NCBI GenBank assembly: GCA_022574255.1
Contig: JACZSK010000007.1
Coordinates: 1 to 61,253, forward strand
Reading direction: 5' to 3'
Origin: Pseudomonadota bacterium
Lineage (GTDB): Bacteria > Pseudomonadota > Alphaproteobacteria > Sphingomonadales > SMXR01
DNA: 61,253 bases
Shown here: positions 1 through 61,253 of the stretch, one piece after another
Layout of the letters: every line of letters begins with the position of its first letter
How positions within the stretch are numbered: the stretch's first letter is position 1
Program-made: the position numbers and the translations under genes
The notes under the pieces: generated by a model
The model's database searches: none
Told to the model about the DNA's origin: nothing
The model's input: only the letters and a program-made list of their open reading frames with translations

Positions 1-1
1 G

Positions 2-277
2 CAACGGCTGTGGGCAGCGGTTCGCAATCGCCAGATCGCTGGTCTGAAATTTCGGCGGCAGGTAGCTATCGGCCAATACATCGTCGATTTCGTGGCGTTC
101 GAGGCGCGGATGATCGTGGAGGTGGACGGCGGTCAGCATGCAGATTCAACCGCCGATGTCAGGCGAACAGCTTATTTGGAAGCGCAGGACTTTCGAGTGA
201 TTCGCTTCTGGAACAACGAAATCCTGCAAAACCTGGACGGCGTTCTTCAGAGCATTGCGATGAAAGTCGAAAGCTGA
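2..277 (+). CDS. DUF559 endonuclease-domain protein, 3' part
   Basis: The reading frame is open from the window edge to a TGA and lacks its start. The visible 91 residues read LWAAVRNRQIAGLKFRRQ, then IGQYIVDFVAFEARMIVEVDGGQH and RFWNNEIL. This is the DUF559 signature (family related to Vsr/restriction-like nucleases, with the conserved FRRQ, DF and VEVDGGQH blocks). Members are short proteins of about 110-130 residues, so only some 20-30 residues are missing. The gene ends where a CCCTCACCCT-type repeat begins. The substrate is unknown; the nuclease fold is inferred from the family. Confidence 0.8.
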   Translation, partial: QRLWAAVRNRQIAGLKFRRQVAIGQYIVDFVAFEARMIVEVDGGQHADSTADVRRTAYLEAQDFRVIRFWNNEILQNLDGVLQSIAMKVES

Positions 278-334
278 TCCCCCTCACCCTCCCGGCTGCG
301 CCGGGCCCCTCCCTCTCCCGCGAGGGGCGAGGGG
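278..334. repeat. GC-rich CCCTCACCCT / CTCTCCCGCGAGGGG palindromic repeat
   Basis: The sequence directly after the DUF559 stop codon contains CCCTCACCCT followed by CTCCCGCGAGGGGCGAGGGG. It can fold into hairpins and resembles the blocks at 2345-2431 and 8054-8090. There is no coding function. Confidence 0.5.
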
Positions 335-342
335 ATAAGAGC

Positions 343-453
343 GTGGCCGAGGAAAAAGCCCTGAAGCGCTATAAGCCGGGCTGGAAAAGGAAGCTGATGG
401 AAACAGAGAATCCGGGCTGGAAGGACCTTTATCCCGATATCGCCAGCGCGTAG
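343..453 (+). pseudogene. C-terminal remnant of a GIY-YIG endonuclease
   Basis: The 36 codons starting VAEEKALKRYKPGWKRKLME and ending NPGWKDLYPDIASA match the C-terminus of small GIY-YIG proteins (typically EKQLKKWRRAWKIALIE followed by NPxWxDLY). The N-terminal two thirds, including the GIY and YIG catalytic blocks, are absent. The sequence upstream is DUF559 coding sequence and a GC-rich repeat. A REP-like palindrome begins at the stop codon. This is a decayed fragment; expression is unlikely. Confidence 0.7.
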
Positions 454-485
454 CTGGACTCGCCGATCAAGTCGGCGAGTGACGA
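454..485. repeat. REP-like palindrome, short right-arm form
   Basis: CTGGACTCGCCGATCAAG followed by TCGGCGAGTGACGA. The core TCGCCGA(TCAAG)TCGGCGA is an inverted repeat. The same unit recurs at 7949-7980 and 9521-9552, and in reverse complement at 30388-30419. Confidence 0.8.
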
Positions 486-673
486 GAGGAATTTTGGGCG
501 AGTGACGAGGGATGTGGGCGGCGAGTGACGAGAGGTGTGGGCGGCGAGTGACGAGGGCAGGGAAAAAGCCAATGGACTCCGGGGCTCTCATTGATAGTCT
601 TGGCCCGGAGTGACAGAAGAATCAAAAGCCCTCTCCCGCGAATGACGGGGATGTGGGCGGCGAGTGGCGAGGG
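472..673. repeat. Degenerate tandem copies of the REP end (GGCGAGTGACGAG)
   Basis: Downstream of the palindrome, the motif GGCGAGTGACGAG followed by a purine-rich linker ending in TGTGGGC recurs at about 475, 499, 520, 542 and, more diverged, at 629-670. I see no credible gene between 454 and 774. The pattern looks like slippage or repeated insertion of one REP end. Confidence 0.55.
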
Positions 674-774
674 TATTACCCCAGCACCGCGACACCCTTC
701 GCATGGCGGCGGCTGGTGCTCAAGGCGCTGGAAACTGCGCCGCAATGACGCTAAAAGGAGCGCTGGGGGCATGT

Positions 775-1542
775 ATGAATGTTTTGATGGCCATCGGCGA
801 GCGGGATTTCGACCCGACTGAAGTCGCTATCCCGTGGAAAGTGCTGAGCAATGCGGGCGTGCAGGTGCATTTCGCCACCACTGGCGGGGGCGTCGGCAAG
901 GCCGATCCGCGCATGCTCTCGGGCGAAGGGCTGGGTATCTGGAAGCGGCTTTTGGTGGCGCGCGGCGACGCCAGGGATGCCTACGCCCATTTGACCTGCA
1001 GTTCGCGGTTCCAGAAGCCACAGTCTTTTGAGGATTTGGGGGCCATGCCGGACTTGACCGAAATCGATGGGCTTATCCTGCCCGGCGGCCATGCCGAGGG
1101 CATGATCCCCTATCTGGAATCCTGGCAATTGCAGGATTTCATTGCCCGTTTTTTCGCCAGCGGCAAACCGGTTGGCGCCATCTGTCACGGCGTCATCGCG
1201 GTCTGCCGCGCCCGCAATGCGGAGACTGGCCGGTCGGTGCTGCATGGGCGCAAAACCACGGCGCTGCTGCGCCGTCAGGAACTGCTGGCCTGGCGGTTGA
1301 CCCGGCGGAAGCTGGGCGACTATTACCGCACTTATCCGGTCACTGTGCAGGATGAGGTGATGGCGACGCTGGCCGATTCCCGTGATTTTGTCGAGGGGCC
1401 GAGACCGCTGTTCCGCGACGCCCCCGGCAAGCTCCATCGTGGCTTCACATTGCGTGACGGGAACTATCTGTCGGCGCGCTGGCCGGGCGATGCATATAAA
1501 TTTGCGACCGATTTTCTCAATATGCTAAAAGAAGCGCCTTGA
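775..1542 (+). CDS. DJ-1/PfpI family protein (type 1 glutamine amidotransferase-like)
   Basis: A 255-residue protein starting MNVLMAIGERDFDPTEVAIP. It has the class I glutamine-amidotransferase-like fold: an N-terminal Rossmann strand, the segment DGLILPGGHAEGM (about 99-110) and the nucleophile elbow AICHGV with Cys137. DJ-1/PfpI members include chaperones, glyoxalases and hydrolases, so the exact reaction cannot be assigned. In-frame starts upstream (745, 664) would add unconserved residues derived from the repeat region, so 775 is preferred although the Shine-Dalgarno-like AAAAGGAG at 752 is rather far away. yaaA follows 10 bp downstream, so the two are probably cotranscribed and may share a stress role. 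Confidence 0.75.
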   Translation: MNVLMAIGERDFDPTEVAIPWKVLSNAGVQVHFATTGGGVGKADPRMLSGEGLGIWKRLLVARGDARDAYAHLTCSSRFQKPQSFEDLGAMPDLTEIDGLILPGGHAEGMIPYLESWQLQDFIARFFASGKPVGAICHGVIAVCRARNAETGRSVLHGRKTTALLRRQELLAWRLTRRKLGDYYRTYPVTVQDEVMATLADSRDFVEGPRPLFRDAPGKLHRGFTLRDGNYLSARWPGDAYKFATDFLNMLKEAP

Positions 1543-1552
1543 AGGAGCGCCC

Positions 1553-2359
1553 ATGCTGACGATTCTGTCCCCGGCCAAGAAACTTGATTTTGAGAGCGAG
1601 AGCCTGAGGGAGGCGGGGACCACACCCGAATTCGCGGGCGCGGCGGCGGAGATCGCAGGTATCGCCGGGGCGCTGACGCTGGATCAGATCCAGGGGATGA
1701 TGAAGCTTTCCGAGAAGCTGGCGGTGCTGACCCACGGGCGCTTTGCCGATTTCAAGGCGGACGGCGAGGGGAGCCGGGGCCGGCAGGCGGTCTTTGCCTT
1801 CCGGGGCGACGCCTATCTGGGGCTGGACGCCGATACGCTCAGCGACGCCGACATTGATTACGCGCAGGATCATTTGCGCATCCTCTCGGGGATGTACGGG
1901 GCGCTGCGCCCCCGCGACATGATCCAGGCCTACCGGCTGGAGATGGCCACGAAGTTGCGCAATCCCCGTGGCCGCGACCTCTATGCCTATTGGAAGGATG
2001 ATCTTGTTGGCGCCGTGAACGAGGCCGTGAATAGATCTTTGGGCGGCGCTGCCAAGGGAGGGGGAGAGCCAATTCTGGTCAATCTGGCGTCGAAGGAATA
2101 TTTCAGCGCCATCGACGCGGGCAGCCTGAAGGCGCGGGTCGTCACCGCCCATTTCAAAGAGATCAAAGATGGTGTGCCGAAGATCATGTCATTTTTCGCC
2201 AAGAAGGCGCGCGGCATGATGACCAGATTCATTATCCAGAACCGCATCGAAGACCCCGAGGGGCTGAAGGATTTCGCCGCGGCGGGATACGTCTTCAACC
2301 CCGCGCTCAGCGCCGGCGATGACATGGTCTTTACGCGGGATTATCCCCCCTCACCCTGA
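1553..2359 (+). CDS. yaaA: Peroxide stress protein YaaA (DUF328/UPF0246)
   Basis: 268 residues beginning MLTILSPAKKLDFES, the diagnostic YaaA start. It also has the conserved LSGMYGALRPRDMIQAYRLEM block (about 116-136) and NLASKEYFSAID (about 176-187). In E. coli, YaaA limits intracellular iron and protects DNA and proteins under hydrogen peroxide stress; the fold binds DNA. The ATG is preceded by AAGGAGC. It follows the DJ-1-like gene closely. The last codons (PPSP) come from a CCCCCTCACCCT repeat that begins at the stop, so the natural C-terminus near FTRDY was slightly altered by repeat sequence. Confidence 0.9.
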   Translation: MLTILSPAKKLDFESESLREAGTTPEFAGAAAEIAGIAGALTLDQIQGMMKLSEKLAVLTHGRFADFKADGEGSRGRQAVFAFRGDAYLGLDADTLSDADIDYAQDHLRILSGMYGALRPRDMIQAYRLEMATKLRNPRGRDLYAYWKDDLVGAVNEAVNRSLGGAAKGGGEPILVNLASKEYFSAIDAGSLKARVVTAHFKEIKDGVPKIMSFFAKKARGMMTRFIIQNRIEDPEGLKDFAAAGYVFNPALSAGDDMVFTRDYPPSP

Positions 2360-2431
2360 CCCTCTCCCCCATAAAAGGGGCGAGGGAAACATGTTGGATT
2401 TCTATCTCCCCCTCTCCCTTAAGGGAGAGGG
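2345..2431. repeat. Palindromic CCCTCACCCT and CCCTCTCCCTTAAGGGAGAGGG repeats
   Basis: Two GC-rich units lie between the convergent yaaA and Kelch genes. Positions 2345-2388 read CCCCTCACCCTGACCCTCTC with a fold-back GGGGCGAGGG. Positions 2410-2431 are a perfect 22-nt palindrome centred on CTTAAG, identical to the one at 8054-8075. They could act as a bidirectional hairpin, but there is no T-tract to call a terminator. Confidence 0.7.
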
Positions 2432-2482
2432 TCGGCGAATGACCAAAAAGATTTTTTGGCGAAGGGTTAGTCTGTCGAAGGG

Positions 2483-3577
2483 TTAGTCTGTCTCCTGGAA
2501 TTCCAGGCTGTGGACGTTGCCGGACACTTCCTGGCCCGTGCGCATACCGCCGATGACATAGAAGACTCCGTCTATCTCGGGCAAACCCCGATGGTCCATG
2601 GTTGGTGTTGGAAAATCGGTGGCGCTCCATCCTGCGCGCCCCAGGTCGAAAACCAAGGCTCTTCCTGACGGCTCGCTGGGCTGGCCGTTATAGCCCATAC
2701 CGTTGAAGTTATAGGGATTTTCGCTGCCACCAACGAAGACTACCGATCCCAGCCTGGCGCTGCCCGTCGCCGCCATGCGATAGAGCGGTTTTCCGGGGTG
2801 GGCGGCGAGCGCCTGCCAGCGAATGATCGCCGGGTTCCCGGGGTCGATGATGCCCATCCAGGTCTCGTCGGATATGCCGAACTGGCGGCGGCCATCCACG
2901 ACGCCTGTCACTTTCACGCCGTCAGCGATGACAATACGGTTGCCCACAACGCCGCCGGCATGGCCAAAGACCGGCGCGCCGGGATAGGGCGTGGCGGCGA
3001 ACCACCTGTCTTCCCGGGTGTCCAGCACCTGCACGTCGGCCACATTCCCCGTGTCGTGCCAGCCCGAGACCAGATAGATGTAGCGGCCCGCGTAGGCGAA
3101 GGCGACGGCGTCATCCACCGGCACCGGCATGTCTGCGCGCGGCTGGTATTCATTTGTGAGCGGGTTGAAGGCGTAAACCTCGGGCGTCGAGACCTCGGTT
3201 CCGCCTTCCGCCACCGTATAACCGCCGAACAGAAAAACGCGATCGTTGAGCCCGACGGCGACGCTGGCCAGCCGGTGTCTGTTTCCGGGAATGTCCGGCA
3301 GCCGGGTCCAGGTATCGGCGTCGATGTCATAGGCATAGGCCGAAGAGGTGATATCGGCGCGGGTCTTGCCCGCTCCCAGCCCGGAAAAGCTGTAGAGCAT
3401 AGGGTGGCCACGCACCATCAGCGCCGCCACCGCATTGTTCGAAAGCGCTTCCGGCATGACGGTCAAAACGCCTGGCTGCTCGCCTGCCTGCTCGCCTGGC
3501 TGCGACCGGGGCAGTTGGGAACAGGAAACCAGCCCCGCGGTCAGTGCGACCGCAATCAATTGCCTCCATTTGCACAT
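2483..3577 (-). CDS. Kelch-repeat lipoprotein
   Basis: 364 residues. The N-terminus MCKWRQLIAVALTAGLVSC is a lipoprotein signal ending in lipobox LVSC (Cys19). The body contains repeated Kelch blades such as RLASVAVGLNDRVFLFGGYT, AFAYAGRYIYLVSGWHD and the closing GVFYVIGGM, with paired glycines and spaced Tyr/Trp, so a beta-propeller of about six blades is expected. It should be an outer-membrane or periplasmic lipid-anchored protein. Related Kelch proteins include N-acetylneuraminate epimerase (NanM), but I see no sialic-acid genes here, so no reaction is assigned. It reads convergently with yaaA. Confidence 0.8.
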   Translation of the reverse strand: MCKWRQLIAVALTAGLVSCSQLPRSQPGEQAGEQPGVLTVMPEALSNNAVAALMVRGHPMLYSFSGLGAGKTRADITSSAYAYDIDADTWTRLPDIPGNRHRLASVAVGLNDRVFLFGGYTVAEGGTEVSTPEVYAFNPLTNEYQPRADMPVPVDDAVAFAYAGRYIYLVSGWHDTGNVADVQVLDTREDRWFAATPYPGAPVFGHAGGVVGNRIVIADGVKVTGVVDGRRQFGISDETWMGIIDPGNPAIIRWQALAAHPGKPLYRMAATGSARLGSVVFVGGSENPYNFNGMGYNGQPSEPSGRALVFDLGRAGWSATDFPTPTMDHRGLPEIDGVFYVIGGMRTGQEVSGNVHSLEFQETD

Positions 3578-3613
3578 TACTGCAACACCCTCCCCAACGA
3601 CCGATAGCAGCTT

Positions 3614-4480
3614 CTAGTGGCTCATGAAAACCGGAATTTCGGCCTGGCCGATGACATGACGGGTGACACCCCCCAACACCATTTCGCGCCAGCGGTGGTG
3701 CGAATAGGCGCCCATGACCAGCGTGTCGGCGCCCTCCCGGGCCGCTGTCTCCAGCACCACCCGCGATATGCTGCGCCCGCCGTCATCCGCGCGCAGCAGC
3801 TTCGTTTCAATGCCGTGGCAGTCCAGGTAGTGCTTCAGGGCGTCCAGCGACGGGCGCCCCTCGCGTTCCTTGCCCACTGTCAACAGCGTCACATTCCCGG
3901 CATTTGCCATCAGCGGCAGCGCCGCGGCGATGGACCGTGCGCATTCGGCCCGTCCGTTCCAGGCCACCAGAATGTTCGAGGCGACGCTTGCGGGCAGTTT
4001 GCGCGGCGCCATAAGCAGTGGCCGGCCCGAACGGTAGAGAACTTCATGGAGGATTTCACCGCTGTCGCTGCGCCTGCTTTCGGCGGGTTTCGGCACGATT
4101 GTCAGGTCTGCCAGGCGGGCATGGCGGCCCAGCCGGTCGGCGGGAAAGCCGATGCATTCTTCCCACTCGTAACTGGCGGAACCGCCGGCATCCGTGCCAT
4201 CCCCGGCGGCGATTTCATATTCCGCCACCAGGGCGTCGAACCCGGCCTGCGCCGTGGCAGCCCTGGTTTTACCCTCGCGCTCCGCGGCCTCGCACAGGTC
4301 CTGCACCACTTCAGCGGTCAACCCCTCGCCAATAAAGGGTATTGCCGAACGGGGGTCGGGCCGCACATGCAGCGCCGTCAGATGGGAATTGAATTTTTTT
4401 GCCAGCATCAGCGCCGTCTCGACAACCGCCTGATGGTCTTCGCGCCCGGTTACCGGGACCAGCAACGTTCTCAGTGACAT
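3614..4480 (-). CDS. Tandem-domain universal stress protein (UspA family)
   Basis: 288 residues with two Usp domains. The first begins LRTLLVPVTGREDHQAVVETAL. The second begins NILVAWNGRAECARSIAAA and ends with the ATP-binding type motif MGAYSHHRWREMVLGGVTRH, close to the G-x2-G-x9-G-S/T consensus. The first domain has lost a recognisable G-x2-G-x9-G loop. The start ATG at 4480 is preceded by AGGGGAGACAGGC, a good ribosome binding site. Usp proteins are cytoplasmic and induced by growth arrest or respiration stress. It stands alone; the next gene leftward (Kelch) is 36 bp away on the same strand and might be cotranscribed. Confidence 0.88.
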   Translation of the reverse strand: MSLRTLLVPVTGREDHQAVVETALMLAKKFNSHLTALHVRPDPRSAIPFIGEGLTAEVVQDLCEAAEREGKTRAATAQAGFDALVAEYEIAAGDGTDAGGSASYEWEECIGFPADRLGRHARLADLTIVPKPAESRRSDSGEILHEVLYRSGRPLLMAPRKLPASVASNILVAWNGRAECARSIAAALPLMANAGNVTLLTVGKEREGRPSLDALKHYLDCHGIETKLLRADDGGRSISRVVLETAAREGADTLVMGAYSHHRWREMVLGGVTRHVIGQAEIPVFMSH

Positions 4481-4638
4481 GCCTGTCTCCCCTTGTTGAA
4501 GTTGGGGACCTCAGAAAGAGCTTACTATATATGGGGAGGATATCGCATTGGAAAAGCGGCCGCGACACACAAATGGTCGCAGGCCGCTTTCCGGTCGCAT
4601 TGCTGGCTCGGTAGCCGAATTCGGCCCGGTCGCCGAAA

Positions 4639-5049
4639 TCAGTGACCGCGTCTGCCGCGACGATCGCGGCTGTCGTGGTCCCGGCCACGGTCGCGCCGGC
4701 TGCGCCTGCCATCATCATGGCCGCCGCCATGGCCTCTGTCGCGGCTGTAATGGCGGCGATCATTGTGCCTCGCCGCATGTCTGCCTGCGCGCCGGTGATT
4801 GCGCGCCCGGTGCCGCTGGCGATGCTCATCATAATAATAATAACCACCGTCGTAATAATAGGCCGGCTGGGCATGGGCGAGCCCGTAATAGAGGACGGCG
4901 CCGATAACCGTTTCAGCCAGGCGATCCGACGCCGCGGCCGGGGCGCTGGTGGCGGCGGCTCCGATCAACGCACCGGCTAATGCCAGCGTTGTCAGTGCGG
5001 CTCGTTTGCCTATCCGTTTGCCTGTCCGGTTGCGTGAGCGGTCTGTCAT
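4639..5049 (-). CDS. Small secreted His/Arg/Asp/Tyr-rich protein
   Basis: 136 residues. The start at 5049 is fixed by AAAGGAGATTATC before the ATG, although the frame is open further upstream. The N-terminus is a signal peptide (KRAALTTLALAGALIGAA, cleavage near APAAA-SD). A short conserved-looking part, LAETVIGAVLYYGLAHAQP, is followed by a Tyr-rich run (YYYDGGYYYYD) and a tail of about 70 residues made mostly of Arg, His, Asp and Gly. Such tails occur in periplasmic proteins of unknown function; metal or anion binding is possible but unproven. No family could be named. Confidence 0.65.
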   Translation of the reverse strand: MTDRSRNRTGKRIGKRAALTTLALAGALIGAAATSAPAAASDRLAETVIGAVLYYGLAHAQPAYYYDGGYYYYDEHRQRHRARNHRRAGRHAARHNDRRHYSRDRGHGGGHDDGRRSRRDRGRDHDSRDRRGRRGH

Positions 5050-5254
5050 GATAATCTCCTTTGCCTTGTGACTGGGGGCTTGATTGATCCATCCCGGTCG
5101 TTGGGCCGGACGTCGGGGTTGATTTACCGGACCATGGACGCCAGCATGCCCCGGGGCGGCTGAACCGGCCCTGAGGGGTCTGTTCATGGCCCGTTCACCA
5201 CCCTGTCGCTATGTTCGCGGCCAGGTTTGAGGCATGATCAATGCAGGGGATACC

Positions 5255-5599
5255 ATGCGTAAGCTTTTGATTTTATTGGCGATAGTCTTTCTGGCAATGC
5301 CCGCCGCCGGGCCATTTGCCGGGTCGCGGCTGTCAATATTCAGCGTTGCTCCGGCGCTGGCCCAGCAGGACCAGAACGACGCCCTGAAGGCGCGCAAGCG
5401 CGGCAACCTGATTCCCTATGGCAAGATCAGCCGCCGCGCCGAGCGCCAGTTTGGCGGCCGCGTCGTTGGCCAGCGTGTACGCCAGTATTCCAGCGACCGC
5501 TGGGTTTATGAGCTGCGTATCCTGCGCCAGGACGGCCAGGTGATTTCCGTGGTGATAGACGCCCAAACGGGCGAGGTCATGGGAACGAGAGGGAGATAA
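5255..5599 (+). CDS. Periplasmic PepSY-domain protein
   Basis: 114 residues from the ATG at 5255 (AGGGGATACC precedes it). A signal peptide MRKLLILLAIVFLAMPAAG is followed by a single PepSY-like domain: GKISRRAERQFGGRVVGQRV, then YELRILRQDGQVISVVIDAQ and TGEVMGTRGR. PepSY domains often modulate peptidases or sensor kinases in the periplasm. It lies 2 bp upstream of a response regulator and histidine kinase, an arrangement seen in many PhoPQ/QseBC-like operons, so it is probably an accessory of that two-component system. Confidence 0.82.
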   Translation: MRKLLILLAIVFLAMPAAGPFAGSRLSIFSVAPALAQQDQNDALKARKRGNLIPYGKISRRAERQFGGRVVGQRVRQYSSDRWVYELRILRQDGQVISVVIDAQTGEVMGTRGR

Positions 5600-5601
5600 T
5601 C

Positions 5602-6303
5602 ATGCGTGTTCTGGTGGTCGAGGACGAGCCCGATCTTGCCCGGCAATTGCAGGAGGGCCTGGCCGGCGCCGGCTACGCGGTGGATTATGCGCCCGACGGC
5701 GAGGAAGCGCATTTCCTCGGCGATACCGAGCCCTATGACGCGGTGATCCTGGATCTGGGGCTGCCCATCCTTGACGGTGTCAGCGTGCTTGAAAAATGGC
5801 GCAAGGCCGGGCGCGAAATGCCGGTGCTCATACTGACCGCGCGCGACAGCTGGTCCGACAAGGTTGCCGGGCTGGACGCCGGCGCCGACGATTATCTCGC
5901 CAAACCTTTCAAGATGGAGGAACTGCTGGCCCGGCTCAGGGCGCTGATCCGCCGTTCGGCGGGCCATGCCTCGCCAGAGCTGGAATGTGGCCCGGTGCTG
6001 CTGGATACCCGTTCCAGCAAGGTCACCGTGGACGGCACGGCGGTGCGGCTGACCGCGCAGGAATTCAAGCTCTTGTCGTATCTTATGCATCACGCCGGCA
6101 AGGTGGTGTCGCGCACCGAGCTGACCGAGCATCTCTATGACCAGGACTTTGACCGCGACTCCAACACCATCGAGGTTTTTGTCAACCGGGTGCGCAAGAA
6201 GCTGGGCGTCAACATTATCGCCACCGTGCGCGGCATGGGCTATCAGCTTGCAAATCCTGACCCCGGCACCGGAACGGACCCGGACGCCAACAAGGGAGAC
6301 TGA
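5602..6303 (+). CDS. OmpR/PhoB-family response regulator
   Basis: 233 residues. The receiver domain has acidic residues VEDEPD near the N-terminus, phospho-acceptor Asp51 in VILDLGLPILDG, and the TARD and KPF segments with the conserved Lys. The C-terminal winged helix contains LTAQEFKLLSYLMHHAGKVV and ends NTIEVFVNRVRKKLGVN followed by IATVRGMGYQL. It most resembles the PhoP/QseB/PmrA branch. ATG at 5602 follows GAGGGAG. It should receive phosphate from the adjacent kinase; target genes are unknown but the PepSY gene and the operon itself are likely. Confidence 0.95.
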   Translation: MRVLVVEDEPDLARQLQEGLAGAGYAVDYAPDGEEAHFLGDTEPYDAVILDLGLPILDGVSVLEKWRKAGREMPVLILTARDSWSDKVAGLDAGADDYLAKPFKMEELLARLRALIRRSAGHASPELECGPVLLDTRSSKVTVDGTAVRLTAQEFKLLSYLMHHAGKVVSRTELTEHLYDQDFDRDSNTIEVFVNRVRKKLGVNIIATVRGMGYQLANPDPGTGTDPDANKGD

Positions 6304-6304
6304 T

Positions 6305-7705
6305 ATTTATCCGCTGTGGGTCAATCCGCGCTCGCTGACCAGCCGTTTGCTGCTCGTGTCCGGACTATGGACCGCGCTGGCGCTTGGGGCCGGCGGATTT
6401 CTCTTGTCCGCCGCGTTTCGTGACTTTGTGGAAACAGGCTTCGATGCCCGCCTGACCCAGACCCTGGACAGCATGATCGGGGCCAGCGAGATTGCGCCCG
6501 AGGGCTTTGTGCGCTTCAACCGGCCGCTGGCCGATCAGCGCTTTATAGAGCCCTATTCGGGCTGGTACTGGCAGGTAACGGCGCCGGGGCAGGAGCCCTT
6601 CCGCTCACGCTCGCTGTGGGACTATGAGCTGTCACCGCCGCCGGAAGACTCGGCCTTCACCCGGCATTTTCACGAGATACCCGGCCCCGACGGGCAAATC
6701 CTCAGGGTTGCCGAACAGGACGTCCTGCTGCCCGGCAGCGAGGATGTGCTGCGCTATATGGCGGCCGCCGATGCCACCGAGATGCGCGCCGAAATTGCCC
6801 AGTTTGACCGCATCGTCGCCTGGTCGCTGGGCGCGCTGGGCATCGGCCTGCTGGCGGCGATGGTGATGCAGGTGACGTTCGGGCTGTTCCCGCTCAGGCG
6901 CATCCAGAGCGGGCTTTCGGCGGTACGCTCGGGCCGGGCGCGGCGGCTGGACCGGCGCTACCCACCCGAAATCCAGCCCCTGGTCGATGAGATGAATGCG
7001 GTGCTGGACCATAACCAGTCGCTGGTCGAGCGGGCGCGCACCCATGTGGGCAACCTGGCCCATGCCTTGAAGACGCCGCTATCGGTGATGGCCAACGAGG
7101 CGGCTTCCAAAGACAGCAAAAGGCTGGCCGGGATCGTCGAAAAACAGACGCAGATTATCCGCCGCCATGTGGACCATCACCTGACGCGCGCCCGCACCAT
7201 GGCCGGACATGGGCTGATTGGCGTGCGCACCGACGTGGCCCCGGCGGTCAGGGATATTGCCCGCGCCCTGGGGCGCATTTACAAGGACAAGGGGCTGGAA
7301 TTTGATCTGGCGCTGGATGACGACGTCTGTTTCTGGGGCGAGCGCCATGACCTGGATGAAATGCTCGGCAACCTGATGGACAATGCCGCCAAATGGGCGG
7401 AGACCCGGGTCACCGTCTCGGCGGCCAACCTGTCTCTTGATCCCGAATCCGGCGCGGCGCGCGGCGGCGATGCCAAGCCCCTTATCGCCATTATTATCGA
7501 AGACGACGGCCCGGGGGTCGAGGCCGAGAAGCGTGCGGCGCTGTTCGAGCGTGGCCGCCGCCTTGATGAAAGCGTGCCCGGCACCGGGCTGGGGCTGGCC
7601 ATTGTCCAGGACATTGCCGAGATGTGCGGCGGCGGCGTGGCGCTGGACGAATCGCCGCTGGGCGGCCTGCAGGCCACCATCACCCTGCCATCACCGACCG
7701 ATTGA
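6305..7705 (+). CDS. Sensor histidine kinase (PhoQ/QseC-like)
   Basis: About 466 residues. TM1 lies at LLLVSGLWTALALGAGGFLL. A periplasmic sensor of about 125 residues follows, then TM2 (WSLGALGIGLLAAMVMQVTF), HAMP-like linker, DHp with His253 in NLAHALKTPL, N box LGNLMDNAAKWA, G1 EDDGPGV and G2 GTGLGLAI. The start is unusual: no ATG, GTG or TTG occurs between the regulator stop and TM1. AAGGGAG at 6292-6298 is spaced 6 nt from an ATT at 6305, so a non-canonical ATT (or CTG at 6314) start coupled to the upstream gene is proposed. A GTG inside TM1 at 6356 would truncate the first helix. Function as kinase is sure, start is not. Confidence 0.9.
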   Translation: MYPLWVNPRSLTSRLLLVSGLWTALALGAGGFLLSAAFRDFVETGFDARLTQTLDSMIGASEIAPEGFVRFNRPLADQRFIEPYSGWYWQVTAPGQEPFRSRSLWDYELSPPPEDSAFTRHFHEIPGPDGQILRVAEQDVLLPGSEDVLRYMAAADATEMRAEIAQFDRIVAWSLGALGIGLLAAMVMQVTFGLFPLRRIQSGLSAVRSGRARRLDRRYPPEIQPLVDEMNAVLDHNQSLVERARTHVGNLAHALKTPLSVMANEAASKDSKRLAGIVEKQTQIIRRHVDHHLTRARTMAGHGLIGVRTDVAPAVRDIARALGRIYKDKGLEFDLALDDDVCFWGERHDLDEMLGNLMDNAAKWAETRVTVSAANLSLDPESGAARGGDAKPLIAIIIEDDGPGVEAEKRAALFERGRRLDESVPGTGLGLAIVQDIAEMCGGGVALDESPLGGLQATITLPSPTD

Positions 7706-7748
7706 ACCACAGGATAGGGTCACTCCGGGTCTGACCCGGTCGCCCCGT

Positions 7749-7818
7749 TAATTGGGGACAGTATTTTCAATAGACCAGTAAGCCGCACCGCTGGCGGGCC
7801 AGATACTGTCCCCAATTA
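7749..7818. repeat. 70-bp palindromic element with TAATTGGGGACAGTAT ends
   Basis: Perfect 16-bp terminal inverted repeats (TAATTGGGGACAGTAT and ATACTGTCCCCAATTA) enclose 38 bp containing CCAGTAAGCCGCA. A second copy is at 34559-34630. It lies 44 bp after the histidine kinase stop. As RNA it would form a strong stem. I recall similar GGGGACAGT palindromes near REP-associated Y1 transposases, but no such gene is in this window. Confidence 0.85.
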
Positions 7819-7830
7819 ATCCCCCCATCG

Positions 7831-7980
7831 CCATTCGCCGACCCGCTCTGCGTGATGCGCCTTGGCGGCGAATCCAGTAGCCTCAGTGCGAGGGGTTAGT
7901 CTCATAGGGACGACTTCTAATTATTTTCAGCCGTAACCCGCAGCGTTGCTAGACTCGCCGATCAAGTCGGCGAGTGACGA
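7831..7980. repeat. Composite REP-like element (long left arm, 69-nt spacer, short right arm)
   Basis: The left arm, 7831-7879, reads CCATTCGCCGACCCGCTC, then TGCGTGATGCGCCTTGGCGG and CGAATCCAGTA. The right arm, 7949-7980, is CTAGACTCGCCGATCAAG plus TCGGCGAGTGACGA. The spacer differs from those at 9490 and 30420. A further decayed piece (CCAAGGCGCGTCACGCGG) is at 8000-8017. The stretch 7706-8225 has no gene; it consists of this element, the 70-bp palindrome before it and a CCCTCTCCC palindrome after it. Confidence 0.7.
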
Positions 7981-8053
7981 GCTGAGATTTAACTCACACC
8001 CAAGGCGCGTCACGCGGGGGAGAGGGCGAAGCCGGCAAGCTCCTAAGGAAACC

Positions 8054-8090
8054 CCCTCTCCCTTAAGGGAGAGGGTTGGGGTGAGGGTCG
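8054..8090. repeat. CCCTCTCCCTTAAGGGAGAGGG palindrome plus GGGGTGAGGG
   Basis: A perfect 22-nt palindrome identical to 2410-2431, followed by TTGGGGTGAGGG, which is the complement of the CCCTCACCCT block seen near the other copies. Part of the same dispersed repeat family. Confidence 0.75.
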
Positions 8091-8225
8091 GAAAAAAGAG
8101 CCGCCCGCCTTTGCAAAACATAACACGACGTTCATGCGCGGTTCAGTTAGCCGGCGCTAAACTGGTGCAACAGCTAGGGAATTTGCTTCGGCCGCAATTG
8201 CCGGGGAGCGAACGGGAGATGAAAA

Positions 8226-8735
8226 ATGTTTGTTGGCGCAACGGGAAATACCGACAAGATGGGTAAAGCGAAATCAATCGCGCTGCTGCTGGCCGCGTCG
8301 CTGAGCCTCAGCGCCTGCCAGGGCGAGAACGAAGGATTTGGCACGCTGATCGGCGCCGGCCTGGGCGCCTTTATCGGCCATGAGATTGGCGGACACGGCG
8401 ATGGCGCGGTGATCGGCACGGTGATCGGCACCGTGATTGGCGGCAGTATTGGTGGTTCCGTTGGCCGCAAGATGGACAGGGCCGACCGTCTGGCCGCCGA
8501 GCAGGCCCGTTATGCGGCGCTTGAAAACCCGCGGGCCGGCGAGAGTTCCTATTGGTACAATCCCGACAGCGGCAACCAGGGCTCCTATACGCCCCAGCCC
8601 GCCTACCAGACCAACCAGGGGCAGTATTGCCGCGAATATACCCAGAACATCACCATCGGTGGCCAGACCGAGACCGGTTATGGCACCGCCTGCCGCCAGC
8701 CCGATGGAAGCTGGAAGATCGTCAATAACGGATAA
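8226..8735 (+). CDS. Glycine-zipper outer-membrane lipoprotein (17-kDa surface antigen type)
   Basis: Up to 169 residues. CGGGAG 7 nt upstream supports ATG 8226; an internal ATG at 8259 would give a more typical signal, MGKAKSIALLLAASLSLSAC, with lipobox LSAC. Next is a glycine-zipper segment (about 40-80) rich in GxxxG: TLIGAGLGAFIGHEIGG and VIGTVIGTVIGGSIGGSVG. The C-terminal domain has YCREYTQNITIGGQTETGYG and TACRQPDGSWKIV, the pattern of the Rickettsia 17-kDa antigen family and of the RT0821/Lpp0805 surface proteins. It is likely anchored to the outer membrane; precise role unknown. It is a single gene with repeats on its upstream side. Confidence 0.85.
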   Translation: MFVGATGNTDKMGKAKSIALLLAASLSLSACQGENEGFGTLIGAGLGAFIGHEIGGHGDGAVIGTVIGTVIGGSIGGSVGRKMDRADRLAAEQARYAALENPRAGESSYWYNPDSGNQGSYTPQPAYQTNQGQYCREYTQNITIGGQTETGYGTACRQPDGSWKIVNNG

Positions 8736-8805
8736 GCGCTTTTTCGCCTGCCTCCAACGCCTCCCTCAAGCGGAGAAGTGCTTCGAGCGGGGGCGGTGGC
8801 CTTTC

Positions 8806-8850
8806 CCCAAGGATCATGGGCCCAAGGATTTAGGGCCCAAGGATCATGGG
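8806..8850. repeat. Three perfect-length 15-bp tandem repeats
   Basis: CCCAAGGATCATGGG, CCCAAGGATTTAGGG and CCCAAGGATCATGGG stand head to tail without gaps. Each unit is itself nearly palindromic at its ends (CCC...GGG). They lie between two convergent small genes. Confidence 0.9.
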
Positions 8851-8912
8851 GCGGGACTTCCCCCGGTCCCGAACATTGCCCCCGGCCACTGCCCCCAAAT
8901 TCGCCACGGCAA

Positions 8913-9230
8913 TCAGCGCGACCTTGCCAGCCTCAGCGCGCAGGGCTGCCGATTGCAGTTTTCAGATATACGAAGAAAGAGCAGCGCCACGGCCGCCCTG
9001 GCCCGGTCCTCATCGGACAGATCGCTGCAACTCTTGTTAATCCTGCACAAAAGGACTTCCCGCATCGCCCCCTGATTCGTTTCCTGGATTGCATCCCGGG
9101 TGACTTCCCGGGTCAGCGTGGTGGCACTCTCCGCGCCGGCGGTAACCGCGCCGGTATTCGCCTCGTCGGCGGTGGCTTTGCTCGAGAACAGGGCCGCAAC
9201 GCAAATCACAGCCACGAATAGCTTGATCAT
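8913..9230 (-). CDS. Small secreted protein of unknown function
   Basis: 105 residues from the ATG at 9230, which has GGGGGAGAGACTG upstream. The signal peptide MIKLFVAVICVAALFSSKATA is followed by a Thr/Ala/Glu-rich stretch (EANTGAVTAGAESATTLTRE) and a C-terminal part with four cysteines in two pairs (CRINKSC and CNRQPC), which suggests two disulfides in the periplasm. I do not recognise a family. The upstream (right) side is a strikingly AT-rich region that may carry its promoter. Confidence 0.55.
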   Translation of the reverse strand: MIKLFVAVICVAALFSSKATADEANTGAVTAGAESATTLTREVTRDAIQETNQGAMREVLLCRINKSCSDLSDEDRARAAVALLFLRISENCNRQPCALRLARSR

Positions 9231-9299
9231 CAGTCTCTCCCCCATCGTTTCGCCCGAGTAATCGGTCAGCAACCGGGCATAGAGAGACGCATCCCAAGT

Positions 9300-9410
9300 T
9301 AAACCATACCATAATTATCAACTTTAATCAATTAATTGTGTAGTTAGATCACGTTTTACTTGTGAGTATTTTAAATTAATTTAATTAAAATTTTAAATAG
9401 GGCTGTGAGC
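9300..9410. other. AT-rich intergenic island
   Basis: About 110 bp almost free of G+C runs (for example CTTTAATCAATTAATTG and TTTTAAATTAATTTAATT), in a region that is otherwise above 60% GC. It contains several TTAATTAA-like palindromes and lies just upstream of the small secreted gene on the minus strand. It may be a promoter or nucleoid-protein binding region; no specific site is assigned. Confidence 0.6.
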
Positions 9411-9439
9411 TTGTTTATTAGTGTCGCTCACTCTTTCGC

Positions 9440-9553
9440 TCGTCATTCGCCGACCCTCTCTGCGTGATGCGCCTTGGCGGCGAATCCAGTCTTGCTTTTC
9501 TGCATAGTGCTAACAGAAAGCTGGACTCGCCGATCAAGTCGGCGAGTGACGAA
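9440..9553. repeat. Composite REP-like element (long left arm, 31-nt spacer, short right arm)
   Basis: The left arm CGTCATTCGCCGACCCTC extends through TGCGTGATGCGCCTTGGCGG to CGAATCCAG. The spacer is TCTTGCTTTTCTGCATAG plus TGCTAACAGAAAG. The right arm is CTGGACTCGCCGATCAAG plus TCGGCGAGTGACGA. Outer and inner parts of the arms are complementary, so it folds into a large hairpin. Its partner copy is at 30388-30499. Confidence 0.85.
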
Positions 9554-9563
9554 AAAAGGCGGC

Positions 9564-10022
9564 TCACTCCCCGGTTTCATCGCCCTTCTTCCCCCAGATC
9601 ACCCGCCAGCTGGCGAGGGTCAGCAGTACCCAGCCGGTGAGAAGCGAGAAGCCGCCAAGGGGCGTGGCCAGGCTGAGGGGGCCGAGACTGCCGAGCCCAT
9701 GAATACCCAGCCAGTAGAGCGAACCCGAAAACAGCAGGATGCCGAGGGCAAAGGCGCTGCCGGAATATTGCAGCCATCTGGCCGATCCGCCGCTTTCCTG
9801 TTCACCGGCCGTTCGGCCTGGGCAGAAATTAGCCAGCACGCCGACGCCGAGCAGCGCCAGGGCGTGCGACATCTGGTAGTCGGCGCCCTGCATATAGAGG
9901 GCGCGGCCCGCCGCGCTCATGCCGGCTTCGAAGGCATGGTCGGCCAGGGCGCTTGCAGCCACCGCAATAAAGCCGTTTATGCCGGCCAGAAACACCCAGA
10001 TGTTTGGTTCAATCTTTTGCAT
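9564..10022 (-). CDS. DUF423 integral membrane protein
   Basis: 152 residues starting MQKIEPNIWVFLAGINGFIA. Four predicted membrane helices: 8-28 (with the DUF423 hallmark GxxxxxAxALADHAFE), about 55-70 (HALALLGVGVLANF), about 90-107 (SAFALGILLFSGSLYWLGI) and about 120-143 (PLGGFSLLTGWVLLTLASWR). The segment FALGILLFSGSLY plus TPLGGFSLLTGW is the standard family signature (YwdK/YgdD type). The molecular function is unknown. The start lies inside the preceding gene (14-bp overlap with 10009-10284), so translation is probably coupled. Confidence 0.88.
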   Translation of the reverse strand: MQKIEPNIWVFLAGINGFIAVAASALADHAFEAGMSAAGRALYMQGADYQMSHALALLGVGVLANFCPGRTAGEQESGGSARWLQYSGSAFALGILLFSGSLYWLGIHGLGSLGPLSLATPLGGFSLLTGWVLLTLASWRVIWGKKGDETGE

Positions 10023-10284
10023 AACAGTCTGCCTGCATTTTGTTGGCGGTGAAGCCGCCCGTGCCGTTGCTGGCTGCAGTGCGGTAATAGAGTGCCATGG
10101 TGACCATGTGGGTCGGCGAATATTGCCGGTAGCCCTGGCAGCCGTCGGCATCGCGCTGCTCCAGCGGGATCATGTAGGAGTCCATGCCGGTCTGGATAGC
10201 GCCATCGGGGAGGGGATCGCTTTCCGCCTGCTGCGCGCAGGCGGCGAGGGTCATGAAAATTACGAGTGCCAGTAGCCTCCACAT
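10009..10284 (-). CDS. Small lipoprotein of unknown function
   Basis: 91 residues from ATG 10284: MWRLLALVIFMTLAACAQQ carries a lipoprotein signal with lipobox LAAC (Cys16). The mature part has GMDSYMIPLEQRDADGCQGY, then YSPTHMVTMALYYR and a late Cys (ADCYAKD), suggesting one disulfide. Its start is 10 bp after the subtilisin-like gene stop and its end overlaps the DUF423 gene, so the three form one operon. I do not recognise the family. Confidence 0.65.
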   Translation of the reverse strand: MWRLLALVIFMTLAACAQQAESDPLPDGAIQTGMDSYMIPLEQRDADGCQGYRQYSPTHMVTMALYYRTAASNGTGGFTANKMQADCYAKD

Positions 10285-10294
10285 GGAGACCAGT

Positions 10295-12610
10295 TTAGAA
10301 GGGCCGGCGCGCGCGGACAAGCACTGTCGTCCGCCCTCCGGCAAAGCTGCTGTGTCCGGCGTTGAACTGGCGCATGATATTGGCCTCAATCAGCGTGCCG
10401 CCCAGACCGCGCCACTGGTAGCTCATCTCCAGGTCAATCTCGCGGCCGCTGGGGGCCAGCGCGGCGCCCCTGGAGGTGAAGAGAATTTCGTCGGCCAGAT
10501 AGTCGCGCCCGGTGGGCAGGGTCAGCCCGATGGCGCCGCTCTCGATGCGCAGGGGCTGCGATACCGCCAGCCCGATGCGATCATGGGTGGCGAACAGCCC
10601 GTCCTTGGTAATCGCGGCGGCGAAGCTCATGCTGCGGAAATTGCTGATGCCGTCGATGAAGCTGCCCGCCCCGGCGGCGGATACCTGCGTATAGCCGTGG
10701 TTGAAGCTGAGGGTCAGCGTCATGTCCGCCGGCAGGTCGGCGCTTGCGCCAACGCTGGTAAACAGGCTGCCGGCACCGTCGCCCAGCGTCAGTGCGCCCG
10801 ACGACAGGGTTCCCAGCACCGCGTTCTTTTCGTTCACGGCGCTGAGTTGAAGCATCAGGTCGATGGGTCCAAGGCGGCGGCTGGCGCGCGCGGTGGCGGT
10901 AAGGGCCGTCGCCTCGGGGCTGTTGGCGCCGAACAGGAAGTCGTTCGACCGCTCATAGCGGGCGTAGGAAAAGGCGAAAGACAGCCGGGTGCCGCCTTTC
11001 AGGCTGTGCGACAGGGCCATGCTGGATTGCGATCCCGCGGGCGTAAAGGCCAACTCGGGTGCAAAACCGCTGGAAATAAAGCCCCGCGCGGCGCTGTTTC
11101 CACCCTCCTGCTGGTCCAGCAAGGTTATCGGCGAGATGCCGTAGGCGGTGGCGAAACTGGTGTTTTCACCAAGCTTTCCGGTGAAATAGGCGCTTGGACG
11201 CTCCAGGCGCGTCAGGGCCCGCTGGGCCATGGGCAGGGCGTCGGCCAGTTCGCGCTGGCGCTGGTGACGGTCGTAGAATGAAAGGCGCAGCAGGCTTCCC
11301 TCGATGGGTGACAGCGACAGCGCCTCGTAGGTGCGTTTGCGCTCCAGCGCGCCATAGAGGTCAAAGCCTTCGTTGGCCCGGCTGCGCAGGCGCTCGCCCA
11401 GGTCGATGGTGTAGGAGCGCCGGTAGCCGTCCAGCATCATCACGCCGTTCAACGCGCCGGTCAGGCCGAAGCCGTCGCCGAAAGCGCCGCTTGCGTCTAT
11501 GCCACTGCTGCCAAGCGGGGTAATCGAACCCGCCACGGCCAGCGACAATACACCCAAAGGCTGGACGGCGGCGCCCAGGTTAATCAGCCCGTGGCCGAAC
11601 TCGCTATCGACGCCGGGCGCCCCCAGGTCGATGGCCGTGCTGAGAAGAATTTCGAAGACTTCAATGCCGGTAAGCGCGGGAAACAATTCAAACATCACGG
11701 CGGCGGCGCCGGTGACATGCGGGGCCGAGAACGAAGTGCCCGACCCGATGCCCAGTGTGTTCTGGATGAATGTGGAGGTGATATCAACCCCGGGGGCGAC
11801 CACGAAATAATCCCGGGTGTTGCCGGCGTGGTTGGAAAAGCTGCTGCCCTCGTTGTTCGGGCCAATGGCGCCAACCACCAATATGCTGCCCTCGGCGCCA
11901 TCATGAATGGCGAACTGGGCAAAAAGACTGGGGTTGGCGGAATGATCGTTGCCCGCCGCGACGACGAACACGATGCCCGCATCAAAGGCGCGGAAATAGG
12001 CGTCATGCAGGGCTTGGCTCACGGGCGAACCGCCGAGGCTGAAGTTGATTATTCTGGCGCCGCTTGCGATAGCCGCATCAATCCCGGCGACCAGGTCATC
12101 GTCGTGGAAATGGCAGCCGTCGTCGCTGCTGCAAGAGCCCGGATCGTCGGCGCGAAGCACCAGAAGCTGGGAATTAAAAGCGACCCCGTGGACGCCAACA
12201 CCGTCCCTGCGGGCGGCGATTATGCCTGCTACGAAGGTGCCGTGGCCCCCTTCATCCTGGATGGTGCGGATCTGGCGGGTCCCCACCAGATCCTGGCTGT
12301 CGGGGTGAATCTGGCCGACGAATTCGTCGTGGTTCACATCAATGCCGGTGTCGATAACGGCGACGATCACGCCAGCGCCGCTCAATCCGTCGTCGTAGGC
12401 GGGAATGGCATTGATATTGTTCAGGCCGTAGTTGGCGCGGAATTCAGCAGTATCGAAGGCTGATCCCGTTGGCCCCGGAGGCGGCGGCGGTGCTGGCTGT
12501 GCTGGCGGTGGGGGCGGCGGCGGCGCTACCGGGCTGCGGACGGTGGAGCCGCCACAGGCGGTCAACAGCATCAATCCGCAAAGCATCAAGGAAGCCAGAA
12601 TCTGTCGCAT
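10295..12610 (-). CDS. Subtilisin-like (S8) lipoprotein with beta-barrel-like C-terminal half
   Basis: 771 residues from ATG 12610 (AGGTGA 8 nt upstream). Lipobox LTAC gives Cys19, followed by a Pro-rich linker (about 30-47). The S8 protease domain has Asp87 (VIDTG), His123 (GGHGTFVAG), oxyanion Asn221 (AAGND) and Ser293 (GTSFSAPHV), so the triad is complete. From about 385 the sequence changes to alternating polar/hydrophobic strands with many Gly, Ser and aromatic residues and ends VLVRARRPF, with the terminal Phe typical of outer-membrane barrels. This resembles a subtilisin autotransporter, but with a lipid anchor and the protease at the N-terminus. A Cys-containing insert (SCSSDDGCHFHDDD) lies near residue 160. 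Confidence 0.88.
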   Translation of the reverse strand: MRQILASLMLCGLMLLTACGGSTVRSPVAPPPPPPPAQPAPPPPPGPTGSAFDTAEFRANYGLNNINAIPAYDDGLSGAGVIVAVIDTGIDVNHDEFVGQIHPDSQDLVGTRQIRTIQDEGGHGTFVAGIIAARRDGVGVHGVAFNSQLLVLRADDPGSCSSDDGCHFHDDDLVAGIDAAIASGARIINFSLGGSPVSQALHDAYFRAFDAGIVFVVAAGNDHSANPSLFAQFAIHDGAEGSILVVGAIGPNNEGSSFSNHAGNTRDYFVVAPGVDITSTFIQNTLGIGSGTSFSAPHVTGAAAVMFELFPALTGIEVFEILLSTAIDLGAPGVDSEFGHGLINLGAAVQPLGVLSLAVAGSITPLGSSGIDASGAFGDGFGLTGALNGVMMLDGYRRSYTIDLGERLRSRANEGFDLYGALERKRTYEALSLSPIEGSLLRLSFYDRHQRQRELADALPMAQRALTRLERPSAYFTGKLGENTSFATAYGISPITLLDQQEGGNSAARGFISSGFAPELAFTPAGSQSSMALSHSLKGGTRLSFAFSYARYERSNDFLFGANSPEATALTATARASRRLGPIDLMLQLSAVNEKNAVLGTLSSGALTLGDGAGSLFTSVGASADLPADMTLTLSFNHGYTQVSAAGAGSFIDGISNFRSMSFAAAITKDGLFATHDRIGLAVSQPLRIESGAIGLTLPTGRDYLADEILFTSRGAALAPSGREIDLEMSYQWRGLGGTLIEANIMRQFNAGHSSFAGGRTTVLVRARRPF

Positions 12611-12698
12611 ATTTTTCACCTGTGTTGCCGCAATTATAGGCCTGTTCCGAAAACAGTGTCGCCGCAACATGGTAAATATATGGTGAAACGGACTTCAA

Positions 12699-13616
12699 CT
12701 AATTGTGAATATCAACTGCGGATGGCGCTTCCCGGCCTGCCAACGTCCCCAGGTTGGCGGAAAAGCCCCGATCGAGCTTTCGTTTTCGCGCCAACAGCAC
12801 AATCAACGCGAGATTCAGGGCCAGGGCCTCGAACAGAAAATAACCGATCGGCCAGCCGGCCAGCACGAATACGAAAATCGCCAGCGTATGGCTGTTGGCG
12901 CTCAGCACGCCCCAGCGATGCACATGGGCGGCGTAATGCCCGGCATAGCTGGCGGCAATGGCGCGGCGCGTCTCCGACCCGGCCGGGGCAAAGCTGTCAC
13001 CGTTTTCGGGAATTATGACGCCCTGGCCGTCGACCAGCCTCTGCAGCCGCACATAGGCCCACTCCAGCCACCAGAAGGTGCCTGCGCGCCAGGCCTCGCC
13101 CTGTGGTGTGCGGCCACGGGGCAGCGGCTTGTCGGCAGCGGTCCAGGCAACATATTTCTCGCGCTGCAATTCGTAGAGGGCCGCCTGGGCGATATGACTG
13201 GCGGCCGCAACCCAGCCCGCAACCCAGCCCCAGATCCCGTATTCGGGCTCTAAAATCCAGGCCAGCGCCGAATAGACCAGCATGAAGACTGAGTAATCCG
13301 CCAGCCCATCGACGATCCGCCCGGTGGGTGAGGCTTTGCCGGTGAGCCGGGCAACCTGCCCGTCGGCGCCGTCCATCACATGCCAGGCCAGCATGCAGGC
13401 CAGCGCCGCCAGTGTCTCGCCCCAAGGGCCTGCGCGGGCATAAAGCAGGGCGGCGGCAGCGCCAAATGCCAGTCCGGCCAGCGACACCAGGTTGGGATGC
13501 ACATGCGCGCGGGCCAGCAGTGGCGCCAGTCTGTTGCTCAGGGGGTGCAGCAGAAACCGGTTGCTAAGATTTTCGATCTCGGCCGGGCGCGAGGGGTTAT
13601 TTTGCGGGCCATTCAT
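12699..13616 (-). CDS. CDP-alcohol phosphatidyltransferase family protein
   Basis: 305 residues with several membrane helices. The catalytic motif is canonical: DGADGQVARL at about 82-91, eight residues, G, then DGLAD (D-x2-DG-x2-AR-x8-G-x3-D-x3-D). These enzymes displace CMP from a CDP-alcohol and attach the phospho-alcohol to a second alcohol, within the inner membrane. The substrate is not evident. Its ATG overlaps the stop of the RND exporter gene by 4 bp, so the two are translationally coupled and probably work together. It is 311 to 616 bp-scale separated from nothing else: the next gene on its right is the exporter and on its left an unrelated protease. Context with inositol-phosphate genes suggests a phospholipid head-group reaction. 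Confidence 0.88.
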   Translation of the reverse strand: MNGPQNNPSRPAEIENLSNRFLLHPLSNRLAPLLARAHVHPNLVSLAGLAFGAAAALLYARAGPWGETLAALACMLAWHVMDGADGQVARLTGKASPTGRIVDGLADYSVFMLVYSALAWILEPEYGIWGWVAGWVAAASHIAQAALYELQREKYVAWTAADKPLPRGRTPQGEAWRAGTFWWLEWAYVRLQRLVDGQGVIIPENGDSFAPAGSETRRAIAASYAGHYAAHVHRWGVLSANSHTLAIFVFVLAGWPIGYFLFEALALNLALIVLLARKRKLDRGFSANLGTLAGREAPSAVDIHN

Positions 13617-16297
13617 GACGCGCGGGGCTTTTCATTCGCCGACCGGCCAAACTTCAGCAGCAGCGGCGGCAGGGCCATGAAGGTGGCCAGCAGACAGGCG
13701 CCGAAGCCCAGCGTCGCCACGATGCCCAGTGATTTCAGGCCGCCCATGGAGGCCGCCAGCATGCCGGAGAAGCCCAGCATGGTGGTCAGCGTGGTCACCG
13801 CCGCCGCCCGCCCGGTGGTGCGCATGACGCGGCTCAGGCTGTCTTTCTCGACCGGCCCTCGTTCCTCGCTCAGCCCCCGTTCTTCGCTAAGTCGATGCAG
13901 GATGTGAATACCGTTGTCCACGCCGATGCCGATAATCGCCGGCAGGATGACCATGTTGAATATATTCAGCCGGATTCCCGCCCAGCCCATGATCCCGAAG
14001 AGCAGCAGAAGCGCCAGCGCCGGCGGCACCAGCACCAGCAAGGTCTTGCGCCATGAGCGGAAGAACAGCATCAGCGCCGCCACCGTGGCGCCCACGACCG
14101 CAAGGATGGCCTTCAGGGCGTCGCCCTTCATCAGTTCCAGCATGTCAACAAAGACCAGCCCCTCGGTGGCCGGATAATAGCTGCGTCCACCCACCCGGAT
14201 CACGCGGATATCGTCGGCGAATTGCCGCGCCAGGTCGGCCTGGTTCATGGATACGGAATTGAAAATATAGATGAGATGCCCGCCCACACCTTCACTGCCT
14301 GTGCCTTCATCTTCCGGGTCTCCAATGCCGGTGAACATGCGCTTCAGGCCTTGCGGCAGGTCATCGGGCGCGATCCCGCCAATCTCCAGGTAACGCCGCC
14401 AGTCGTCGCCGTCCGCGACGTCCTCTGGGGGGGGCGCCAGCCCCAACTCCCGCACGCTTTCCCTGATGCTGGCAATGATCGCCAGGCGCTCGGCCTGCAC
14501 CTCGGGCAGCGGCGCATAGGAATAGAAGGATTCCACCTTCTTGATGGTCGGCGTGTCGGTGTCGGCAGCCATATAGGCCTCAAAATATTCCAGGATGGCG
14601 CGCACTTCGCCGGTGGTCTCGACAATCAGCACGGCGCGGTCGGTGCCGTCGGGAAAGACCCTGGAGATGTTTGCCTGCATGGCATTGTGTTCCGCGCTGC
14701 GTGCCGCCTGAAGCCGGCCGAAATCCTTCTCGAAGCCGGCGCTGGTGGCCCACAGCGCCGCCGCAATCGCCAGTATAATCGTCACGCCCAGTGAAGCGCT
14801 GGGGTGCCGCACCGCCGCCGCCCACATCGGCGAGCCCATTTCCCTGCCGCTGCCCGGCGCCGGCGCCAGGCGCATTTTGTCGGCCATCACCAGCAACGAA
14901 GGGAACAGCACATACATGGCCAGGAAGGCCAGCAGTATGCCGGTTCCGGCGATCAGGCCAAATTCCCGGAAGGCGCGGAAATCGGTAATCATCAGGGCAT
15001 AAAAACCGGCCGCGGTGGTCAGCGCCGCCACCACCGAGGCCCGCCCGGTGTGGCGGAAAATAGCGCTCAGCGATTCTTCCAGGCTTCCGCCCCCGGCCCG
15101 CGTTTCGCTGAAGCGGGCGAGATTATGGATGCCGAAATCGACCCCCAGACCGAACAGGATCAACACCAGGAAAACCGTCACCAGATTAAGCCCGCCGATA
15201 ACAAGGGCGGCCAGCGCCATGGTCCAGAGAATGCTGACCACCAGCGGCAGTGCGATCAGCACCAGTGATGTGAGGCTGCGGAAGGTCGCCACCAGCAGCA
15301 GCGCGATCAGCGAGAAGCTCCAGATGCCGCTGGTTGATACGTCGCTGATCACCGCGTTGAACTGCACCACACGGTTATATATGCGTCCGCCCACCCGGGC
15401 CTCGAGATTGGCGCCATACGAGCCCGCATCCATTTCGCTGATTGCCCGGTTCAAATCACCGATAATGCGCTGCGAGGCCCCGAGGCCGCTGTCGGCGGGC
15501 CTGGGCCAGACCACCAGCAGGGTAACAGTGCCGCCATCGCCGTCACTGGCCTGAAACAGTCTCTGGCTTTCGGGGCCATCGAAGCCGGCGGAAGGCGCCC
15601 CCCCGCCGCCGGTTATGTCAGCTATTTCCCGCTCGATTTCTTCCCTGCTGATCGTCGGATAGGCGGGCTCGCTGCGCAGGTGAATAGTCACCGGAATCCC
15701 GGCGAACTCGCTGAAAAGAGAGGCGTCTGATGCTGCCGCCCGCTCTTCCAGCCGCGCCTTCAGCGCCCGCAGTGCGTCGGCTTCCAGGTAAAGCAGCCGG
15801 TGACGCGCGAACAGCGAGATATCCTCGGCATAGTCGGCGGAAGCCACCCAGTCGAATTCGGCGAGAATTTTGTCCCGCAGGTCGGCGGCGAAGCGCGCCC
15901 CGGCTTCCCGGCCATCCTCTCCGTCATCCTCTCCGCCGTTGGTGGTAATCACCACCATGGCGCTGGCGAAGCTGCCGGTTTTTTCCAGCACCCTGTGCAG
16001 ATTCTCGACGCTGGCCACGCCGTCGGGCATCAGGGCTTCCAGGCTGGTATCCAGCTTCAGCCGTCCCAGCGCCGACCAGGCCAGCGCCGAAAGGACCGCG
16101 GCGGCCAACAGAACCAGCCAGAAATGGCGCCGGTGAAGGCGGGCCATCCTGGCGGCCCAGTCATGGGCCCGATCATGAGCCCAACTCCCGTGATCTTTTT
16201 CACCGCGCTCGGTCAATTTGGACTTCCGGTTCGGCGGTCGCCCCGGTATACGACCTTGCACCATTGATTTCTGGTCCGGGCGGGCTGTAGCTTGCAC
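13613..16297 (-). CDS. RND superfamily (MMPL-type) exporter
   Basis: Up to 894 residues. It has the two-fold RND architecture: TM1 (FWLVLLAAAVLSALAWSAL, about 59-77), a large periplasmic loop, a helix bundle containing LFGLGVDFGIHNLARFSE, a second TM1-like helix (GVTIILAIAAALWATSAGF), a second loop, and a bundle with IGIGVDNGIHILHRLSEE. The paired G-x-GVDxGIH segments are the TM4-type motifs of MMPL/HpnN-like lipid exporters. The true start is uncertain: 16297, 16264 and 16147 (just before TM1) are all possible. Only 28 bp separate 16297 from the divergent gene on the right, so a shorter start would leave room for a promoter. It is coupled to the CDP-alcohol phosphotransferase, which points to lipid export. 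Confidence 0.87.
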   Translation of the reverse strand: MQATARPDQKSMVQGRIPGRPPNRKSKLTERGEKDHGSWAHDRAHDWAARMARLHRRHFWLVLLAAAVLSALAWSALGRLKLDTSLEALMPDGVASVENLHRVLEKTGSFASAMVVITTNGGEDDGEDGREAGARFAADLRDKILAEFDWVASADYAEDISLFARHRLLYLEADALRALKARLEERAAASDASLFSEFAGIPVTIHLRSEPAYPTISREEIEREIADITGGGGAPSAGFDGPESQRLFQASDGDGGTVTLLVVWPRPADSGLGASQRIIGDLNRAISEMDAGSYGANLEARVGGRIYNRVVQFNAVISDVSTSGIWSFSLIALLLVATFRSLTSLVLIALPLVVSILWTMALAALVIGGLNLVTVFLVLILFGLGVDFGIHNLARFSETRAGGGSLEESLSAIFRHTGRASVVAALTTAAGFYALMITDFRAFREFGLIAGTGILLAFLAMYVLFPSLLVMADKMRLAPAPGSGREMGSPMWAAAVRHPSASLGVTIILAIAAALWATSAGFEKDFGRLQAARSAEHNAMQANISRVFPDGTDRAVLIVETTGEVRAILEYFEAYMAADTDTPTIKKVESFYSYAPLPEVQAERLAIIASIRESVRELGLAPPPEDVADGDDWRRYLEIGGIAPDDLPQGLKRMFTGIGDPEDEGTGSEGVGGHLIYIFNSVSMNQADLARQFADDIRVIRVGGRSYYPATEGLVFVDMLELMKGDALKAILAVVGATVAALMLFFRSWRKTLLVLVPPALALLLLFGIMGWAGIRLNIFNMVILPAIIGIGVDNGIHILHRLSEERGLSEERGPVEKDSLSRVMRTTGRAAAVTTLTTMLGFSGMLAASMGGLKSLGIVATLGFGACLLATFMALPPLLLKFGRSANEKPRAS

Positions 16298-16325
16298 CAG
16301 ACCATAACCGTATCAACCGCTTTTT

Positions 16326-17708
16326 GTGAATAGCCACGCCCGCATGATCAGGAACGCCCTTATTTTTGTCGATGATGCCTCGGATGACGGCGCCGACGCG
16401 CCGCGCTCTCTGCTCGTCGTCGGTGGCATTACGCTGCTGGAGCGCCAGTTGCGGCAGCTCAAGAAAGCGGGCGTCGAAGAGGTGCGCATTTATTCACGTA
16501 ATTATCCGGAGATGCTGCACGACCGCACCGCAGGGTTCAGCATGATGCCAAACAAGATTTCGGTGCAGGACGCCGCCGCACCGGCGCAAAGCCAGTGGGA
16601 CGAAGCCGAGACCCTGCTGGTTCTTGAAGAGGGCGTGCTGATCGATGACCGGGTGATCGGGGAACTCGCCAAGGCGCCGAAGGCCCCGGCGCTGGCCTTG
16701 TTTCCGCCCCGCACCGTGGCTTACGGTCAGGCCTGCGGGCAGACCGTGACGCCCGGTGATGGCGCCGGGCGGCTTTTTGCTTCGGTGGCGCTGCTGCCCG
16801 GTAAATTCCTGCCCAGGGCGCTGGCGGCGGCGGCCAAGGGAGAAAACCCCCTGTCGGGCATGCTTGATGCGGCGGCGGCCCTGAAGAGCACAGAGATTAT
16901 TAATGTGGGCGCTCTGGACCTCTATATCCCCGACCGGCGGCGCAAGGTGGGGTTGCTGTGGCGTCCGGTGACCGCGGCCGCCGAAAGCCGCCGTGCCACC
17001 CGGGTTATCCTGGACATGGCGCAAAAGGGCACCCTTGACTGGCCGGCGCGCTGGATACACCCGGCTTTCGAGAATTTCCTCGTTACAATTTTGCTCGGCA
17101 CACCGGTGACGCCCAATGCCGTGTCGCTGCTGACCGGGGTGCTGGGCTTTTACGCCACCTACCTGTTTGCCACCGGGCAGATGGGCTGGGCGCTGCTGGG
17201 CGCCCTGCTGGTTGGCATGCTGGATGGCGTTGACGGCAAGCTGGCGCGGGTCAAGATGCTGGCCACCAAGCTGGGCCAGCTGGAACATGTTCTGGACAAA
17301 TTGGTCGAGTATTCGTGGTATTTCGCGATTGCTGCATTTCTGGCGGCGGAGGCAGGTGACGGTGGTGGCGGTGCGCCCTGGGCCCTGGCCATCCTGATCG
17401 TGGCTTTCGCCTGGGCTGAAGTATTGCAGGGAGAATATTACCGGCGCATGACCGGCAGTCAGCTGGACGATGCCGGCGCTTTTGAGCGTGGTTTCCGCAT
17501 TATCGGCGCGCGCCGCAACACCATTATGTGGAGCCTGGTGCCCTTTGCCCTGACCGAAAGCTGGATGGTCGGATTATGGACCATGGGTATTTATACCATG
17601 GTCACTTTTTTCGTGGCCCAGTGGCGGTTTATTGTGCGGCTAAAGACTTATGCCAGCGGCGCAAGTCAGGAAATCAGTGACAACTTCCGGAAGTCGGAAT
17701 ATTTCTAG
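16326..17708 (+). CDS. CDP-alcohol phosphotransferase with degenerate nucleotidyltransferase N-domain
   Basis: 460 residues from GTG 16326 (or 454 from ATG 16344). Residues about 7-220 resemble a sugar-type nucleotidyltransferase (LLVVGGITLLERQLRQLKKA, GVEEVRIYS), but the nucleotide-binding G-x-G-x-R loop is missing at the N-terminus (IFVDDASDDG instead). Residues about 255-450 are a membrane CDP-alcohol phosphotransferase with MLDGVDGKLAR, followed by VKMLATKLGQLEHVLDK. Here the last two acids (E and D, four apart) are one position off the canonical G-x3-D-x3-D register. Archaeal/thermophile IPCT-DIPPS proteins have this domain order. It starts an apparent operon with Ino1 and an NTP transferase, so inositol phosphate transfer is the likely job. 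Confidence 0.85.
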   Translation: MNSHARMIRNALIFVDDASDDGADAPRSLLVVGGITLLERQLRQLKKAGVEEVRIYSRNYPEMLHDRTAGFSMMPNKISVQDAAAPAQSQWDEAETLLVLEEGVLIDDRVIGELAKAPKAPALALFPPRTVAYGQACGQTVTPGDGAGRLFASVALLPGKFLPRALAAAAKGENPLSGMLDAAAALKSTEIINVGALDLYIPDRRRKVGLLWRPVTAAAESRRATRVILDMAQKGTLDWPARWIHPAFENFLVTILLGTPVTPNAVSLLTGVLGFYATYLFATGQMGWALLGALLVGMLDGVDGKLARVKMLATKLGQLEHVLDKLVEYSWYFAIAAFLAAEAGDGGGGAPWALAILIVAFAWAEVLQGEYYRRMTGSQLDDAGAFERGFRIIGARRNTIMWSLVPFALTESWMVGLWTMGIYTMVTFFVAQWRFIVRLKTYASGASQEISDNFRKSEYF

Positions 17709-17792
17709 GTCTCAAGTTGCGTTCCTGTTATGACGGTTCCGGGTACGACGGAAGGCGGCTCTGCGGGTTTGCAGCCGGTCTGAGGAAAAAGC

Positions 17793-18926
17793 GTGTCGAA
17801 CAGCATTAGAGTAGCGATCATCGGCGTCGGCAATTGCGCGAGTTCGCTGGTTCAGGGAATAGCCCATTACAGTGGCTCGTCAGGTGGCGAGAGCGTCGGC
17901 CTGATGCATGCGAATCTGGGCGGCTATCGGCCTTGTGATATCCAGGTCGTGGCGGCCTTCGATATTGACCGGCGCAAGGTCGGGCTGGATGTGGCCCAGG
18001 CCATTTTTGCCAAGCCCAATTGTACCAAGGTTTTTTGCGCCGATGTGCCGGCCACAGGCGCCATCGTGCGGATGGGCCGTATTCTCGACGGCTTTTCGGA
18101 TCACATGGCGGACCTGCCGGACGACCGGACCTTCCTGCCCGCCGACCGGCCCCAGCCGGACCAAGACGACGTTGTTGCGGAATTGAAGAAATCCGGCGCT
18201 GAAATCCTGCTCAACTACCTGCCCGTGGGCAGCCAGGAGGCGACCGAGTTTTACGCTGAATGCGCGCTTGATGCGGGCTGCGCCTTTATCAATAATATTC
18301 CCGTCTTTATCGCCAGCGATCCGGCATGGGCGGCGCGTTTCAGGGCCAAAAGGCTGCCGATTATCGGCGACGACATCAAGTCGCAACTGGGCGCCACCAT
18401 CGTGCACAGGGTGCTGACAGACCTGTTCAAGAAACGCGGCGTTGATTTGCAGCGGACCTATCAGCTGAACACCGGCGGCAACACCGATTTTCTCAATATG
18501 AAGAATATCGATCGACTGAAGTCGAAAAAAATATCCAAGACCGAGGCAGTCCAGTCGGTGACCGAAGCGCGCCTGAACGAAGAAGATATCCATATCGGCC
18601 CCAGCGACTATGTGGCCTGGCAGGAGGACAACAAGGTTGCCTTCATTCGCATGGAGGGCAGGTTGTTCGGTGGCGTGCCGATGAATATGGAGATCAGGCT
18701 GTCGGTCGAGGATTCGCCCAATTCCGCGGGCGTCGCCATCGACAGCATCCGCTGCTGCAAGCTGGCGCTGGATCGAGGTCTGGGCGGTATTATCGAAGGG
18801 CCGTCGGCGTATTTCTGCAAGCATCCGCCGCAACAATATACCGACGACGATGCCTGGAATCTGACCGAGGCTTTTATTCGCGGCGAGACGATTTTGGCGC
18901 AGCCAGAGGTTGACGCAGCCGAGTAA
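17793..18926 (+). CDS. ino1: myo-Inositol-1-phosphate synthase
   Basis: 377 residues from GTG 17793, with TGAGGA 7 nt before it. The Rossmann motif IGVGNCASSLVQGIAHY is at 10-26. Conserved blocks of the bacterial/actinobacterial-type synthase follow: DIQVVAAFDIDRRKVG, LLNYLPVGSQEATEFYAECA, FINNIPVFIASDP, IGDDIKSQLGATIVHRVL and YQLNTGGNTDFLNM. The last blocks contain the catalytic lysine region. The enzyme converts glucose 6-phosphate to inositol 1-phosphate with bound NAD. Length agrees with the short actinobacterial type (about 360). It is between the fused CDP-alcohol phosphotransferase (84 bp upstream) and an NTP transferase (34 bp downstream). Confidence 0.95.
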   Translation: MSNSIRVAIIGVGNCASSLVQGIAHYSGSSGGESVGLMHANLGGYRPCDIQVVAAFDIDRRKVGLDVAQAIFAKPNCTKVFCADVPATGAIVRMGRILDGFSDHMADLPDDRTFLPADRPQPDQDDVVAELKKSGAEILLNYLPVGSQEATEFYAECALDAGCAFINNIPVFIASDPAWAARFRAKRLPIIGDDIKSQLGATIVHRVLTDLFKKRGVDLQRTYQLNTGGNTDFLNMKNIDRLKSKKISKTEAVQSVTEARLNEEDIHIGPSDYVAWQEDNKVAFIRMEGRLFGGVPMNMEIRLSVEDSPNSAGVAIDSIRCCKLALDRGLGGIIEGPSAYFCKHPPQQYTDDDAWNLTEAFIRGETILAQPEVDAAE

Positions 18927-18960
18927 AAAGAACCGGGGGTCCGGTGCCGGGGGCTAGGGG

Positions 18961-19689
18961 ATGGACTGCCTGATTATCGCCGCCGGCATGGGCACGCGGC
19001 TCAGTGAAATTGGCGAATCAAAGCCGCTGGTGCCAGTGCGCGGCGTACCCTTGATCGAGCGCGTCATCATCACCGCCAGGCAGGCGGGTATCCGGAATTT
19101 CACCATCGTCACCGGCCACAGGGCCGAGCAGGTGGAAGATTATCTCAAATCCGCCGCGGTGCGTTTCAGCGCCGATCTCACCTTTTGCCGCAATGATCGC
19201 TATGAGGCGCCAAACGCGCTGTCGGTGCTGGCGGCGCGCGGTCATATCCGGGCGCCCTTTCTGCTGACCATGTGCGATCATCTGTTTGACCCCCTGATCA
19301 TATCTGATTTGATGGGGCAAAGTCTGGGCGAGGGCGAAGTGATGCTGGCCATCGACGGGCGGCTGGGCAACCCGATGGTGGATTTAGGCGACGTCACCCG
19401 GGTGCTGGAAAAGGATGGCCTGATCCGGAATATCGGCAAGGGATTGCGCGCCTATAACGCCTTCGATACCGGGCTGTTTCTGGCCGGCGAGGGCCTGTTC
19501 GACGCCATCGAAGAGGCGCGTTCGGTGGGCAGCGAGGTCAATATTTCCGCCGCCTTGATGCGCCTGGCGGCACGGGACAAAGCGCGCTGCTTTGACATCG
19601 GCGAACGCTTCTGGATCGACGTCGATGATCCGGCGGCTCTGAGGCGCGCCGAATCCTATTTACTGGGCATGCCGGTGCGCCCCCTGTGA
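18961..19689 (+). CDS. NTP transferase, probable CTP:inositol-1-phosphate cytidylyltransferase
   Basis: 242 residues. The N-terminal signature IIAAGMGTRLSEIGESKPLV carries the G-x-G-T-R loop and the lysine of sugar-phosphate/phosphocholine nucleotidyltransferases. TMCDHLFDP (about 100-108) and the C-terminal FWIDVDDP hold the metal-binding acids. Families with this pattern make CDP-choline, CDP-inositol or NDP-sugars. Because it lies directly after inositol-phosphate synthase and beside a phosphotransferase whose own NTase domain looks inactive, CDP-inositol formation is the best inference. Start ATG 18961 follows GGGGGCTAGGGG. An intrinsic terminator begins at its 3' end. Confidence 0.8.
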   Translation: MDCLIIAAGMGTRLSEIGESKPLVPVRGVPLIERVIITARQAGIRNFTIVTGHRAEQVEDYLKSAAVRFSADLTFCRNDRYEAPNALSVLAARGHIRAPFLLTMCDHLFDPLIISDLMGQSLGEGEVMLAIDGRLGNPMVDLGDVTRVLEKDGLIRNIGKGLRAYNAFDTGLFLAGEGLFDAIEEARSVGSEVNISAALMRLAARDKARCFDIGERFWIDVDDPAALRRAESYLLGMPVRPL

Positions 19690-19716
19690 ACAGGGCCGTC
19701 AGGGGCCGGGTTTTTT
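19672..19716 (+). terminator. Putative intrinsic terminator of the inositol operon
   Basis: CCGGTGCGCCCCCTG pairs with CAGGGGCCGG across a 13-nt loop, followed by GTTTTTTCC. It overlaps the end of the NTP transferase and of the convergent flippase gene, so it could end the rightward transcript. Confidence 0.5.
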
Positions 19717-21183
19717 CCTCAGATGCTCCAAGAGCGTGCGGTCATCGGCGCTGATGCCCAGCCGCCACAGCGTTCCGGCGTAAACCACCACCAGAACCAG
19801 CACCCCCACAGCGATGCCGTATCCCCGGTCGAGCGCCATGAATTCACCTGCCGCGAAATAGCCGGCGAGCGCCAGTGCCGCCGCGGCGACGGGCCGCAGA
19901 AAAGAAGCGCGCAACAGCGTAATCCGGAAAAGTCCGTAGGCCACTACCAGCCGCTGGCCATTCAGGACAGTCAGGGAAATCATCAGCGACATAGCCGCGC
20001 CGGGGCCGCCCAGCAGCGGCACCAGCAGGGCGCAGCCGGCCACATGGACAATCAGCCCGGAAAGGCTGATGACCAGATTGAGCTTGGGCTGGCGAAACAG
20101 GATGGGCAATTCGGCGGCGCCCAGCACACCATCAATCATTTCGGCGCCAACCATGATGACCAGCAGCATGGCGCCCGCGCCCATGCCCGGCCCCACCAGC
20201 GCGAGGATGTGGCCGCCATAAAAGGCCAGCAGCATGACCTGCAGCAGCATGATGGTCAGGATCCAGCGGCTGACCTGCGAGAGCTGCCGCCCGGCGTTGG
20301 GCAAGTCCTGGCGGGCGATGGTCTGTGAGACAATAGGCGCGAGGATGGGGTCGAACAGATAGCGGGTTTTCTGAGCAAGCTGGGCAATATGCTGGGCCGC
20401 GTGATAAATGCCGACCACGGTCTCGCTGGAGAAATGCCAAAGGAAGAAGATATCAACCCGGCGGAACACCAGCGCCATCACATCGACCACGGCGGTGGGG
20501 CTGGATACCATGACAATGCGCCGCACCAGCGTCCAGGAGGGGCGGGCGCCGAGCACGCGTCTCAGGCTGTAGACCCGCCCGAACCCCCAGGCCGAGGCCA
20601 CATAGGCGACCACCAGCGCGCCGAAATAGGCGGCCATCAGTCCGGCTTCAAGGAAACCGGCCCAGTAAAACCCCAGGGTCAGCGCCGCCAGGGTCCAGGG
20701 TTCGGCGATGGAGCGGGCGATCACCTCGTAGCGCATCAGCCGCTTGTGCCGGGTGGCCGCCAGCATGACGTCAGACAGGGCGATCAGCGGAATGACCAGG
20801 GCAAATCCGCGATAGGGCCCGCCCGCGGGCATGTCGATCAATGGCCAGAAAACCGCATAAAGCAGCAGCGCAAAGACCGTCGAGAGGATTGCCGTTACCG
20901 CCAGCGCATTGAGAATGATCGCATTCTGGTCGGCGCCTTCCGCGTCCAGCAGGGCAAAGAGCGAGCGCTTCTGCCCGAAAACCGCGATCGCGGCCAGCGT
21001 CTCGACCACCGCAATGGCATAGGCCAGCACGCCGAAGCGCTCGGCGCCATAAAGATTGCCGGCCATCAGCAGGAACAATATCCGCGCCCCCGAGCGCACC
21101 ACAAAACCGCCCGCCGCGGCCAGCGCGCCCTTGAGGATATCGGTGATATCCTTCAGCGCGTGATCTGTGATGCTTTGGTTCAA
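19699..21183 (-). CDS. MOP-superfamily flippase (Wzx/MurJ-like, polysaccharide or lipid)
   Basis: 494 residues with 12-14 predicted membrane helices. The start MNQSITDHALKDITDILKGA is followed by GGFVVRSGARILFLLMAGNL, as in O-antigen/teichoic-acid flippases. Later blocks include AVDVMALVFRRVDIFFLWHF and PILAPIVSQTIARQDLPNAG, common in the polysaccharide_synt_C class. It should translocate a lipid-linked substrate from the cytoplasmic to the periplasmic face. It is convergent with the inositol operon (9 bp apart), so a functional link is plausible but not shown by operon structure. No glycosyltransferases are adjacent. Confidence 0.82.
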   Translation of the reverse strand: MNQSITDHALKDITDILKGALAAAGGFVVRSGARILFLLMAGNLYGAERFGVLAYAIAVVETLAAIAVFGQKRSLFALLDAEGADQNAIILNALAVTAILSTVFALLLYAVFWPLIDMPAGGPYRGFALVIPLIALSDVMLAATRHKRLMRYEVIARSIAEPWTLAALTLGFYWAGFLEAGLMAAYFGALVVAYVASAWGFGRVYSLRRVLGARPSWTLVRRIVMVSSPTAVVDVMALVFRRVDIFFLWHFSSETVVGIYHAAQHIAQLAQKTRYLFDPILAPIVSQTIARQDLPNAGRQLSQVSRWILTIMLLQVMLLAFYGGHILALVGPGMGAGAMLLVIMVGAEMIDGVLGAAELPILFRQPKLNLVISLSGLIVHVAGCALLVPLLGGPGAAMSLMISLTVLNGQRLVVAYGLFRITLLRASFLRPVAAAALALAGYFAAGEFMALDRGYGIAVGVLVLVVVYAGTLWRLGISADDRTLLEHLRKKPGP

Positions 21184-21336
21184 GTTCTGAAAATCCCTGC
21201 CGGGCCAGTCAGGATTATGTCCTTTGCTGGCCTTGGCATGCTATGTTTTCCGGTGAAAATAGATTGTGTCATTATCTAGGGTGCGGCCGGCGGTGAATGC
21301 AAGCGCCGCCTTCATCAACCGCGGGAGACTATAGCC

Positions 21337-23136
21337 ATGCGCATTTTTTCAGCTTTGATATCTGCCCTGATCTGTGTCTTTCTGGCAGGCAGCATGAGCG
21401 CAAGCGCAGATGACAATACCGGCCTGAATACCGGCTTGAACACCGGGCATGGCGGCGGTGACCGGGTGAGCGGCGCGCCCTGGGCCGGGCGCAGCACCGT
21501 CTGGGGCGCCAATGGCATGGTCGCCACCAGCCACCCGCTGGCCAGCCAGATCGCCATCGATATGCTGAAGAGCGGCGGCAATGCCGTGGATGCGGCCATT
21601 GCGGCCAACGCGGCGCTGGGCCTGATGGAGCCTACCGGCAGCGGCATCGGCGGCGATATTTTCGTTATCCTGTGGGATCCGAAGAGCAAGAAACTTTACG
21701 GCCTGAACGGCTCGGGCCGCGCCCCCCGGGGCCAGACCCTGGCCCAACTGAAGGCGCGGATCGGCGCGGAGGCCACCGAGCTGCCCAATTTCGGATCACT
21801 GTCGATCTCGGTGCCCGGCACCGTCGACGGGTGGTTCACCATGCACCAGCGCTTTGGCTCCCGGCCCATGAGCGAAATTCTCGCCCCGGCTGTGCGCTAT
21901 GCCCGCGAGGGATTTCCGGTGACCGAAGTGGTGGCGCTTTATATGTCGGGCTACAAGGCGCGCTATGAGCGCCTGCACGCCGCCGGTGAGATTGAAGAGA
22001 TCGACAATTTCAAAGCCACTTACCTGATCGATGGGGAAATGCCCGTGGAGGGGCAGATTTTCCGCAATCCGGACCTCGCCGAGACACTGGAGAAGATCGG
22101 CGCCGGGGGCCGTGATGTATTTTACAAGGGCGAATTTGCCCATGTGATCGACGCCTATATGAAACGCATCGGCGGGCCGTTGCGCTACGAGGATTTCGCC
22201 AGCCATACCTCTGACTGGGTCGAGCCGCAAACGGTCAATTACCGGGGCTACGACGTTTATGAGCTGCCGCCCAACGGCCAGGGTATCGCGGCGCTGCAGA
22301 TGCTGAATATCCTGGAGGCCTATGACCTTGCCGCCATGGGTCATAATTCGGTCGATTACCTGCATGTGATGGCCGAGACCAAGAAGCTGGTTTACGAGGA
22401 CCGCGCCCGGTTCTACGCCGACGCGGATTACTTCAATGTGCCGATTGAACGGCTGCTTTCAAAGGAATATGCCGCCGAGCGCCGGGCGCTGATCCATATG
22501 GACCATGCCATGACCAGCGTCGACCACGGCGATATCAAGCTGGCGCAGGGTGATACCATCAACCTGACCGTGGCCGACAAGGACGGCATGATGGTCTCCC
22601 TGATCCAGTCCAATTATCGCGGCATGGGCTCGGGGCTGGTGCCCGACGGGCTGGGCTTTATTTTCCAGGATCGCGGCGCCCTGTTCTCGCTCGACGAGAC
22701 CCACGCCAATGTTTACGCGCCGGGCAAGCGGCCCTTCCACACCATCATCCCCGCCTTCGTGATGAAAGACGGCCAGCCGATCATGAGCTTCGGCCTGATG
22801 GGCGGCGGCATGCAGCCCCAGGGCCATGTGCAGGTGCTGGTCAATATTATTGATTTCGGCATGGGCCTGCAGGCGGCGGGCGACGCCGCGCGCTACCATC
22901 ATACCGGCTCCACCCAGCCCTATGTGGTGGGCGCACCAATGCGCGACGGCGGGCGGCTGCAACTGGAAACCGGCATTTCGCAAGAGGTGGCGGAGGGCCT
23001 GCGCGCCCGCGGACATACCGTGGAATATGTGGTGGGGCCCTACGGCGGCTATCAGGCGATCTGGCGCGATCCCGAAACGGGGGTTTATTCCGGGGCCAGC
23101 GAAATGCGCAAGGACGGCCAGGCAATCGGGTATTAG
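21337..23136 (+). CDS. ggt: Gamma-glutamyltransferase
   Basis: 599 residues. A signal peptide (SALISALICVFLAGSMSASA) is followed by the Ggt large-subunit start MVATSHPLASQIAIDMLKSG, GNAVDAAIAAN and GSGIGGDIF. The self-cleavage site is GDT at about 407 (GDTINLTVADKDGMMVSLIQ), where Thr407 becomes the catalytic N-terminus of the small subunit. LMGGGMQPQGHVQV is the glycine-rich oxyanion block. The periplasmic enzyme breaks the gamma-glutamyl bond of glutathione and related compounds. The C-terminal part is complete. A MNS-like small gene follows 13 bp downstream on the same strand, then a nitrilase-like gene. The start is supported by GCGGGAGACTATAGCC. Confidence 0.95.
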   Translation: MRIFSALISALICVFLAGSMSASADDNTGLNTGLNTGHGGGDRVSGAPWAGRSTVWGANGMVATSHPLASQIAIDMLKSGGNAVDAAIAANAALGLMEPTGSGIGGDIFVILWDPKSKKLYGLNGSGRAPRGQTLAQLKARIGAEATELPNFGSLSISVPGTVDGWFTMHQRFGSRPMSEILAPAVRYAREGFPVTEVVALYMSGYKARYERLHAAGEIEEIDNFKATYLIDGEMPVEGQIFRNPDLAETLEKIGAGGRDVFYKGEFAHVIDAYMKRIGGPLRYEDFASHTSDWVEPQTVNYRGYDVYELPPNGQGIAALQMLNILEAYDLAAMGHNSVDYLHVMAETKKLVYEDRARFYADADYFNVPIERLLSKEYAAERRALIHMDHAMTSVDHGDIKLAQGDTINLTVADKDGMMVSLIQSNYRGMGSGLVPDGLGFIFQDRGALFSLDETHANVYAPGKRPFHTIIPAFVMKDGQPIMSFGLMGGGMQPQGHVQVLVNIIDFGMGLQAAGDAARYHHTGSTQPYVVGAPMRDGGRLQLETGISQEVAEGLRARGHTVEYVVGPYGGYQAIWRDPETGVYSGASEMRKDGQAIGY

Positions 23137-23149
23137 GCGGCGGGAAAAT

Positions 23150-23674
23150 ATGATTCGCAGATTCTTCAAAAAAGACGATTTCTTCAGGAAAGGTGAGACG
23201 CGGTCCGGTGAAGGAGACGACGCGGCCTTTGCCGGTGGACCCACCGCCGGGGCGCAGGCCAAAGCCTGGGTCGCCAACACATTTGGGCAGATCACCGGCT
23301 ATGGCGCCGACAAGCTGGAGGAAACGGCGGAGAGGCTGAACAGCGTTCTGCCCTATATTGAACGCGCCGGATTTCGCGTCACCGAAATTGAGGTGAATAT
23401 GGGGGTCACGCCCGCGGTCATTCCCCATGTCCAGGTCGATGATGTGCTGCCCAAGGCGGAGCGCCCGGCGCTGATGGCCGAGCTTGAAGGCCGCCCGTTC
23501 GCCACCGGCATACTCTCGTCGCTGTTTCGCGCCGCTGACTTTGGCAAGCGCATTGACCTGAAGGGCTTCGACTTTTTCGAGATCGAGATTGAGCTCGGCG
23601 TCATCCCCAGCATCACGGTCAAATACATGCCGGGGGACGGAACAGAGTTGGTTGATACCGGGCAGGACGAGTAG
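23150..23674 (+). CDS. Conserved-looking cytoplasmic protein of unknown function
   Basis: 174 residues from ATG 23150 (GGGAAAAT upstream). The N-terminus is basic and aromatic (IRRFFKKDDFFRKGE), followed by a low-complexity link and a structured part: WVANTFGQITGYGADKLEE, RAGFRVTEIEVNMGVTPAV, GILSSLFRAADFGKRIDLKG and FDFFEIEIELGVIPSITVKY. The repeated pattern EIEVNMGVTPAVIP/EIEIELGVIPSITV suggests an internal beta-strand duplication. There is no signal peptide or membrane helix. It lies between ggt and a nitrilase-family gene whose ATG directly follows its stop, so the three are almost certainly one operon. I do not recognise the family. Confidence 0.75.
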   Translation: MIRRFFKKDDFFRKGETRSGEGDDAAFAGGPTAGAQAKAWVANTFGQITGYGADKLEETAERLNSVLPYIERAGFRVTEIEVNMGVTPAVIPHVQVDDVLPKAERPALMAELEGRPFATGILSSLFRAADFGKRIDLKGFDFFEIEIELGVIPSITVKYMPGDGTELVDTGQDE

Positions 23675-24622
23675 ATGACCCAAAGGAAATTCACCGCCGC
23701 CGTGGTGCAGGCCGCGGCGCCGGCTTTCGACAAAAAAGCGGCGCTGGAGAAATTCGCCGATCTGGCGGGCCAGGCTGCGGGGAAGGGCGCGGAAATCGCG
23801 GTTTTCCCCGAGGCTTTTATCGGCGGCTATCCCAAGGGGCTGGATTTCGGCGCCCGGGTGGGCTCGCGCACGCCGGAAGGCCATGAGGATTTCCTGCGTT
23901 ACTGGAATGGCGCCGTGGCGCTCGCGGGCGATGACCTGGCGGCGCTGTCGGGAATCGTCAGGAAAGCGGGTATTTACATTGCGCTGGGGCTTATAGAGCA
24001 GGGCGGCGGCACGCTCTATTGCTCGGTCGCCTTCTTCGCCCCCGACGGCACATATATGGGCAAGCACAGGAAGGTGATGCCGACGGCGGCCGAGCGGCTG
24101 GTCTGGGGTTACGGCGACGGCTCGACCCTGCCGGTATACGACACGCCGCTGGGCAAGCTGGGCGCGGTGATCTGCTGGGAGAACATGATGCCCGCCATGC
24201 GGCTGGCCATGTACGGCAAGGGCATTGAGATATACTGCGCGCCCACCGTCGACGACCGCGACACCTGGCATGCTTCGATGCGCCATATCGCCAGGGAAGG
24301 GCGCTGCTTCGTGCTCAACGCCACGCAATTTGCCACCCGCGCCGATTACCCGGCGGATTACGAGAATATCCACGGCGACGATCCGGCGACGGTGATGATC
24401 AACGGCGGAAGCTGCATCGTTTCGCCCTTCGGCGAGGTGCTGGCCGGGCCAACCTATGGCGAAGAGATCATCCTGACCGCCGAGATTGACATGGATGAGC
24501 TTCCCCGCGCCAAATATGAGTTCGACCCCGTCGGCCATTACGCCCGGCCGGATATCTTTGAGCTGCGCGTCGATGAGCGGGCGAAAGAGCCGGTGACCCA
24601 GGTTACCGGGGATGAGGCTTGA
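23675..24622 (+). CDS. Nitrilase-family carbon-nitrogen hydrolase
   Basis: 315 residues. The catalytic triad of the superfamily is visible: Glu46 (VFPEAFIGGYP), Lys133 (GKHRKVMPT) and Cys167 (GAVICWENMMP). The ERLVWGYGDGSTLPVYDTPLG stretch and the DDRDTWHASMRHIAREGRCF block are those of branch 1 nitrilases (aliphatic/aryl nitrilase or cyanide-type). The family cleaves nitriles to acids and ammonia; a specific substrate cannot be read. The ATG immediately follows the previous stop codon. Proximity to ggt raises the idea of a role in gamma-glutamyl or cyano-amino-acid metabolism, which is inference. Confidence 0.9.
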   Translation: MTQRKFTAAVVQAAAPAFDKKAALEKFADLAGQAAGKGAEIAVFPEAFIGGYPKGLDFGARVGSRTPEGHEDFLRYWNGAVALAGDDLAALSGIVRKAGIYIALGLIEQGGGTLYCSVAFFAPDGTYMGKHRKVMPTAAERLVWGYGDGSTLPVYDTPLGKLGAVICWENMMPAMRLAMYGKGIEIYCAPTVDDRDTWHASMRHIAREGRCFVLNATQFATRADYPADYENIHGDDPATVMINGGSCIVSPFGEVLAGPTYGEEIILTAEIDMDELPRAKYEFDPVGHYARPDIFELRVDERAKEPVTQVTGDEA

Positions 24623-24691
24623 AATACTGCCGGATCGGCGCGATCATGGGCCCAGCGGCACGCAGCCAGACCCTGTGAGGAAGGCTTCCCT

Positions 24692-25009
24692 ATGTCAGAA
24701 CACCAGGCAAAATACCAGATCGGACAGATCATTCACCATCGGCTGTTCGATTACACCGGCGCCGTTTTCGATGTTGATCCGGTCTTTCAGGGAACCGATG
24801 AATGGTACCAGCAGGTCGCGCGTTCACGCCCCCCGAAGACAGAGCCCTGGTATCATGTGCTGGTGAATGGCGCGGTTCATACCACCTATGTTGCCGAGCA
24901 GAATCTCGAGCGTTGCGAGACGCCAGAGAGAATTAGCCACCCCATTGCCGACCAGATATTCAGCGAATTCGATGGCCGGCGGTATCGGCTGCGGCAACGG
25001 GCCAACTAG
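24692..25009 (+). CDS. hspQ: Heat shock protein HspQ (YccV-type hemimethylated DNA-binding domain)
   Basis: 105 residues containing the full YccV domain: YQIGQIIHHRLFDYTGAVFD, VDPVFQGTDEWY, KTEPWYHVLVNGAVHTTYVA and EQNLERCETPERISHP. These match HspQ/YccV, reported to bind hemimethylated DNA and to act as a specificity factor for Lon protease. Length and N-terminus fit. The ATG has GAGGAAGG 8 nt upstream. It is probably an independent unit. A 16-nt palindrome (GGGCGGAATTCCGCCC at 25020-25035) follows the stop without a T-tract. Confidence 0.93.
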   Translation: MSEHQAKYQIGQIIHHRLFDYTGAVFDVDPVFQGTDEWYQQVARSRPPKTEPWYHVLVNGAVHTTYVAEQNLERCETPERISHPIADQIFSEFDGRRYRLRQRAN

Positions 25010-25101
25010 GGGGGGGCGGGGGCGGAATTCCGCCCGCAAATCTGATTTCCGCGTCACCAGCCAACCCCACTCGCGCTTCCCCGCAACACGAAAAATAGCC
25101 G

Positions 25102-25130
25102 CCGACAAGACCGGCGTTTTGGTGTATACT
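25102..25130 (+). promoter_or_regulatory. Putative sigma70-type promoter (CCGACA-N17-TATACT)
   Basis: CCGACA at 25102-25107 and TATACT at 25125-25130 are separated by 17 bp. The predicted start lies about 110 bp upstream of the monooxygenase-like gene at 25247, the next gene downstream. Confidence 0.45.
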
Positions 25131-25246
25131 CGTCCGAGTCTCTCAGAAAAATTTGTCCAGGATAAAGGGTTGCGCACCGGTCCGGTCGACCGGCTGTTCC
25201 CGTTGTTCCATATCCTCAATCACCGTCCCTAGTGAAGGAGATTCAA

Positions 25247-25582
25247 ATGGACACCCCCGTAACAACATTACAAAAGCCGACCTTTGCAAAAGAGTCCTAT
25301 GCCAGCCTCATCGAGATTGAGTTCAAGCCGGGCAAGAAAGACGAACTGGTTACCATCGCGGAAGAGATGAGGGCGGACCTGGAGAAGCTTGACGGCATCA
25401 AGCAGTTCATCCTGATCGACCGCGGCGACAACAAAGCCCTGGCCGTGGCCTTCTATTCCAACCGCGCCCAGCAGGAAGCGGCGACGCTGGATGCGGAGAA
25501 ACTGCAGGACAGGTGGGGTCATCTGGTGACCATGCCGCCGGTCAGAACCGGTTGCAACGTGCTGGTGCATCAGATCTTCTGA
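25247..25582 (+). CDS. Dimeric alpha/beta-barrel (ABM-like) protein
   Basis: 111 residues from ATG 25247, with GAAGGAGATTCAA before it. SYASLIEIEFKPGKKDELVT is the first strand and helix of a ferredoxin-like alpha/beta-barrel, and LDGIKQFILIDRGDNKALAV plus FYSNRAQQEAATLDAEKLQD fit the antibiotic-biosynthesis-monooxygenase (ABM)/dimeric barrel superfamily. Members are heme-degrading, cofactor-free monooxygenases or mere ligand binders; the residues needed to tell these apart are not evident. It appears monocistronic. Confidence 0.7.
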   Translation: MDTPVTTLQKPTFAKESYASLIEIEFKPGKKDELVTIAEEMRADLEKLDGIKQFILIDRGDNKALAVAFYSNRAQQEAATLDAEKLQDRWGHLVTMPPVRTGCNVLVHQIF

Positions 25583-25734
25583 ACCCGGGTTCAGAACAGC
25601 GAACAACCAGAGGCCGGAGTGGCCATTGTGGGCCAGGCTCTTGTGCCTGGTCCGCAGGTCTGGTCCTTTTCATCCGCCCGCGGCCCCTGATCCGTGTTAA
25701 TCTGTGGACTCATCCCCGGCCCATGGAGACTGCC

Positions 25735-26070
25735 ATGCTGCGCGCGCTGACTGCATCTGCCCTGATATTCGCCGCCTTTTCCTTTTCGGCTTCCGCCCAA
25801 GAGACGACGGAGCTCCTGCAGAAATCAGCTCCCGCCTTTATCTGCACCGCCCAGACCGAAGGCCAGCTCACCTGCCAGGCCAACAAGCAATGCAAATGCG
25901 GTTATAAACCCGGCGATGCGGGTAGTGGGCTGCCGGCGCGCTGGGTCTGGGATTGCGGCATCATGCGGCCGCGCTGCGAGGTCACCCCCGCCGACACCAG
26001 CGGGGAGGGCGTCTACCCCCTGCCGCCGGTAATCATCGATCACCGGGAAGACGACCACGGGAACCAATAG
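25735..26070 (+). CDS. Small secreted cysteine-rich protein
   Basis: 111 residues from ATG 25735 (GGAG at 25726). A signal peptide LRALTASALIFAAFSFSASA is followed by a mature domain with eight or so ordered cysteines: FICTAQTEGQLTC, QCKCGYKPG, WVWDCGIMRPRCEV. This spacing suggests three or four disulfides in the periplasm or outside the cell. The tail is Pro/His/Asp-rich. No family is recognised. It probably is a stand-alone gene. Confidence 0.6.
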   Translation: MLRALTASALIFAAFSFSASAQETTELLQKSAPAFICTAQTEGQLTCQANKQCKCGYKPGDAGSGLPARWVWDCGIMRPRCEVTPADTSGEGVYPLPPVIIDHREDDHGNQ

Positions 26071-26140
26071 CGGCCCTCCACTTATACGCGTAAATATGGT
26101 ATTGTCTGCCCCGGGAACAACCTGAGAGGGGGAGGGTGCA

Positions 26141-27262
26141 ATGCCGCGTTACCATGGAATCAAGCGGTGGAAAAATGACGGCCGGAAGACGCGCGTAATC
26201 GGGCGGCTGATCGCGCTGAGGAAACAGCTCAAGGCCGACATAATCGATCAATGCGGGCTAGGCTCTTTCCGGCTTGCCACCTGGAATATCAGGGATTTCG
26301 ACACCAACAAATGGGGGCACGGGTTTCGCCTGCCCGAGAGCTACCACTATATCGCCGAGATTATTTCCGTCTTCGATCTGGTGGCGGTACAGGAAATCCA
26401 GCGTAATATGAAAAGCCTGAAGAAGCTGGTTGGCTTGCTGGGCCCCGACTGGGATTACATCGTCTCGGACACCACAGAAGGCAGCGGCGGCAACAGCGAG
26501 CGCATGGCTTTCCTGTTCAACCGCGACAGCATCCAGTTCAAGAGAATGGTCGGCGAGGTCGTTTTGCCCAAGGGGCAAAAAATTATCCACCGGAAGAAAC
26601 TCAAGTCGCCGACCGATCAGAAAAAGGAAACCGAGGAGCAGGATGAGTTGCAGTTCGCCCGCTCGCCCTATCTGGCATCGTTCCAGGCGGGCTGGTTCAA
26701 ATTCGTCTTATGCACCGTGCATATCTACTTCGGTTCCAGCAGCGGCGCCAAGCTCAAGCGCCGGATCAAGGAGATTGAGGGCATCGCCAGGTTCTTTGCC
26801 CGCCGCCAGAAGAAGGAGACCGAGGATTATATCCTGCTCGGTGATTTCAATATCGTCAGCCCCGAGCATAAAACCATGGAGGCACTGCTCAAGGAGAAAT
26901 TCGTGATCCCCGAGAATCTGACCAAAAAGAAAAGCAACCTCAAGGGCGACAAGCATTACGACCAGATTGCCCTGAAAGTGCAAAACAGGCAGCTTGAGAT
27001 CGGCGCGTCGGGTGTTTTCCGTTACGAGAAATCGGTTTTTCGAAACGGTGATTTTGACGCCTATTTTGACGCCATGCCGGCGAAACTGCGGGATTTTCAC
27101 GACAGCGGCACCAAGAAGGGCCAGCCCCGGAATGAAGCTGAAAAACGCGCCTATTACCGTGACAAATGGCGGACCTGGCAGATTTCAGATCATATGCCCA
27201 TGTGGGTCGAGCTGAAGGTCGACTTCACCGACGATTATCTGAAAAGCCTGAAGCCGGCATAG
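26141..27262 (+). CDS. Endonuclease/exonuclease/phosphatase (EEP) family protein
   Basis: 373 residues. The EEP core is clear: LATWNIRDFD (about 45-54), VAVQEIQRN (metal-binding Glu), LLGDFNIVSP (catalytic Asp and Asn) and the final ISDHMPMWVEL (SDH motif). A positively charged stretch (KLKSPTDQKKETEEQDE) interrupts the fold in the middle. There is no signal peptide, so it should act in the cytoplasm on nucleic acids or phosphoesters. No partner is evident from the context. The start ATG 26141 follows GAGAGGGGGAGGG. Confidence 0.85.
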   Translation: MPRYHGIKRWKNDGRKTRVIGRLIALRKQLKADIIDQCGLGSFRLATWNIRDFDTNKWGHGFRLPESYHYIAEIISVFDLVAVQEIQRNMKSLKKLVGLLGPDWDYIVSDTTEGSGGNSERMAFLFNRDSIQFKRMVGEVVLPKGQKIIHRKKLKSPTDQKKETEEQDELQFARSPYLASFQAGWFKFVLCTVHIYFGSSSGAKLKRRIKEIEGIARFFARRQKKETEDYILLGDFNIVSPEHKTMEALLKEKFVIPENLTKKKSNLKGDKHYDQIALKVQNRQLEIGASGVFRYEKSVFRNGDFDAYFDAMPAKLRDFHDSGTKKGQPRNEAEKRAYYRDKWRTWQISDHMPMWVELKVDFTDDYLKSLKPA

Positions 27263-27277
27263 GCATAGAAGGGGCAA

Positions 27278-29374
27278 TTACCCCGCCAGGCTGGCAAAGC
27301 CCTTGCCCTCGTTCGCCAGGCGCTCCAGAAGCGGCGCCGGTTTCCACCAGCGTGTCCCCCCGCGCTCGGAGAATTTGAGCAGGGCGTCGCGGATATTCTC
27401 CAGCCCCACCCGGTCGGCATAATGCATGGGGCCGCCGCGATAGGGCGGGAAGCCGTAGCCATAGATATAAACGATATCGATGTCGCCGGGGCGCAGGGAA
27501 ATGCCCTCTTCCAGGATCAGCGCCCCCTCGTTGATCAGCGGATAGAGACAGCGCTGGACAATTTCCTCAGCGGTGATGTCGCTGCGCCGCGCGATGCCGG
27601 CCTTTTCAGCCTCCTCCAGTATAATCTTGTCGACCGCCGGGTCGGGGATGGGGGCGCGGCTGCCTTCTTCGTATTTATACCAGCCGGCGCCGGTCTTCTG
27701 GCCCTTGCGGTCCATCTCCACCAGCCGGTTGCCCACGTTATAGGCGTGCGGATGAAAGCGGTCGGCGGGAAAGGCGGAGCGCAGCATATGACCGATATCC
27801 AGCCCCGCCATGTCGCCCATGGCCAGCGGCCCCATGGGCATGCCAAAGTCGAACAACGCCTTATCAACCTCCGCCGGGGTGGCGCCCTCCAGCACCAGCA
27901 GCCCGGCCTCGCGGCCATACCCCTCGAGCATCCTGTTGCCGATAAAGCCGTGACAGACACCGGCGACGACGCCCACCTTGCCGATCATTTTCGCCATCTT
28001 TATGCAGGTCAGCAGCACTTCAGGCGCGGTCTTTTCGGCGCGCACGATCTCCAGCAGGCGCATCACATTGGCCGGGCTGAAAAAATGCAGCCCCAGCACG
28101 TCTTCCGGTCGTCCGGTCTCGGCGGCGATTTCGTCCACATTCAGGTATGAGGTGTTGGTGGCCAGTATGGCGCCGGGCTTGGCCACCGCGTCCAGCTTGC
28201 GGAAGACTTCCTTTTTCACCTCCATATTCTCGAACACCGCCTCGATAATCAGGTCGGCGTCGGCAAGATCGGCATAGTCGGTGGTGCGCGACAACAGCCC
28301 CATGCGGGTTTCCACATCGGCGTCGCTGATGCGCCCTTTTTTGGCTGAAATCTCGTAATTCCTGCGGATCAGGGCAAAGCCTTTATCCAGCGCCTCGTCG
28401 TTCATTTCCAGGATGGTCACCGGAATGCCGGCATTGAGGAAATTCATGGAAATGCCGCCGCCCATGGTGCCGGCGCCGATCATGCCAATCTTGTCCAGCG
28501 GGCGGGTTTCCATTTCCCTGGGGATGCCGGGCACCTTGCCGGCCAGCCGCTCGGCGAAAAAGACATGCTGAAGCGCCGCCGACTGTCGGTTTTCCATACA
28601 TTCGATGAACAGCTCGCGTTCCCGCTTCATCCCCTTGTCGAAGGGCAGATCAACCGCCGCCTCGACCGCCTGAATATTGCGCTCGGGTGCGAAATAACCG
28701 CGGGTCTTGCGCGCGATGCCGGCCCGGTAGTCAGCAAAGAAAGTCTTGGGCAGGCCGTTCATATCCACTTGCCCGTCGCGCACCTTCGGTAACGGCTTGT
28801 CCTGATTCGCCAGCTCGCGGGCGAACTCGAGCGCGTCCGCCATCAGATCGCCGCCGGAAAGTTTATCGATGATGCCCGCATCGACGGCAGCCTTGGCGCC
28901 AATGGGGTTGCCGGACACGATCATGTCCAGCGCCACTTTCGCTCCCGCCAGGCGCGGCAGGCGCTGCGTGCCCCCGGCGCCCGGGATCAGGCCCAGCTTC
29001 ACTTCGGGCTGGCCGACTTTGGCGCCCGCGTCGGCGATGCGGTAATGGCAGGCCATGGCGGTTTCCAGCCCGCCGCCAAACGCCGTGCCGTGAAGGACGG
29101 CTATGACGGGTTTGGTGGCATTTTCCAGAACGCCCAGAACTTCATGCAGACCGGGCGACAACGGTGGCTTGCCGAACTCGGTGATGTCGGCGCCGGCAAT
29201 GAAGGTGCGCCCCTTGCAGGCCAGCAGGATCGCCTTTACCTCGCCGTCGGCCAGCGCCTCGTTCACCTTGTCGATGATGCCGGCGCGCACCGCCTGGCTC
29301 AGCGCGTTGACGGGCGGGTTATCGATCCAGACGATGGCGGTCTCGTCCTGGCGTTCAATCATGACGACGGGCAT
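27278..29374 (-). CDS. Bifunctional enoyl-CoA hydratase/3-hydroxyacyl-CoA dehydrogenase
   Basis: 698 residues. The N-terminal crotonase domain has the oxyanion segment GTAFGGGLETAMACHYRIA with Glu104 and Glu124 (GQPEVKLGLIPGAGGTQRL) as catalytic acids. The dehydrogenase domain starts with KIGMIGAGTMGGGISMNFLN (about 296) and contains FFSPANVMRLLEIV with its catalytic histidine region and NRMLEGYGREA. The two C-terminal 3HCDH domains end with YGYGFPPYRGGPMHYAD. This is the FadB/FadJ (multifunctional) type of fatty-acid beta-oxidation. No thiolase is next to it here, so FadB and FadJ cannot be distinguished. It is probably monocistronic. Confidence 0.92.
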   Translation of the reverse strand: MPVVMIERQDETAIVWIDNPPVNALSQAVRAGIIDKVNEALADGEVKAILLACKGRTFIAGADITEFGKPPLSPGLHEVLGVLENATKPVIAVLHGTAFGGGLETAMACHYRIADAGAKVGQPEVKLGLIPGAGGTQRLPRLAGAKVALDMIVSGNPIGAKAAVDAGIIDKLSGGDLMADALEFARELANQDKPLPKVRDGQVDMNGLPKTFFADYRAGIARKTRGYFAPERNIQAVEAAVDLPFDKGMKRERELFIECMENRQSAALQHVFFAERLAGKVPGIPREMETRPLDKIGMIGAGTMGGGISMNFLNAGIPVTILEMNDEALDKGFALIRRNYEISAKKGRISDADVETRMGLLSRTTDYADLADADLIIEAVFENMEVKKEVFRKLDAVAKPGAILATNTSYLNVDEIAAETGRPEDVLGLHFFSPANVMRLLEIVRAEKTAPEVLLTCIKMAKMIGKVGVVAGVCHGFIGNRMLEGYGREAGLLVLEGATPAEVDKALFDFGMPMGPLAMGDMAGLDIGHMLRSAFPADRFHPHAYNVGNRLVEMDRKGQKTGAGWYKYEEGSRAPIPDPAVDKIILEEAEKAGIARRSDITAEEIVQRCLYPLINEGALILEEGISLRPGDIDIVYIYGYGFPPYRGGPMHYADRVGLENIRDALLKFSERGGTRWWKPAPLLERLANEGKGFASLAG

Positions 29375-29434
29375 TGGGGGCCTCCCTTGGCTGTTCGTAT
29401 GGTCCTTTTACAGGAGCGTTGGCCGGGTGGGAAC

Positions 29435-30112
29435 TTAGAAATTGCCGCTGTCGTCTTTCCAGCCTTCTTCGCCGACCAGCGGCACGAAGCGCACGCCGCC
29501 GAGATTCTCCTCGGTAAATTCAGTTTCACTGTTGCGGGTGATTTTCAGCAGGTCCTGGAACGAGCGCGTGCCGCCCACCGGGATGACCAGCCGCCCGCCG
29601 ATTTTCAGTTGCTGCTTCAGGCTTTCGGGCACATTCGGCCCGCCGGCGGTGACCAGGATGGCGTCGAAGGGGGCTTCAGCGGCCAGACCCAGTGAGCCGT
29701 CGCCGACAACCACATGGACATTGTCGCAGCCCTCGGCCTTGAGCGCCGCGCGCGCCTTTTCGGCCAGCGCCCGGTGGCGCTCGATGGAGAAAACTTCGCC
29801 GCCGATTTCGCCCAGAACCGCCGCCGCATAGCCCGAGCCGGTGCCGACCTCGAGTATTTTATCGCCGTCCTTCACTTCCAGCGCCTCGGCCATCATGGCG
29901 ACCACCAGCGGCTGCGATATGGTCTGGCCCAGGCCGATGTCCAGCGGCCGGTCGTCATAGGCCACATCGCGGAAGGCGCGTGGCACGAAGGCCTCGCGGC
30001 GGACCTTGCCCATTGCCGCCAGCACCACAGCGGATTTCACGCCGCGGCGCTTCAGTTGCAACTCAACCATGGCGGCGCGGAATTTGCTGAAGTCTTTGCA
30101 CTCGGGATTCAT
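29435..30112 (-). CDS. pcm: Protein-L-isoaspartate O-methyltransferase
   Basis: 225 residues from ATG 30112 (MNPECKDFSKFRAAMVELQL); upstream 30148 is also in frame but adds unconserved residues. The SAM-binding motif is EVGTGSGYAAAVLGEI. Preceding RREAFVPRAFRDVAYDDRPL and IGLGQTISQPLVVAMMAEAL are standard for Pcm. It methylates L-isoaspartyl residues of damaged proteins to start their repair. The C-terminus GGRLVIPVGGTRSFQDLLKI is also typical. It is separated from the fused fatty-acid enzyme by 60 bp on the same strand and may be cotranscribed with it. Confidence 0.93.
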   Translation of the reverse strand: MNPECKDFSKFRAAMVELQLKRRGVKSAVVLAAMGKVRREAFVPRAFRDVAYDDRPLDIGLGQTISQPLVVAMMAEALEVKDGDKILEVGTGSGYAAAVLGEIGGEVFSIERHRALAEKARAALKAEGCDNVHVVVGDGSLGLAAEAPFDAILVTAGGPNVPESLKQQLKIGGRLVIPVGGTRSFQDLLKITRNSETEFTEENLGGVRFVPLVGEEGWKDDSGNF

Positions 30113-30197
30113 AGGGGCCACGTTAGCTGGTTTTCCCCCGGAAATCATGCGGCCCGGTGAGCGACCGGGACCGGGCCCAAAAGGCGCCGGAGGGTAT

Positions 30198-30273
30198 TGG
30201 TGCCGGATATCTGACTCGAACAGATGACCTACCGCTTACAAGGCGGTTGCTCTACCAACTGAGCTAATCCGGC
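30198..30273 (-). tRNA. tRNA-Thr(TGT) with encoded CCA
   Basis: The reverse strand gives a cloverleaf beginning GCCGGATTAGCTCAG with T-arm GTTCGAGTC and acceptor partner CCGGC followed by A and CCA. The anticodon loop CTTGTAA places anticodon TGT, reading ACA. A TATAAT lies just upstream on the minus strand (30282-30287), probably the -10 element; no good -35 was found. Confidence 0.95.
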
Positions 30274-30387
30274 ACATTTGCATTATAGCACCCCAAATGG
30301 GGAAGGGGCGCTTTCGCGCGCCGATATTTAGGCTGCCGGGGCAAACTGCGCAAGGGGGAAAGCTGCCTGTTCCCGGAGCGCTGTATT

Positions 30388-30499
30388 CGTCATTCGCCGA
30401 CTTGATCGGCGAATCCAGTCTTGCTTTTCTACATGGTGCCAGCAGAAAGCTGGACTCGCCGCCAAGGCGCATCACGCGAAGAGGGTCGGCGCGTGACGA
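30388..30499. repeat. Composite REP-like element (short left arm, 31-nt spacer, long right arm)
   Basis: The left arm is CGTCATTCGCCGACTTGATC plus GGCGAATCCAG. The spacer TCTTGCTTTTCTACATGG plus TGCCAGCAGAAAG matches that at 9490 in the same orientation. The right arm is CTGGACTCGCCGCCAAGG, then CGCATCACGCG and the end GCGTGACGA. Compared with 9440-9553, long and short arms are swapped. The stretch 30274-30600 has no gene; it contains only this element and unremarkable sequence. Confidence 0.85.
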
Positions 30500-30600
30500 A
30501 AAGAGGGCAGGCGAAGACTTTTCCGGGAAAATAATTGTTGCGATAAAACAACGACCTACGGCACATCGCGAAGAAACACGCATTTTTTTCACGCTTTCTG

Positions 30601-30640
30601 TTGACATCTGCGTATCGGTGTATTACTTAGGTAGTACACC
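30601..30640 (+). promoter_or_regulatory. Promoter and GntR (YtrA-type) operator of the ABC cassette
   Basis: TTGACA at 30601-30606 and TACTTA at 30624-30629 are 17 bp apart. Overlapping the -10 is a near-perfect inverted repeat GGTGTATTAC-TTAG-GTAGTACACC (30617-30640, 9 of 10 pairs). YtrA-subfamily GntR proteins bind operators with GTRNTAC-type half-sites, so the cassette repressor encoded at 30906 is likely to bind here and autoregulate. Confidence 0.75.
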
Positions 30641-30676
30641 AAGGCAATAAAACAGTAACACGCACATAAAAAGAAA

Positions 30677-30691
30677 CTGAGTCACGACAGC
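30677..30691 (+). repeat. 15-bp direct repeat CTGAGTCACGACAGC, left copy
   Basis: Identical to 33489-33503. The two copies enclose the GntR-ABC cassette. The left one lies in the 5' leader after the operator. Confidence 0.8.
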
Positions 30692-30756
30692 GCCTACCCC
30701 TCCCAAGAGAAGAAGGGGACGGGCACCCCCAAGAGGACAAGAGAAGGAATAAGACC

Positions 30757-30900
30757 ATGTTGAACCTGACCGAAACCAACGAAAGCACCGAACGTTGCCT
30801 GAGGCGTTTACGCCGGCGCGCAAGACGCAGTGGCCGTGTTTCCGGTTTTAGGGGCGGCCCGAGGACGCCGATTCTGTTCGCGACGCTCAGCGGAATATAG
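30757..30900 (+). CDS. Short Arg-rich leader ORF
   Basis: A 47-codon frame starting ATG 30757 with AAGGAA 7 nt before it and ending 5 bp before the GntR start. The product begins MLNLTETNESTERCLRRLRR and continues with ARRSGRVSGFRGG. It has no recognisable family. Its position between the operator and the regulator is that of a translated leader, so a regulatory role (attenuation or coupling) is possible, but whether it is expressed is unknown. Confidence 0.4.
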   Translation: MLNLTETNESTERCLRRLRRRARRSGRVSGFRGGPRTPILFATLSGI

Positions 30901-30905
30901 CGGGC

Positions 30906-31283
30906 ATGAACCCCGACTGGAAAGAAGACCAGCCCATATACCGGCAGTTAAGGGACAAGGTCGCCTCCGCCATTCTCGAGGGTTCCCTCAAGGAAGGCGA
31001 GGCGCTGCCCTCGGTGCGCAACGTGGCGATGGAAATGCAAATCAATCCGCTGACCGCGTCGAAGGCGTATCAGGAGCTGGTCAGCCAGGAACTGGTGGAA
31101 AAACGCCGGGGCCTGGGAATGTTTGTCATTGAAGGGGCGCGCGCCAAGCTGCTTCAGGGGGAAAGAAAACGATTTCTGGAAGAGGAGTGGCCGGAGATCG
31201 TTGCCCGCATCCAGGCACTGGAAATGGACATCGATGATCTGGTCAAGGGAACCGGCGGGTCGAAGAACAGGAAAAAATCATGA
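30906..31283 (+). CDS. GntR-family regulator, YtrA subfamily
   Basis: 125 residues. The N-terminal winged helix (DQPIYRQLRDKVASAILEGS, GEALPSVRNVAMEMQINPLT, ASKAYQELVSQELVEKRRGL) is the GntR DNA-binding domain; the C-terminal part of about 50 residues is a short two-helix dimerisation tail (ERKRFLEEEWPEIVARIQAL), which is the mark of the YtrA group. These repressors usually sit in front of ABC transporter genes, as here, where its stop overlaps the ATPase start by 4 bp. The inverted repeat at 30617-30640 is the expected operator; the effector is unknown. Confidence 0.92.
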   Translation: MNPDWKEDQPIYRQLRDKVASAILEGSLKEGEALPSVRNVAMEMQINPLTASKAYQELVSQELVEKRRGLGMFVIEGARAKLLQGERKRFLEEEWPEIVARIQALEMDIDDLVKGTGGSKNRKKS

Positions 31284-32137
31284 GCAACGTGATTGAAGCA
31301 AGGGGACTTTCAAAGTCCTACGGCAGTTTTGCGGCGCTGAAAAACGTAAGTTTTTCCATCCCCTTCGGCCGCATCGTCGGCGTGATCGGGGCCAATGGCG
31401 CGGGCAAGACGACCATGCTGAACGCCATTCTGGGCCTTACCCGCTTTGATGGCGATTTGCAGGTTCTGGGCCAGGACCCGCGCATGGACCGGGCCAGGCT
31501 GATGGAGAACGTGTCTTTTATATCCGACGTGGCGACGCTGCCGCGCTGGATGAAGGTGAGCCAGATTCTCGACTATGTGGAATCGGTGCATCCCAATTTC
31601 TCGCGGGCCAAGGCGCTGGATTATCTGGCGCGGACAAAAATCCCGCTTGCGAAGAAGATCCGGGCCCTCTCGAAGGGCATGGTCACCCAGCTGCATCTGG
31701 CAATCGTCATGGCCATCGACGCCCGGTTGCTGGTTCTCGACGAGCCGACCCTGGGGCTGGATATCATCTTCCGCAAGAGCTTCTACGCCAGCCTGCTGGG
31801 CGATTTTTTCGACCATGACCGGACCATCGTGGTGACCACCCATCAGGTGGAGGAGATCGAGCATATCCTGACCGATGTGATGTTCATCCGCGACGGCGAG
31901 ATGGTTCTTTACGAGACCATGGACGACCTGGCCGAGAAATTTTTCGAGGTCACCGTCGATGCGGAAAAGGGCGAAGCGCTGCGTGCGTTGAACCCGATTT
32001 CGGAAACTTCCGCCCTCGGGCGCATCCAATTCGTCTTTGAAGGCATCTCTAGAGAAGAGCTGAAAAAATACGGCGAGCCAAAACGGGTCGGTCTGGCCGA
32101 TCTGTTCGTGGCTAAAATGACAGGAGGTCAATCATGA
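31280..32137 (+). CDS. ABC transporter ATP-binding protein
   Basis: 285 residues. Walker A is GANGAGKTT (about 38-46), the signature region is ALSKGMVTQLHLAI (a shortened LSGGQ), and Walker B with catalytic Glu is LLVLDEPTLGLD (about 152-163), then the switch histidine in VVTTHQVEEIE. The C-terminal portion after residue 220 is of the ABC-2 export type. It should energise the permease encoded next (4-bp overlap). The YtrA-type arrangement suggests it responds to cell-envelope stress or an antimicrobial, but this is inference. Confidence 0.95.
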   Translation: MSNVIEARGLSKSYGSFAALKNVSFSIPFGRIVGVIGANGAGKTTMLNAILGLTRFDGDLQVLGQDPRMDRARLMENVSFISDVATLPRWMKVSQILDYVESVHPNFSRAKALDYLARTKIPLAKKIRALSKGMVTQLHLAIVMAIDARLLVLDEPTLGLDIIFRKSFYASLLGDFFDHDRTIVVTTHQVEEIEHILTDVMFIRDGEMVLYETMDDLAEKFFEVTVDAEKGEALRALNPISETSALGRIQFVFEGISREELKKYGEPKRVGLADLFVAKMTGGQS

Positions 32138-33135
32138 CCGGATCCGGCATGACGACGGCGACAACATCAGCAATAGTCCCGGGCGGGCTTTCATTGCGGC
32201 TGCGCATGTTCGCAAGCCTGATGCGGCGCGAATTTCTCGAACACAAGACGGCATTCTTCACAACGCCGGTGGTCCTCGGCGCCCTTATGTTCGGGATTAT
32301 CGCCCTGACCCTGGTGACCCTGGAGGTTCGTTTCGGCGAAATCATGGTGCATGTGGACGACGCCGAATTCTTCGTGGAGGATGGCATTATCAGCATTGAC
32401 GGGCATGAAGTCGGGAACGAACTGGCCCATCTGGTTGCCACCGCACCATCAATGCTTCTGCTCCTGATCCTGCCCTTTATCATCATCTTTCCGATGCTGG
32501 GTTCATTGTACGAAGAGCGCCGCGATCGCAGCTATCTGTTCTGGAAGTCGATGCCGGTCAGCGATACGGAAGAAGTGTTGGCGAAGCTGGGCTTTAGCGC
32601 CTTTGTCGGCCCCCTCCTGGTCTTTGCCTTCATGGCCGCTCTGGGCTTTGCCACGACGCTGCTGGCCACGCCCTTCATGTGGCTGCACGGATTGCCGGCC
32701 TGGGACTTGTTGTGGAGTCACTTTGCATTTGTCAGCGTCTGGGTCGGTTTCGCCGCCAACTATCTGGTCTGGGCGTTGTGGGCCTTCCCGCTGTTCGCAT
32801 GGATATTGCTGGCCTCGGCCTATGCGCCCAAGGCCCCCCTGATGTTTGCCGTTTTGCCACCGGTGGTGATCGGCATTATCGAGCTCATCGTCCTGCGCAG
32901 CAGCCATTTCTTCGCGACTATTGGCCAGCAGCTTGGCGGCAAGTTCGGCATGTTTATTGGCCACAGGATCGAATTGCGGGTCGATATCCGCGGTGGCGGC
33001 GGCGACCATCCGACGCTGGCCGATGCAGCGGTCGGAGTAGGCCAGGCGCTGACCAGTGGCAGCTTCTGGATTGGTGCGGCCATCGGTGTTGCCTTCATTG
33101 CAGGAGCGATTTGGCTGAGACGCTACAACGTCTGA
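32134..33135 (+). CDS. ABC-2 type permease
   Basis: 333 residues with about six membrane helices. The N-terminus (RMFASLMRREFLEHKTAFFT) has the cytoplasmic lead-in of ABC-2 transporters, helix 1 is TPVVLGALMFGIIALTLVTL, and helix 2 is SMLLLLILPFIIIFPMLGSL followed by YEERRDRSYLFWKSMPVS. This YEERRDRSxLFWKS box is typical of ABC-2 permeases that serve YtrA cassettes. The last helix (FWIGAAIGVAFIAGAIWLRR) closes the protein. Its substrate is unknown. It forms one operon with the regulator and ATPase. Confidence 0.9.
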   Translation: MTGSGMTTATTSAIVPGGLSLRLRMFASLMRREFLEHKTAFFTTPVVLGALMFGIIALTLVTLEVRFGEIMVHVDDAEFFVEDGIISIDGHEVGNELAHLVATAPSMLLLLILPFIIIFPMLGSLYEERRDRSYLFWKSMPVSDTEEVLAKLGFSAFVGPLLVFAFMAALGFATTLLATPFMWLHGLPAWDLLWSHFAFVSVWVGFAANYLVWALWAFPLFAWILLASAYAPKAPLMFAVLPPVVIGIIELIVLRSSHFFATIGQQLGGKFGMFIGHRIELRVDIRGGGGDHPTLADAAVGVGQALTSGSFWIGAAIGVAFIAGAIWLRRYNV

Positions 33136-33141
33136 GCCGAT

Positions 33142-33212
33142 GCCCGGGGTGGCCCGCCAGCAGTGCCCCCACTCTGGCATCCCCTCTCTGGCGAAAGAGG
33201 GCTGCCCCGGGC
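33142..33212 (+). other. Structured RNA region (nested hairpins) after the permease
   Basis: GCCCGGGG (33142-33149) pairs with CCCCGGGC (33205-33212), enclosing an inner stem CCCTCT/AGAGGG (33182-33201). No T-tract follows, so it is more likely an RNA-stability or processing structure than a terminator. Confidence 0.45.
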
Positions 33213-33275
33213 GCGAGATTTGAGAACAAGGCAAGAATAATAAACGACAGTGTTTGGATTGAAAAACGGAGAGAC

Positions 33276-33455
33276 ATGATGAAAACCGACAGCATATTGA
33301 CGGCGATGAGTGAATTATCGGGCGGTTCCGACATTCCCGTATCCCTGATCCGCCATTCGGCCCGCCGGGCGGCGACCCGCAACCGGGCGGATGCCCTGAC
33401 CGCCGGCGCGGCGACAATCCGGCTCCGCTTCGCCCCGGCCACCTGTTCCCTATAA
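33276..33455 (+). CDS. Short ORF at the end of the GntR-ABC cassette
   Basis: A 59-codon frame beginning MMKTDSILTAMSELSGGSDI, with GGAGAG 5 nt before the ATG. The middle is Arg/Ala-rich (RHSARRAATRNRADALTAG). No signal, membrane helix or family is seen. It ends before the right copy of the 15-bp direct repeat and the terminator, mirroring the leader ORF at 30757. Coding status is uncertain. Confidence 0.35.
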   Translation: MMKTDSILTAMSELSGGSDIPVSLIRHSARRAATRNRADALTAGAATIRLRFAPATCSL

Positions 33456-33488
33456 GTATCAGTACAAGACGAGGCCTATAAAAAAACT

Positions 33489-33503
33489 CTGAGTCACGAC
33501 AGC
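33489..33503 (+). repeat. 15-bp direct repeat CTGAGTCACGACAGC, right copy
   Basis: Identical to 30677-30691; located between the short ORF and the terminator, in an A-rich context like the left copy. Confidence 0.8.
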
Positions 33504-33510
33504 AAACAGG

Positions 33511-33547
33511 ACCGGCTCCAATTTACGATTGGGGCCGGTTTCTTTTT
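33511..33547 (+). terminator. Intrinsic terminator of the GntR-ABC cassette
   Basis: ACCGGCTCCAAT pairs with ATTGGGGCCGGT across a 5-nt loop and is followed by TTCTTTTT. A classical stem and T-tract, ending the cassette transcript. Confidence 0.85.
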
Positions 33548-33594
33548 GTTCCCGCGTGGTGTTATCCTCCTTTCAACCAACAAGGACAGCAGCC

Positions 33595-34158
33595 ATGAAG
33601 ATAGTGAAATCACTGATCGCGGCGGCCCTGCTCTCGGCCTTTGCCATGCCCTTCGCCATGCCGTTTGCCGCGCCCGTATCCGCGCATATTAATCTGCTCA
33701 GCCCCGAGCCCCTGATGGGGGGCAAGGCGAAGTTCTTCAGGGCCCTGAAAAAGCCGCCGTTTGGCGCCCCCGGGGTCGATGTGGCGGCGGCCCCGGCGAC
33801 CACCGCGCCGGCCGGTGGCACCATTGATATCGAGGTGGAGGTCTATGTCTTCCACCCCGGCGAGATCGTGGTCTCCTGGACCCGGGATTTCAGCGGCGCC
33901 GACGTCGCCCCGGTATACGCGATTCCCGGTGCCGACGCGCCGATCCCGCATGTGAATGTGCTGTACAGCGGGCCGGTGCCCGCCCGGGGCTCCGAGCAGG
34001 TGTTCAGGGCCAGCGTGCCGCTGCCCGACGTGGAAGGCGAGATCATCCTGGTGGTGCGCCAGGTGATGCACGACAAGATGGACGAGACCGACGATGGCGG
34101 CATTTCGCTCACCCGCGTTTATTATCACCAGGCGGCCAAGCTGGACCTGGTGCGGTGA
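33595..34158 (+). CDS. Secreted LPMO-like / copper-binding protein (SCE4755-like)
   Basis: 187 residues. A signal peptide (IVKSLIAAALLSAFAMPFAM) is predicted to be cleaved at VSA-HINLL, leaving His31 as the N-terminal residue. The mature part starts HINLLSPEPLMGGKAKFFRA and later has YVFHPGEIVVSW with His87. An N-terminal His plus an internal His in an FHPG context is the pattern of SCE4755-type polysaccharide-monooxygenase-like proteins, which would bind copper in a histidine brace. The Cys pair of some relatives is missing. Substrate and redox activity are unproven. It stands alone after the cassette terminator; AAGGACA precedes the ATG. Confidence 0.65.
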   Translation: MKIVKSLIAAALLSAFAMPFAMPFAAPVSAHINLLSPEPLMGGKAKFFRALKKPPFGAPGVDVAAAPATTAPAGGTIDIEVEVYVFHPGEIVVSWTRDFSGADVAPVYAIPGADAPIPHVNVLYSGPVPARGSEQVFRASVPLPDVEGEIILVVRQVMHDKMDETDDGGISLTRVYYHQAAKLDLVR

Positions 34159-34165
34159 CGTCCCC

Positions 34166-34206
34166 TTGACATCTGCATAATTGCGCATATATGCATGAAT
34201 ATGCAG
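34166..34206 (+). promoter_or_regulatory. Promoter and putative ArsR operator, possibly leaderless
   Basis: TTGACA (34166-34171) is followed by a TATATG -10 (34188-34193). Transcription would begin about at the ATG codons 34195/34201, so the mRNA may be leaderless. The same segment holds repeated TGCAT/ATGCA half-sites (CTGCATAATTGCGCATATAT and ATGCATGAATATGCAG), a typical ArsR-type operator layout. Confidence 0.6.
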
Positions 34207-34593
34207 ACCACCGGAACCATATCCGCCCCCGATGCCATATGCGCCCCTGAGGCCATATGCGCCCTTGAGGCCTTGGCCCAGGAGACCCGGCTCGCCGCTT
34301 TTCGTCTGCTGGTGCGGCAGGGCGCGCGGGGCCTGAATGTGGGTGCGCTCGCCGGGCGGCTGGAGGTCAACCCTTCAACCCTGTCGCGCCATATGGCGCA
34401 GCTTGAAGCCGCCGGGCTGGTCACCGCCGAGCGCGATGGCCGGCAGATGGTCTACCGCGCCGACTTCTGCGGTATGCGCGGGCTGGTGAGGTTCCTGCTG
34501 GAAGACTGCTGGCGCGGCGACATTCGCCCGGGCTGGTGGCCGGGAAGTGAACTGGGGTTAATTGGGGACAGTATATATTTAACAGATCAGTAG
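34195..34593 (+). CDS. ArsR-family transcriptional regulator
   Basis: 132 residues from ATG 34195 (or 34201). The winged helix runs LEALAQETRLAAFRLLVRQG, VGALAGRLEVNPSTLSRHM and AQLEAAGLVTAERDGRQMVY, a clear ArsR/HTH_20 fold. Metal-binding cysteines are not obvious (ICALEA and DFCGM only), so the signal is unknown. The C-terminal residues after GWWPGSE (GLIGDSIYLTDQ) and the stop codon are encoded by a 72-bp palindromic repeat that begins at 34559, showing that the repeat entered the 3' end of the gene. No arsenic genes are adjacent. Confidence 0.85.
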   Translation: MNMQTTGTISAPDAICAPEAICALEALAQETRLAAFRLLVRQGARGLNVGALAGRLEVNPSTLSRHMAQLEAAGLVTAERDGRQMVYRADFCGMRGLVRFLLEDCWRGDIRPGWWPGSELGLIGDSIYLTDQ

Positions 34594-34630
34594 GCCGCAA
34601 TACCGGGTGACGAGATACTGTCCCCAATTA
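34559..34630. repeat. 72-bp palindromic element with TAATTGGGGACAGTAT ends
   Basis: Same 16-bp terminal inverted repeats as 7749-7818, with internal CAGTAGGCCGCA. It overlaps the last 12 codons of the ArsR gene and provides its stop. A hairpin-like GC-rich segment (CTCACCCTCTCCCTC) follows to about 34690. Confidence 0.88.
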
Positions 34631-34698
34631 ACGCTCACCCTCTCCCTCGACGGGAGTGTGCCAAGGCAAGAAAAGCGTGAGGGTGGCAAAAAAAAGCG

Positions 34699-35490
34699 CT
34701 AAAGATTTCTCTTTCCCGCCAGCTCGTAGAGGGCGACGGCGGCGGCATTAGAGACATTGAGGCTGCCAATGGCCTCGATAATAGGCAGCCGCGCGGTGGC
34801 GTCCACATGCTTCAGCGTGCCATCCCTGAGGCCCCGGCCTTCGGCGCCCAGCACCAGGGCAATATTCTCGCCCATATCCAGGTCGGCCAGCAGCGTGTCG
34901 CTGCCGCCGTGCAGCCCGATGCGCCAATAGCCCATCTCCGCCAGATCATCCAGCGCCCGCGAGAGATTTGTCACCCTGATCCAGGGCAACATGTCCAGCG
35001 CCCCGGAAGCGGCCTTGGCCAGCGCCCCTGATTCGTGCGGCGCGTGGCGCTCTGTGGTAATCAGCGCCCGGGCGCCAAAGGCGATGGCCGAGCGCAGGAT
35101 GGCACCCACATTATGCGGGTCGGTCACCTGGTCCAGCACCACCACAATGTTGCGGGCATTCTCCGTGGGGCGAATTTCGTCGAGATGGCGGCCGGGCAGG
35201 GCGCGCAGATGCAGCACCATGCCCTGATGCGGCGCGGCGGCGCCGACGATTGCCGCCAGTTCGGCGTCGCTGGTGCTCTCGACAGTCAGGCCCTCTGGCA
35301 GGGTAAGCGCCTTCAGCGCCCGGTCGGTGGCCTTCAGCACCACGATCTCGCGGTGCCTGTTGGCCAGCGCCGCCTCAACCGCGTGGCGGCCATAGACATA
35401 AAGACGATTGCCTGATCCGGCGCCCGGGGTCGCGTTTGCGTCCCTGCCCGGCGCCTTCCGGTCTCTTGTTTTGTTGCCTGCGCGTGCCAT
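34699..35490 (-). CDS. rlmB: TrmH-family rRNA 2'-O-methyltransferase, probable RlmB
   Basis: 263 residues from ATG 35490 (MARAGNKTRDRKAPG). After a basic N-terminus, RLYVYGRHAVEAALANRHRE begins the substrate-binding domain. The SpoU knot motifs are IVVVLDQVTDPHNVGAILRS (motif 1), LVLGAEGRGL (motif 2) and SLNVSNAAAVALYEL (motif 3). RlmB methylates G2251 of 23S rRNA in E. coli; other TrmH enzymes are possible but the N-terminal extension fits RlmB. The gene is divergent from the tRNA-tuf promoter. Confidence 0.87.
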   Translation of the reverse strand: MARAGNKTRDRKAPGRDANATPGAGSGNRLYVYGRHAVEAALANRHREIVVLKATDRALKALTLPEGLTVESTSDAELAAIVGAAAPHQGMVLHLRALPGRHLDEIRPTENARNIVVVLDQVTDPHNVGAILRSAIAFGARALITTERHAPHESGALAKAASGALDMLPWIRVTNLSRALDDLAEMGYWRIGLHGGSDTLLADLDMGENIALVLGAEGRGLRDGTLKHVDATARLPIIEAIGSLNVSNAAAVALYELAGKRNL

Positions 35491-35547
35491 GCAGGAGCTA
35501 TAGTCTGTGAGCCCGTTGGAGAGCAAGCACAGCCTGCTTCGGGGCAG

Positions 35548-35575
35548 TTGACATGGCATGTATTTTCGCCATAGT
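35548..35575 (+). promoter_or_regulatory. Sigma70-type promoter of the tRNA-tuf operon
   Basis: TTGACA (35548-35553) and CATAGT (35570-35575) are 16 bp apart, about 37 bp before tRNA-Tyr. No other promoter is obvious before tuf, so this could drive the tRNAs and tuf. Confidence 0.75.
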
Positions 35576-35612
35576 GCGCGTCACCGAGCCACAAGCTTCC
35601 GTGGCTTCTGGC

Positions 35613-35698
35613 GGAGGGGTGGCCGAGTGGTTAAAGGCAGCAGACTGTAAATCTGCCGGGTTATCCCTACGCAGGTTCGAATCCTGCCCCCTCCACCA
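35613..35698 (+). tRNA. tRNA-Tyr(GTA) with encoded CCA
   Basis: The class II tRNA begins GGAGGGGTGGCCGAGTGG and has a long variable arm (CCGGGTTATCCCTACG), T-loop GGTTCGAATCC and terminal CCTCCACCA. The anticodon stem-loop AGACTGTAAATCT shows GTA. Confidence 0.97.
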
Positions 35699-35756
35699 TT
35701 GACCCAGGGGTCGCTCTCGTGGTGAAACTCGGGTCAGCAAAAGCGTGGGGCGTATT

Positions 35757-35830
35757 GCGGGCGTAGCTCAATGGTAGAGCAGAAGCCTTCCAAGCTTACG
35801 ACGAGGGTTCGATTCCCTTCGCCCGCTCCA
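35757..35830 (+). tRNA. tRNA-Gly(TCC) with encoded CCA
   Basis: Begins GCGGGCGTAGCTCAATGG, T-loop GGTTCGATTCC, acceptor end CGCCCGCTCCA. The anticodon loop CTTCCAA gives TCC, reading GGA. It follows tRNA-Tyr by 58 bp, in the order known from the tyrU-glyT-tufB unit. Confidence 0.97.
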
Positions 35831-35967
35831 GGCCGCTCTTACCCGGGCTTGCCCTTAATCAAGCAAGCTCGCCCTAATCGGGCAAAAGGGATAGAAACAT
35901 CGCGGAAAGTGCTCTAAAAAGCAGCAGCGCCCATATTAAGCATAGCAAGGGATAGAGGGTCGGACCC

Positions 35968-37158
<1,191 letters not shown>

Positions 37159-37213
37159 GCCTCGAGCGGACAGAAAAATTGCCACGCGGCAAATAGTGGA
37201 AAGATAAAGAGCC

Positions 37214-37528
37214 ATGGAAACGCAAAATATTCGTATTCGCCTGAAGGCGTTCGATCACCGGATTCTGGACCATGCCACCAGCGAAATCGCCGAGACGGCG
37301 AAGCGCACCGGTGCATTGGTTCGTGGGCCCATTCCCATGCCCACCAGGATCGAGAAATATACCGTCCTGCGCTCGCCCCACATCGACAAGAAGTCGCGTG
37401 AGCAGTTCGAAATCCGCACTCACAAGCGCCTCCTGGATATTGTTGACCCGACGCCGCAAACGGTGGACGCGCTGATGAAGCTCGACCTCGCCGCTGGCGT
37501 CGACGTCGAGATCAAACTGCAAGGCTAG
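37214..37528 (+). CDS. rpsJ: 30S ribosomal protein S10
   Basis: 104 residues ([20 protein letters not shown]; later [20 protein letters not shown]). The length and conserved stretches are those of S10, a small-subunit head protein that also acts as NusE in antitermination. First gene of the S10 cluster, 55 bp after tuf. Confidence 0.98.
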
Positions 37529-37532
37529 AAAA

Positions 37533-38432
37533 ATGCGTACCGGATTAATAGGCAAAAAAGTTGGCATGACCCGCGTCTTTGACGACGGCGGGATTCATGT
37601 GCCGGTTACCGTGGTTCACGTCGAGGCCTGTCAGGTTGTCGCCCAGCGGACCGAGGAAAAAGACGGCTATACGGCGCTGCAGATTGGCGTTGGCAAGGCC
37701 AAGGTCAAGCGCATGGGCAATCCGCTGCGCGGTTATTTCCGCAAGGCGTCTATTGAGCCAAAGGCCAAACTCGGCGAGTTCCGGGTGTCCGAGGACGGCC
37801 TGGTGGATGTGGGCGCGGAAATTTCCGTCGATCATTTTGTCGACGGCCAGTATGTGGATGTCACCGGCACGACCATCGGCAAGGGCTTTGCCGGGGTCAT
37901 GAAGCGGCATAATTTCAAGGGCCTCAGGGCGACGCACGGTGTTTCCGTCTCGCATCGCTCGGGCGGCTCAACCGGCCAGTGCCAGGATCCGGGCAAGGTG
38001 TTCAAGGGCAAGAAAATGGCCGGCCACATGGGCGATGTACAGGCCACCCAGCAGAATTTGCTGGTGGTGCGGACCGTGCCGGAAGAAGACCTGATCCTGA
38101 TCAGGGGTTCGGTGCCGGGCTCCAAGGGCGGCTGGGTAACCATTTCCGACGCGGTCAAGAAGACCCTGCCGGAGGGTGTGCCGATGCCGGCCTCGCTGAA
38201 GAGCGCCAAGTCTGACGCCACGAAGTCTGAGGCCACCGAAGCCGAGACCCCCGCCGAGGATGCCCCCGCCGAAGAGACCGCCAGCGAAGAAGTGGCGAGC
38301 AATGACGCGACGACCGATGAGGCCGCGCCTGAAGTGAAAGCCGAGGCGCCGGCGAAAGAAGAAGCAAAAGCCGATCAGGGCGAGACAGCGGCGGATGACG
38401 CCGGTGAAAAGCCTGAAGAGAGCAAGGAATAA
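37533..38432 (+). CDS. rplC: 50S ribosomal protein L3 with long acidic tail
   Basis: 299 residues. Residues 1 to about 224 are an ordinary L3 ([40 protein letters not shown] with GQ near the methylation site). The last 75 residues are a low-complexity Ala/Glu/Asp/Thr tail ([20 protein letters not shown]) absent from standard L3 (about 210). L3 is an early assembly protein of the large subunit at the peptidyl-transferase region. It is 4 bp after rpsJ. The tail should protrude from the ribosome; its role is unknown. Confidence 0.97.
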
Positions 38433-38435
38433 GCC

Positions 38436-39056
38436 ATGAAGGCGGAAGTCATTACCCTGGACGGCAAGAAGGCGGGCGATATTGACCTCGCGGATGCCAT
38501 TTATGGGCTGGAAAAGCGGGCTGATATTTTGCACCGCGTTGTCAAGTGGCAGCTGGCCAAGCGCCGCGCCGGAACCCATGCGGTCAAGTTTCGCAGCGAT
38601 ATTCGCGGAACAACCAAACGGGTGGGCAAGCAGAAGGGCGGCGGCACCGCCCGCCATGGCAACCGCAAGGTCAATATCTTCCGTGGTGGTGGCCGCGCCT
38701 TTGGGCCAATCGTGCGCGATCATGGCTATTCGCTGCCCAAGAAAATCCGCGCCCTTGGCCTGAAGACGGCGCTGTCGGTCAAGCAGCTGGACAAGAAGAT
38801 CATCGTTATCGACGCCATGGACCTGAAAGAGGCCAAGACCGCGGCGCTGGTCAAGAAGCTTGGCAAGCTGGGCCTGGCTTCGGCGCTGTTCGTCGATGGG
38901 GCGGAGGTGAACGAGAATTTCAAGCTGGCGCTGGCGAATATCCCCAACGTGGATGTGCTGCCCAGCCAGGGCCTGAATGTCTATGACATTTTGCGCCGCG
39001 ACACGCTGGTGCTGACCAAGGCCGCTGTCGAGAAAATTGAAGAGAGGCTGAAATGA
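38436..39056 (+). CDS. rplD: 50S ribosomal protein L4
   Basis: 206 residues. The extended loop [20 protein letters not shown] reaches into the peptide exit tunnel, and the C-terminal domain has [20 protein letters not shown]. Normal length. L4 also autoregulates S10 operons in gammaproteobacteria, but the leader needed is not evident here. It overlaps rplW by 4 bp. Confidence 0.98.
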
Positions 39057-39346
39057 CCGCGCTCAAGAGCTACGACATTGTCCGCAGCCCGGTGATCACC
39101 GAAAAGTCGACCCTCGGGTCCGAGCAAAATCAGGTGACCTTCCGCGTGCCGCTGACCGCCTCCAAGCCGGAGATCAAGGCGGCCATTGAAGACCTGTTCG
39201 GGGTCAAGGTCAAAGCCGTCAACACGCTTCGGCTGAAGGGCAAGATCAAGCGCTTTCGCGGCATCAAGGGCCGCCGGCCCGACGTCAAGAAAGCCATGGT
39301 GACACTGGAAGAGGGTCACAGCATTGATGTGACGACAGGGGTCTGA
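39053..39346 (+). CDS. rplW: 50S ribosomal protein L23
   Basis: 97 residues ([40 protein letters not shown]). L23 sits at the exit tunnel and docks trigger factor and SRP. Normal length; 4-bp overlap with rplD gives coupling. Confidence 0.98.
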
Positions 39347-39348
39347 CG

Positions 39349-40185
39349 ATGGCACTGAAACAATATAAACCGGTAACCTCGTCGCAGCGCGGCCTGGTGT
39401 TGGTTGACCGCAGCGCCCTGTATAAGGGCAAGCCGGTAAAGGCCCTGACCGTGGGGCTTTCCAAGTCGGGCGGGCGTAACAACCTGGGCCGGGTGACGGC
39501 GCGGCGGCGTGGTGGCGGGCACAAGCGCTCTTACCGCATGGTCGATTTCAAGCGCCAGAAGTGGGATATGGTGGCGACTGTCGAGCGGCTGGAATATGAT
39601 CCCAACCGGTCCGCCTTTATTGCCCTGATCAAGTATGACGACGGCGAGCTGGCCTATATCCTGGCGCCGCAGCGCCTGGCTGCGGGCGACAAGGTAATCG
39701 CTGGCGAGAAGGTTGACGTCAAGCCGGGCAACGCCATGCCGCTGTCTTCGATACCCATCGGCACCATTGTCCATAATGTTGAGATGAAGGCGCGCAAGGG
39801 CGGCCAGATCGCCCGCGCCGCCGGCACCTATGTGCAGTTGGTGGGGCGCGACCGGGGCATGGCGCTGCTGCGGCTGTCGTCTGGCGAACAGCGCGCCGTC
39901 AGGGCCGAATGCATGGCTACCATCGGTGCCGTGTCGAACCCCGACAACAAGAATATCAAGCTGGCAAAGGCCGGTCGTAATCGCTGGCTGGGCAAACGTC
40001 CGTCGGTGCGCGGCGTTGCCATGAACCCGGTGGATCATCCCCATGGCGGCGGCGAAGGCCGCACTTCAGGTGGCCGGCATCCGGTCACACCGTGGGGCAA
40101 GCCAACCAAGGGCAAGCGTACGCGGTCGAACAAGTCGACCGACAAATACATTCTGCGCTCGCGCCATGAAAAGAAGAAGAGGTAG
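39349..40185 (+). CDS. rplB: 50S ribosomal protein L2
   Basis: 278 residues with [40 protein letters not shown] and the C-terminal [20 protein letters not shown] (conserved His in the peptidyl-transferase vicinity). L2 binds 23S domain IV and helps the subunits associate. It starts 3 bp after rplW. Confidence 0.99.
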
Positions 40186-40191
40186 GGCACT

Positions 40192-40470
40192 ATGGCTCGC
40201 TCAGTAAAAAAAGGTCCGTTCGTCGATCTCTATCTGCTGAAAAAGGCAGAGGATGCACAGGATTCCGGTCGCCGCTCGCCGATCCAGACATGGTCGCGGC
40301 GTTCAACCATTGTGCCCCAGTTCGTCGGCCTGACCTTCAATGTCTATAACGGCAGGAAGTTCATTCCCGTGCTGGTGTCCGAGGAAATGGTCGGTCACAA
40401 GCTGGGTGAATTCTCGCCGACCCGCACTTTTTGGGGCCATCAGGCCGACAAGAGGGCGAGGAGGGGTTAA
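40192..40470 (+). CDS. rpsS: 30S ribosomal protein S19
   Basis: 92 residues ([40 protein letters not shown]). S19 is in the small-subunit head, next to S13. Normal length and position. Confidence 0.98.
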
Positions 40471-40474
40471 CGCG

Positions 40475-40855
40475 ATGGGTAAGAAATCAACACCACGCCG
40501 TCTTAAGGACAACGAGGCGATGGCCGTCGGCCGCATGCTGCGCGGTTCTCCGCAGAAGCTGAATCTGGTTGCCCAGACCATTCGCGGCCAGAAGGTGGGC
40601 AAGGCGCTGACCGCGCTGACCTTCAGCCGCCGCAAAGCCGCGATTGATGTGAAGAAGGTTCTGGAATCGGCGGTTGCCAATGCCGAGAACAACCACAGCC
40701 TGGACGTGGACAGCCTTGTGATAACCGAGGCCACCGTCGGCAAGGCATTGGTAATGCGGCGTTTTCGCGCCCGTGCCCGGGGCCGTGCCGCCAAGATATT
40801 GAAGCCCTTCAGCCGCATCAGAATTGTTGTGCGCGAAGTCGAGGAGAGCGCCTAA
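40475..40855 (+). CDS. rplV: 50S ribosomal protein L22
   Basis: 126 residues from ATG 40475. [20 protein letters not shown] and the beta-hairpin loop [20 protein letters not shown] are diagnostic. L22 lines the exit tunnel; its hairpin is a site of macrolide resistance. Its stop overlaps the rpsC start by 1 bp. Confidence 0.97.
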
Positions 40856-41583
40856 TGGGCCAAAAAGTAAATCCGATCGGGTTCAGGCTCGGGATAAACC
40901 GGACCTGGGATTCGCGCTGGTACGCCGACGGCGACGAGTATGGCGATCTGCTGCATGAAGACCTGCGCATCCGTGATTTCGTCACCAAAACCCTGGTGCA
41001 GGCGGCGGTCAGCAAGGTGGTGATCGAGCGCCAGTCGAAGAAGGCGCGGGTGACCATTTATTCGGCGCGCCCCGGTGTGATCATCGGCAAGAAGGGCGCC
41101 GACATTGAGCGTCTGCGGGTGCAGTTGAAGGCGCTGAGCGACAGCGAGGTGAGCGTCAATATCGTTGAAATCAGGAAGCCTGAAATTGATGCCAAGCTGA
41201 TCGCCGAGAATGTGGCGCAGCAGCTGGTACGCCGCATCGCCTTTCGCCGCGCCATGAAGCGCGCCGTGCAGGGCGCCATGCGCCTGGGCGCCGAGGGCAT
41301 CCGGATCAATTGTGGCGGCCGCCTTGGCGGCGCTGAAATCGCGCGCACGGAATGGTATCGCGAGGGCCGCGTGCCCCTGCATACCATGCGCGCCGATATC
41401 GATTATGCAGAGGCCATCGCCAAGACCGCCTATGGCATTTGCGGCATCAAGGTTTGGGTGTTCAAGGGCGAGATCATGGCGCATGACCCGATGGAGCAGG
41501 ACCGGCGCTTGCAGGAGGCCCAGTCCACGGGCCTCGGCGCCGGGCGCGAGAGGCGTCCGCCGCGTCGGCAAGAGCGCCGCTAG
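40855..41583 (+). CDS. rpsC: 30S ribosomal protein S3
   Basis: 242 residues with [20 protein letters not shown], the KH motif [20 protein letters not shown] and the C-terminal [20 protein letters not shown]. The tail ([12 protein letters not shown]) is Arg-rich. It binds mRNA at the entry channel. Start follows rplV by an ATG overlap. Confidence 0.98.
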
Positions 41584-41609
41584 GGCCAGGGAATTAAGGG
41601 CAATTTGAA

Positions 41610-42023
41610 ATGTTACAGCCGAAGAAAACAAAGTTCAGGAAGGCTCATAAGGGCCGTATCCATGGCAAGGCCAAGGGTGGCACGGCGCTGAACTTTGGCG
41701 CCTATGGCCTGAAGGCCACCGAGCCGGGCCGCATTACCGCGCGCCAGATTGAAGCCGCGCGCCGTGCCATGACGCGCCATATCAAGCGCGCCGGCAAGGT
41801 GTGGATACGGATTTTCCCGGATGTGCCGGTGTCGAAAAAGCCGACCGAGGTGCGGATGGGCAAGGGCAAGGGCTCTCCGGAATTCTGGATATGCCGGGTC
41901 AAGCCGGGCCGGATGATGTTTGAAATGGACGGCGTTCCTGCCGGGCTGGCGCGTGAGGCGCTGGCCCTGGCCGCCGCGAAACTGCCGATCGGGACACGTT
42001 TTGTGACCCGGTTGGGCGAATAG
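41610..42023 (+). CDS. rplP: 50S ribosomal protein L16
   Basis: 137 residues ([40 protein letters not shown]). L16 binds near the A-site tRNA. Normal length. Confidence 0.98.
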
Positions 42024-42044
42024 GCGAGCGGGGAGTAGAGCGAC

Positions 42045-42266
42045 ATGAGAGCGTCTGATTTGAAGACCAAGACCCCCGACGAGCTGAAGGACCGGCTGGC
42101 GGATTTGAAGAAGGAGCAGTTTAACCTGCGCTTTCAGGCTTCCAGCGGGCAGTTGAGCAACACGGCGCGGGTTCGCGATGTAAGGCGCGGTATCGCGCAG
42201 GTAAAAACCATAATTGCGCAGAACGCCAAAAGCGCTGCGCCGGCGAAAAGCGCCGGAAAAGCCTAG
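42045..42266 (+). CDS. rpmC: 50S ribosomal protein L29
   Basis: 73 residues ([40 protein letters not shown]). A helical hairpin protein at the exit tunnel. A small Lys/Ala tail follows the standard core. Confidence 0.97.
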
Positions 42267-42283
42267 GGGCGCGGAGAAAAGAA

Positions 42284-42523
42284 ATGCCGAAACGAATTCT
42301 TCAGGGTGTGGTGGTCAGCGACAAGGCGACCAAAACCGTGGTGGTCAATGTGGAGCGCCGCTTCAAGCATCCGCTGGTGCAGAAGATCGTGCGCCGCTCA
42401 AAGCGCTACCAGGCCCATGACGAGCAGAACACATACAAGGTTGGCGACAAGGTGCGCATTGAAGAATGTCGCCCCATATCGAAGAATAAATCATGGCGGG
42501 TAATTGGCACTGTGGCCAATTAG
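42284..42523 (+). CDS. rpsQ: 30S ribosomal protein S17
   Basis: 79 residues ([40 protein letters not shown]). OB-fold primary binder of 16S rRNA. Ordinary length. Confidence 0.97.
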
Positions 42524-42570
42524 CCCATCGCAAGATTAGCCGTAAGTAAAGAAAAGCGGGAAGAAGACCG

Positions 42571-42939
42571 ATGATCCAGATGCAAACAAGACTCGAGGTT
42601 GCCGATAACTCGGGCGCGAAAAAGGTGCAGTGCATCAAGGTCCTTGGCGGATCGAAAAGGCGCACTGCCGGCGTTGGCGACGTAATTGTCGTGTCGGTCA
42701 AGGAAGCCGTGCCGCGCGGCAAGGTGAAAAAGGGCGACCTGCACCGGGCGGTGATTGTGCGCACGCGCAAGGAAGTGCACCGCGCCGACGGATCGACGAT
42801 CCGTTTCGACAAGAATGCGGCGGTGCTGGTGAATAATCAGGGCGAACCTATCGGGACGCGTATTTTTGGCCCCGTGGTGCGCGAGCTGAGAGCGAAGAAT
42901 CATATGAAGATCATCTCGCTTGCTCCGGAGGTGTTGTGA
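42571..42939 (+). CDS. rplN: 50S ribosomal protein L14
   Basis: 122 residues ([40 protein letters not shown]). The start of the spc part of the operon. Its TGA overlaps the next ATG by 1 bp. Confidence 0.98.
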
Positions 42940-43265
42940 TGACCGCGCCGAAAATGAAGATGAGAAAAGGCGACAAGGTGATCGTGATGGTCGGCAAGGA
43001 CAAGGGCAAGCGCGGCCAGGTGTTGAAGATGCTGGTGAATGAACGCAAGGCCATTGTGCAGGGCGTGAATATGGTCAAGCGCCATACCAAGCCCAGCCAG
43101 TCAGGCCCCGGCGGAATCGAGTCCAAGGAAATGCCGATGCATCTGTCGAACCTGGCGCTCGAGGATCCCAAGGACGGCACCGCGACGCGCGTGGGCTACA
43201 AGTTTTTGAAGGACGGTAAAAAAGTGCGTTACGCAAAGAAATCAGGGGAGGTGTTCAATGACTAA
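42939..43265 (+). CDS. rplX: 50S ribosomal protein L24
   Basis: 108 residues ([20 protein letters not shown] near the start; [20 protein letters not shown]). ATG 42939 lies in the TGATG overlap with rplN; an in-frame GTG at 42936 is possible. Assembly initiator of the large subunit. Overlaps rplE by 8 bp. Confidence 0.96.
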
Positions 43266-43815
43266 AGACAGTTACAAGCCCCGCCTGAAAAAGGAATACG
43301 AGGAAAAAATCCGCGCCGCCCTGACCAAGGAGTTCGATCTGAAGAACCCCATGCAGGTGCCGAAGCTGGACAAGATCGTGCTGAATATGGGTGTCGGCGA
43401 AGCCGTGGCGGATTCCAAGAAGATTGCCAAGGCGGAAGAGGAAATGGCGCTGATCGCGGGCCAGAAGCCGGTGATCACCCGCGCCAAAAATTCCATCGCC
43501 ACCTACAAGCTGCGCGAAGGCATGCCCATCGGGGTGAAGGTGACCCTGCGCGAGGACCGTATGTACGAGTTCCTCGACCGGTTGATCACCATTGCGCTGC
43601 CGCGGGTCAGGGATTTCCGCGGCGTCAGCGTCAGGAGTTTTGACGGCTGCGGCAATTACGCGCTGGGCATCAAGGAACAGATTGTGTTCCCCGAGATCAA
43701 TTTTGACGAAATTGATGCGATCCGGGGATTGGACGTAGTTATTTGCACGACGACATCGGACGACAAGCTGGCCAAGGCCTTGCTTGCCGGTTTCAAGATG
43801 CCGTTCCAGGCTTAA
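43258..43815 (+). CDS. rplE: 50S ribosomal protein L5
   Basis: 185 residues ([40 protein letters not shown]). L5 binds 5S rRNA in the central protuberance. The first codons overlap rplX, indicating coupling. Confidence 0.98.
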
Positions 43816-43854
43816 CGACAGGTAGGCCCCAAGGGGCGAGTGGAGAGCAATAAT

Positions 43855-44160
43855 ATGGCAAAGAAGAGCTCCGTTGAGAAAAACGAAAAGCGCAAGCGCA
43901 TGGTCGTAAAATACGCGGCCAAACGGGCGCGGCTGAAAGCTCTGGCCAACGATGAAACGCTGCCCATGGAGGAGCGGTTCATGGCCCGGCTCAAGCTGGC
44001 GGAGTTGCCGCGCGACTCGGTTCCCAACCGCGTGCGAAACCGTTGTGAAATAACCGGCCGCCCGCGTGGCTATTACAGGAAATTCAGAATGTCTCGTATC
44101 TCATTTCGTGATCTGGCCGGCGACGGCCTGATTCCGGGTGTCATAAAGTCGAGCTGGTAA
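43855..44160 (+). CDS. rpsN: 30S ribosomal protein S14 (zinc-free type)
   Basis: 101 residues from ATG 43855 ([40 protein letters not shown]). Only one cysteine of the zinc-type CxxC pairs is present, so this is the longer C-minus form typical of proteobacteria. Located in the small-subunit head. Confidence 0.97.
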
Positions 44161-44175
44161 AAGGAGAAGTTGACG

Positions 44176-44574
44176 ATGACGATGACCGATCCTCTCGGTG
44201 ATATGCTGACCCGCATTCGTAACGGTTTGCACGCGCGCAAGGACACCATTCATGCGCCGGCTTCCAAGAACCGCGAGCGTGTGCTTGCGGTGCTGGAGCG
44301 CGAAGGTTTTATTCGTGGCTTCGAGCATAAGGATCTGGAGCGCGGCAAGGCCGAGCTGCGGATCATGCTGAAATATCACGAAGGGGCGCCCGCGATCCAA
44401 AGCATTTCGCGTGTGTCGAAGCCGGGCCGGCGGGTTTATGCGTCGGTAAATGATTTACCGCGCGTCCATAACGGCCTGGGCATCTCTATTGTGTCGACGC
44501 CGAAGGGCGTGTTGTCGGACCATGAAGCGCGCCAGGCCAACGTTGGCGGCGAGGTTCTTTGCACGGTATTTTAG
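44176..44574 (+). CDS. rpsH: 30S ribosomal protein S8
   Basis: 132 residues from ATG 44176, which has AAGGAG 9 nt upstream; TTG 44170 is in frame but would exceed the family length. [20 protein letters not shown] and [40 protein letters not shown] are diagnostic. S8 binds helix 21 of 16S rRNA and represses spc operons in E. coli. Confidence 0.96.
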
Positions 44575-44622
44575 TTAGGGTTCCTGGAACCCTTCCTGCG
44601 AGGGACTTGGAAGGAAAAGAAG

Positions 44623-45156
44623 ATGTCACGAACTGGAAGCAAGGCCATAGCCATTCCCGACGGTGTGACCGTCGATCTGGCTGGCGCGATTCTCTCGGTC
44701 AAAGGGCCGAAGGGGTTGTTGACCATGGCCGTTCGCCACGACGTCGATATTCAGGTCGGCGATGGCAAGATTACCTTTGCCCCCCGGAACGACAGCAAGA
44801 CCGCGCGCTCCATGTGGGGCACGCAGCGGGCGCTGGCCAATAACCTGGTGCAGGGCGTGCATGAAGGATTTGAGCGCAAGCTGGAGATCGTCGGCGTCGG
44901 TTATCGTGCCAAGGTGCAGGGCCAGCATTTGAACCTGCAACTGGGCTACAGCCACGATATCAATTATCCGATTCCCGAGGGCGTCGCCATCAAGTGCCCC
45001 GATCAGACCACGATACTGATTTCGGGTATCGACAAGCAAAAGGTCGGGCAGGTCGCGTCCGAGATTCGCGCCTTCCGCAAGCCAGAGCCCTACAAGGGCA
45101 AGGGCGTGAGATACGCTGGTGAATATATCTTCCGCAAGGAAGGCAAGAAGAAGTAG
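44623..45156 (+). CDS. rplF: 50S ribosomal protein L6
   Basis: 177 residues (VTVDLAGAILSVKGPKGLLT; RAFRKPEPYKGKGVRYAGEY). Two similar alpha-beta domains; sits near the sarcin-ricin loop. Normal length. Confidence 0.98.
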   Translation: MSRTGSKAIAIPDGVTVDLAGAILSVKGPKGLLTMAVRHDVDIQVGDGKITFAPRNDSKTARSMWGTQRALANNLVQGVHEGFERKLEIVGVGYRAKVQGQHLNLQLGYSHDINYPIPEGVAIKCPDQTTILISGIDKQKVGQVASEIRAFRKPEPYKGKGVRYAGEYIFRKEGKKK

Positions 45157-45168
45157 AGGACCACCGAG

Positions 45169-45525
45169 ATGGGATCGTCGATATCATTATTTGCGCGCCG
45201 TCGCATGCGCAACCGCACGCAAATCCGCAAGAAGAGCAGCGGCCGTCCGCGGCTGTCGGTGCATCGTTCGGGCAAGCATATTTATGCCCAGGTCATTGAT
45301 GACGCAAAAGGGGTGACCGTGGCCGCGGCTTCGACGCTGGAGAAGGGCCTGAAGGCTAAATCCGGCGCCAATGTCGAGGCGGCCAGCGCGGTCGGCAAAC
45401 TGATCGCCGAGCGGGCCAAAAAGGCCGGCGTCGGGGAAGTGGTTTTTGATCGTGGCGGGTTCTTGTATCACGGCCGGGTAAAGGCCCTGGCTGAAGCCGC
45501 ACGGGAAGGCGGTCTGCAGTTCTGA
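45169..45525 (+). CDS. rplR: 50S ribosomal protein L18
   Basis: 118 residues ([40 protein letters not shown]). L18 brings 5S rRNA into the large subunit. ATG 45169 is preceded by AGAGGA. Confidence 0.96.
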
Positions 45526-45566
45526 TAAGGGACCGGACCAGGGAATTGGAAGTTTAAGGAAGCTCA

Positions 45567-46211
45567 ATGGCAAGACAACAGGGCAGACAACAAGGCAGGC
45601 AGCAGGGCAGGGGGCCTCGCGAGGAAAGCGAGTTCGTCGACAAGCTGGTGCATATCAACCGCGTTGCCAAAGTGGTCAAGGGTGGTCGCCGTTTCGGCTT
45701 TGCCGCCCTGGTGGTGGTCGGTGACCAGCGCGGCCGGGCTGGCTTTGGCCATGGCAAGGCGCGCGAGGTGCCGGAGGCCATAAGGAAGGCCGCCGAGGCC
45801 GCCAAGAAAAATCTGGTTCGCATTCCACTGCGCGAGGGCCGCACGCTGCACCATGACGTCAAGGGCCGCCACGGCGCCGGCAAGGTATTGCTGCGCGCCG
45901 CCGAGCCGGGCACCGGCATTATTGCCGGCGGTCCCATGCGCGCTGTGTTCGAGAGCCTGGGTGTGCAGGACGTGGTGACCAAATCAATGGGCTCGTCAAA
46001 TCCCTATAACATGGTGCGCGCCACTTTTGATGCGCTGAGCAAGCAATCCTCGCCGCGCATGGTTGCCGCGCGCCGGGGCAAAAAAGTATCCGACATCGTT
46101 GCACGGCGTGATGGCCGGGAAGCGGTGCCCGAGAACGGCGATGACAAACCTGCCGAAAAGGACGCCAAGGCCCCGGCCGATACGGCCCCAGCCGATACGG
46201 TTAAGGAGTAA
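45567..46211 (+). CDS. rpsE: 30S ribosomal protein S5 with extended ends
   Basis: 214 residues, longer than the usual 160-175. The core ([40 protein letters not shown]) is normal. The N-terminus carries a Gln/Gly-rich stretch ([20 protein letters not shown]) from slippage-like GGCAGACAA repeats, and the C-terminus an acidic Ala/Pro tail ([20 protein letters not shown]). S5 supports decoding accuracy. Confidence 0.96.
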
Positions 46212-46216
46212 GCGGG

Positions 46217-46402
46217 ATGGCAGCCAAGAAAACCGTCACGGTAACCCAGACCGGCAGCCCCATCCGGCGCCGGGCCGATCAGCGCCAGACGCTGGCCGGG
46301 CTGGGTTTGAACAAGATGCATCGCACAAGCGAACTGGAGGACACCCCGGCGGTACGGGGCATGATCCGCAAGGTTCAGCATTTGCTGCGGGTGGAAGAAT
46401 AA
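46217..46402 (+). CDS. rpmD: 50S ribosomal protein L30
   Basis: 61 residues ([40 protein letters not shown]). Normal bacterial length; starts 5 bp after rpsE. Confidence 0.96.
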
Positions 46403-46421
46403 GCGCGTTAGGTGAATTGAT

Positions 46422-47135
46422 ATGAGACTGAATGAACTGAAAGATAACGCGGGCGCCAGGCACCCCCGCAGGCGCGTCGGCCGGGGCCTTGGCTCGGGCA
46501 AAGGGCGCACCAGCGGGCGTGGCCACAAGGGCCAGAAGTCGCGTTCGGGCGTTGCCATCAAGGGCTTCGAAGGTGGGCAGATGCCTATCCATCGCCGCCT
46601 GCCCAAGCGCGGATTTAACAATGTATTCCGCAAGCAATATGCGGTGGTCAACCTTGGCCGCCTGCAGGTGGCGATCGACGCCAGGAAGGTCGATGCCAGG
46701 AAAACCATCACCATCGAGGTGCTGACCGCGGCTGGTGTTGTGGGCCGGGTGCGCGATGGCGTTCGGCTGCTTGCAAAAGGCGTGTTGAATACCATAGTGA
46801 ATATCGAGGTAACCGGGGCCAGCGCGGCGGCGATTGCCGCGGTTGAAAAGGCCGGCGGCAGCGTCAAGGTGACCATTTCCGCAGAGGAAACCAGGGCCGC
46901 CGCCGAGGCCAAGAAGGTCAAGAAGGCCGACAAGAGGGCTCTGAAGAAGAGAGGCAAGGGCGCCTCGAAGGACGCCAAGAAGGATGAAAAGGGCTCGAAA
47001 GAGGCCAAGAAAGACGACAAGAAGCCCGATGTAAAGGCCGAGAAGGCCGATAAGGGCTCCGAGAAGGCCGAAAAGGCGCCTGAGACGGTTGAGAAAGCCG
47101 ATAAAGGCGAAAAAGACGCGAAAAAAGAAGATTAA
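46422..47135 (+). CDS. rplO: 50S ribosomal protein L15 with long Lys-rich tail
   Basis: 237 residues against a usual 145-160. The core has [40 protein letters not shown] and [20 protein letters not shown]. From about residue 160 follows a highly charged Lys/Glu/Asp/Ala tail ([20 protein letters not shown]). L15 organises domains of 23S rRNA. The tail, like that of L3, probably forms a flexible extension. Confidence 0.96.
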
Positions 47136-47185
47136 GGCCTGCGTTCCTGGCTTTCCAGGGCGTAAACCCGCTTAGTGAGTGATAA

Positions 47186-48529
47186 ATGGTATCCGCAGCC
47201 GAACAACTAGCCGCTAATCTGAACTTCGGGGCCTTTTCCAAGGCCACCGAGTTGAAGAAGCGCATCTGGTTCACGCTGGGGGCGCTGGTCATTTATCGTT
47301 TCTGCACCTATGTGCCGCTGCCGGGCATCGACCCGGTGGCGCTGGAGCAGGTGTTCCAGCAGTTCCAGGGCGGCCTGTTGAACATGTTCAACACCTTCTC
47401 GGGTGGCGCCTTGCAGCGCATGAGCATCATCGCGCTGAATATCATGCCCTACATCTCGGCCTCGATCATCATGCAGTTGATGACCAGCATGCATCCGAAA
47501 CTGGAGCAGCTGAAAAAAGAGGGCGAGCGCGGGCGCAAGAAAATAAATCAGTACACCCGCTATGGCACCGTGCTGCTCACCGCCGTGCAGGGTTACGGGC
47601 TGGCCGTGGGGCTGGAAGGCATGTCGGGTGGCGGCAGTGGCGCCGTGCTTGATCCGGGGCTGTTTTTCCGCATGACCACGGTCATTTCGCTGGTCGGCGG
47701 CACCATGTTCCTGATGTGGCTGGGCGAGCAGATCACCGCGCGCGGCGTCGGCAACGGCATTTCGCTGATCATCTTCGCCGGCATCGTGGCCGAGCTGCCC
47801 CGGGCGCTGGTTTCAACCCTGGAGTTGGGCCGGCAGGGCGCCATCGCGCCGCTGATTATCATGGCTATCCTGCTGCTGGCCATCGCGCTGATCTTCTGGA
47901 TCGTATTCATGGAGCGCGCCCAGCGCCGATTAATTGTGCAATATCCCAAGCGGCAGATGGGTAACCAGATGATGCAGGCCGATTCCTCGCACCTGCCGCT
48001 GAAGCTGAACACCGCGGGCGTGATCCCGCCGATTTTCGCCTCGTCGCTGCTTTTCATGCCGGTGACCATCGCGCAATTCTCGGCCGATGGCGGGCCAGAG
48101 TGGATGGGCACGGTGACCGCCCTCTTGGGCCAGGGCCAGCCGCTCTACATAGCGTTCTACGTGGCATTGATCGTCTTTTTCTCCTTCTTCTACACGGCAA
48201 TTGTGTTCAACCCGGAAGATACCGCGGACAATCTCAAGCGCCACGGCGGCTTTATTCCGGGTTTCCGGCCCGGTGTGCGCACCGCCGAGCATCTGGATTA
48301 TGTGCTGACCCGGCTGACCGTGGTCGGCGCCGCATATTTGTCGGTGGTCTGCGTGATACCGGAATTGCTGGTCTCCAATCTGGCGGTGCCTTTCTATCTC
48401 GGTGGCACCAGCCTGTTGATCGTTGTCAACGTGACCATGGACACGGTTGGGCAGATTCACAGCCATTTGATGGCGCACCAGTATGAAGGGTTGATCAAGA
48501 AGTCGAAGCTAAGGGGAGGACGCCGGTGA
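47186..48529 (+). CDS. secY: Preprotein translocase subunit SecY
   Basis: 447 residues with about ten membrane helices. Sequence marks are VYRFCTYVPLPGIDP-like (IYRFCTYVPLPGIDPVALEQ), GGALQRMSIIALNIMPYISA, LWLGEQITARGVGNGISLII and the C-terminal HSHLMAHQYEGLIKKSKLRG. It forms the SecYEG channel for protein export. It overlaps adk by 4 bp. Confidence 0.98.
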   Translation: MVSAAEQLAANLNFGAFSKATELKKRIWFTLGALVIYRFCTYVPLPGIDPVALEQVFQQFQGGLLNMFNTFSGGALQRMSIIALNIMPYISASIIMQLMTSMHPKLEQLKKEGERGRKKINQYTRYGTVLLTAVQGYGLAVGLEGMSGGGSGAVLDPGLFFRMTTVISLVGGTMFLMWLGEQITARGVGNGISLIIFAGIVAELPRALVSTLELGRQGAIAPLIIMAILLLAIALIFWIVFMERAQRRLIVQYPKRQMGNQMMQADSSHLPLKLNTAGVIPPIFASSLLFMPVTIAQFSADGGPEWMGTVTALLGQGQPLYIAFYVALIVFFSFFYTAIVFNPEDTADNLKRHGGFIPGFRPGVRTAEHLDYVLTRLTVVGAAYLSVVCVIPELLVSNLAVPFYLGGTSLLIVVNVTMDTVGQIHSHLMAHQYEGLIKKSKLRGGRR

Positions 48530-49185
48530 TCTTGATCCTTCTGGGGCCGCCCGGCGCCGGGAAAGGAACCCAGGCGCGACGGTTGTCGGAAGGAAGGAAC
48601 TTGTTCCAGCTATCGACCGGCGACATGCTGCGGCAGGCGATAAAGGCGGGAACGCCGCTTGGCGAAAAGGTTCGCCGGCAGATGGATGCGGGACAGTTGG
48701 TCAGCGATGAGATCGTGATAGGGATTATCGCCGACTGCATGGAAAGCAAGGATTGCTTGGGCGGTTTTATACTGGATGGCTTCCCGCGCACACTGGCCCA
48801 GGCCGAGGCGCTGGACCGGATGTTGGAGGAAAAAAGCTGCAGGATCGGTGCTGTAATCGAAATGCAGGTGAATGACGAAGAGCTGGCCAAAAGGATTACC
48901 GGTCGTTTCAGCTGTGCTGAATGTAACATCGGGTATCACGACCAGTTCAGGCCCCCGAAGCAAGAGAGCGTATGCGATGAATGCGGCGGCACGGAATTTG
49001 TTCGCCGCGAGGATGATACGGAAGAGACGGTGGTTGCAAGGCTGAAGGCCTACCACGAGCAGACCGAACCGCTTCTTCCTTATTACCGGGCCCAGGGAAT
49101 CCTGCTCCCGGTTGATGGAATGGCGGGAATCGACGACGTGACCCGGCAGATGAACGAGGTGCTCGACGCTGTTAAGACGGACTGA
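48526..49185 (+). CDS. adk: Adenylate kinase with Cys4 zinc-type lid
   Basis: 219 residues (MILILLGPPGAGKGTQARRL P-loop; GFILDGFPRTLAQAEAL). The lid contains Cys130, Cys133, Cys150 and Cys153 (CAEC and CDEC), as in metal-binding adenylate kinases such as that of Paracoccus denitrificans. It interconverts ATP, AMP and ADP. It is the last gene before the internal promoter and is linked to secY as in many bacteria. Confidence 0.97.
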   Translation: MILILLGPPGAGKGTQARRLSEGRNLFQLSTGDMLRQAIKAGTPLGEKVRRQMDAGQLVSDEIVIGIIADCMESKDCLGGFILDGFPRTLAQAEALDRMLEEKSCRIGAVIEMQVNDEELAKRITGRFSCAECNIGYHDQFRPPKQESVCDECGGTEFVRREDDTEETVVARLKAYHEQTEPLLPYYRAQGILLPVDGMAGIDDVTRQMNEVLDAVKTD

Positions 49186-49216
49186 GATCAGACTGACATT
49201 ATAGCCGCCGTGATTG

Positions 49217-49244
49217 TTGACTAAAGGGCTTTAAAACCTATAAT
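49217..49244 (+). promoter_or_regulatory. Strong sigma70-type promoter for the rpsM-rplQ unit
   Basis: TTGACT (49217-49222) and a perfect TATAAT (49239-49244) are 16 bp apart, about 105 bp upstream of rpsM in the longest gap of the ribosomal cluster. Confidence 0.85.
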
Positions 49245-49353
49245 CGCGCGGCTTCCGCCAAGATTGGCGAAAACAGTTTGGTCAGGGACGGCAGGCGGCG
49301 GGCGGAAACAGAAACAGACGTAAAGACAGACGCAAGTAACGGGAGAAAAGGTC

Positions 49354-49722
49354 GTGGCGCGGATCGCGGGCGTAAACATACCGACCAACAAGCGTGTTGA
49401 AATCGCGCTGACATATATTCACGGGATCGGGCGGACCAAGGCAAAGGAGATTTGCGCCAAGGTCGGCCTGCCCTTCGAGCGCCGTGTCAGCCAGTTGACC
49501 GACGCCGAGGTTATCCATATCCGCGAGATCGTGGATGCGGATTACAGGGTCGAGGGTGATCTTCGCCGCGAGGTGGCGATGAACATCAAGCGGCTGATGG
49601 ACCTCAAGTCCTATCGGGGGCTTCGTCATCGTGCCGGACTGCCGGTTCGTGGCCAGCGCACGCATACCAATGCGCGCACCCGCAAGGGCAAGGCCAAGCC
49701 GATCGCCGGCAAAAAGACTTAA
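49354..49722 (+). CDS. rpsM: 30S ribosomal protein S13
   Basis: 122 residues from GTG 49354 (preceded by GGGAGAAAAGG). [20 protein letters not shown] and the tail [20 protein letters not shown] are standard. S13 contacts P-site tRNA and forms the head bridge. No rpmJ separates it from secY-adk. Confidence 0.98.
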
Positions 49723-49742
49723 GCGGTAAAGGGTTAAGAGAT

Positions 49743-50135
49743 ATGGCTAAAGCAGCAACATCGAAGGTCAAGAAGCGCGAGCGCAAGAATATCACCAGCG
49801 GCGTAGCGCATGTGAACGCCACCTTCAACAACACCATGATCACCATCACCGATGCCCAGGGCAACACCATTGCCTGGTCGTCGGCAGGTTCCATGGGTTT
49901 CAAGGGTTCCCGGAAGTCGACGCCTTATGCCGCCCAGATGGCCGCCGAGGACGTCGGCAAGAAGGCCCAGGACCATGGCATGCAGACCCTGGAGGTCGAG
50001 GTCAAGGGGCCGGGATCGGGGCGCGAATCAGCGCTTCGGGCGCTGCAGGCGGTCGGTTTTACCATCACGTCAATCCGTGATGTGACACCCATTCCGCACA
50101 ATGGCTGCCGCCCACCCAAGCGACGCCGGGTATAG
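49743..50135 (+). CDS. rpsK: 30S ribosomal protein S11
   Basis: 130 residues ([35 protein letters not shown] at the end). Part of the platform near the Shine-Dalgarno helix. Ordinary length. Confidence 0.98.
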
Positions 50136-50208
50136 CCCGCGCCGGAAACAGAGATTATTTTACCAGGCTGGTCCGGCGATCCGGATCCAGCAAATGTAAG
50201 GACAGGCC

Positions 50209-51225
50209 GTGATTCAGAATAATTGGCAAGAGCTTATCAAACCCGGCGCATTGAGCGTCAAGGCAGGCCTCGACCCGCTGCGCAAGGCCAAGATTGTCGC
50301 CGAGCCGCTGGAGCGCGGCTTTGGCATGACCCTGGGCAACGCGCTGCGCCGCGTGCTGCTGTCGTCGCTGCAGGGCGGCGCCGTGACCAGCATTCAGGTC
50401 GAGGGCGTGCTGCACGAATTCTCGTCGATCCCCGGGGTGCGCGAGGATGTGACCGATATTGTGCTGAACATGAAAAGCCTGCCCATCAAGATAATGTCCG
50501 ATGGTCCCAAGCGCCTGACATTGAACGCGACCGGCCCCGGCGAAATTACCGCCGCCAAGATCAGCGAAGTTGCCGACGTCGAGATTCTCGACAAGTCGAT
50601 CGTGATTTGCCATCTCGACGAGGGCGCCTCGATCAACATGGAAATGACCGTCGATTCGGGCAAGGGCTATGTGCCCGCCGAGCGCAACCGGCCAGAGGAT
50701 GCGCCCATCGGTCTGATCCCGGTTGATGCGCTCTATGGCCCGGTCCGCAAGGTCAGCTATAAGGTCGAGAACACCCGCGAGGGCAAGGTTCTGGATTATG
50801 ACAAGCTGACCATGGAGATCGAGACCGACGGCACGATCACGCCCGAGGACGCGCTGGCCTTTGCCGCCCGCATCCTGCAGGACCAGTTGCAGCTGTTTAT
50901 CAACTTCGAAGAGCCGCAGGTGGTTGTTCCGGTGGCTGAAGAAACCGAGCCCGAGGTCAACCCCAACTTCCTGCGCAAAGTGGAGGAACTGGAGCTCTCG
51001 GTGCGTTCCGCCAACTGCCTGAAGAACGACAATATCGTCTATATCGGCGATCTGGTTCAGAAGACCGAGGCGGAAATGCTGCGCACCCCGAACTTTGGCC
51101 GCAAGTCCCTGAACGAGATCAAGGAAGTGCTGGCCCAGATGGACCTGCGCCTGGGCATGGAGATAAGCAATTGGCCGCCCGAGAATATCGAGGAAATGGC
51201 CAAGAAGCTGGAAAGCGACTTTTAG
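50209..51225 (+). CDS. rpoA: RNA polymerase alpha subunit
   Basis: 338 residues from GTG 50209. The N-terminal dimerisation domain ([40 protein letters not shown]) and the C-terminal DNA/activator-binding domain ([40 protein letters not shown]) are complete. It nucleates RNA polymerase assembly. Flanked by rpsK and rplQ as usual. Confidence 0.99.
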
Positions 51226-51282
51226 AACAGAACAATCCCCGGCCCCGGGCCGGCAGATTGCAAAAGATCCGAGGAGAGAGCC

Positions 51283-51705
51283 ATGCGCCACGGGAAAGCC
51301 CGCCGCAAGCTGAACCGCACCACCAGCCATCGCAAGGCCATGTTCATGAACATGTCCCAGGCGCTGCTCAAGCACGAGCAGATCACCACCACCCTGCCCA
51401 AGGCCAAGGAGCTGCGACCGGTGGTGGAAAAGCTGATCACGCTTGGCAAGAAGGGCGGGCTGCACCGCCGCCGCCAGGCGATTTCGAAGCTGCAGAATGC
51501 GGCGCTGGTCGAGAAGCTCTTTTCCGAGCTGGCCGAGCGCTATGCCGACAGAGATGGCGGATACATTCGCGTCTTGAAGGCCGGCTTCCGCAAGGGCGAT
51601 TCCGCGCCCATGGCGATCATCGAACTGGTCGACCGCAACCAAGACGCCAAGGGCCAGGATTCAGGCCCGGTGTTTGGCGGCGAGGACGAATCCGAAGCAG
51701 CTTGA
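51283..51705 (+). CDS. rplQ: 50S ribosomal protein L17
   Basis: 140 residues ([40 protein letters not shown]). Last gene of the alpha part, followed by an intrinsic terminator. Confidence 0.98.
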
Positions 51706-51733
51706 CCGGCGATCGGCGGAAGCGAATTTTATC

Positions 51734-51766
51734 AAGAGGCGGCGCGGTGCGTCGTCTCTTTTTTTG
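51734..51766 (+). terminator. Intrinsic terminator after rplQ
   Basis: AAGAGGCGGCG pairs, with G-U pairs, with CGTCGTCTCTT and is followed by TTTTTTT. It should end the long ribosomal transcript. Confidence 0.8.
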
Positions 51767-51909
51767 TATTAGTGCCCCTTTGATGCCGTTTTTGGCCTTT
51801 AGACTTCTGTCCGTCGTGAAGGGACCGCTTTTCCGCCCTCCAGCAAACTGATAGAAGGATGCATGCGGGCTGTAGCGTATCAGGGTGGGGCGCTTGAAGA
51901 GGATTGAGG

Positions 51910-53436
51910 ATGACCGATAATCTGTTTCGCAAGCTGAAGTACTTGACCCGCTTTCCCACGGCGCTGCCAATGGTCGCGGCGCTGCCGATGGTCGCGACGC
52001 TGACCCTGTTTGTTGCGATTATCGCGATGCTGGCCTGGGCGCCCGCCGAAGCACAGAACCGCGAGGAAAGCCGCCGCGTGCTTCCCGAAAGCCGCCAGCA
52101 GGTGCAGCTTTCCTATGCGCCGCTGGTCAGGCAGGTGGCCCCCGCCGTGGTCAATATCTACACCACGCGCGTTGTTCAAGTGCGCCGCTCGCCATTGTTC
52201 GACGATCCTTTCTTTCGCCGCTTCTTCGGTAACGGCTCGTCTTCCGGCATACCCAGGGAGCGCATTCAGGGCTCTCTGGGGTCGGGCGTAATCGTGCGCC
52301 CGGACGGCGTGATTATCACCAACTACCATGTCATAGGCCAGGCCGACAGCATTCGCGTGGTGCTGGCCGACCGCCGTGAGTTCGAGGCCGAAATTGTACT
52401 GACCGACGAGCGCACCGACCTGGCGGTGCTGAAAATCACCAGCGGCGATGACGAATTGCTGCCGGCGCTGGAGCTCACCGATTCCGATGACGTCCAGGTC
52501 GGCGATATTGTGCTTGCAGTGGGCAATCCCTTTGGCGTTGGCCAGACGGTGACCAGCGGCATCATCTCGGCTACAGCGCGCACCCAGGTTGGCATTTCCG
52601 ACTTTCAGTCCTTTATCCAGACCGACGCGGCGGTGAATCCGGGCAATTCCGGTGGCGCTCTGGTTGGCCTGGACGGGCGGTTGATCGGCATCAATACCGC
52701 CATTTTCTCGCGCTCCGGCGGCAACAACGGCATTGGCTTCGCCATTCCCGCCAATATGGTGCGCGCGGTGCTGAATGCGGCGCTGGAAGACGGCACCATC
52801 ATGCGCCCCTGGCTCGGCGCGTCGGGCCAGCCGGTGACCTCGGCGCTGGCCGACAGCCTGGGTCTGGACCGGCCCGGCGGGGTGCTGGTCGATGAGGTTT
52901 ACCCCGATGGCCCGGCGGACAGGGCGGGCATTGAAATTGGCGACGTCATTCTGGCCGTTGCCGGGCACGACGTGATTGACGCGCCCGGGCTGCGCTATCG
53001 TATCGCCACCGCCGAGAGTGGCGCGCGCACCGATTTCCGCATTTACCGCCGGGGCCGACTTTTCGAGCTGCCGGTATGGCTGGAAATTCCCCCCGAGGAC
53101 CCGCCGCGCGACGAGACGCTGCTGGATGGCCGCCATCCCTTCCAGGGTGTGCGTGTTGCCAACCTTAGCCCGCGTTTTGCCGACGAGCTGGGGCTGAACA
53201 CCATGGCCGAGGGCGTGATCGTGCTGGAGGTCAGCCGCCGCAGCCCGGCGGGCCGCCGCCAATTTGTGCGCCAGGGCGACATTATCCTGACCATGAACGA
53301 CTTTCCCGTGGAGAAAGTCGATGACCTGCAGGCGCTGCTCGGCGAACCGCAGGCGAATTACGTTTACCGGCTGCGCCGGGGCGGGCGGATTATCGAATGT
53401 GGCATCATCGGCAGCAGGTCTTTTTATTGCCGATGA
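51910..53436 (+). CDS. DegP/Do-like periplasmic serine protease with two PDZ domains
   Basis: 508 residues from ATG 51910. A signal anchor (VATLTLFVAIIAMLAWAPAEA) leads to a trypsin-like domain with His140 (ITNYHVIG), Asp170 (RTDLAVLKI) and Ser247 (NPGNSGGALV), then PDZ1 (RPWLGASGQPVTSALADSLG; DRPGGVLVDEVYPDGPADRA) and PDZ2 (near FQGVRVANLSPRFADELGLN). HtrA proteins degrade or refold damaged envelope proteins. The stop overlaps a possible start (53433) of the next gene, and tandem repeat copies lie across the junction. Confidence 0.94.
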   Translation: MTDNLFRKLKYLTRFPTALPMVAALPMVATLTLFVAIIAMLAWAPAEAQNREESRRVLPESRQQVQLSYAPLVRQVAPAVVNIYTTRVVQVRRSPLFDDPFFRRFFGNGSSSGIPRERIQGSLGSGVIVRPDGVIITNYHVIGQADSIRVVLADRREFEAEIVLTDERTDLAVLKITSGDDELLPALELTDSDDVQVGDIVLAVGNPFGVGQTVTSGIISATARTQVGISDFQSFIQTDAAVNPGNSGGALVGLDGRLIGINTAIFSRSGGNNGIGFAIPANMVRAVLNAALEDGTIMRPWLGASGQPVTSALADSLGLDRPGGVLVDEVYPDGPADRAGIEIGDVILAVAGHDVIDAPGLRYRIATAESGARTDFRIYRRGRLFELPVWLEIPPEDPPRDETLLDGRHPFQGVRVANLSPRFADELGLNTMAEGVIVLEVSRRSPAGRRQFVRQGDIILTMNDFPVEKVDDLQALLGEPQANYVYRLRRGGRIIECGIIGSRSFYCR

Positions 53437-53500
53437 CAGAACCTCGGCGGGTTATTGCCGATAACAGAACCTCGGTGGGCGAATTGCCGATGACGGAATT
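53427..53500. repeat. Tandem copies of a start-codon region (ATTGCCGATGACAGAACC)
   Basis: Three tandem units of about 28 nt: ATTGCCGATGACAGAACCTC (53427), ATTGCCGATAACAGAACCTC (53455) and ATTGCCGATGACGGAATTTC (53484). The first contains the degP stop and a potential ATG; the third contains the likely ATG of the next gene. The middle one has lost the ATG. Confidence 0.75.
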
Positions 53501-54404
53501 TCCGGGTGCATTCGACCATTATGTGGCTATCGACTGGTCGGGCGCAAAGCAGGCGCCGTTGCGCGGCCTGAGTGTCGCGCACTGCTCGCCCGGCGATGGC
53601 GCACCGGAACTGGTGCCGCCGCCCGGGGGAAAAGCCTGGACCCGCATGGGAATCGTCGGCTGGCTGGAGACCCTGGCGGAGGGCGCGCGCGTTCTGGTCG
53701 GCTTCGATTTTTCCTTCTCCGGCCCATACCTGGATCGCGGTGCCTATTTTCCCGGCAGTGGCATTGGTGGCGACAGCGTCCCGGCCCTGTGGAAAGCGGT
53801 CGAGAAATACTCCAATGCCCTCGGTGATTCCGGCGCCACGGACCTTTACGCGGGCGACTTTTGCCGCCAACCGTCGCTGGCGCATTTCTTTCTCCGCCCC
53901 CATGCACGCGGCGCCCTCTATGAGCCGCGCCTCAGGGTCACCGAACATCGCTGCCGCGACGCCGGGCTGGGCCGTGCGGAATCGATGTTTCATCTCATCG
54001 GCCCCAGCCAGGTGGGGCTCGGCTCGCTGGCCGGCATGCGGGCGCTGGCCCGGCTTTCCGCCTACAGCGTCTGGCCTTTTGATGCCCCCCCGGGCAATGC
54101 GATCACCGGCGAGCGCTCTGTCGCGGTTGAGCTGTACACGCGGTTGTTCTTGCAGATGGCCGGGGCGGGGCCGGCGAAAATACGCGACATTGAAACCCTG
54201 AACCGGGCACTGGCGGCGCTGGACAGCAAATCATTCAAAGCGGCCCGCGGGCTGAAAAACGGCCAGTTGGATGACCATGCCAGCGATGCCATCGTCGCGG
54301 CGGCGGGGCTGCGCCTCATCGCCGGCGAAAAGGAGTGGTGGAATCCACCGCTGCTGTCGGATAGTGTTCGCCGGACCGAAGGCTGGACATTTGGCGTGCC
54401 CTGA
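53490..54404 (+). CDS. Uncharacterised protein with RNase H-like start (DUF429-like)
   Basis: 304 residues from ATG 53490; ATG 53433, overlapping the degP stop in ATGA, would add 19 residues from the tandem repeats. The start FDHYVAIDWSGAK, later LVGFDFSFSGPYLDR and the C-terminal LDDHASDAIVAAAGLRLIAG resemble the three acidic blocks of RNase H-fold proteins such as DUF429 (D at VAIDW, D at VGFDF, D at HASDA). No catalytic role is proven. It probably is cotranscribed with degP and the AlaX gene 43 bp downstream. A ribosome binding site is weak at both starts. Confidence 0.6.
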   Translation: MTEFPGAFDHYVAIDWSGAKQAPLRGLSVAHCSPGDGAPELVPPPGGKAWTRMGIVGWLETLAEGARVLVGFDFSFSGPYLDRGAYFPGSGIGGDSVPALWKAVEKYSNALGDSGATDLYAGDFCRQPSLAHFFLRPHARGALYEPRLRVTEHRCRDAGLGRAESMFHLIGPSQVGLGSLAGMRALARLSAYSVWPFDAPPGNAITGERSVAVELYTRLFLQMAGAGPAKIRDIETLNRALAALDSKSFKAARGLKNGQLDDHASDAIVAAAGLRLIAGEKEWWNPPLLSDSVRRTEGWTFGVP

Positions 54405-54447
54405 AGCCGGGCAATGATTCCCTGGCCGGCACATCCGGGAAGCGTAA

Positions 54448-55164
54448 ATGGAACATCTCTACCGCGACGACGCCTATCTGAAATCCTGCGAGGCTGAAGT
54501 GGTCTCGGCGACCGCCGAAGGCATTCGTTTGACCCGCACGGTCTTTTACCCCACAGGTGGCGGCCAGCCCGGCGACCGTGGGCTGTTGCGGCTGGAAGAC
54601 GGCCGCGAGATCGCCATTATTGATACGCTGAAGGGCGCGGATTTGAACGATGTGCTGCATGTGCCTGCCGGGGACGCCGATCTGCCCGCGCCGGGCAGTG
54701 GCGTGACCGCCGAGCTGGACTGGGAGCGGCGCTACAGCCATATGCGCATGCATACGGCAATGCATATTGTCTGTTCGCTGATCGAGTATGACGTGACCGG
54801 CGGCCAGGTGGGCGCGGAAAAGAGCCGGCTGGATTTCAACATGCCCGAAAGCCCCGACAAGGCGGAGCTGACCGGGCGCCTGAACGCGGTGATCGCGGCC
54901 AACCATGCGGTCGGCACGCGCTGGATCACCGACGAGGAACTGGCCGCCCAGCCCGAGCTGGTGCGCACCATGTCGGTCAAGCCGCCGAGCGGTCATGGCA
55001 AGGTGCGGCTGCTGGAAATCGAGGGTGTGGACCTGCAGCCCTGCGGCGGCACCCATGTGGCATCGACCGGCGAGATCGGCGAAATGCTGGTTGCCAAGAT
55101 CGAGAACAAGGGGCGTCAGAACCGCCGCGTCAATATTCGCTTCGCCGAGGGGGGCGCCCCATGA
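54448..55164 (+). CDS. Alanyl-tRNA editing protein AlaX
   Basis: 238 residues. The motif YSHMRMHTAMHIVCSLIE (HxxxH) and the later QPCGGTHVASTGEIGEM (C-x3-H) make the zinc site of the AlaX/AlaRS editing domain. FYPTGGGQPGDRG precedes them. It hydrolyses Ser- or Gly-mischarged tRNA-Ala in trans. The C-terminal part is complete and overlaps the next gene (crcB) by 4 bp. Confidence 0.93.
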   Translation: MEHLYRDDAYLKSCEAEVVSATAEGIRLTRTVFYPTGGGQPGDRGLLRLEDGREIAIIDTLKGADLNDVLHVPAGDADLPAPGSGVTAELDWERRYSHMRMHTAMHIVCSLIEYDVTGGQVGAEKSRLDFNMPESPDKAELTGRLNAVIAANHAVGTRWITDEELAAQPELVRTMSVKPPSGHGKVRLLEIEGVDLQPCGGTHVASTGEIGEMLVAKIENKGRQNRRVNIRFAEGGAP

Positions 55165-55538
55165 AAATGGTGCTGGCCATAGGTTTGGGAGGCGCGATTG
55201 GCGCCATATCGCGCCATTTCATGGCCCACCGGGTGGCCATGGTCGCCGGCCATGCGTTTCCATGGGGAACGCTGTCGGTGAATATTCTCGGCTCCTTTTT
55301 GATGGGCCTGCTGGTCACCCTGCTGGCACTGCGCTACGCCCCAAGCCAGGAAATGCGTGGTTTCCTGGTGGTTGGCCTCTTGGGCGGTTTCACCACTTTT
55401 TCGGCCTTTTCCATGGAGACCGCACTGCTGATTGAGCGCAACACATGGGGCATGGCGGCGCTTTACATGGCGGCCTCGGTGCTGCTGGCGGTCAGCGGGC
55501 TGTTCGCCGGCATCTGGGCGGCCAGGGCTCTTGTATAA
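55161..55538 (+). CDS. crcB: Fluoride ion channel CrcB/Fluc
   Basis: 125 residues with four membrane helices. GGAIGAISRHFMAHR, NILGSFLMGLLVTLLAL and GGFTTFSAFSMETALLIE are the conserved Fluc blocks (Arg22-type, NxxGS, and TFSxF). The dimeric channel exports fluoride. No crcB riboswitch is evident because the gene is coupled to the upstream editing gene. Confidence 0.95.
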   Translation: MKMVLAIGLGGAIGAISRHFMAHRVAMVAGHAFPWGTLSVNILGSFLMGLLVTLLALRYAPSQEMRGFLVVGLLGGFTTFSAFSMETALLIERNTWGMAALYMAASVLLAVSGLFAGIWAARALV

Positions 55539-56522
55539 ATGACAGGCGTACGCACAGAAGAAGTCGCCGCCGCTGATGCCGGGGTCAGGCTGGACCGCTG
55601 GCTGAAGGCGCGCCTTCCCGGTGTCCCGCACGGGGCGCTGTTAAAACTGATCCGCACCGGCCAGGTGCGCATCAATGGTGGCCGCGCCAAACATAACCAG
55701 CGGCTGGAGACCGGCCAGGCGGTGCGTATTCCGCCGGTATCCCCGAGGCCGGACCGGAAACCGGGTGCCAGGCCAAAAGCCAAGGTCAGTAAAGAAGACG
55801 AGGAGTTGCTGCGATCGATAACTCTCTACCAGGACGACGACATCATTGTCCTGAACAAACCGCCGGGCCTGCCGGTGCAGGGTGGCACGGGCACCGACCG
55901 GCATCTGGATGGCATGCTGGACGCGCTGGCGATGGACGGAGAGCGTCCCCGGCTGGTGCACCGGCTGGACAAGGATACCTCAGGGGTGCTGGTGCTGGCG
56001 CGGAATGCCCCCGCCGCGCGCGCGCTGACCGGCTCGTTCCGGGGCCGCGAGACCGAGAAGCTCTATTGGGGGCTGGTTAAGGGTCTTCCCGAGCGCTACG
56101 AGGGAACCATCGATCTGGCCATTGAAAAGCTGCCCGGCAAGAGCGGCGAGAAAATGGTGGCCTCGAAGGGCGGCAAGCGTGCCATCACCCATTACAAGCT
56201 GGTCGAGAAGGCCGGGCTCGAGGCGGCCTGGCTGGCGATGATGCCCATCACCGGGCGCACCCACCAGTTGCGCGTTCATATGGCGGCCATCGGCACGCCC
56301 ATTGTCGGCGACGGCAAATATGGCGGCAGGGAAGCCTTCCTGACCGGTTCAATATCGAGAAATTTGCATCTTCACGCTCGATCCATCACCTTTCCGCATC
56401 CCGGGAAATCCGGCAAAGTAACGGTCACCGCGCCTTTGCCCCGGCATATGGCGGCCACCTGGAAATGGCTGGATTTCGATGAGAGCGCCGGCGATATCCC
56501 GGCCAGCGAATTCGCACCCTGA
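55539..56522 (+). CDS. rluC: RluC/RluD-family pseudouridine synthase
   Basis: 327 residues. The N-terminal S4 RNA-binding domain (GVRLDRWLKARLPGVPHGAL; IRTGQVRINGGRAK) precedes the catalytic domain with Asp144 in HRLDKDTSGVLVLARN. ITGRTHQLRVHMAAIGTPIV and GDGKYGG follow. It isomerises uridines in 23S rRNA; positions 955, 2504 and 2580 for RluC are assumed by family. It starts right at the end of crcB. Confidence 0.92.
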   Translation: MTGVRTEEVAAADAGVRLDRWLKARLPGVPHGALLKLIRTGQVRINGGRAKHNQRLETGQAVRIPPVSPRPDRKPGARPKAKVSKEDEELLRSITLYQDDDIIVLNKPPGLPVQGGTGTDRHLDGMLDALAMDGERPRLVHRLDKDTSGVLVLARNAPAARALTGSFRGRETEKLYWGLVKGLPERYEGTIDLAIEKLPGKSGEKMVASKGGKRAITHYKLVEKAGLEAAWLAMMPITGRTHQLRVHMAAIGTPIVGDGKYGGREAFLTGSISRNLHLHARSITFPHPGKSGKVTVTAPLPRHMAATWKWLDFDESAGDIPASEFAP

Positions 56523-56531
56523 TTATCGACC

Positions 56532-57224
56532 CTAGAAATCGTCGGTGGATGCCAGGTCGCCCAGGCCGTTGGCTTTCACGTACAGAGTCGCCCCGGTTTT
56601 GGTGACCAGGCCGTGGCTTGAACCGGGCGGCAGGCGCACCCATGACCCCTTTTTATAGCGGCCGAATTCGTCCTCGGCCTCGCCCTCAAGAAAGAAGGCC
56701 TCGCGGCCGGTGGGATGTTCGTGATGTGGCACCACGGTGTCGGGATCAAGGCGCGTGATATAAATATGCTCGGGATAGTCAGCCTGGTTATACAACTCCT
56801 TCATCGACACACCGGGTGTCGGCCCCGCGGCCCAGTCCATGTTCTGGGTCGGAATATTCACATGCCGCCGGTTGTTGCCGGCGAACTGGCGAAGCTTGAC
56901 GAAAAGTACGCAGCCTTCGCGCGAGAAGGGCGCATGGCGAAAGCCCTCCGGGTTGAGCATAAAAGTGCCTTTGGGATAATCGCCGTGCTCGTCGGAAAAT
57001 ATGCCGTCGAGGACCAGTATTTCCTCGCCCCCCGGATGGTCATGGATTGGAAAGCTGGCGCCGGGGTCATAGCGGACCACCGAAGTCACGCGACCGGTTT
57101 CCGCCCCGCCCACCAGTTCCAGTCGCTTGCGCCAAACACCGCTGCTGGGGCTGAGCACCCACTCCATGTCTTCGGTGTGGGCGGAGGCGGGCATGGAAAA
57201 GTCGCTGTTCAGATCCGCGCTCAT
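56532..57224 (-). CDS. Two-domain cupin protein (ChrR-type)
   Basis: 230 residues from ATG 57224 (57233 also possible). Two cupin barrels: the first with ASFPIHDHPGGEEILVLDGI (HxH and E metal ligands) and a later HAP, the second with TVVPHHEHPTGREAFFLEGE and SSHGL. ChrR-type cupins act as zinc-dependent anti-sigma domains or as small-molecule dioxygenases; no sigma factor is adjacent, so the function is open. It is convergent with rluC, separated by 9 bp. Confidence 0.82.
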   Translation of the reverse strand: MSADLNSDFSMPASAHTEDMEWVLSPSSGVWRKRLELVGGAETGRVTSVVRYDPGASFPIHDHPGGEEILVLDGIFSDEHGDYPKGTFMLNPEGFRHAPFSREGCVLFVKLRQFAGNNRRHVNIPTQNMDWAAGPTPGVSMKELYNQADYPEHIYITRLDPDTVVPHHEHPTGREAFFLEGEAEDEFGRYKKGSWVRLPPGSSHGLVTKTGATLYVKANGLGDLASTDDF

Positions 57225-57321
57225 GGGCAACAATATAGTCGGAATGTCGGCGTTATCAAGGGGCCCAGGGCCCGCTTACGCACTTGTGAACGGTGGCGGG
57301 CTGTTGTAAAGCTGCGGCCCG

Positions 57322-58059
57322 ATGTTGAAAAGTTCCAATCATAAGCGCGGCCTCGTCGTTTTCGACTGCGATGGCACGCTGGTCGATTCCCAGCATATGA
57401 TCTTGCGGGCGATGGAAGTGGCCTTCGCCGCCCATGACCTGACGCCGCCACCTCTGGAAGCCGTGCGCCGCGTGGTCGGCCTGTCTCTGGACCAGGCGGT
57501 GGCCAGACTGGCTGGCGAGAACGAGGTCGAGCCGGCGCTGGTGGCGCGTCTGGTGGAGGATTACAAGGGCGCTTTTCATGACCTGCGCGCAGATGGCGGG
57601 CACGCGCAGGAGCCGCTGTACCCCGGCATCCGGGAGGCGCTCGAAGCCCTCTCCGAGGCCGGATATGACCTCGGGGTCGCCACCGGAAAATCCTCGCGCG
57701 GTCTGGGTAAGGTGCTGGAGTTACATGATATTTCACGTTTTTTCGTGACGGTGCAGACGGCGGACAATCACCCGTCGAAGCCCCACCCCGCCATGCTGGA
57801 AGCGGCCATTGCCGAGGCCGGGGCGACGGCGCGGGGCACCGTTCTGATTGGCGATACCAGTTATGATATACTGATGGCTCAAGCAGCGGGCACCGGGGCG
57901 CTGGGCGTAGCCTGGGGCTACCATCCGCCCGGGGAACTGACGGTGGCCGGGGCCAGCCATATTGCCCAGGCGGCGGGCGACATACCGGCGCTGGTCGAGG
58001 AAATACTGGCGCCCGTACCAGCAGAGGGGCGGGCCGAAGAGCGGGTTGAAGGAGGATGA
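57322..58059 (+). CDS. HAD-superfamily phosphatase (phosphoglycolate phosphatase-like)
   Basis: 245 residues. Motif I VVFDCDGTLVDS, motif II Thr/Ser in GVATGKSS, motif III Lys in HPSKPHPAML, and motif IV LIGDTSYDILMA. The helical cap contains VVGLSLDQAVARLAGE. HAD-IA phosphatases of this type act on phosphoglycolate or sugar phosphates; the exact substrate is unknown. It begins an operon with a membrane protein (4-bp overlap) and ATP12 gene. Confidence 0.9.
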   Translation: MLKSSNHKRGLVVFDCDGTLVDSQHMILRAMEVAFAAHDLTPPPLEAVRRVVGLSLDQAVARLAGENEVEPALVARLVEDYKGAFHDLRADGGHAQEPLYPGIREALEALSEAGYDLGVATGKSSRGLGKVLELHDISRFFVTVQTADNHPSKPHPAMLEAAIAEAGATARGTVLIGDTSYDILMAQAAGTGALGVAWGYHPPGELTVAGASHIAQAAGDIPALVEEILAPVPAEGRAEERVEGG

Positions 58060-58469
58060 CAGAAGATCAGGGCAAGACTCCGCTGGAGAAACCAAAGATA
58101 TTTCTCTACCTGGCGGCGCTGATGATTTTACTGGCGGTGGTTGCCTATGCGATGCAGGGCTCCATTCTCGGCCGGGCCGGAAGCTGGACGACATTTCTCT
58201 TCGCGCTGGTGTTGCCGGTTCTGATGGCGCTGTATTTTCTCTATTGCTATCGCGTGCCCCGCTACGGGCTGAAACTGCTGGGCCGCGGCATTGAACTGGG
58301 CGACCCCGGTGAAAAGCCGCAGGGGCTCAGCTATAATGTCTTCAAAAGTGAAAGCGCGGGCGACGAAAAATTGGCCCAGACCCGGCGCAAGTCGGCCCGG
58401 CATCTGCGCAAGAGGCTCGCCCGGGCTACCCCCCGACCGGGGGAAAACAAAGATGATCCGACACCGTGA
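58056..58469 (+). CDS. Small two-helix membrane protein
   Basis: 137 residues. Two helices (FLYLAALMILLAVVAYAMQG and TFLFALVLPVLMALYFLYCY) are followed by a positively charged cytoplasmic tail (RRKSARHLRKRLARATPRPG). It overlaps both neighbours by 4 bp. It is a typical alphaproteobacterial hypothetical protein between a HAD phosphatase and an ATP12 chaperone; no function can be assigned. Confidence 0.72.
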   Translation: MTEDQGKTPLEKPKIFLYLAALMILLAVVAYAMQGSILGRAGSWTTFLFALVLPVLMALYFLYCYRVPRYGLKLLGRGIELGDPGEKPQGLSYNVFKSESAGDEKLAQTRRKSARHLRKRLARATPRPGENKDDPTP

Positions 58470-59167
58470 AGCGCTTCTACGGGGAAGTTCTGGTTACCAG
58501 CAGTAACGGCGGCTTTGCCGTGGCGCTGGACGGCAAGCCGGTGCGCACGCCGGCCAAGGCGGCTCTGAACCTGCCCAATGTTGCGCTGGCCGAAGCCGTG
58601 GCCGATGAGTGGCGGGCGCAGGAACAGGATATCTCGCCCGAGGACATGCCGCTGACCCGGCTGGCGAATTCGGCCATCGACCGGGTGGCCCCGGCGCGTG
58701 ACCTGGTGATCGACGGCACCACCGCTTACGGCGTCAGCGATCTGCTCTATTATCGGGCGGAAGAGCCGGCTGAACTGGCCGCCGCGCAGGCCGCCGGGTG
58801 GGACCCCTACCTGGATTGGCTGAAGACCGCGCATGGGCTGGAGCCCGCCGTGACCAGGGGAATCCTGCCCGTGGAGCAATCCGATGCGCTGAAAGCGGCG
58901 CTCAGGCAAGCCGTCGCCGCATATGACGATTTCGCGCTGGCCGGGTTGAATGTTACGACCGCGCTGTCGGGCTCGCTGATTGTTGCGCTGGCCGTGGCGG
59001 AAGGCTTTGCCGGGGCCGAAGACGCCTGGGAGGCATCGCAGGTGGACGAATCCTGGCAGGCCACCCACTGGGGCATCGACGACGAGGCGCGGGAGCGCAG
59101 CGCCGCCAACCGCGCGCAATTCCTGGACGCCGCGAAATTCGTCGCACTCGCCCGCGACCCGGCTTGA
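58466..59167 (+). CDS. ATP12-family F1-ATPase assembly chaperone
   Basis: 233 residues from GTG 58466, overlapping the previous stop. KRFYGEVLVTSSNGGFAVAL, GKPVRTPAKAALNLPN, LADEWRAQEQDISPEDMPLT-like block (VADEWRAQEQDISPEDMPLT) and LSGSLIVALAVAEG are conserved in ATP12. It aids assembly of the ATP synthase alpha subunit. ATP12 genes are widespread in alphaproteobacteria and mitochondria but rare in other bacteria, so this gene is a lineage clue. Confidence 0.93.
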   Translation: MKRFYGEVLVTSSNGGFAVALDGKPVRTPAKAALNLPNVALAEAVADEWRAQEQDISPEDMPLTRLANSAIDRVAPARDLVIDGTTAYGVSDLLYYRAEEPAELAAAQAAGWDPYLDWLKTAHGLEPAVTRGILPVEQSDALKAALRQAVAAYDDFALAGLNVTTALSGSLIVALAVAEGFAGAEDAWEASQVDESWQATHWGIDDEARERSAANRAQFLDAAKFVALARDPA

Positions 59168-59228
59168 CTGGCGGCGGCGCAAATTTCGCGCTATAGATTC
59201 CGCAGCTCTTTGTTGCTCGGGCGCTCTA

Positions 59229-59492
59229 GGGTCTGGACTCAATTACCGGTGAGGGCTGTGCCGCAGCCAAAATTGGCCGGAACGAGGAGAAAGCGGTGAA
59301 GAATAGCAATCTATCTGAGGCGCTTTTGACGCTGTTCCGGCCAATTTGGGCGCGGTCCAGGTGGATTGGCCCGAAAGACCCGGAGAACGCGTCGAAAATC
59401 CTCGCCGATATGCTACATCGCCTGCGGTGTTCTCCTTTTTTCCGGGCCTTTCGGAGCCAACACAGTTCCACCCGGTAATTGAGTCCGGACCC
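59229..59492. mobile_element. 264-bp MITE-like element with terminal inverted repeats and TA flanks
   Basis: GGGTCTGGACTCAATTACC at 59229 and its near complement GGTAATTGAGTCCGGACCC at 59474-59492 form inverted ends (one mismatch), each bordered by TA, which suggests a duplicated TA target. A second inner inverted repeat is CCAAAATTGGCCGGAAC (59267-59283) and GTTCCGGCCAATTTGGG (59334-59350). There is no transposase; short open frames inside look incidental. It lies between the ATP12 gene and the acyl-CoA carboxylase gene, ending 12 bp before its ATG. Confidence 0.8.
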
Positions 59493-59503
59493 TAGGGGGG
59501 TGC

Positions 59504-61036
<1,533 letters not shown>

Positions 61037-61046
61037 GGAGCATCCA

Positions 61047-61253
61047 GTGCCGGACTGGCCAATCAAATTAAACCTGAAGGTTAAGGTATCCGAGGAGACT
61101 GCGGACAAAATAGCTTGCGCCTTGCTCGATCTTGTGAGTCCGGTGACTAAGCCCGCAGGACTTTTGGGGGATTACATCGCACATCGACGCAAGGTGTTGT
61201 CTGTAATATTGGAGAGGGGTTTGGAGCAAGCGCGCAATTCGGGCAAACCAATC
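61047..61253 (+). CDS. 5' part of an unidentified protein, possibly Abi-alpha (DUF4393)-like
   Basis: 69 codons from GTG 61047, with GAGGAG 6 nt before it and only 10 bp after the pccB stop; it runs off the window. The visible part reads MPDWPIKLNLKVKVSEETAD, then LLDLVSPVTKPAGLLGDYIA and LSVILERGLEQARNSGKPI. The AGLLGDYIAHRRK part resembles the start of Abi-alpha/DUF4393 proteins (L-G-x-L-L-G-D). It is more AT-rich than its neighbours, consistent with a transferred gene. The call is tentative because only the first part is seen. Confidence 0.4.
   Translation, partial: MPDWPIKLNLKVKVSEETADKIACALLDLVSPVTKPAGLLGDYIAHRRKVLSVILERGLEQARNSGKPI

Follow-up and report, generated by a model that had tools for sequence, protein, structure and literature searches.

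The forward-strand reading frame at 16,326-17,708 in the analysed stretch of 61,253 nucleotides (hereafter the window) joins a nucleotidyltransferase (NTase)-like domain to a CDP-alcohol phosphotransferase (CDP-AP) domain. It raises the question of whether such a fused protein, encoded close to an intact stand-alone NTase, is still an enzyme and, if so, in which pathway. Based on sequence comparison, here it is proposed, with a probability of roughly two in three, that the window carries a cluster for CDP-inositol lipids, that the fusion protein (FUS) is a probably active variant transferase with a pseudo-NTase domain, and that sister lineages have turned the same protein into a pseudoenzyme. 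The features are collected in Table 1.

Table 1. Features of the fusion gene and its neighbours in the window.
Feature	Position	Strand	Remarks
FUS, pseudo-NTase domain + CDP-AP domain	16344..17708	+	likely start ATG 16344, alternative GTG 16326
N-terminal NTase-fold domain of FUS	16344..16967	+	residues 1-208; without GxGxR loop, metal Asp and WxDVD
TM1 motif P257-N-A-V-S261	17112..17126	+	P(D/N)xx(S/T) nucleotide-binding motif of CDP-APs
CDP-AP signature	17223..17297	+	D294, D297, G298, A301, R302, G311, E314 (at D3), D318 (D4)
Inositol-3-phosphate synthase (MIPS)	17793..18926	+	
Stand-alone IPCT-like NTase	18961..19689	+	intact GxGxR loop, MCDH, WIDVDD
CDPAP2, second CDP-AP	12699..13616	-	fully canonical signature
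HpnN/MMPL-like RND transporter	13613..16297	-	divergent neighbour; candidate lipid exporter
Polysacc_synt-type flippase-like protein	19699..21183	-	conserved neighbour

The fusion protein and its N-terminal domain

The gene is a real open reading frame of 460 aa when read from the GTG, or 454 aa from the ATG, which is the more likely start because relatives begin there. FUS belongs to the CDP-AP superfamily by its Pfam score (PF01066, 37.4 bits against a gathering score of 22), and its closest named profile is that of the bifunctional IPCT/DIPPS (NF041135), at 57.1 bits and far below the curated cut-off of 580. The AlphaFold2 model (pLDDT 93, pTM 0.90) and Foldseek show the six-TM fold with the signature on TM2 and TM3; in the model, D294 and D297 lie within helix 280-304, and E314 and D318 are one helical turn apart on helix 311-337. 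The top PDB matches cover the full length and include 4MND (IPCT-DIPPS), with a TM-score by target length of 0.66, and AF2299 (4O6M_A and 4O6N_A), with 0.79-0.80.

As had been noted, the N-terminal domain lacks the GxGxR loop, which is intact in the NTase at 18,961 (LIIAAGMGTRL), and a search for the loop elsewhere in the domain did not find it. Comparison with this NTase and with a true bifunctional enzyme encoded in L201, a member of the bacterial family to which the window belongs, showed that two more landmarks are gone, namely the metal Asp (MCDH/MIDH to LEEG) and the WxDVD motif (to WRPV); the stand-alone NTase retains all three. Of 112 family members, 109 have no such loop and none has W-x-D-x-D, which argues for an ancient loss and against a split peculiar to this organism. 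The three remaining regular-expression matches to GxGxR were chance strings (e.g., GQGLR, within a decayed region) or, in L105, doubtful. By this comparison, the loss is old and family-wide and the domain is an ancient pseudo-NTase, with its catalytic residues lost and its fold and selection kept. The earlier suggestion that one enzyme had been split and its domain retained is thus right in that a non-catalytic NTase domain persists beside a stand-alone intact NTase, but the organism-specific split is rejected.

The same landmarks bear on the idea that FUS is itself a bifunctional IPCT/DIPPS producing the soluble solute di-inositol phosphate. Its domain order and fold are as in 4MND; however, the cytidylyltransferase site that such an enzyme needs is absent, all three landmarks being missing, which refutes this function. 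A true IPCT-DIPPS with both sites intact is found separately in L201, and the conserved neighbours of FUS are lipid-type transporters, leaving the idea with hardly any probability.

The phosphotransferase motif

The published CDP-AP signature, D1xxD2G1xxAR...G2xxxD3xxxD4, is described as having eight absolutely conserved residues including D3, of which D1-D3 bind the metal and D4 is the likely base (PMC4634129). The stretch DGVDGKLARVKMLATKLGQLEHVLDK is present in FUS as originally read, and its later acids, E and D, had been described as shifted by one position. That shift disappears on alignment: phmmer and hmmsearch comparisons with 4MND and AF2299/4O6M, as well as an alignment of 116 rows, match E314 to D3 and D318 to D4. 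Since all four acids are then in register, the shift is refuted by the criterion set with the original reading. The apparent displacement arose because positions were counted from G2. What stays is the deletion of one residue between G2 and D3 and the replacement of D3 by Glu. FUS therefore departs from the published signature, having D1, D2, G1, A, R, G2 and D4, with Glu at D3 and a spacer of two residues, not three.

These departures are common to its relatives. In a set of 88 rows, found with patterns that omitted R, G2, D3 and D4, the site types were Glu at D3 with a spacer of two (E3/spacer 2, 58 rows), E3/spacer 3 (11 rows), D3/spacer 3 (18 rows) and loss of D4 (one row, L060). Relatives bridge the change and bear out the register, with intermediates such as GDLLDHTLD (D3, spacer 3) and GDRYEHILD (E3, spacer 3), next to GQLEHVLDK (E3, spacer 2) of the window. 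D1, D2, R, D/E3 and D4 are all kept in 87/88 rows, which is more than chance, and most rows have a His after the acid at D3. The TM1 motif defined in PMC4634129 is kept in 84/88. The form G2-x2-E-x3-D was found across many bacterial phyla and in Lokiarchaeota and can therefore serve as a subfamily marker; the suggestion of a distinct subfamily thus agrees with the alignment, the tree and the 88-row scan.

FUS is claimed here only as a variant CDP-AP subfamily, by homology and fold, and not as a canonical member. Given the kept catalytic positions, the TM1 motif, the model and the PDB matches, the phosphotransferase site of the window copy looks competent as a subfamily variant. We know of no assayed enzyme that combines E3 with the short spacer.

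Six gammaproteobacterial metagenome-assembled genomes (MAGs; L086, L089, L093, L095, L099 and L100) have two FUS-type genes each near a gene for an HpnN-like transporter. One gene is of the D3/spacer 3 type and the other of the E3/spacer 2 type, so the two kinds of site occur together in a single cluster.

Gene neighbourhood and a putative CDP-inositol lipid pathway

The window encodes together MIPS, a putative CTP:inositol-phosphate NTase and a CDP-AP, the gene set of a CDP-inositol lipid pathway, and it is probable that it holds such a cluster, with substrates assigned by homology. The IPCT/DIPPS model gives the stand-alone NTase 119.6 bits, which is below the cut-off of that family for the fused protein. 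The order CDPAP2(-)/FUS(+)/MIPS(+)/NTase(+) recurs in Sphingosinicella, Polymorphobacter, Sandaracinobacter(oides) and other named alphaproteobacterial loci, and MIPS follows FUS directly in most of the named loci and in Lokiarchaeota. CDPAP2, MIPS and NTase also occur without FUS (L173, L174 and L176-L178), which points to CDPAP2 as the constant transferase, and its catalytic residues are invariant in 12/12 aligned sequences, including partners of FUS copies that have lost their own.

By homology, MIPS would provide inositol phosphate, the stand-alone NTase would convert it to CDP-inositol, and the membrane CDP-APs would transfer phospho-inositol to a lipid alcohol. CDPAP2 would be the constant transferase and FUS a second one, probably still active, of the subfamily with Glu for the third metal Asp and the shorter G2-D3 spacer. 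The pseudo-NTase domain of FUS would no longer make CDP-inositol; docking or regulation is its most likely role. Loss of the transferase site has occurred several times in sister lineages, with the protein, above all its pseudo-NTase domain, kept by purifying selection, so that a membrane pseudoenzyme has arisen repeatedly.

FUS could instead be active on another CDP-linked donor or acceptor (e.g., a ceramide lipid, as in the Caulobacter CPG2 pathway), since CDPAP2 alone may cover CDP-inositol. Related NTases take other substrates such as phosphoglycerate (PMC12275187), and the tree places CPG-type CDP-APs as distant relatives. However, the position of MIPS directly after FUS in most named alphaproteobacterial loci and in Lokiarchaeota, and the closest profile being that of an IPCT/DIPPS enzyme, make this unlikely, and CDP-inositol stays the preferred donor.

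Several further arrangements were observed. The window has a subtilisin-like autotransporter gene (10,295-12,670, -) that is also conserved next to either CDPAP2 or FUS elsewhere, in the relatives L036, L037, L038 and L044. A single Anaerolineales open reading frame (L109, 1-2034) contains an intact-looking NTase, a pseudo-NTase and a CDP-AP; L106, also from Anaerolineales, has these parts on overlapping open reading frames, with an active-looking NTase overlapping the FUS gene. Three separate Lokiarchaeota assemblies (MAGs L126, L128 and L134) have the order NTase-FUS-MIPS, and from this gene order a CDP-inositol lipid pathway in Asgard archaea is possible. In L175, a CDP-AP-containing frame (9359-11503) reads DCVDGDIAR...GALLDTACD; close to it is an additional NTase, next to MIPS and NTase genes. 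The true bifunctional IPCT-DIPPS of L201 (1357-4718, G005:C97) has the LILAAGLGSRL loop, WLDVD and the canonical GGWFDAVLD intact; it is accompanied by an inositol-monophosphatase-like gene, identified by eye, and a second MIPS, which makes a di-inositol-phosphate cluster in an alphaproteobacterium possible.

Loss of catalytic acids in related lineages and comparison with known systems

In the window's own order, orthologues of FUS lack two to five of D1, D2, R, D3 and D4, with a different pattern in each lineage (genomes G002, G057, G042, G063, G030, G069, G078, G072, G081, G038, G014, G003, G004, G001, G053 and others); these are called dead here. Many of the genomes compared are MAGs. On a tree of 115 rows, built after removing the motif columns, the 18 dead rows require five changes, at least three of them forced by well supported branches. 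All of these changes fall in the alphaproteobacterial clade, although the scan outside the order (pattern L[DG]GVDGKLA) favours intact copies.

The dead reading frames are full length, with dN/dS of about 0.10-0.17, dS being near saturation in many pairs. The ratio of N-domain to TM-domain dN has a median of 2.03 in live pairs (13 disjoint pairs, 12 above 1) and is 0.53 in dead pairs (six pairs from about three lineages, all below 1; Mann-Whitney p = 1.5e-4). In the dead copies, it is the already dead NTase domain that is under the strongest purifying selection, opposite to the pattern of the intact copies. The model of a dead Emcibacter copy (L059) retains the NTase domain and the TM bundle (pLDDT 89). 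In sister lineages the whole protein thus has the marks of a pseudoenzyme, having lost its CDP-AP residues in a full-length frame under purifying selection. None of three dead copies tested with Pfam exceeded any gathering score, so such copies escape routine annotation.

The death of close relatives invites the view that the window FUS is non-catalytic too, its short spacer and D3-to-E change abolishing metal binding and CDPAP2 doing all the chemistry. Canonical D3 is called absolutely conserved (PMC4634129), and CDPAP2 suffices in some genomes. Yet many phyla keep the E3/short-spacer site along with intact D1, D2, R and D4, among them lineages in which no CDPAP2 adjoins (e.g., Lokiarchaeota), and the TM domain evolves more slowly in live pairs, as expected for catalysis; a non-catalytic window copy is therefore improbable. 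In the preferred reading of FUS as a transferase, the activation domain of the window copy is dead and its catalytic site is unusual but probably working, and the copy, which looks active, belongs to a lineage in which pseudoenzymes have repeatedly arisen.

A model of five dead copies had matches in 171 of 399 Sphingomonadales genomes. The matches spread over 31 of the 82 genera and stay within a single family. About 11 of the 171 were taken as intact clusters (strong full-length matches with MIPS, several of them read). In the other 160, all 43 copies read were dead, 37 of them coming from one batch of 38 copies read; MIPS was absent at the cut-off used in 118 of these 160 genomes. Most of 20 inspected loci sit between comEC and gltA, and the intact Polymorphobacter cluster L166 also adjoins comEC. 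In 17 of the 20 loci, the gene is followed on the same strand by one for a histidine kinase, often with a DUF2336 gene in between.

Dead FUS is also present in genomes without MIPS, NTase or CDPAP2 (G014, G165 and G127), so a simple role as partner of CDPAP2 or NTase cannot hold everywhere. An obligate partnership with CDPAP2 was first favoured from FUS-CDPAP2 gene pairs in genus g25 and was weakened by these genomes; in that genus, dead FUS lies next to genes for a pyridoxal-dependent decarboxylase and a TPR-repeat protein, which gave no lead on function. The dead form looks like a relic that persists after the loss of its pathway and serves some function of its own. More tentatively, the family may have repeatedly yielded a widespread membrane pseudoenzyme, composed of a dead cytidylyltransferase fold and a dead CDP-AP, which in Sphingomonadaceae-type genomes outlives the inositol-lipid pathway in a new role, perhaps, in view of the histidine kinase gene that follows it, in signalling, the window copy representing the still-active ancestral state.

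These observations name a conserved and apparently unstudied protein present in about 40% of the sampled Sphingomonadales genomes. A large natural CDP-AP subfamily that keeps seven of eight signature residues, with Glu for D3 and a shorter spacer, makes the tolerance of the metal site directly testable. Members of the family have also turned repeatedly from enzymes into non-catalytic membrane proteins, selection moving from the catalytic domain to the already dead one, and the family thus offers a comparative system for the origin of pseudoenzymes.

Among known systems, the Archaeoglobus fulgidus IPCT-DIPPS (4MND) has, like FUS, an NTase-like domain followed by a six-TM CDP-AP, collinear over the full length; in FUS, by contrast, the cytidylyltransferase site is missing, D3 is Glu and the spacer is shorter by one residue, and its score is 57 against the cut-off of 580. 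AF2299 (4O6M), the match with the highest TM-score by target length, is likewise a CDP-AP with an N-terminal cytidylyltransferase-like domain, so a fusion of this kind was already known; however, AF2299 has the canonical G2xxxD3xxxD4, is archaeal and processes CDP-glycerol, not a CDP-linked lipid. As in pseudoenzymes generally (reviewed in PMC5106787), dead FUS has lost catalytic residues and retained fold and selection; a literature search found no CDP-alcohol phosphotransferase pseudoenzyme.

At the pathway level, the CDP-inositol route to inositol ether lipids of Rhodothermus marinus (Jorge et al. 2015, as cited in PMC9246714) uses, as far as that citation describes it, CDP-inositol as head-group donor, with the same logic of NTase, CDP-AP and MIPS as the window. 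The likeness is one of gene logic, and the window has two transferases, one of them with a pseudo-NTase domain. In Bacteroidetes, an alternate inositol-lipid cluster with an NTP transferase, a CDP-alcohol phosphatidyltransferase and a HAD hydrolase by MIPS (PMC9246714) also places MIPS beside an NTase and a CDP-AP; in contrast, the window has no HAD hydrolase among its scanned neighbours and adds the fusion protein, the RND transporter and the flippase.
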